From positions 1 through 10,545 of the forward strand of contig JAGHCZ010000136.1 in assembly GCA_021160205.1 (NCBI GenBank): 10,545 bases of DNA. The letters run 5' to 3'. The notes below the pieces were generated by a model, which saw nothing but the letters and a program-made list of their open reading frames with translations, did no database searches and had not been told where the DNA came from. The position numbers were made by a program, and so were the translations under genes. Position 1 is the stretch's first letter, and every line of letters begins with the position of its first letter. Below are positions 1 to 10,545 of this stretch, piece by piece. The stretch comes from Nitrososphaerota archaeon (lineage in GTDB: Archaea; Thermoproteota; Nitrososphaeria_A; Caldarchaeales; Wolframiiraptoraceae).

Positions 1-557
1 GCTTCATAGGACCGGAATCAAGCTTCAGAGACGGAAACGCGCTCAGATGCCCTCAATGCAACTCAACGGATGGAATAGAGCTTTATCATAAGAGGTATTA
101 TTGCCCGGATTGCAAGAACGAATCCAATGAAGTAAATATATCTTTCAAATGCGGAGCGTGTGGAGCGTTTTATGACGAATCAAATATGGAAGTAAAACCA
201 TTTAGAACGTTCGAGCTCTCGAAAGAAGGATTAGAAAACTATGAGAAGATAAGCGGACTCTTAAACGAGCAGCTCATGAAACTCAGGGCACAAGGCTACG
301 TTATCGAGAGGCCGGCAACGTTGGTCGGGGAATCAGGAGTAATTCACACATTTGAGGCAATAGCTAAAAAAGGAGATGAGGTGATAGCTATCGCCATTTC
401 GCTTGGAGAACCGCTCACTCAAACCCTCTTCAGGTTAGGAATCGCAAAGAGCGATCTAAACTTTAAGAAACTAATACTCATCACGAGTAAGGCGATTACC
501 CCCGTTGAACGAGATTTCGCGAGATCCCTCGGAATAGAGCTTATAGGAATAACCTAG
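1..557 (+). CDS. Zinc-ribbon protein with nuclease-like C-terminal domain, TackOD1-like (5' end missing)
   Basis: The reading frame is open from base 3 to the TAG at 555-557, so the window holds the last 184 residues of a longer protein. An ATG at 186 lies inside the frame between the zinc ribbon and the tail, so it is probably not the real start. Counting from base 3, three CxxC knuckles are visible: CPQC at 16-19, CPDC at 34-37 and CGAC at 50-53. This pattern resembles the TackOD1 (thaumarchaeal output domain 1) metal-binding proteins of TACK archaea. The last ~90 residues (GESGVIHTFE, then beta-like VIAIAIS, then a helix and GIELIGI) look like a restriction-endonuclease/Mrr-like fold in which the usual E/D-x-K catalytic pair is absent, so an inactive binding version is likelier than a nuclease. 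The function is unknown. The gene ends 25 bp before the end of the oppositely oriented surface-protein gene. The open frame is certain; the family call is tentative. Confidence 0.75.
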   Translation, partial: FIGPESSFRDGNALRCPQCNSTDGIELYHKRYYCPDCKNESNEVNISFKCGACGAFYDESNMEVKPFRTFELSKEGLENYEKISGLLNEQLMKLRAQGYVIERPATLVGESGVIHTFEAIAKKGDEVIAIAISLGEPLTQTLFRLGIAKSDLNFKKLILITSKAITPVERDFARSLGIELIGIT

Positions 558-582
558 ATATATGGAGCTGCTTACGACGCGG

Positions 583-3114
583 CTAAACCGCTTTCTTCTT
601 GGTAATTCTTCTGAAGATGAGAACGCTCACGAGGATAATGGCAGAGATGACCGCGGCGCCGATGTAAGGAATTAACGCCATTATGTCAGAGACATTCACA
701 ATTAATCCAAAAATATTTATCACATCAAACTTAATGGTAGTTTCCCCTCCCGGTCCAACGACGCCTCTAGATTCGAGAGAATCGTACTTCACTCTAACCT
801 CATATGCTCGAAGCAGGGGAATTCGGGAAAAAACGGCGATCCCATCGGCGTTCGACATCTCCCTAGAAAGTTGAGAACCATAGCAGAGCAGGACTATTTC
901 AGCCCCTCGAATGGGCTTTCCGAACCAATCTATCACCTTAACCGTGATCCTAGCTTCTCGAATCTTTAAGAGAACCGGTTCCCCGTTGAAGGTGACGTTT
1001 CCGAGATAAACCGGTATTGAGGTATATGGGTAATTCACTCTCACAGAATAATTCGAGAATAACGCTTTTCTAAAGACCGCTTTTCCCTCGACATCGGTCA
1101 GCCCCTTAAACTTTATTTCATTACCCCGAGTTAAGATCACCTCAGATTTTCGAATGGGATCGCCGTTTTCCCAAACGACCTTGACAACCATATCCTTGAT
1201 AGGCAATCTAAGCACGGTCATTCCGTGAAGATCTTTGGCTTCAATCAGCTTTGAGAGAATCGTTATGTTTTCCGACGTGTAAATCGTCAAGTTGCATAAT
1301 CCATCCGGAACCAAATCGACGTGCAGCGCGACCATCGGCGCCCTAGATTCATACGTCGCTCCTGAGGAATCTCTTAAAAACCAGAGCGCGCCGAAGGGTT
1401 TGCCTTCCCACGTCACGAGCTTCAAGTTTATCTCATATATGGCCGTTGAGATGTTTTTGCGGACAGTACTAGAGATTTCAAGTGATTCTTTATAGACCTC
1501 GACTCCGCGCCAAAAAACTTTCACAGGATACGTCCCTTCGGGGATCCCGGAAAAGACTACGGAGCCGACTTTATCGGTTAGTTTCGAGATTGGGCCTAGG
1601 CTTACGCTGGCATTCGGAAGCGGCAGCCCATCAGCGCTTATTATTCTGAGTTCAGCTGCGTGTATTGGAAGCTCTATATCGGAAGCCTTTCCGGGCTCAT
1701 AAACTCCAACGGAGTCCACGCATACCCCGAAGGTCGAAGAACAGTTGATCGCTTCAACTCGATACTTCCCCATCGGGAGCTGGGTGATGTTCAGGAATCC
1801 ATTTCTAGAATAGGATTTTGTCGGCGGCAGCGCGCCTTCTAGATCCACGACCGTGAAGTTCGCTCCTACCGGGTTACCACCCGTATCAACTGCTTGCACG
1901 ATTAAATCGGCTATGGGCAGCTTAATTTTATAAGATGGCTTCTTGACTTCGGGCATTAAAGTCGGATGATATCCTATCCAAATCCACGTATCGTAGATCT
2001 TCAAATTTTTCCAGTAAATTTGCAAAGAATGATTTCCATAGGGCACCAAGGTATGCACAGCGACCCCATTTTCAGACAGCTTCTCAATTCCATCCAAGAT
2101 TATTGAGGCACCGTTTAGAGGCCTGTCCATTAAATCAATTGGCCGTATCTCAACGTTGAACACCCAAGTTCTCAAATTCTTCGACGACGCGAGATCATAT
2201 GCCGAACGAGTCCCCGCATAAACGAACGGAGTCCTTTGAGGATAGCTGCCGTTCCAGTAAACCTTTATCTCGTAGTCGTCTTCCTTAAGCCTGGTTATGC
2301 GAATTGTACCGTTCTCCGGCACGGTGTATTCTCTTCGCTCGTGGTAATAAACGAGCCTCCTAATCACCACCTTAGCTCCCGTAAGCGTATGCAATCCATC
2401 AAAATCCGTTATGGTTAAGTTGAAACTTCTATAAGGCTGAATTTCGAATGGGCCGGTTGTCGGATAATTCTCCAGCGTGTAATCTATCCACTCTGGGTAG
2501 TGAACGCGGATATCTAAGTATGGTTTTTTGAATTTTTCCTCTGGAGTTATGTCGGGTGGAATAAATATTTTGAAGCAGATCTTGGTCGACGAGTCCGCGT
2601 CATTTCCGTTTAGGATGAAGTCTATGGGATTAAATGCGCTGAGCTCCAAGTTTATGTCGCAGCTCGATCCCAGATCTCTTCCACGGTATTTCTTCCAGGG
2701 GAACCAGAAAAGCGCGTTCAGAACCTTTATCGATCTGCCTTTGCAGGCGCCTATGATTGTGAGCTTGATGTCGTATTTGAGCCGACCCTCGTAGCTGTAG
2801 AACTTCATGTATTCAACCGTGTAATTTTTAATCTTGCCCTCGTTCATCATTTGATCTGCCCTTTTCAAGATTCCTTTGAGCTCCAGATCAGTGATCATTT
2901 TTAGCTCGATTCCCTGGGGCTCCGATCTCAGAGGACAATCCATATTCGTTATGTTCGCGCAAACCGTTCCCCACTCGCCCATATAGAGCTCAGAAGGCAG
3001 AAGCTCCACTTTAAAATTCCAAGTTGGCTGTGCACGAGGACTTTGGATACCTGCGAGCGCCAACGAAAAAAGAAGAAGCACGACAAGAATGACCCAAGAA
3101 CTTTTCAGCCTCAT
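583..3114 (-). CDS. Secreted, membrane-anchored surface protein with tandem Ig-like/carboxypeptidase-regulatory-like repeats
   Basis: The 843-residue product begins with a signal peptide (basic MRLK, hydrophobic core at about residues 7-21, likely cleavage near AQP at 28-30). It ends with one membrane segment (about 814-834) followed by RRITKKK, so nearly the whole chain should lie outside the cell. Residues 31-230 form a non-repetitive N-terminal region with six cysteines. About seven repeats of 65-80 residues follow, starting near 231, 320, 402, 486, 560, 641 and 721. Each has the plan strand, D/W-x-x-G-x-P-(L/I)-x-GA, then T/S-D/N-x-x-G-x-(A/V)-x-F, then YxVxVxW/Y, typical of carboxypeptidase-regulatory-like beta-sandwiches. 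I count 16 N-x-S/T sequons. No enzyme motif is visible, so a structural, adhesive or S-layer-associated role is inferred. The ATG lacks a ribosome binding site, and an AT-rich element lies about 30 bp upstream, which suggests a leaderless transcript. It is divergent from the aro operon; no functional link is evident. Confidence 0.85.
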   Translation of the reverse strand: MRLKSSWVILVVLLLFSLALAGIQSPRAQPTWNFKVELLPSELYMGEWGTVCANITNMDCPLRSEPQGIELKMITDLELKGILKRADQMMNEGKIKNYTVEYMKFYSYEGRLKYDIKLTIIGACKGRSIKVLNALFWFPWKKYRGRDLGSSCDINLELSAFNPIDFILNGNDADSSTKICFKIFIPPDITPEEKFKKPYLDIRVHYPEWIDYTLENYPTTGPFEIQPYRSFNLTITDFDGLHTLTGAKVVIRRLVYYHERREYTVPENGTIRITRLKEDDYEIKVYWNGSYPQRTPFVYAGTRSAYDLASSKNLRTWVFNVEIRPIDLMDRPLNGASIILDGIEKLSENGVAVHTLVPYGNHSLQIYWKNLKIYDTWIWIGYHPTLMPEVKKPSYKIKLPIADLIVQAVDTGGNPVGANFTVVDLEGALPPTKSYSRNGFLNITQLPMGKYRVEAINCSSTFGVCVDSVGVYEPGKASDIELPIHAAELRIISADGLPLPNASVSLGPISKLTDKVGSVVFSGIPEGTYPVKVFWRGVEVYKESLEISSTVRKNISTAIYEINLKLVTWEGKPFGALWFLRDSSGATYESRAPMVALHVDLVPDGLCNLTIYTSENITILSKLIEAKDLHGMTVLRLPIKDMVVKVVWENGDPIRKSEVILTRGNEIKFKGLTDVEGKAVFRKALFSNYSVRVNYPYTSIPVYLGNVTFNGEPVLLKIREARITVKVIDWFGKPIRGAEIVLLCYGSQLSREMSNADGIAVFSRIPLLRAYEVRVKYDSLESRGVVGPGGETTIKFDVINIFGLIVNVSDIMALIPYIGAAVISAIILVSVLIFRRITKKKAV

Positions 3115-3137
3115 TCAGCTCTTATAAGACTACAACC

Positions 3138-3148
3138 ATAAGAATTAA
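3138..3148 (-). promoter_or_regulatory. Putative TATA-like element for the surface-protein gene
   Basis: On the minus strand this reads TTAATTCTTAT, 24-34 nt before the ATG at 3114. With archaeal TBP spacing, transcription would start at or within a few bases of the ATG. That fits the lack of a Shine-Dalgarno sequence in front of this gene. The match to a consensus TATA box is only moderate. Confidence 0.35.
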
Positions 3149-3170
3149 CCTTAGCTGGGAAGCCTCTCAG

Positions 3171-3184
3171 AAAACTTTATTTAT
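3171..3184 (+). promoter_or_regulatory. Archaeal BRE/TATA promoter of the aro operon leader
   Basis: The sequence AAAACTTTATTTAT holds a TATA box (TTTATTTA, 3176-3183) preceded by an A-rich stretch that can serve as the BRE. Archaeal TATA centres lie about 25-27 bp before the start site, which puts transcription initiation near 3203-3208 in a purine-rich stretch (AAACAAG). The transcript would then begin about 20 nt before the leader-peptide ATG at 3226, leaving room for its Shine-Dalgarno site. This is the best promoter candidate in the 375-bp divergent region and would drive the leader and all seven aro genes. Confidence 0.65.
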
Positions 3185-3214
3185 CCGCCGCTTTTCTAAT
3201 AAACAAGAATTCCA

Positions 3215-3218
3215 GAGG
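3215..3218 (+). promoter_or_regulatory. Ribosome binding site of the leader peptide
   Basis: GAGG (within CCAGAGGCGG) lies 7 nt before the ATG at 3226, an ideal archaeal spacing. It supports real translation of the 28-codon leader. The same bases lie inside a 9-nt segment (3211-3219) perfectly complementary to 3266-3274 within the leader coding sequence, so access to this site may itself be structure-dependent. Confidence 0.6.
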
Positions 3219-3225
3219 CGGAAAA

Positions 3226-3312
3226 ATGAGCCCAACAGAAAACAGCCGCAAAGGAGCCTTCTTTGGCCTCTGGAGCTTTAACTATTATTACTATTATTTC
3301 GCCCTGGCATAA
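3226..3312 (+). CDS. Aromatic-rich leader peptide (28 aa), probable attenuator of the aro operon
   Basis: This short ORF runs ATG at 3226-3228 to TAA at 3310-3312, 28 codons. The first eleven residues are ordinary (MSPTENSRKGA). They are followed by FFGLWSFNYYYYYF (residues 12-25) and ALA. Ten of those fourteen codons encode Phe (4), Trp (1) or Tyr (5), the three end products of the pathway encoded immediately downstream. It has a TATA box at a suitable distance and a GAGG ribosome binding site 7 nt upstream. Its last three codons and the stop are embedded in a GC-rich hairpin (3301-3321). By analogy with the trp and pheA leader peptides of bacteria, the product itself need not matter: ribosome progress through the aromatic codons would sense charged Tyr, Phe and Trp tRNAs. 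The ORF and composition are read directly; the regulatory role is inference. A chance ORF is unlikely given composition, position, promoter, ribosome binding site and hairpin together. Confidence 0.82.
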   Translation: MSPTENSRKGAFFGLWSFNYYYYYFALA

Positions 3313-3343
3313 CGCCAGGGCCCCTCTCTAGAAATTCTTTTTA
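3301..3343 (+). terminator. Attenuator hairpin and T-rich tract overlapping the leader stop codon
   Basis: GCCCTGGC (3301-3308) and GCCAGGGC (3314-3321) form a perfect 8-bp stem, seven pairs G-C, closed by the 5-nt loop ATAAC that holds the leader TAA. Fourteen to 21 nt past the stem lies TTCTTTTT (3335-3342), the kind of T tract at which archaeal RNA polymerase terminates. The left arm begins at the first base after the last aromatic codon (TTC, 3298-3300). A ribosome stalled in the Tyr/Phe run would therefore sit on it and block folding, while a released ribosome leaves it free to fold. The spacer between stem and T tract is longer than in a bacterial intrinsic terminator, so the hairpin may act through pausing or through the termination nuclease FttA/aCPSF1. 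The structure is seen; the termination activity is inferred. Confidence 0.6.
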
Positions 3344-3355
3344 TAGGTGGTTTAT

Positions 3356-3514
3356 ATGTCTGGGGCCCAGTTTATAGAATTTTGGAGGTATATTCTTCGT
3401 CTCGCTATAATGCTAGTGATGGGTGTTTGTGAAAAAATCGAATCGCCGGCTGCTGAACTTGGTGATCTACGGCCTATCGGAGGTGATTTTTGTTGGTGTG
3501 GGGTAAGCAGGTAA
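3356..3514 (+). CDS. Possible second small leader ORF (52 aa) overlapping the start of the ADH synthase gene
   Basis: AGGTG at 3345-3349 stands 6 nt before the ATG at 3356, a very good archaeal ribosome binding site. The frame runs 52 codons to TAA at 3512-3514, overlapping the first 25 nt of the ADH synthase gene in another frame. The N-terminal part (FIEFWRYILRLAIMLVMG) is hydrophobic and again carries F, F, W and Y codons. The stretch ILRLA...GVCEKIE...AELGDL is faintly like the first helix of AroQ chorismate mutases, but only about half such a domain would be present. Use of CGT Arg codons and similar choices differs from the aro genes. Options are a coupling ORF that carries ribosomes through the region before the downstream ribosome binding site, a second sensing peptide, a decayed gene remnant, or chance. 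I cannot choose among them. Confidence 0.35.
   Translation: MSGAQFIEFWRYILRLAIMLVMGVCEKIESPAAELGDLRPIGGDFCWCGVSR
3479..3486 (+). promoter_or_regulatory. Consensus ribosome binding site of the ADH synthase gene
   Basis: GGAGGTGA is the full complement of the archaeal 16S rRNA tail. It is followed by TTT and then three possible in-frame start codons: TTG at 3490, TTG at 3493 and GTG at 3496. The TGA at 3484-3486 closes the frame just upstream, so no earlier start is possible. Spacing from the GGAGG core is 6, 9 and 12 nt, favouring 3490 or 3493. Confidence 0.75.
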
Positions 3515-4293
3515 GGCTGAATCGGATAACCCGGAATGGAAAAATGCTCTGCGTCCCGATGGATCACGGAGTAACTTCGGGACCGATTAAGGGAGTTGAT
3601 AGGATCTATGATTTAATCGCGGACGTTGATCGAGGAGAAGCGACGGCGATCATAGTGCATAAGGGGATCATACGGAACCTGCCTCGACCCATAAAAGCGG
3701 GAATCATAATGCACGCCTCGGGAAGCACGTCGCTCTCCACATCTCCAAATTGGAAGGTACAGGTTGGAACGGTTGAAGAGGCAATTAGGCTCGGCGCAGA
3801 CGCCGTCTCAGTTCATATAAATGTGGGGAACAAGAGCGAGCAAAGCATGCTCTCGAAGCTCGGGATGATGGCTGATGAATGTGATAAGTGGGGTATGCCG
3901 CTGATCGCGATGATGTATCCAAGAGGGGAAAACGTGAAAAACCCGAGAGACCCTAAAATCATAGCGCATGTCGCCAGAATAGGCGCGGAACTCGGAGCCG
4001 ATGTAGTGAAAGTTCCCATGCCGTCATTTAACCCCGACGAAATACGCATCATAACGGAAAGTTGCCCAGTTCCAGTAGTCGCAGCCGGGGGCCCTAAAAT
4101 GGATAACGATCTAAAGATCTTAGAACTCGCATACGCGGTGATGGAGGCCGGAGGAGCTGGAGTAACGTTCGGGAGAAATGTGTTCCAGCACGAGGACCCG
4201 GGGATCATTCTCAGAGCTCTGAAAGCCGTGGTAATTGACGGAAAAAGCGTGGAGGAGGCATGTGAAATCTTAAAGGAGTTGCCCGCGAAATGA
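3490..4293 (+). CDS. aroA': 2-amino-3,7-dideoxy-D-threo-hept-6-ulosonate (ADH) synthase, DhnA-type aldolase
   Basis: This TIM-barrel class I aldolase catalyses the first step of the archaeal shikimate route. It transfers a unit derived from 6-deoxy-5-ketofructose 1-phosphate onto L-aspartate semialdehyde to give ADH, replacing DAHP synthase. The 267-residue length fits the family. The motif PMDHG carries Asp25 and His26, MMYPRG carries Tyr143 and GADVVK carries the likely Schiff-base Lys174. These correspond to the Asp, Tyr and Lys catalytic set of the characterised Methanocaldococcus enzyme. VAAGGPK and [11 protein letters not shown] form the phosphate-binding end of the barrel. The start is uncommon: TTG at 3490, with TTG 3493 and GTG 3496 as alternatives, behind GGAGGTGA. 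The stop overlaps the next gene's start as ATGA. The product is the substrate of the adjacent synthase, so this is not a fructose-bisphosphate aldolase of central metabolism. Confidence 0.93.
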
Positions 4294-5321
4294 AAGAAAT
4301 AATCCTAGCGCTCGAAAAACTAGATGAAAAAATAATAGAGCACGCGCTTGGAAAGGGCTTAAGATCTTTTTACTGCGATCCTGAAGCGGCTCCGAAAAAA
4401 TTCCGAAAACTGATGAGGATATATTTTGAAAACGGCAGCGCAGACGTAAAAGTGATCGATGAGGTAAGCGATGTCGATAAAGAAAATGCCCTCAGAATCA
4501 AGGTTAAGAATCCAGAGGACTTGGATAGGACTCTGGCGGCGGCGAAATCCGGAGTGAAAACTTTGCTCATCGACGCGGAGGATTGGAAGATAATTCCCTT
4601 GGAGAATTTGATAGCTGAATTGAAGCCCTTTGGAGTGAAGATCATCGTGTTCTCCGAATTAAGTGAAGTCGAAACCCTTCTAGGCGTGTTGGAACATGGA
4701 GTTGATGGAGTGATCGTTAAGCTTGATAAGGCGGCCGACATAGACCTGGTCTCCGACCTCGTTAATGCGCCTAGAAGAATCGAGCTAGCCGCGGCGGAAG
4801 TAATAGATGTGAAAAATATCGGGCTTGGAGAGCGAGCGTGCATAGACACGACCTCTATTCTTAACTTAGGGGAGGGAATTCTCATCGGGAACACTTCAGC
4901 TCTATTCGCGTTAGTCCATAATGAGAGCTTGGGATCGAAATTTACGTCTCCTAGGCCGTTCAGAGTAAACGCGGGAGCCGTTCATTCCTACATCTTCATG
5001 CCGGATAAAACCACGAGATATCTGTCAGAGCTAAAAGCAGGAGACCGAGTCCTCATCGTTTCGAAGAATAAAGCCAGAGTTGCGGCAATCGGCAGAATAA
5101 AGATCGAACGAAGACCGCTGAAAATCATTAAGGTCAAGGTAGGCCCAATTGAAGGATCCGTAACGCTTCAAGATGCCGAGACGATAACGCTTCTCCGATC
5201 CGATGGATCCCCCATCTCCGTCACATCGATCAACCCTGGAGACAGAATCTTGGTCCACGTAGCAGAATCAAAAGCCAGGCACTTTGGAAAAGCCGTGGAT
5301 GAATTTATAATTGAGAGGTGA
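4290..5321 (+). CDS. aroB': 3-dehydroquinate synthase II (archaeal, NAD-dependent)
   Basis: This enzyme oxidatively deaminates and cyclises ADH to 3-dehydroquinate with NAD+. It is unrelated to bacterial AroB. The 343 residues are close to the usual family length. Characteristic C-terminal signatures are present: [20 protein letters not shown] (181-200), then LFALVHNE and [13 protein letters not shown] (222-234), then an [15 protein letters not shown] strand region (243-257) leading into a beta-rich tail with [10 protein letters not shown] (315-324). The N-terminal half is more divergent, as is common in the family. ATG at 4290 overlaps the ADH synthase stop by 4 nt, with GGAG at 4275-4278, implying translational coupling. 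The TGA at 5319-5321 is itself part of the ribosome binding site of aroD. Pairing with the ADH synthase in one transcript confirms the assignment of both. Confidence 0.93.
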
Positions 5322-5325
5322 TGTA

Positions 5326-6009
5326 ATGGGCTCTGCAACGAAGATTTGCGCGAGCATAAAGGCCCCGACCATCGAAGAATTCGAGGAAAAAGCGGAAAAG
5401 GCGTTAGAAATGGGGGCAGATCTCATAGAATTTAGACTAGATTACCTTCAGAGAATAGATCTAAAAAACATCGCAGGGCTCTTGGAAAAATTTGCTGAAA
5501 AAAGCATCTTTACCTTGAGGCCTACCTGGGAAGGAGGTTATTTTAGCGGAGGCGAAGAAAAGCGATTAAACATTTTGGCCAAAATATCTGAGATGAACCC
5601 GGCGTACATTGACATGGAACTGGATTCGAGCAGCGTCGAGAGAAAAGTCCCTGAAATTAGGAAAAAGGCAAAGCTCATAATTTCAAAACACGATTTCGAT
5701 GGATCACTAAACGTGGGTTCTCTCAGAGAGCTCGCTTCGAAAGCGCTGAAACTCGGAGAAATAGCGAAGATAGTTGTATCCGCTAAGTCTTTCTCCGATA
5801 ACTTGAAGATCCTAAGCTTATACGATGTTTTTCCGACGAATAAGCTAATAGCATTCGCCATGGGAGAACGTGGAATAATCTCGAGGATAGTTTCATCGCT
5901 GATCGGAGCGCCGATAGCTTATGCTTGTTTGCCCGGCGAAGAAATCGCTCCAGGCCAGTTAAGCGTTAGAGATCTTAAGAAAATTTTGGAGCTGGCGAGA
6001 GGAAAATGA
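5326..6009 (+). CDS. aroD: 3-dehydroquinate dehydratase, type I
   Basis: The enzyme dehydrates 3-dehydroquinate to 3-dehydroshikimate through a Schiff base. The 227-residue chain is a type I (not type II) enzyme: EFRLDYL at 35-41, FTLRPTWEGGYFSGGEEKR at 62-80, YIDMEL at 94-99, SKHDFD with the general acid/base His122, AKIVVSAK with the probable Schiff-base Lys148, then FAMGERGIISRI and EEIAPGQLSV at the C terminus. I chose ATG at 5326 because AGAGGTGA lies 4 nt before it at 5314-5321. A TTG at 5311 is in frame, but starting there would put the ribosome binding site inside the gene. Only 4 nt separate this start from the preceding stop, and the end overlaps aroE by ATGA. Confidence 0.95.
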   Translation: MGSATKICASIKAPTIEEFEEKAEKALEMGADLIEFRLDYLQRIDLKNIAGLLEKFAEKSIFTLRPTWEGGYFSGGEEKRLNILAKISEMNPAYIDMELDSSSVERKVPEIRKKAKLIISKHDFDGSLNVGSLRELASKALKLGEIAKIVVSAKSFSDNLKILSLYDVFPTNKLIAFAMGERGIISRIVSSLIGAPIAYACLPGEEIAPGQLSVRDLKKILELARGK

Positions 6010-6857
6010 TTGATGCTTCGACTAGGCTTTGCTGCTTGATAGGTCACCCCGTCTCACATTCGCTTTCACCTCAAATTCATAACGCCGCGTTCAAAGCGCT
6101 TAACCTAAACTACGCCTATTTGACGTTCGACGTCCGCGTAGATGAGCTGGAGAACGCGATTAGGGGGCTTAAGGCTTTAGGAGCAACGGGATTCAACATC
6201 ACCATTCCTCACAAGATCCGCGCCGTGCGTTTTCTGGACGAGCTAGATGAGATGGCCGAGAAGGCCGGGGCGGTGAACACGGTCGTGATAAAAAACGGGA
6301 AGCTATTTGGATACAATACGGACGTCTATGGAGTCGAAGAATCCCTGAGGAACCTTGACCTTCCCAAGTCGAAGCCCGCGCTCGTCATCGGGGCAGGTGG
6401 AGCCGCGAAAGCCGTCTTGGTCGCGCTTCTGAACTTGGGGTTTAGAAGGTTCGTGATCGCTAATAGAACGATTAGGAAAGCGGAGGCGCTAGCGAGCTGG
6501 ATCGAATCGATGAACGCTGAGGCGGAGTTCTGCGGCTTGGATCAAATCAAGGAAAAATCCGCGGACTGTGGGCTGCTCGTGAACGCGACTCCTATTGGAA
6601 TGACCCCGAAAACCGATGAAACACCTTTAACTAGCGTAGAAATACCTAGGACATCAATCGCATTAGATCTCGTGTATAACCCCTTAAAAACCAGATTTCT
6701 TAAGGAAGCCGAAAAAGCCGGAGCCGAAACTATTTCGGGATTAAGCGTTCTGGTTCATCAAGCTGCTAAGGCGTTTGAATTATGGACTGACTGTTGTCCT
6801 CCTTTGGAAGTTATGTGGGACGCGGCCGCGCAAGCGCTTCGGGGGATCTATGGATGA
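6006..6857 (+). CDS. aroE: Shikimate dehydrogenase (NADP-dependent)
   Basis: It reduces 3-dehydroshikimate to shikimate. All standard signatures are present in 283 residues: GHPVSHSLSPQIHN (13-26) for substrate binding, NITIPHK (64-70) with catalytic Lys70, GAVNTV (88-93), GYNTD (102-106) with catalytic Asp106, the Rossmann nucleotide loop GAGGAA (129-134), NRT shortly after it (the basic residue fits NADP), NATPIGM, LDLVYNP and the closing GLSVLVHQAAKAFELWT. It starts with ATG at 6006 overlapping the aroD stop, with GAGAGG at 5997-6002. The TGA at 6855-6857 overlaps the aroK start. The product feeds directly to the kinase encoded next. Length and motifs are ordinary, and no defect is visible. 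Confidence 0.96.
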   Translation: MIDASTRLCCLIGHPVSHSLSPQIHNAAFKALNLNYAYLTFDVRVDELENAIRGLKALGATGFNITIPHKIRAVRFLDELDEMAEKAGAVNTVVIKNGKLFGYNTDVYGVEESLRNLDLPKSKPALVIGAGGAAKAVLVALLNLGFRRFVIANRTIRKAEALASWIESMNAEAEFCGLDQIKEKSADCGLLVNATPIGMTPKTDETPLTSVEIPRTSIALDLVYNPLKTRFLKEAEKAGAETISGLSVLVHQAAKAFELWTDCCPPLEVMWDAAAQALRGIYG

Positions 6858-7714
6858 AAGCTAAAGCTAGGGTACATGGAGCGGTCAGTATTTTGAATGC
6901 CATTCCAACGGGAATTGGAGGAGCGATCGGCGTCGATTTGTGGACCGAGGTGGAAGTGGAGTTTTTCAGCGGAAATGGAGCAATCGAGATCGAAATACCT
7001 GAAGGAGAAGACCCAGCCCTCGCGGAAGAGGCGGTAAAAATCGTTCTTGAGCATATAGGGAAAAAAGACGTTAGCGCGCGGGTTAAGACCTCTTCAAATA
7101 TCCCCATTGGGAGAGGGTTAAAGAGCTCGAGCGCGGCGGCGAACGCCGTAGTCCTCGCAGCGTGTAAGGCACTTGGCTTAAATCTTTCATCAAGAGAGGT
7201 TGTGAACCTTTCGATCGATGCTTCGATTAAGGCGGGCGTCACAGTAACGGGCGCGTTTGACGACGCTTACACGAGCTTCTTCGGGGGAATAAACATCGCC
7301 GACAATTATAGAAGACAAGTTCTTCTGAGATCCGATGTCCCCGAAGATCTTTCAGTTTTGATCCTAGTCCCAGATGAAAAGCGCTACACGAGGTCGATTG
7401 AGGTTAATGCCTTGAAAAACGTTAGAAAAATTTGCGTGAAAGCCATGGATCTAGCTCTTTCAGGAAAATTCTGGGACGCGATGACCTTAAACGGGGTGGC
7501 GATTTCTACGGCGCTAGACATGGATCCAATCCCCGCTCTTGAAGCCCTTCGAGCCGGCGCCTTAGGGGCAGGAATCTCAGGAACCGGGCCAGCCGTCGCC
7601 GCCGTAGCTCCCCGAAGCAGAGCGGAAAAAGTTTCGCGAGTTCTTGAAAGACATGGCCGCGTGCTCAAATGCCGTCCAAATAATAGTTCTGCTCGCGTGG
7701 AGATTTTGAGGTGA
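6854..7714 (+). CDS. aroK: Archaeal shikimate kinase, GHMP family
   Basis: This is the archaeal replacement for the bacterial NMP-kinase-like AroK. It phosphorylates shikimate at O3 with ATP but belongs to the homoserine/mevalonate kinase (GHMP) superfamily. In 286 residues the ATP-binding glycine/serine motif is clear at 84-97 (PIGRGLKSSSAAAN), together with ILNAIPTGIGGAIGVDL (13-29), TGAFDDAYTSFFGG in the middle and the C-terminal GAGISGTGPAVAAV motif at 238-251. I place the start at ATG 6854, overlapping the aroE stop (ATGA), because family members begin with this KAKARVHGAVSILNAI stretch. An in-frame upstream codon at 6794 would add 20 residues that lie wholly inside aroE and lack family character. 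The TGA lies inside the ribosome binding site of aroA. Confidence 0.93.
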   Translation: MKAKARVHGAVSILNAIPTGIGGAIGVDLWTEVEVEFFSGNGAIEIEIPEGEDPALAEEAVKIVLEHIGKKDVSARVKTSSNIPIGRGLKSSSAAANAVVLAACKALGLNLSSREVVNLSIDASIKAGVTVTGAFDDAYTSFFGGINIADNYRRQVLLRSDVPEDLSVLILVPDEKRYTRSIEVNALKNVRKICVKAMDLALSGKFWDAMTLNGVAISTALDMDPIPALEALRAGALGAGISGTGPAVAAVAPRSRAEKVSRVLERHGRVLKCRPNNSSARVEILR

Positions 7715-7718
7715 GAAA

Positions 7719-9017
7719 ATGAAAACGGTGTTCGTAAAGCCATCGATCTTCGAGGGAGTTATCACGGCTCCGCCGAGCAAGCCTTACACTCATAGAGCTC
7801 TCGCCGCTGCGCTCATATCGGAGGGAATAAGCACGGTGATAAAGCCGTTGAAAGCCCGAGACATCGAAGCGACTAAGAGAGCATGCATCCTATTAGGAGC
7901 GAAGATTATGGAGGAAGACTGGGTCATGAACCTAAATGGCGGAGTATTGAAAACCCCAGAGGACATAATCGACGTGGGAAACTCGGGAACCACTCTCAGG
8001 CTTTTCACAGCGATCTCGGCCTTGGCTCCAGAAGGCTACGCGATCCTCACCGGAGACGAGAGCATAAGGAGGAGGCCGATGCAGCCGCTACTTAGAGCGC
8101 TACGAGATTTAGGAGTAGATTGCTGGCCTAGTAAGGTGAATGGAACTGCGCCGATAATCGTGAAGTGCGGTGGGATGAGAGGCGGCGAAGCGAGAATAAC
8201 TGGGGAAATTTCTTCGCAGTTTATTTCCGCTCTTCTCTATGCATCCGTTAAATCTGAGAGAGAAGTGAGAATAATCGTTGAAGGCGATTTGGTGTCCAAG
8301 CCTTATATCGATGCGAGTATAGAGGTCTTGAAGCGCTTCGGATTCGAGGTCAAACGAAGCGGATATGAGCTATTTGAAGTAGATGGCCCTCAAACTGGAA
8401 AGCCGTGTTCCTTCGAGGTTCCAGGGGATTATAGTTCAGCTGCATTATTCATGGCGGCGGCTTATCTAACCGGGGGAAAAGTCGTGATAAATGGATTGGA
8501 CCAAAGCTTGCCTCAGGCGGATGCGAAAATCATCGAGATCATAAAGAAATTCGGAGGACGAGTTCACGTATCATCAAACTTGGTAGCCGTTTCGGGAACG
8601 AATGGAGGAGGCGGAGGGGAGTTCGATCTTAAAGAGTCGCCTGATTTGCTGCCGATCGTCGCTGCCATGGCGGCCAAGACGCGGGGAGAGACCATTATAA
8701 GGGGAGTGAGCCATGCGAGATATAAGGAAAGTGACAGATTGAAATCGATCTCCACTGAACTTAGGAAGCTCGGAGTAGTAGTTGAAGAACGGCGAGATGG
8801 ATTGAGGATTAAGGGAAGGAAAGAGCTGAGCGGGGGATGCGTATTAGAGGCTCATGGAGATCACAGAATCTTCATGGCCTTGGCGATTCTAGCCGCGTCG
8901 ACCGAGCGTGGATGCTTTATTAACGGGGCGGAGCTCGCCGAAATATCTTACCCGAGCTTCCTCGAACACGCGCGTATTCTAGGAATGAAATTCAAAGTCG
9001 TGGAGGAAGAGCTATGA
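7719..9017 (+). CDS. aroA: 3-phosphoshikimate 1-carboxyvinyltransferase (EPSP synthase)
   Basis: It transfers the enolpyruvyl group of phosphoenolpyruvate to shikimate 3-phosphate. The 432 residues match the usual two-domain inverse alpha/beta barrel. Visible motifs are PPSKPYTHR (18-26; Lys21 and Arg26 bind substrates), VGNSGTTLR (86-94), TGDESIRRRPMQPL (111-124), GEISSQFISALL (162-173), SKPYID (193-198), SPDLLP (307-312) with the catalytic Asp309, RYKESDRL (334-341) with Glu337, and HGDHR (379-383). A glycine run at 296-300 lies in a surface loop just before the active-site strand. ATG at 7719 follows GAGGTGA (7708-7714), which also contains the aroK stop; the gap is 4 nt. The 3' end overlaps aroC by ATGA. 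Confidence 0.96.
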   Translation: MKTVFVKPSIFEGVITAPPSKPYTHRALAAALISEGISTVIKPLKARDIEATKRACILLGAKIMEEDWVMNLNGGVLKTPEDIIDVGNSGTTLRLFTAISALAPEGYAILTGDESIRRRPMQPLLRALRDLGVDCWPSKVNGTAPIIVKCGGMRGGEARITGEISSQFISALLYASVKSEREVRIIVEGDLVSKPYIDASIEVLKRFGFEVKRSGYELFEVDGPQTGKPCSFEVPGDYSSAALFMAAAYLTGGKVVINGLDQSLPQADAKIIEIIKKFGGRVHVSSNLVAVSGTNGGGGGEFDLKESPDLLPIVAAMAAKTRGETIIRGVSHARYKESDRLKSISTELRKLGVVVEERRDGLRIKGRKELSGGCVLEAHGDHRIFMALAILAASTERGCFINGAELAEISYPSFLEHARILGMKFKVVEEEL

Positions 9018-10135
9018 GGGGAAATATTTTGGGAGAAAGATTCGTAGTCACGAGCTTCGGGGAAAGTCATGGAAAATGCGTAGGGGCGGTTATTGACGGA
9101 TGCCCAGCCGGCCTCAAACTCGAGGAGAAAGATATTCAAAAAGAACTCGATTTAAGAAGGCCTTCTAATACGTTGATCTCGACCTCGAGAAAGGAAGAAG
9201 ACTTGGTTGAGATCTTGTCTGGAACATTTGAGGGATATACTACTGGAGCGCCTATCTGCGCCTTGGTGTGGAATAAAGATGTTCGAAGCAGAGACTATGA
9301 TTTGATTAGAGAGCATCCTAGGCCGAGTCACGCGGATTATTATGCTTACGTGAAATACGGGGGATTCAACGATTATAGAGGAGGGGGAAGATTTTCGGGA
9401 AGAATTACGGTCGGATTCGTGATCGCCGGAGCTATAGCTAAAAAACTGCTCATGGAAACTCTAGGAATAGAAATTATAGGGTACACTGTCGAGATAGGCG
9501 GAGTGAGAGCCGAAAAATTCACGCTAGACGAGGCGAAGAAATTGAGGTATCTCAACGAGGTCAGAGCTCCAAGCCGAATGGCAGCCGAGGAGATGAAAAC
9601 CAGAATACTTGAGGCTAGGAGGCGGGGAGATAGCGTCGGAGGAATTGTCGAATGCGTGGCCACAGGTCTTCCTATAGGATTAGGAGAACCCGTATTCGAC
9701 GCGCTGGATTCTGACCTCGCTAAAGCCCTGATGTCTATTCCTGGAGCCCGAGGAGTTGAATTTGGAGCTGGATTTAAAGCCGCTAAAATGACGGGGTCGC
9801 AGCACAACGATCCATTGGTCATCAAGAACGGCTCGATTACATCGGAGAAGAACGATGCGGGCGGAGTTATCGGAGGCTTATCCACGGGTATGCCGTTAAT
9901 AGTTCGCGTTGCCTTTAAGCCGCCAAGTTCGATAGCGATTAAGCAGAAAACGGTTAACTTGCGATCCATGAAGGAAGCCGAGATAGCTATTCCAGGTAGA
10001 CATGATGCGAGCATAGTTCCAAGAGCTGTGCCGGTTGTGGAGGCGATGGTGGCGGTCGTCTTGGCGGATCACGCCCTTAGAGCCGGATTAATTCCATCGA
10101 TCCTAGGCGGGAGGAAAACGGGAGATTTAAGGTAG
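9014..10135 (+). CDS. aroC: Chorismate synthase
   Basis: It removes phosphate from EPSP to make chorismate, using reduced FMN. The 373 residues carry every family signature: SFGESHG with His19, DLRRPS (46-51), RPSHADYYAYVKYGGFNDYRG in which His106 is the second conserved histidine, GGGRFSGR (123-130), IPGARGVEFGAGF, GSQHNDP, GGVIGGLSTGMP and GRHDASIVPRAVPVVEAM, where Asp331 of GRHD is catalytic. ATG at 9014 overlaps the aroA stop, with GGAGG at 9002-9006. It is the last gene of the operon on this strand and closes the pathway to the branch point for Phe, Tyr and Trp. Its TAG at 10133-10135 lies beyond the stop codon of the convergent tyrA gene, a 9-nt tail-to-tail overlap. No FMN reductase domain is fused. 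Confidence 0.97.
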   Translation: MRGNILGERFVVTSFGESHGKCVGAVIDGCPAGLKLEEKDIQKELDLRRPSNTLISTSRKEEDLVEILSGTFEGYTTGAPICALVWNKDVRSRDYDLIREHPRPSHADYYAYVKYGGFNDYRGGGRFSGRITVGFVIAGAIAKKLLMETLGIEIIGYTVEIGGVRAEKFTLDEAKKLRYLNEVRAPSRMAAEEMKTRILEARRRGDSVGGIVECVATGLPIGLGEPVFDALDSDLAKALMSIPGARGVEFGAGFKAAKMTGSQHNDPLVIKNGSITSEKNDAGGVIGGLSTGMPLIVRVAFKPPSSIAIKQKTVNLRSMKEAEIAIPGRHDASIVPRAVPVVEAMVAVVLADHALRAGLIPSILGGRKTGDLR

Positions 10136-10545
10136 AATTGCTTGCGGTAATTTCTTAAGCGCTTTCTCAACGTTTTTCCATGCTTCGCGGTCATCGCTTC
10201 CCAATCTATTGATGCATTCGATCAGCTTTCTCCTTGCCAGATCGCCGTAGATATTTGATTCTTGAATTTCTCTGATGACTTTGAAGTTTCTGTGAAGGCT
10301 CTTAAACATTAAAGCGGTTTGTCTCAGAGATCGAGTAGAGTATTTTCCCAAAAGCTTCGGATCTACGGATTCCCATAGAGCAAGCGCTAGAGAGAGGTAA
10401 GTTACGTGATGCGCTACTTGAATGAAGGCCATTAGAGCGTCATGTTCCTCGGGAGCGGGGACGACGACGTTTAAACCGATTCTCTTGAACAAGTTCACTA
10501 CCCTGATCAGGGATCCAGCATCTCGGATGGGGATCACGGCGATCC
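10127..10545 (-). CDS. tyrA: Prephenate dehydrogenase (TyrA-like), C-terminal part only
   Basis: The minus-strand frame is open to the window edge, so only about 139 C-terminal residues are seen. A GTG at 10537 is internal, preceded by in-frame Ile-Ala at the edge. The fragment begins in the end of the catalytic region (VIPIRDAG) and continues with a short helix and VVVPAPEEHDALMAFIQVAHH, a match to the HD...H motif that opens the alpha-helical dimerisation domain of prephenate dehydrogenases. An all-helical tail follows. The enzyme oxidatively decarboxylates prephenate to 4-hydroxyphenylpyruvate on the way to tyrosine. The NAD-binding domain, and any fused chorismate mutase or dehydratase domain, would lie beyond the edge. 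It converges with aroC, so it is not in the aro operon and needs its own promoter. Family call is good from this fragment; exact substrate specificity is not shown. Confidence 0.8.
   Translation of the reverse strand, partial: IAVIPIRDAGSLIRVVNLFKRIGLNVVVPAPEEHDALMAFIQVAHHVTYLSLALALWESVDPKLLGKYSTRSLRQTALMFKSLHRNFKVIREIQESNIYGDLARRKLIECINRLGSDDREAWKNVEKALKKLPQAILP

Follow-up and report, generated by a model that had tools for sequence, protein, structure and literature searches.

The stretch of DNA analyzed in this work (10,545 nucleotides; hereafter, the window) carries a shikimate operon preceded by a short ORF very rich in codons for aromatic amino acids, and the question that arises is whether this ORF belongs to a device through which the ribosome gauges the supply of Phe, Tyr, and Trp. 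In the light of the evidence discussed below, we consider it probable that the region is a cis-acting, ribosome-read sensor of aromatic amino acid supply, placed on the (lysC-asd-)ADHS-shikimate operon in a single class of archaea.

The leader ORF and its RNA in the window

The first gene of the operon (3493..4293, plus strand) encodes ADH synthase (2-amino-3,7-dideoxy-D-threo-hept-6-ulosonate synthase, ADHS); it matches PF01791, scores above the cut-off of NF005556, reaches 295.9 bits against TIGR01949 (cut-off 299.45), and starts at the TTG in position 3493 according to the alignment with its relatives. It is followed on the same strand (4290..10135) by the genes for DHQ synthase II, dehydroquinase, shikimate dehydrogenase, the archaeal shikimate kinase, EPSP synthase, and chorismate synthase. 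As for the flanking regions, positions 583-3114 encode a divergent protein of 843 residues containing carboxypeptidase-regulatory-like repeats; a gene similar in size and start occupies the same place in genome G046, and a broken-up one in G041. Close to the edge of the window (10127-10537, minus strand) there is a fragment with a match to the prephenate dehydrogenase dimerization domain.

The initial annotation had described, ahead of the first aro gene, an ORF of 28 codons with its own GAGG site and with ten aromatic codons out of fourteen, and the sequence bears it out. The leader ORF (3226..3312, plus strand; MSPTENSRKGAFFGLWSFNYYYYYFALA) starts with the ATG at 3226-3228, stops with the TAA at 3310-3312, and is preceded by a Shine-Dalgarno (SD) motif GAGG at 3215-3218; its aromatic run (3259..3300, plus strand; FFGLWSFNYYYYYF) consists of F, W, or Y in 10 of 14 codons and includes Phe, Tyr, and Trp, so that all three end products are indeed represented. 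The nine proteins of the window contain 6.7% of F/W/Y and at most six in any stretch of 14 residues; moreover, when the 340 nt preceding ADHS were shuffled 1000 times with their dinucleotides preserved, an ORF with at least ten aromatic codons in 14 never arose. Four metagenome proteins (P0122-P0125) resemble the leader peptide, one of them stopping short of the aromatic run. A TATA-like element (CTTTATTTAT, 3175..3184, plus strand) was recognized by eye and lines up with AAATCTTATATA-like sequences in four relatives; the transcription start is predicted near 3203-3206.

Also the hairpin attributed to this region (a perfect one of 8 bp, beginning directly after the last aromatic codon and enclosing the stop codon) is present at 3301..3321 of the plus strand. 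This helix, which we refer to as P3, is formed by GCCCTGGC (3301-3308) and GCCAGGGC (3314-3321), separated by the loop ATAAC (3309-3313) that holds the leader stop, and its first base immediately follows the last aromatic codon. A second helix, P2, which is absent from the initial annotation, joins the strand containing the leader SD (TTCCAGAGGC, 3210..3219, plus strand) to that of the Leu-Trp-Ser codons of the leader (GCCTCTGGAG, 3266..3275, plus strand). The 141-nt leader folds better than its shuffled versions (z -2.72; 3 of 200 as good); the fold of a 175-nt stretch, extending into a second short ORF described below, is unremarkable relative to shuffles (z -1.17; 24 of 200), and, in single-sequence minimum-energy folds of 175-178-nt stretches into that ORF, P2 appears in two cases out of four and P3 in three out of four. 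Rfam 15, with its T-box and riboswitch families, gave no match at gathering score in the window, and the loci of seven relatives gave a single tRNA, away from the leader.

Conservation of the leader and of its helices

Among the best 120 of the 6929 ADHS relatives, one sequence is 99% identical (perhaps that of the window itself) and the others are at 84% or below. The class of the closest genomes was represented by 44 genomes, including Ca. Calditenuis fumarioli and Ca. Terraquivivens ruidianensis, both assigned to Nitrososphaerota by NCBI. ADHS was matched in 39 of them, counted here as 38 since the match in G017 is only distant; no match was retrieved in G027, G028, G042, G043, and G044, and the ADHS of G045 is cut by the end of the contig. 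In four genomes a leader lies directly upstream of ADHS, the endings of the peptide being LWSYWYFGFCYFALA, LWSYWYFGFYYFALA, LWSYFEFYYFALA, and LWSYWYFSFYYFALA. The covariance model built on these four sequences and that of the window found seven more leaders, and the rebuilt model returned the same 11 genomes. Hence, this leader (type I) is harbored by 11 of the 44 class genomes, in addition to the window, and in two gene settings. In the first one (ADHS-type), it precedes ADHS, as it also does in G045; in the second (lysC-type), found in six of the 11 genomes (G001, G029, G030, G031, G032, and G033), it lies about 2.3 kb above ADHS and before the aspartokinase gene, with the order leader-lysC-asd-ADHS seen in G001. 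The presence of asd upstream of ADHS was observed in several class genomes.

The second short ORF (3356..3514, plus strand; 52 codons) overlaps the start of ADHS in the window. It occurs only in ADHS-type members, where it is open in 6 out of 6 (the window, L081, L082, L083, L085, and L149), begins with M.GV in most of them, and ends near the ADHS start. It may represent the remnant of a lost lysC start, since its beginning resembles that of the lysC product of G031 (MSGVIVVKFGG).

The aromatic short ORF that was expected upstream of the operon in relatives is therefore there, unbroken in all the 12 type I sequences, and its stop lies in a hairpin that covaries. All 12 keep the leader frame open, against 2 and 4 for the other two frames; the aligned aromatic run has gaps of 3, 6, or 15 nt and stays aromatic; and the stop, whether TAA, TAG, or TGA, falls inside P3 or overlaps its arm (G046) in every member. 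For each of the 12 members, at most 2 of 1000 shuffles were as aromatic as the real leader. Codon-position counts, carried out on 10 of the 12 leaders (the window and G039 having been left out for gaps), revealed a clear third-position excess in the four ADHS-type leaders (9, 9, 24) and none in the six lysC-type leaders after exclusion of the P3 codons (31, 32, 30).

As regards the RNA, P3 is paired in all the 12 type I sequences, with changes on both sides at three of its eight pairs, and P2 is paired at 96.2% over the same sequences, with one pair changed on both sides. The covariation score of the 12-sequence alignment was matched by one shuffle in 500, the relatedness of the sequences not being taken into account in this control, and the pairing, 97.8% in the true register, fell to at most 56% when the partners were slid by one to three columns. 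With the first five sequences alone, no compensatory change was observed in either helix. At the level of sequence, these comparisons establish that the conservation of the leader ORF and of its aromatic codons exceeds what chance would give and that the leader RNA forms conserved helices.

In principle, the peptide itself might matter, either as a small functional product or as one that arrests the ribosome through its sequence, and the C-terminal FALA, retained by 10 of the 12 members of type I, would agree with this idea. However, it is the P3 arm that encodes FALA, which becomes FAPA or FTLA where P3 covaries; the change of the peptide (APA, TLA) at these very places indicates that the arm is kept as RNA. 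Since, moreover, the N-terminal half of the leader is hardly conserved and the length of the run varies, we regard a sequence-specific peptide as improbable.

A phylum-wide search for type I with model R1, performed on 398 genomes evenly drawn from a larger group and with eight candidates scored per genome, retrieved, at E below 1e-6, only the same 11 genomes. Matches in G060, G124, G190, G213, and G332 (E 0.002-0.09) are at about chance level; that in G060, the one inspected among them, was not accepted, being apparently on the strand opposite to the adjacent lysC. The same genome, which lies outside the class, has (L151, about 1508-1597) a 29-codon ORF ending in FQYY; its CCTCCTGAA/TTCAGGAGG hairpin is perfect and immediately precedes a lysC-like gene. 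Model R2, run over the window and loci L001-L080, matched only L001 and the window. A scan of the region preceding ADHS in L001-L080, extending over at most 700 nt, found eight aromatic codons in 14 at none of the archaeal loci (the best had seven) and nine at a bacterial one, L072; the leader of L001, placed 2.3 kb further up, was missed because the scan covered only the region before ADHS. Finally, 112 pattern stretches were found in viral contigs, none of them coding for an ADHS relative.

Other aromatic leaders of the class

Different aromatic leaders precede the first gene (lysC or asd) in 21 more genomes of the class. Type II (GYSYYRYSELDASL and variants) is found in six genomes (G003 and G034-G038), type III (AFWFTTYPYFYFGN, FAFTAYTYFYFWEG, and FTTYPYFYTSRRG) in G002, G004, and G016, type IV (YAYFF or YAFYF) in six genomes (G018-G023), and type V (TTFSYYYRW) in G012 and G013; single leaders are SGYTYYRI in G011, GRAYFYTDAP in G024, TTYAYFYAWKS in G015, and FSFFYYRG in G014, the latter without an ATG, GTG, or TTG start. 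In type II (L182-L187), a palindromic hairpin (GCTATAGC...GCTATAGC in several members) holds the Tyr codons, and its loop shows Tyr to Trp changes in two genomes. In G011 (L190, L215), the leader stands before lysC on a contig other than that of ADHS, with a 365-codon frame behind it.

Taking all types together, a leader is present in 32 of the 38 operon-bearing genomes when assigned by homology, position, and reading, with no threshold; G018 and G023 (4/14) and G014 were included by likeness. At the threshold of 5/14, the figure is 31 of 39, window included. The six genomes without such a leader are G007, G008, G009, G010, G025, and G026; in G007, an ORF of 63 residues ending 27 nt upstream, although among the 31 that pass the threshold, was not considered a leader. 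These counts are not independent, since the genomes are related. The distance from the leader stop to the first start codon is 44-59 nt in 26 of 33 leaders (20 of the 21 that are not type I), 81 nt in G015, and 124-180 nt in the six ADHS-type ones.

The same does not hold for the regions upstream of trpE and hisG, used as controls. Among 55 of these, which stop at the start of the domain match rather than at the start codon, at least five aromatic codons in 14 were found in five, at least six in one, and at least seven in none; the corresponding values for 39 operon regions are 31, 21, and 18. Before trpE (all 25 loci found), no ORF has more than two Trp codons in 14, and one has six aromatics; before hisG (30 of the 34 loci found), none has three His codons. 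A MWGMCLWQ-like short ORF near trpE in four related genomes was dropped, as it lies within the trpE start region. Thus, the leader sits before the shikimate operon and not before trpE or hisG. Five genomes (G001 and G030-G033) keep the leader and the operon, while neither trpE nor hisG was found in them and no trpA scored over the cut-off; they retain the Trp codon in the run, and this same codon belongs to P2.

In minimum-energy folds inspected by eye, P2-like helices link the start of the leader to the codons preceding the aromatic run in most leaders; a stop-enclosing hairpin like that of type I also occurs in type IV, G004, and G015; and, outside type I, a closing helix between the leader SD strand and a CU-rich strand, located at the stop or beyond it, was recognized in 15 of 21. 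Pairs were counted for types I and IV, types II and III having been aligned only. In type IV, pairing amounts to 98.9% over three helices, with only one pair changed on both sides; its covariation is no better than that of shuffles (317/500), the sequences being too conserved to covary.

A chance association of ORF and hairpin could be invoked for types II and IV, which are individually within its reach, as up to 223 of 1000 shuffles are as aromatic; the assignment of these weaker types is a tentative one, relying on position and conservation within the family. For type I, on the other hand, chance is already refuted by the shuffles (0/1000 for the window and at most 2/1000 for each member), the conservation, and the covariation, so that this explanation can practically be discarded. 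A structured RNA, such as a riboswitch-like aptamer that merely happens to contain an ORF, would account for the strong and conserved helices and for the palindromic hairpin around the Tyr codons of type II. Nevertheless, the frame is open in every type I member, the aromatic residues are kept while bases and lengths change, the several sequence-unlike leaders are all aromatic, and no Rfam family fits the leader, which makes an aptamer unlikely. An aromatic leader read by the ribosome is, instead, well supported at the level of sequence, because the frame is conserved, the hairpin is conserved and covaries, the other leaders are aromatic as well, and the trpE/hisG controls are low.

Possible mechanism and relation to known attenuators

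The scenario that we favor, that is, a ribosome-read sensor, can be depicted as follows. The leader ORF would be translated, and a scarcity of charged Phe, Tyr, or Trp tRNA would stall the ribosome in the aromatic run; since the last aromatic codon abuts P3, the stalled ribosome would cover the 5' arm of the latter, P3 could not form, and the operon would be expressed. With a good supply, the ribosome would clear the ORF, P3 and P2 would form, and expression would fall; P2, by locking the leader's own SD, would also limit further initiation on the leader. The output of P3 might be termination (intrinsic or through FttA/aCPSF1), translation, or RNA stability. According to PMC8116511, archaeal intrinsic termination occurs at poly(U), and FttA/aCPSF1 represents the termination factor route.

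The initial annotation had put forward early termination at a T tract following the hairpin, under the control of a stalled ribosome. The placement of the last aromatic codon next to the 5' arm of P3 agrees with the stalling part of this model, but its termination output found no support. A T tract is present (TTCTTTTT, 3335..3342, plus strand), but it begins 13 nt past P3 rather than adjacent to it, and a terminator scan of the window did not flag it. Runs of at least five T occur in only 11 of the 33 leaders, even with a generous count spanning the entire gap from the leader stop to the first gene (in G040, a run of five T adjoins the ADHS start); the longest run does not exceed three in types III and IV and in the lysC-type G001, G032, G033, and G029. 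Hence a trp-like transcription attenuation with P3 and the T tract as intrinsic terminator, which would be a special case of the sensor, could appeal to the strong GC hairpin followed by TTCTTTTT in the window and to the T runs of those 11 leaders, but in view of the gap, the unflagged tract, and the short runs elsewhere, it appears doubtful. A candidate antiterminator helix that would compete with P3, GGGCCCC:GGGGYCC, is kept in 5 out of 5 sequences (one with one pair gapped), without compensatory changes and in the ADHS-type only.

A different output would be translational, with the CU-rich strand near the leader stop (at it or past it) acting as an anti-SD for either the leader SD or that of the first gene, and leader translation choosing between them. 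In the minimum-energy folds of G035, G036, G011, G012, and G013, judged by eye, this strand pairs with the lysC SD region. However, type IV and the window's own type have no CU-rich strand before the SD, and a modelled stalled ribosome does not raise the accessibility of the downstream SD (mean change +0.02 at 37 °C and -0.02 at 65 °C), with changes above 0.05 upwards in 9 and downwards in 3 of the 33 leaders at 37 °C, and in 5 and 8, respectively, at 65 °C. A modelled ribosome at the stop codon opens the downstream SD more than the stalled one, which is the wrong direction for a feedback. Overall, such a translational switch seems rather unlikely.

The leaders trpL, pheL, and hisL of enteric bacteria are ribosome-mediated attenuators, and, by analogy, the sensing side of the archaeal leader may work in the same way. 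As in those systems, a short leader ORF rich in end-product codons (clustered in 12 out of 12 members) stands before a biosynthetic operon, and the run adjoins a hairpin whose formation would be prevented by a stalled ribosome. Unlike them, the present leader is archaeal, its SD is locked by P2, its stop lies inside or overlapping the hairpin in all type I members instead of upstream of a terminator, there is neither a conserved U tract directly after the hairpin nor a clear antiterminator pairing, and all three aromatic amino acids are represented. The features that keep this leader outside the trp/phe/his attenuator family are the adjacent U tract and the position of the stop codon, neither of which matches. 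A further term of comparison is L072 (2146-2234), from a bacterial Desulfobacca acetoxidans MAG, where an aromatic leader, KFYYFSYYYFWG (FYYFSYYYFW), upstream of an archaeal-type ADHS is followed by GGCCGTGG...CCACGGCC and six T, by eye a bacterial-looking terminator, unlike the archaeal type.

Concerning archaea, PMC6737238 reports that TrpY (Methanothermobacter) and Tar/TK0271 (Thermococcus) control aromatic amino acid operons; these are described there as DNA-binding proteins acting at promoters, with no leader peptide. Ribo-seq of Methanosarcina mazei revealed short translated uORFs in 5' UTRs (PMC11456600), for which the part of the paper considered describes no amino-acid-rich run, stop hairpin, or attenuation. 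No archaeal leader-peptide attenuator was found in the literature searched, whose scope leaves out most subscription papers and all preprints, so that priority is not proven.

In the archaeal route, ADHS takes aspartate semialdehyde. The placement of lysC and asd under an aromatic leader fits a pathway of this kind.

On the whole, we lean towards the view that archaea use leader-peptide attenuation, in the form of a class-wide aromatic leader on the lysC-asd-ADHS-shikimate operon that exists in several sequence-unlike versions of one plan and whose output differs from the bacterial poly-U terminator. As modelled from the folds, the common plan would comprise a helix locking the leader SD, aromatic codons left open, and a second helix locking the stop or its surroundings. 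A supply gauge read by the ribosome is well known in bacteria, and none was found described for archaea within the literature searched; the candidate defined here by its sequence makes it testable whether, in archaea, the stalling of a ribosome in a leader controls an operon.
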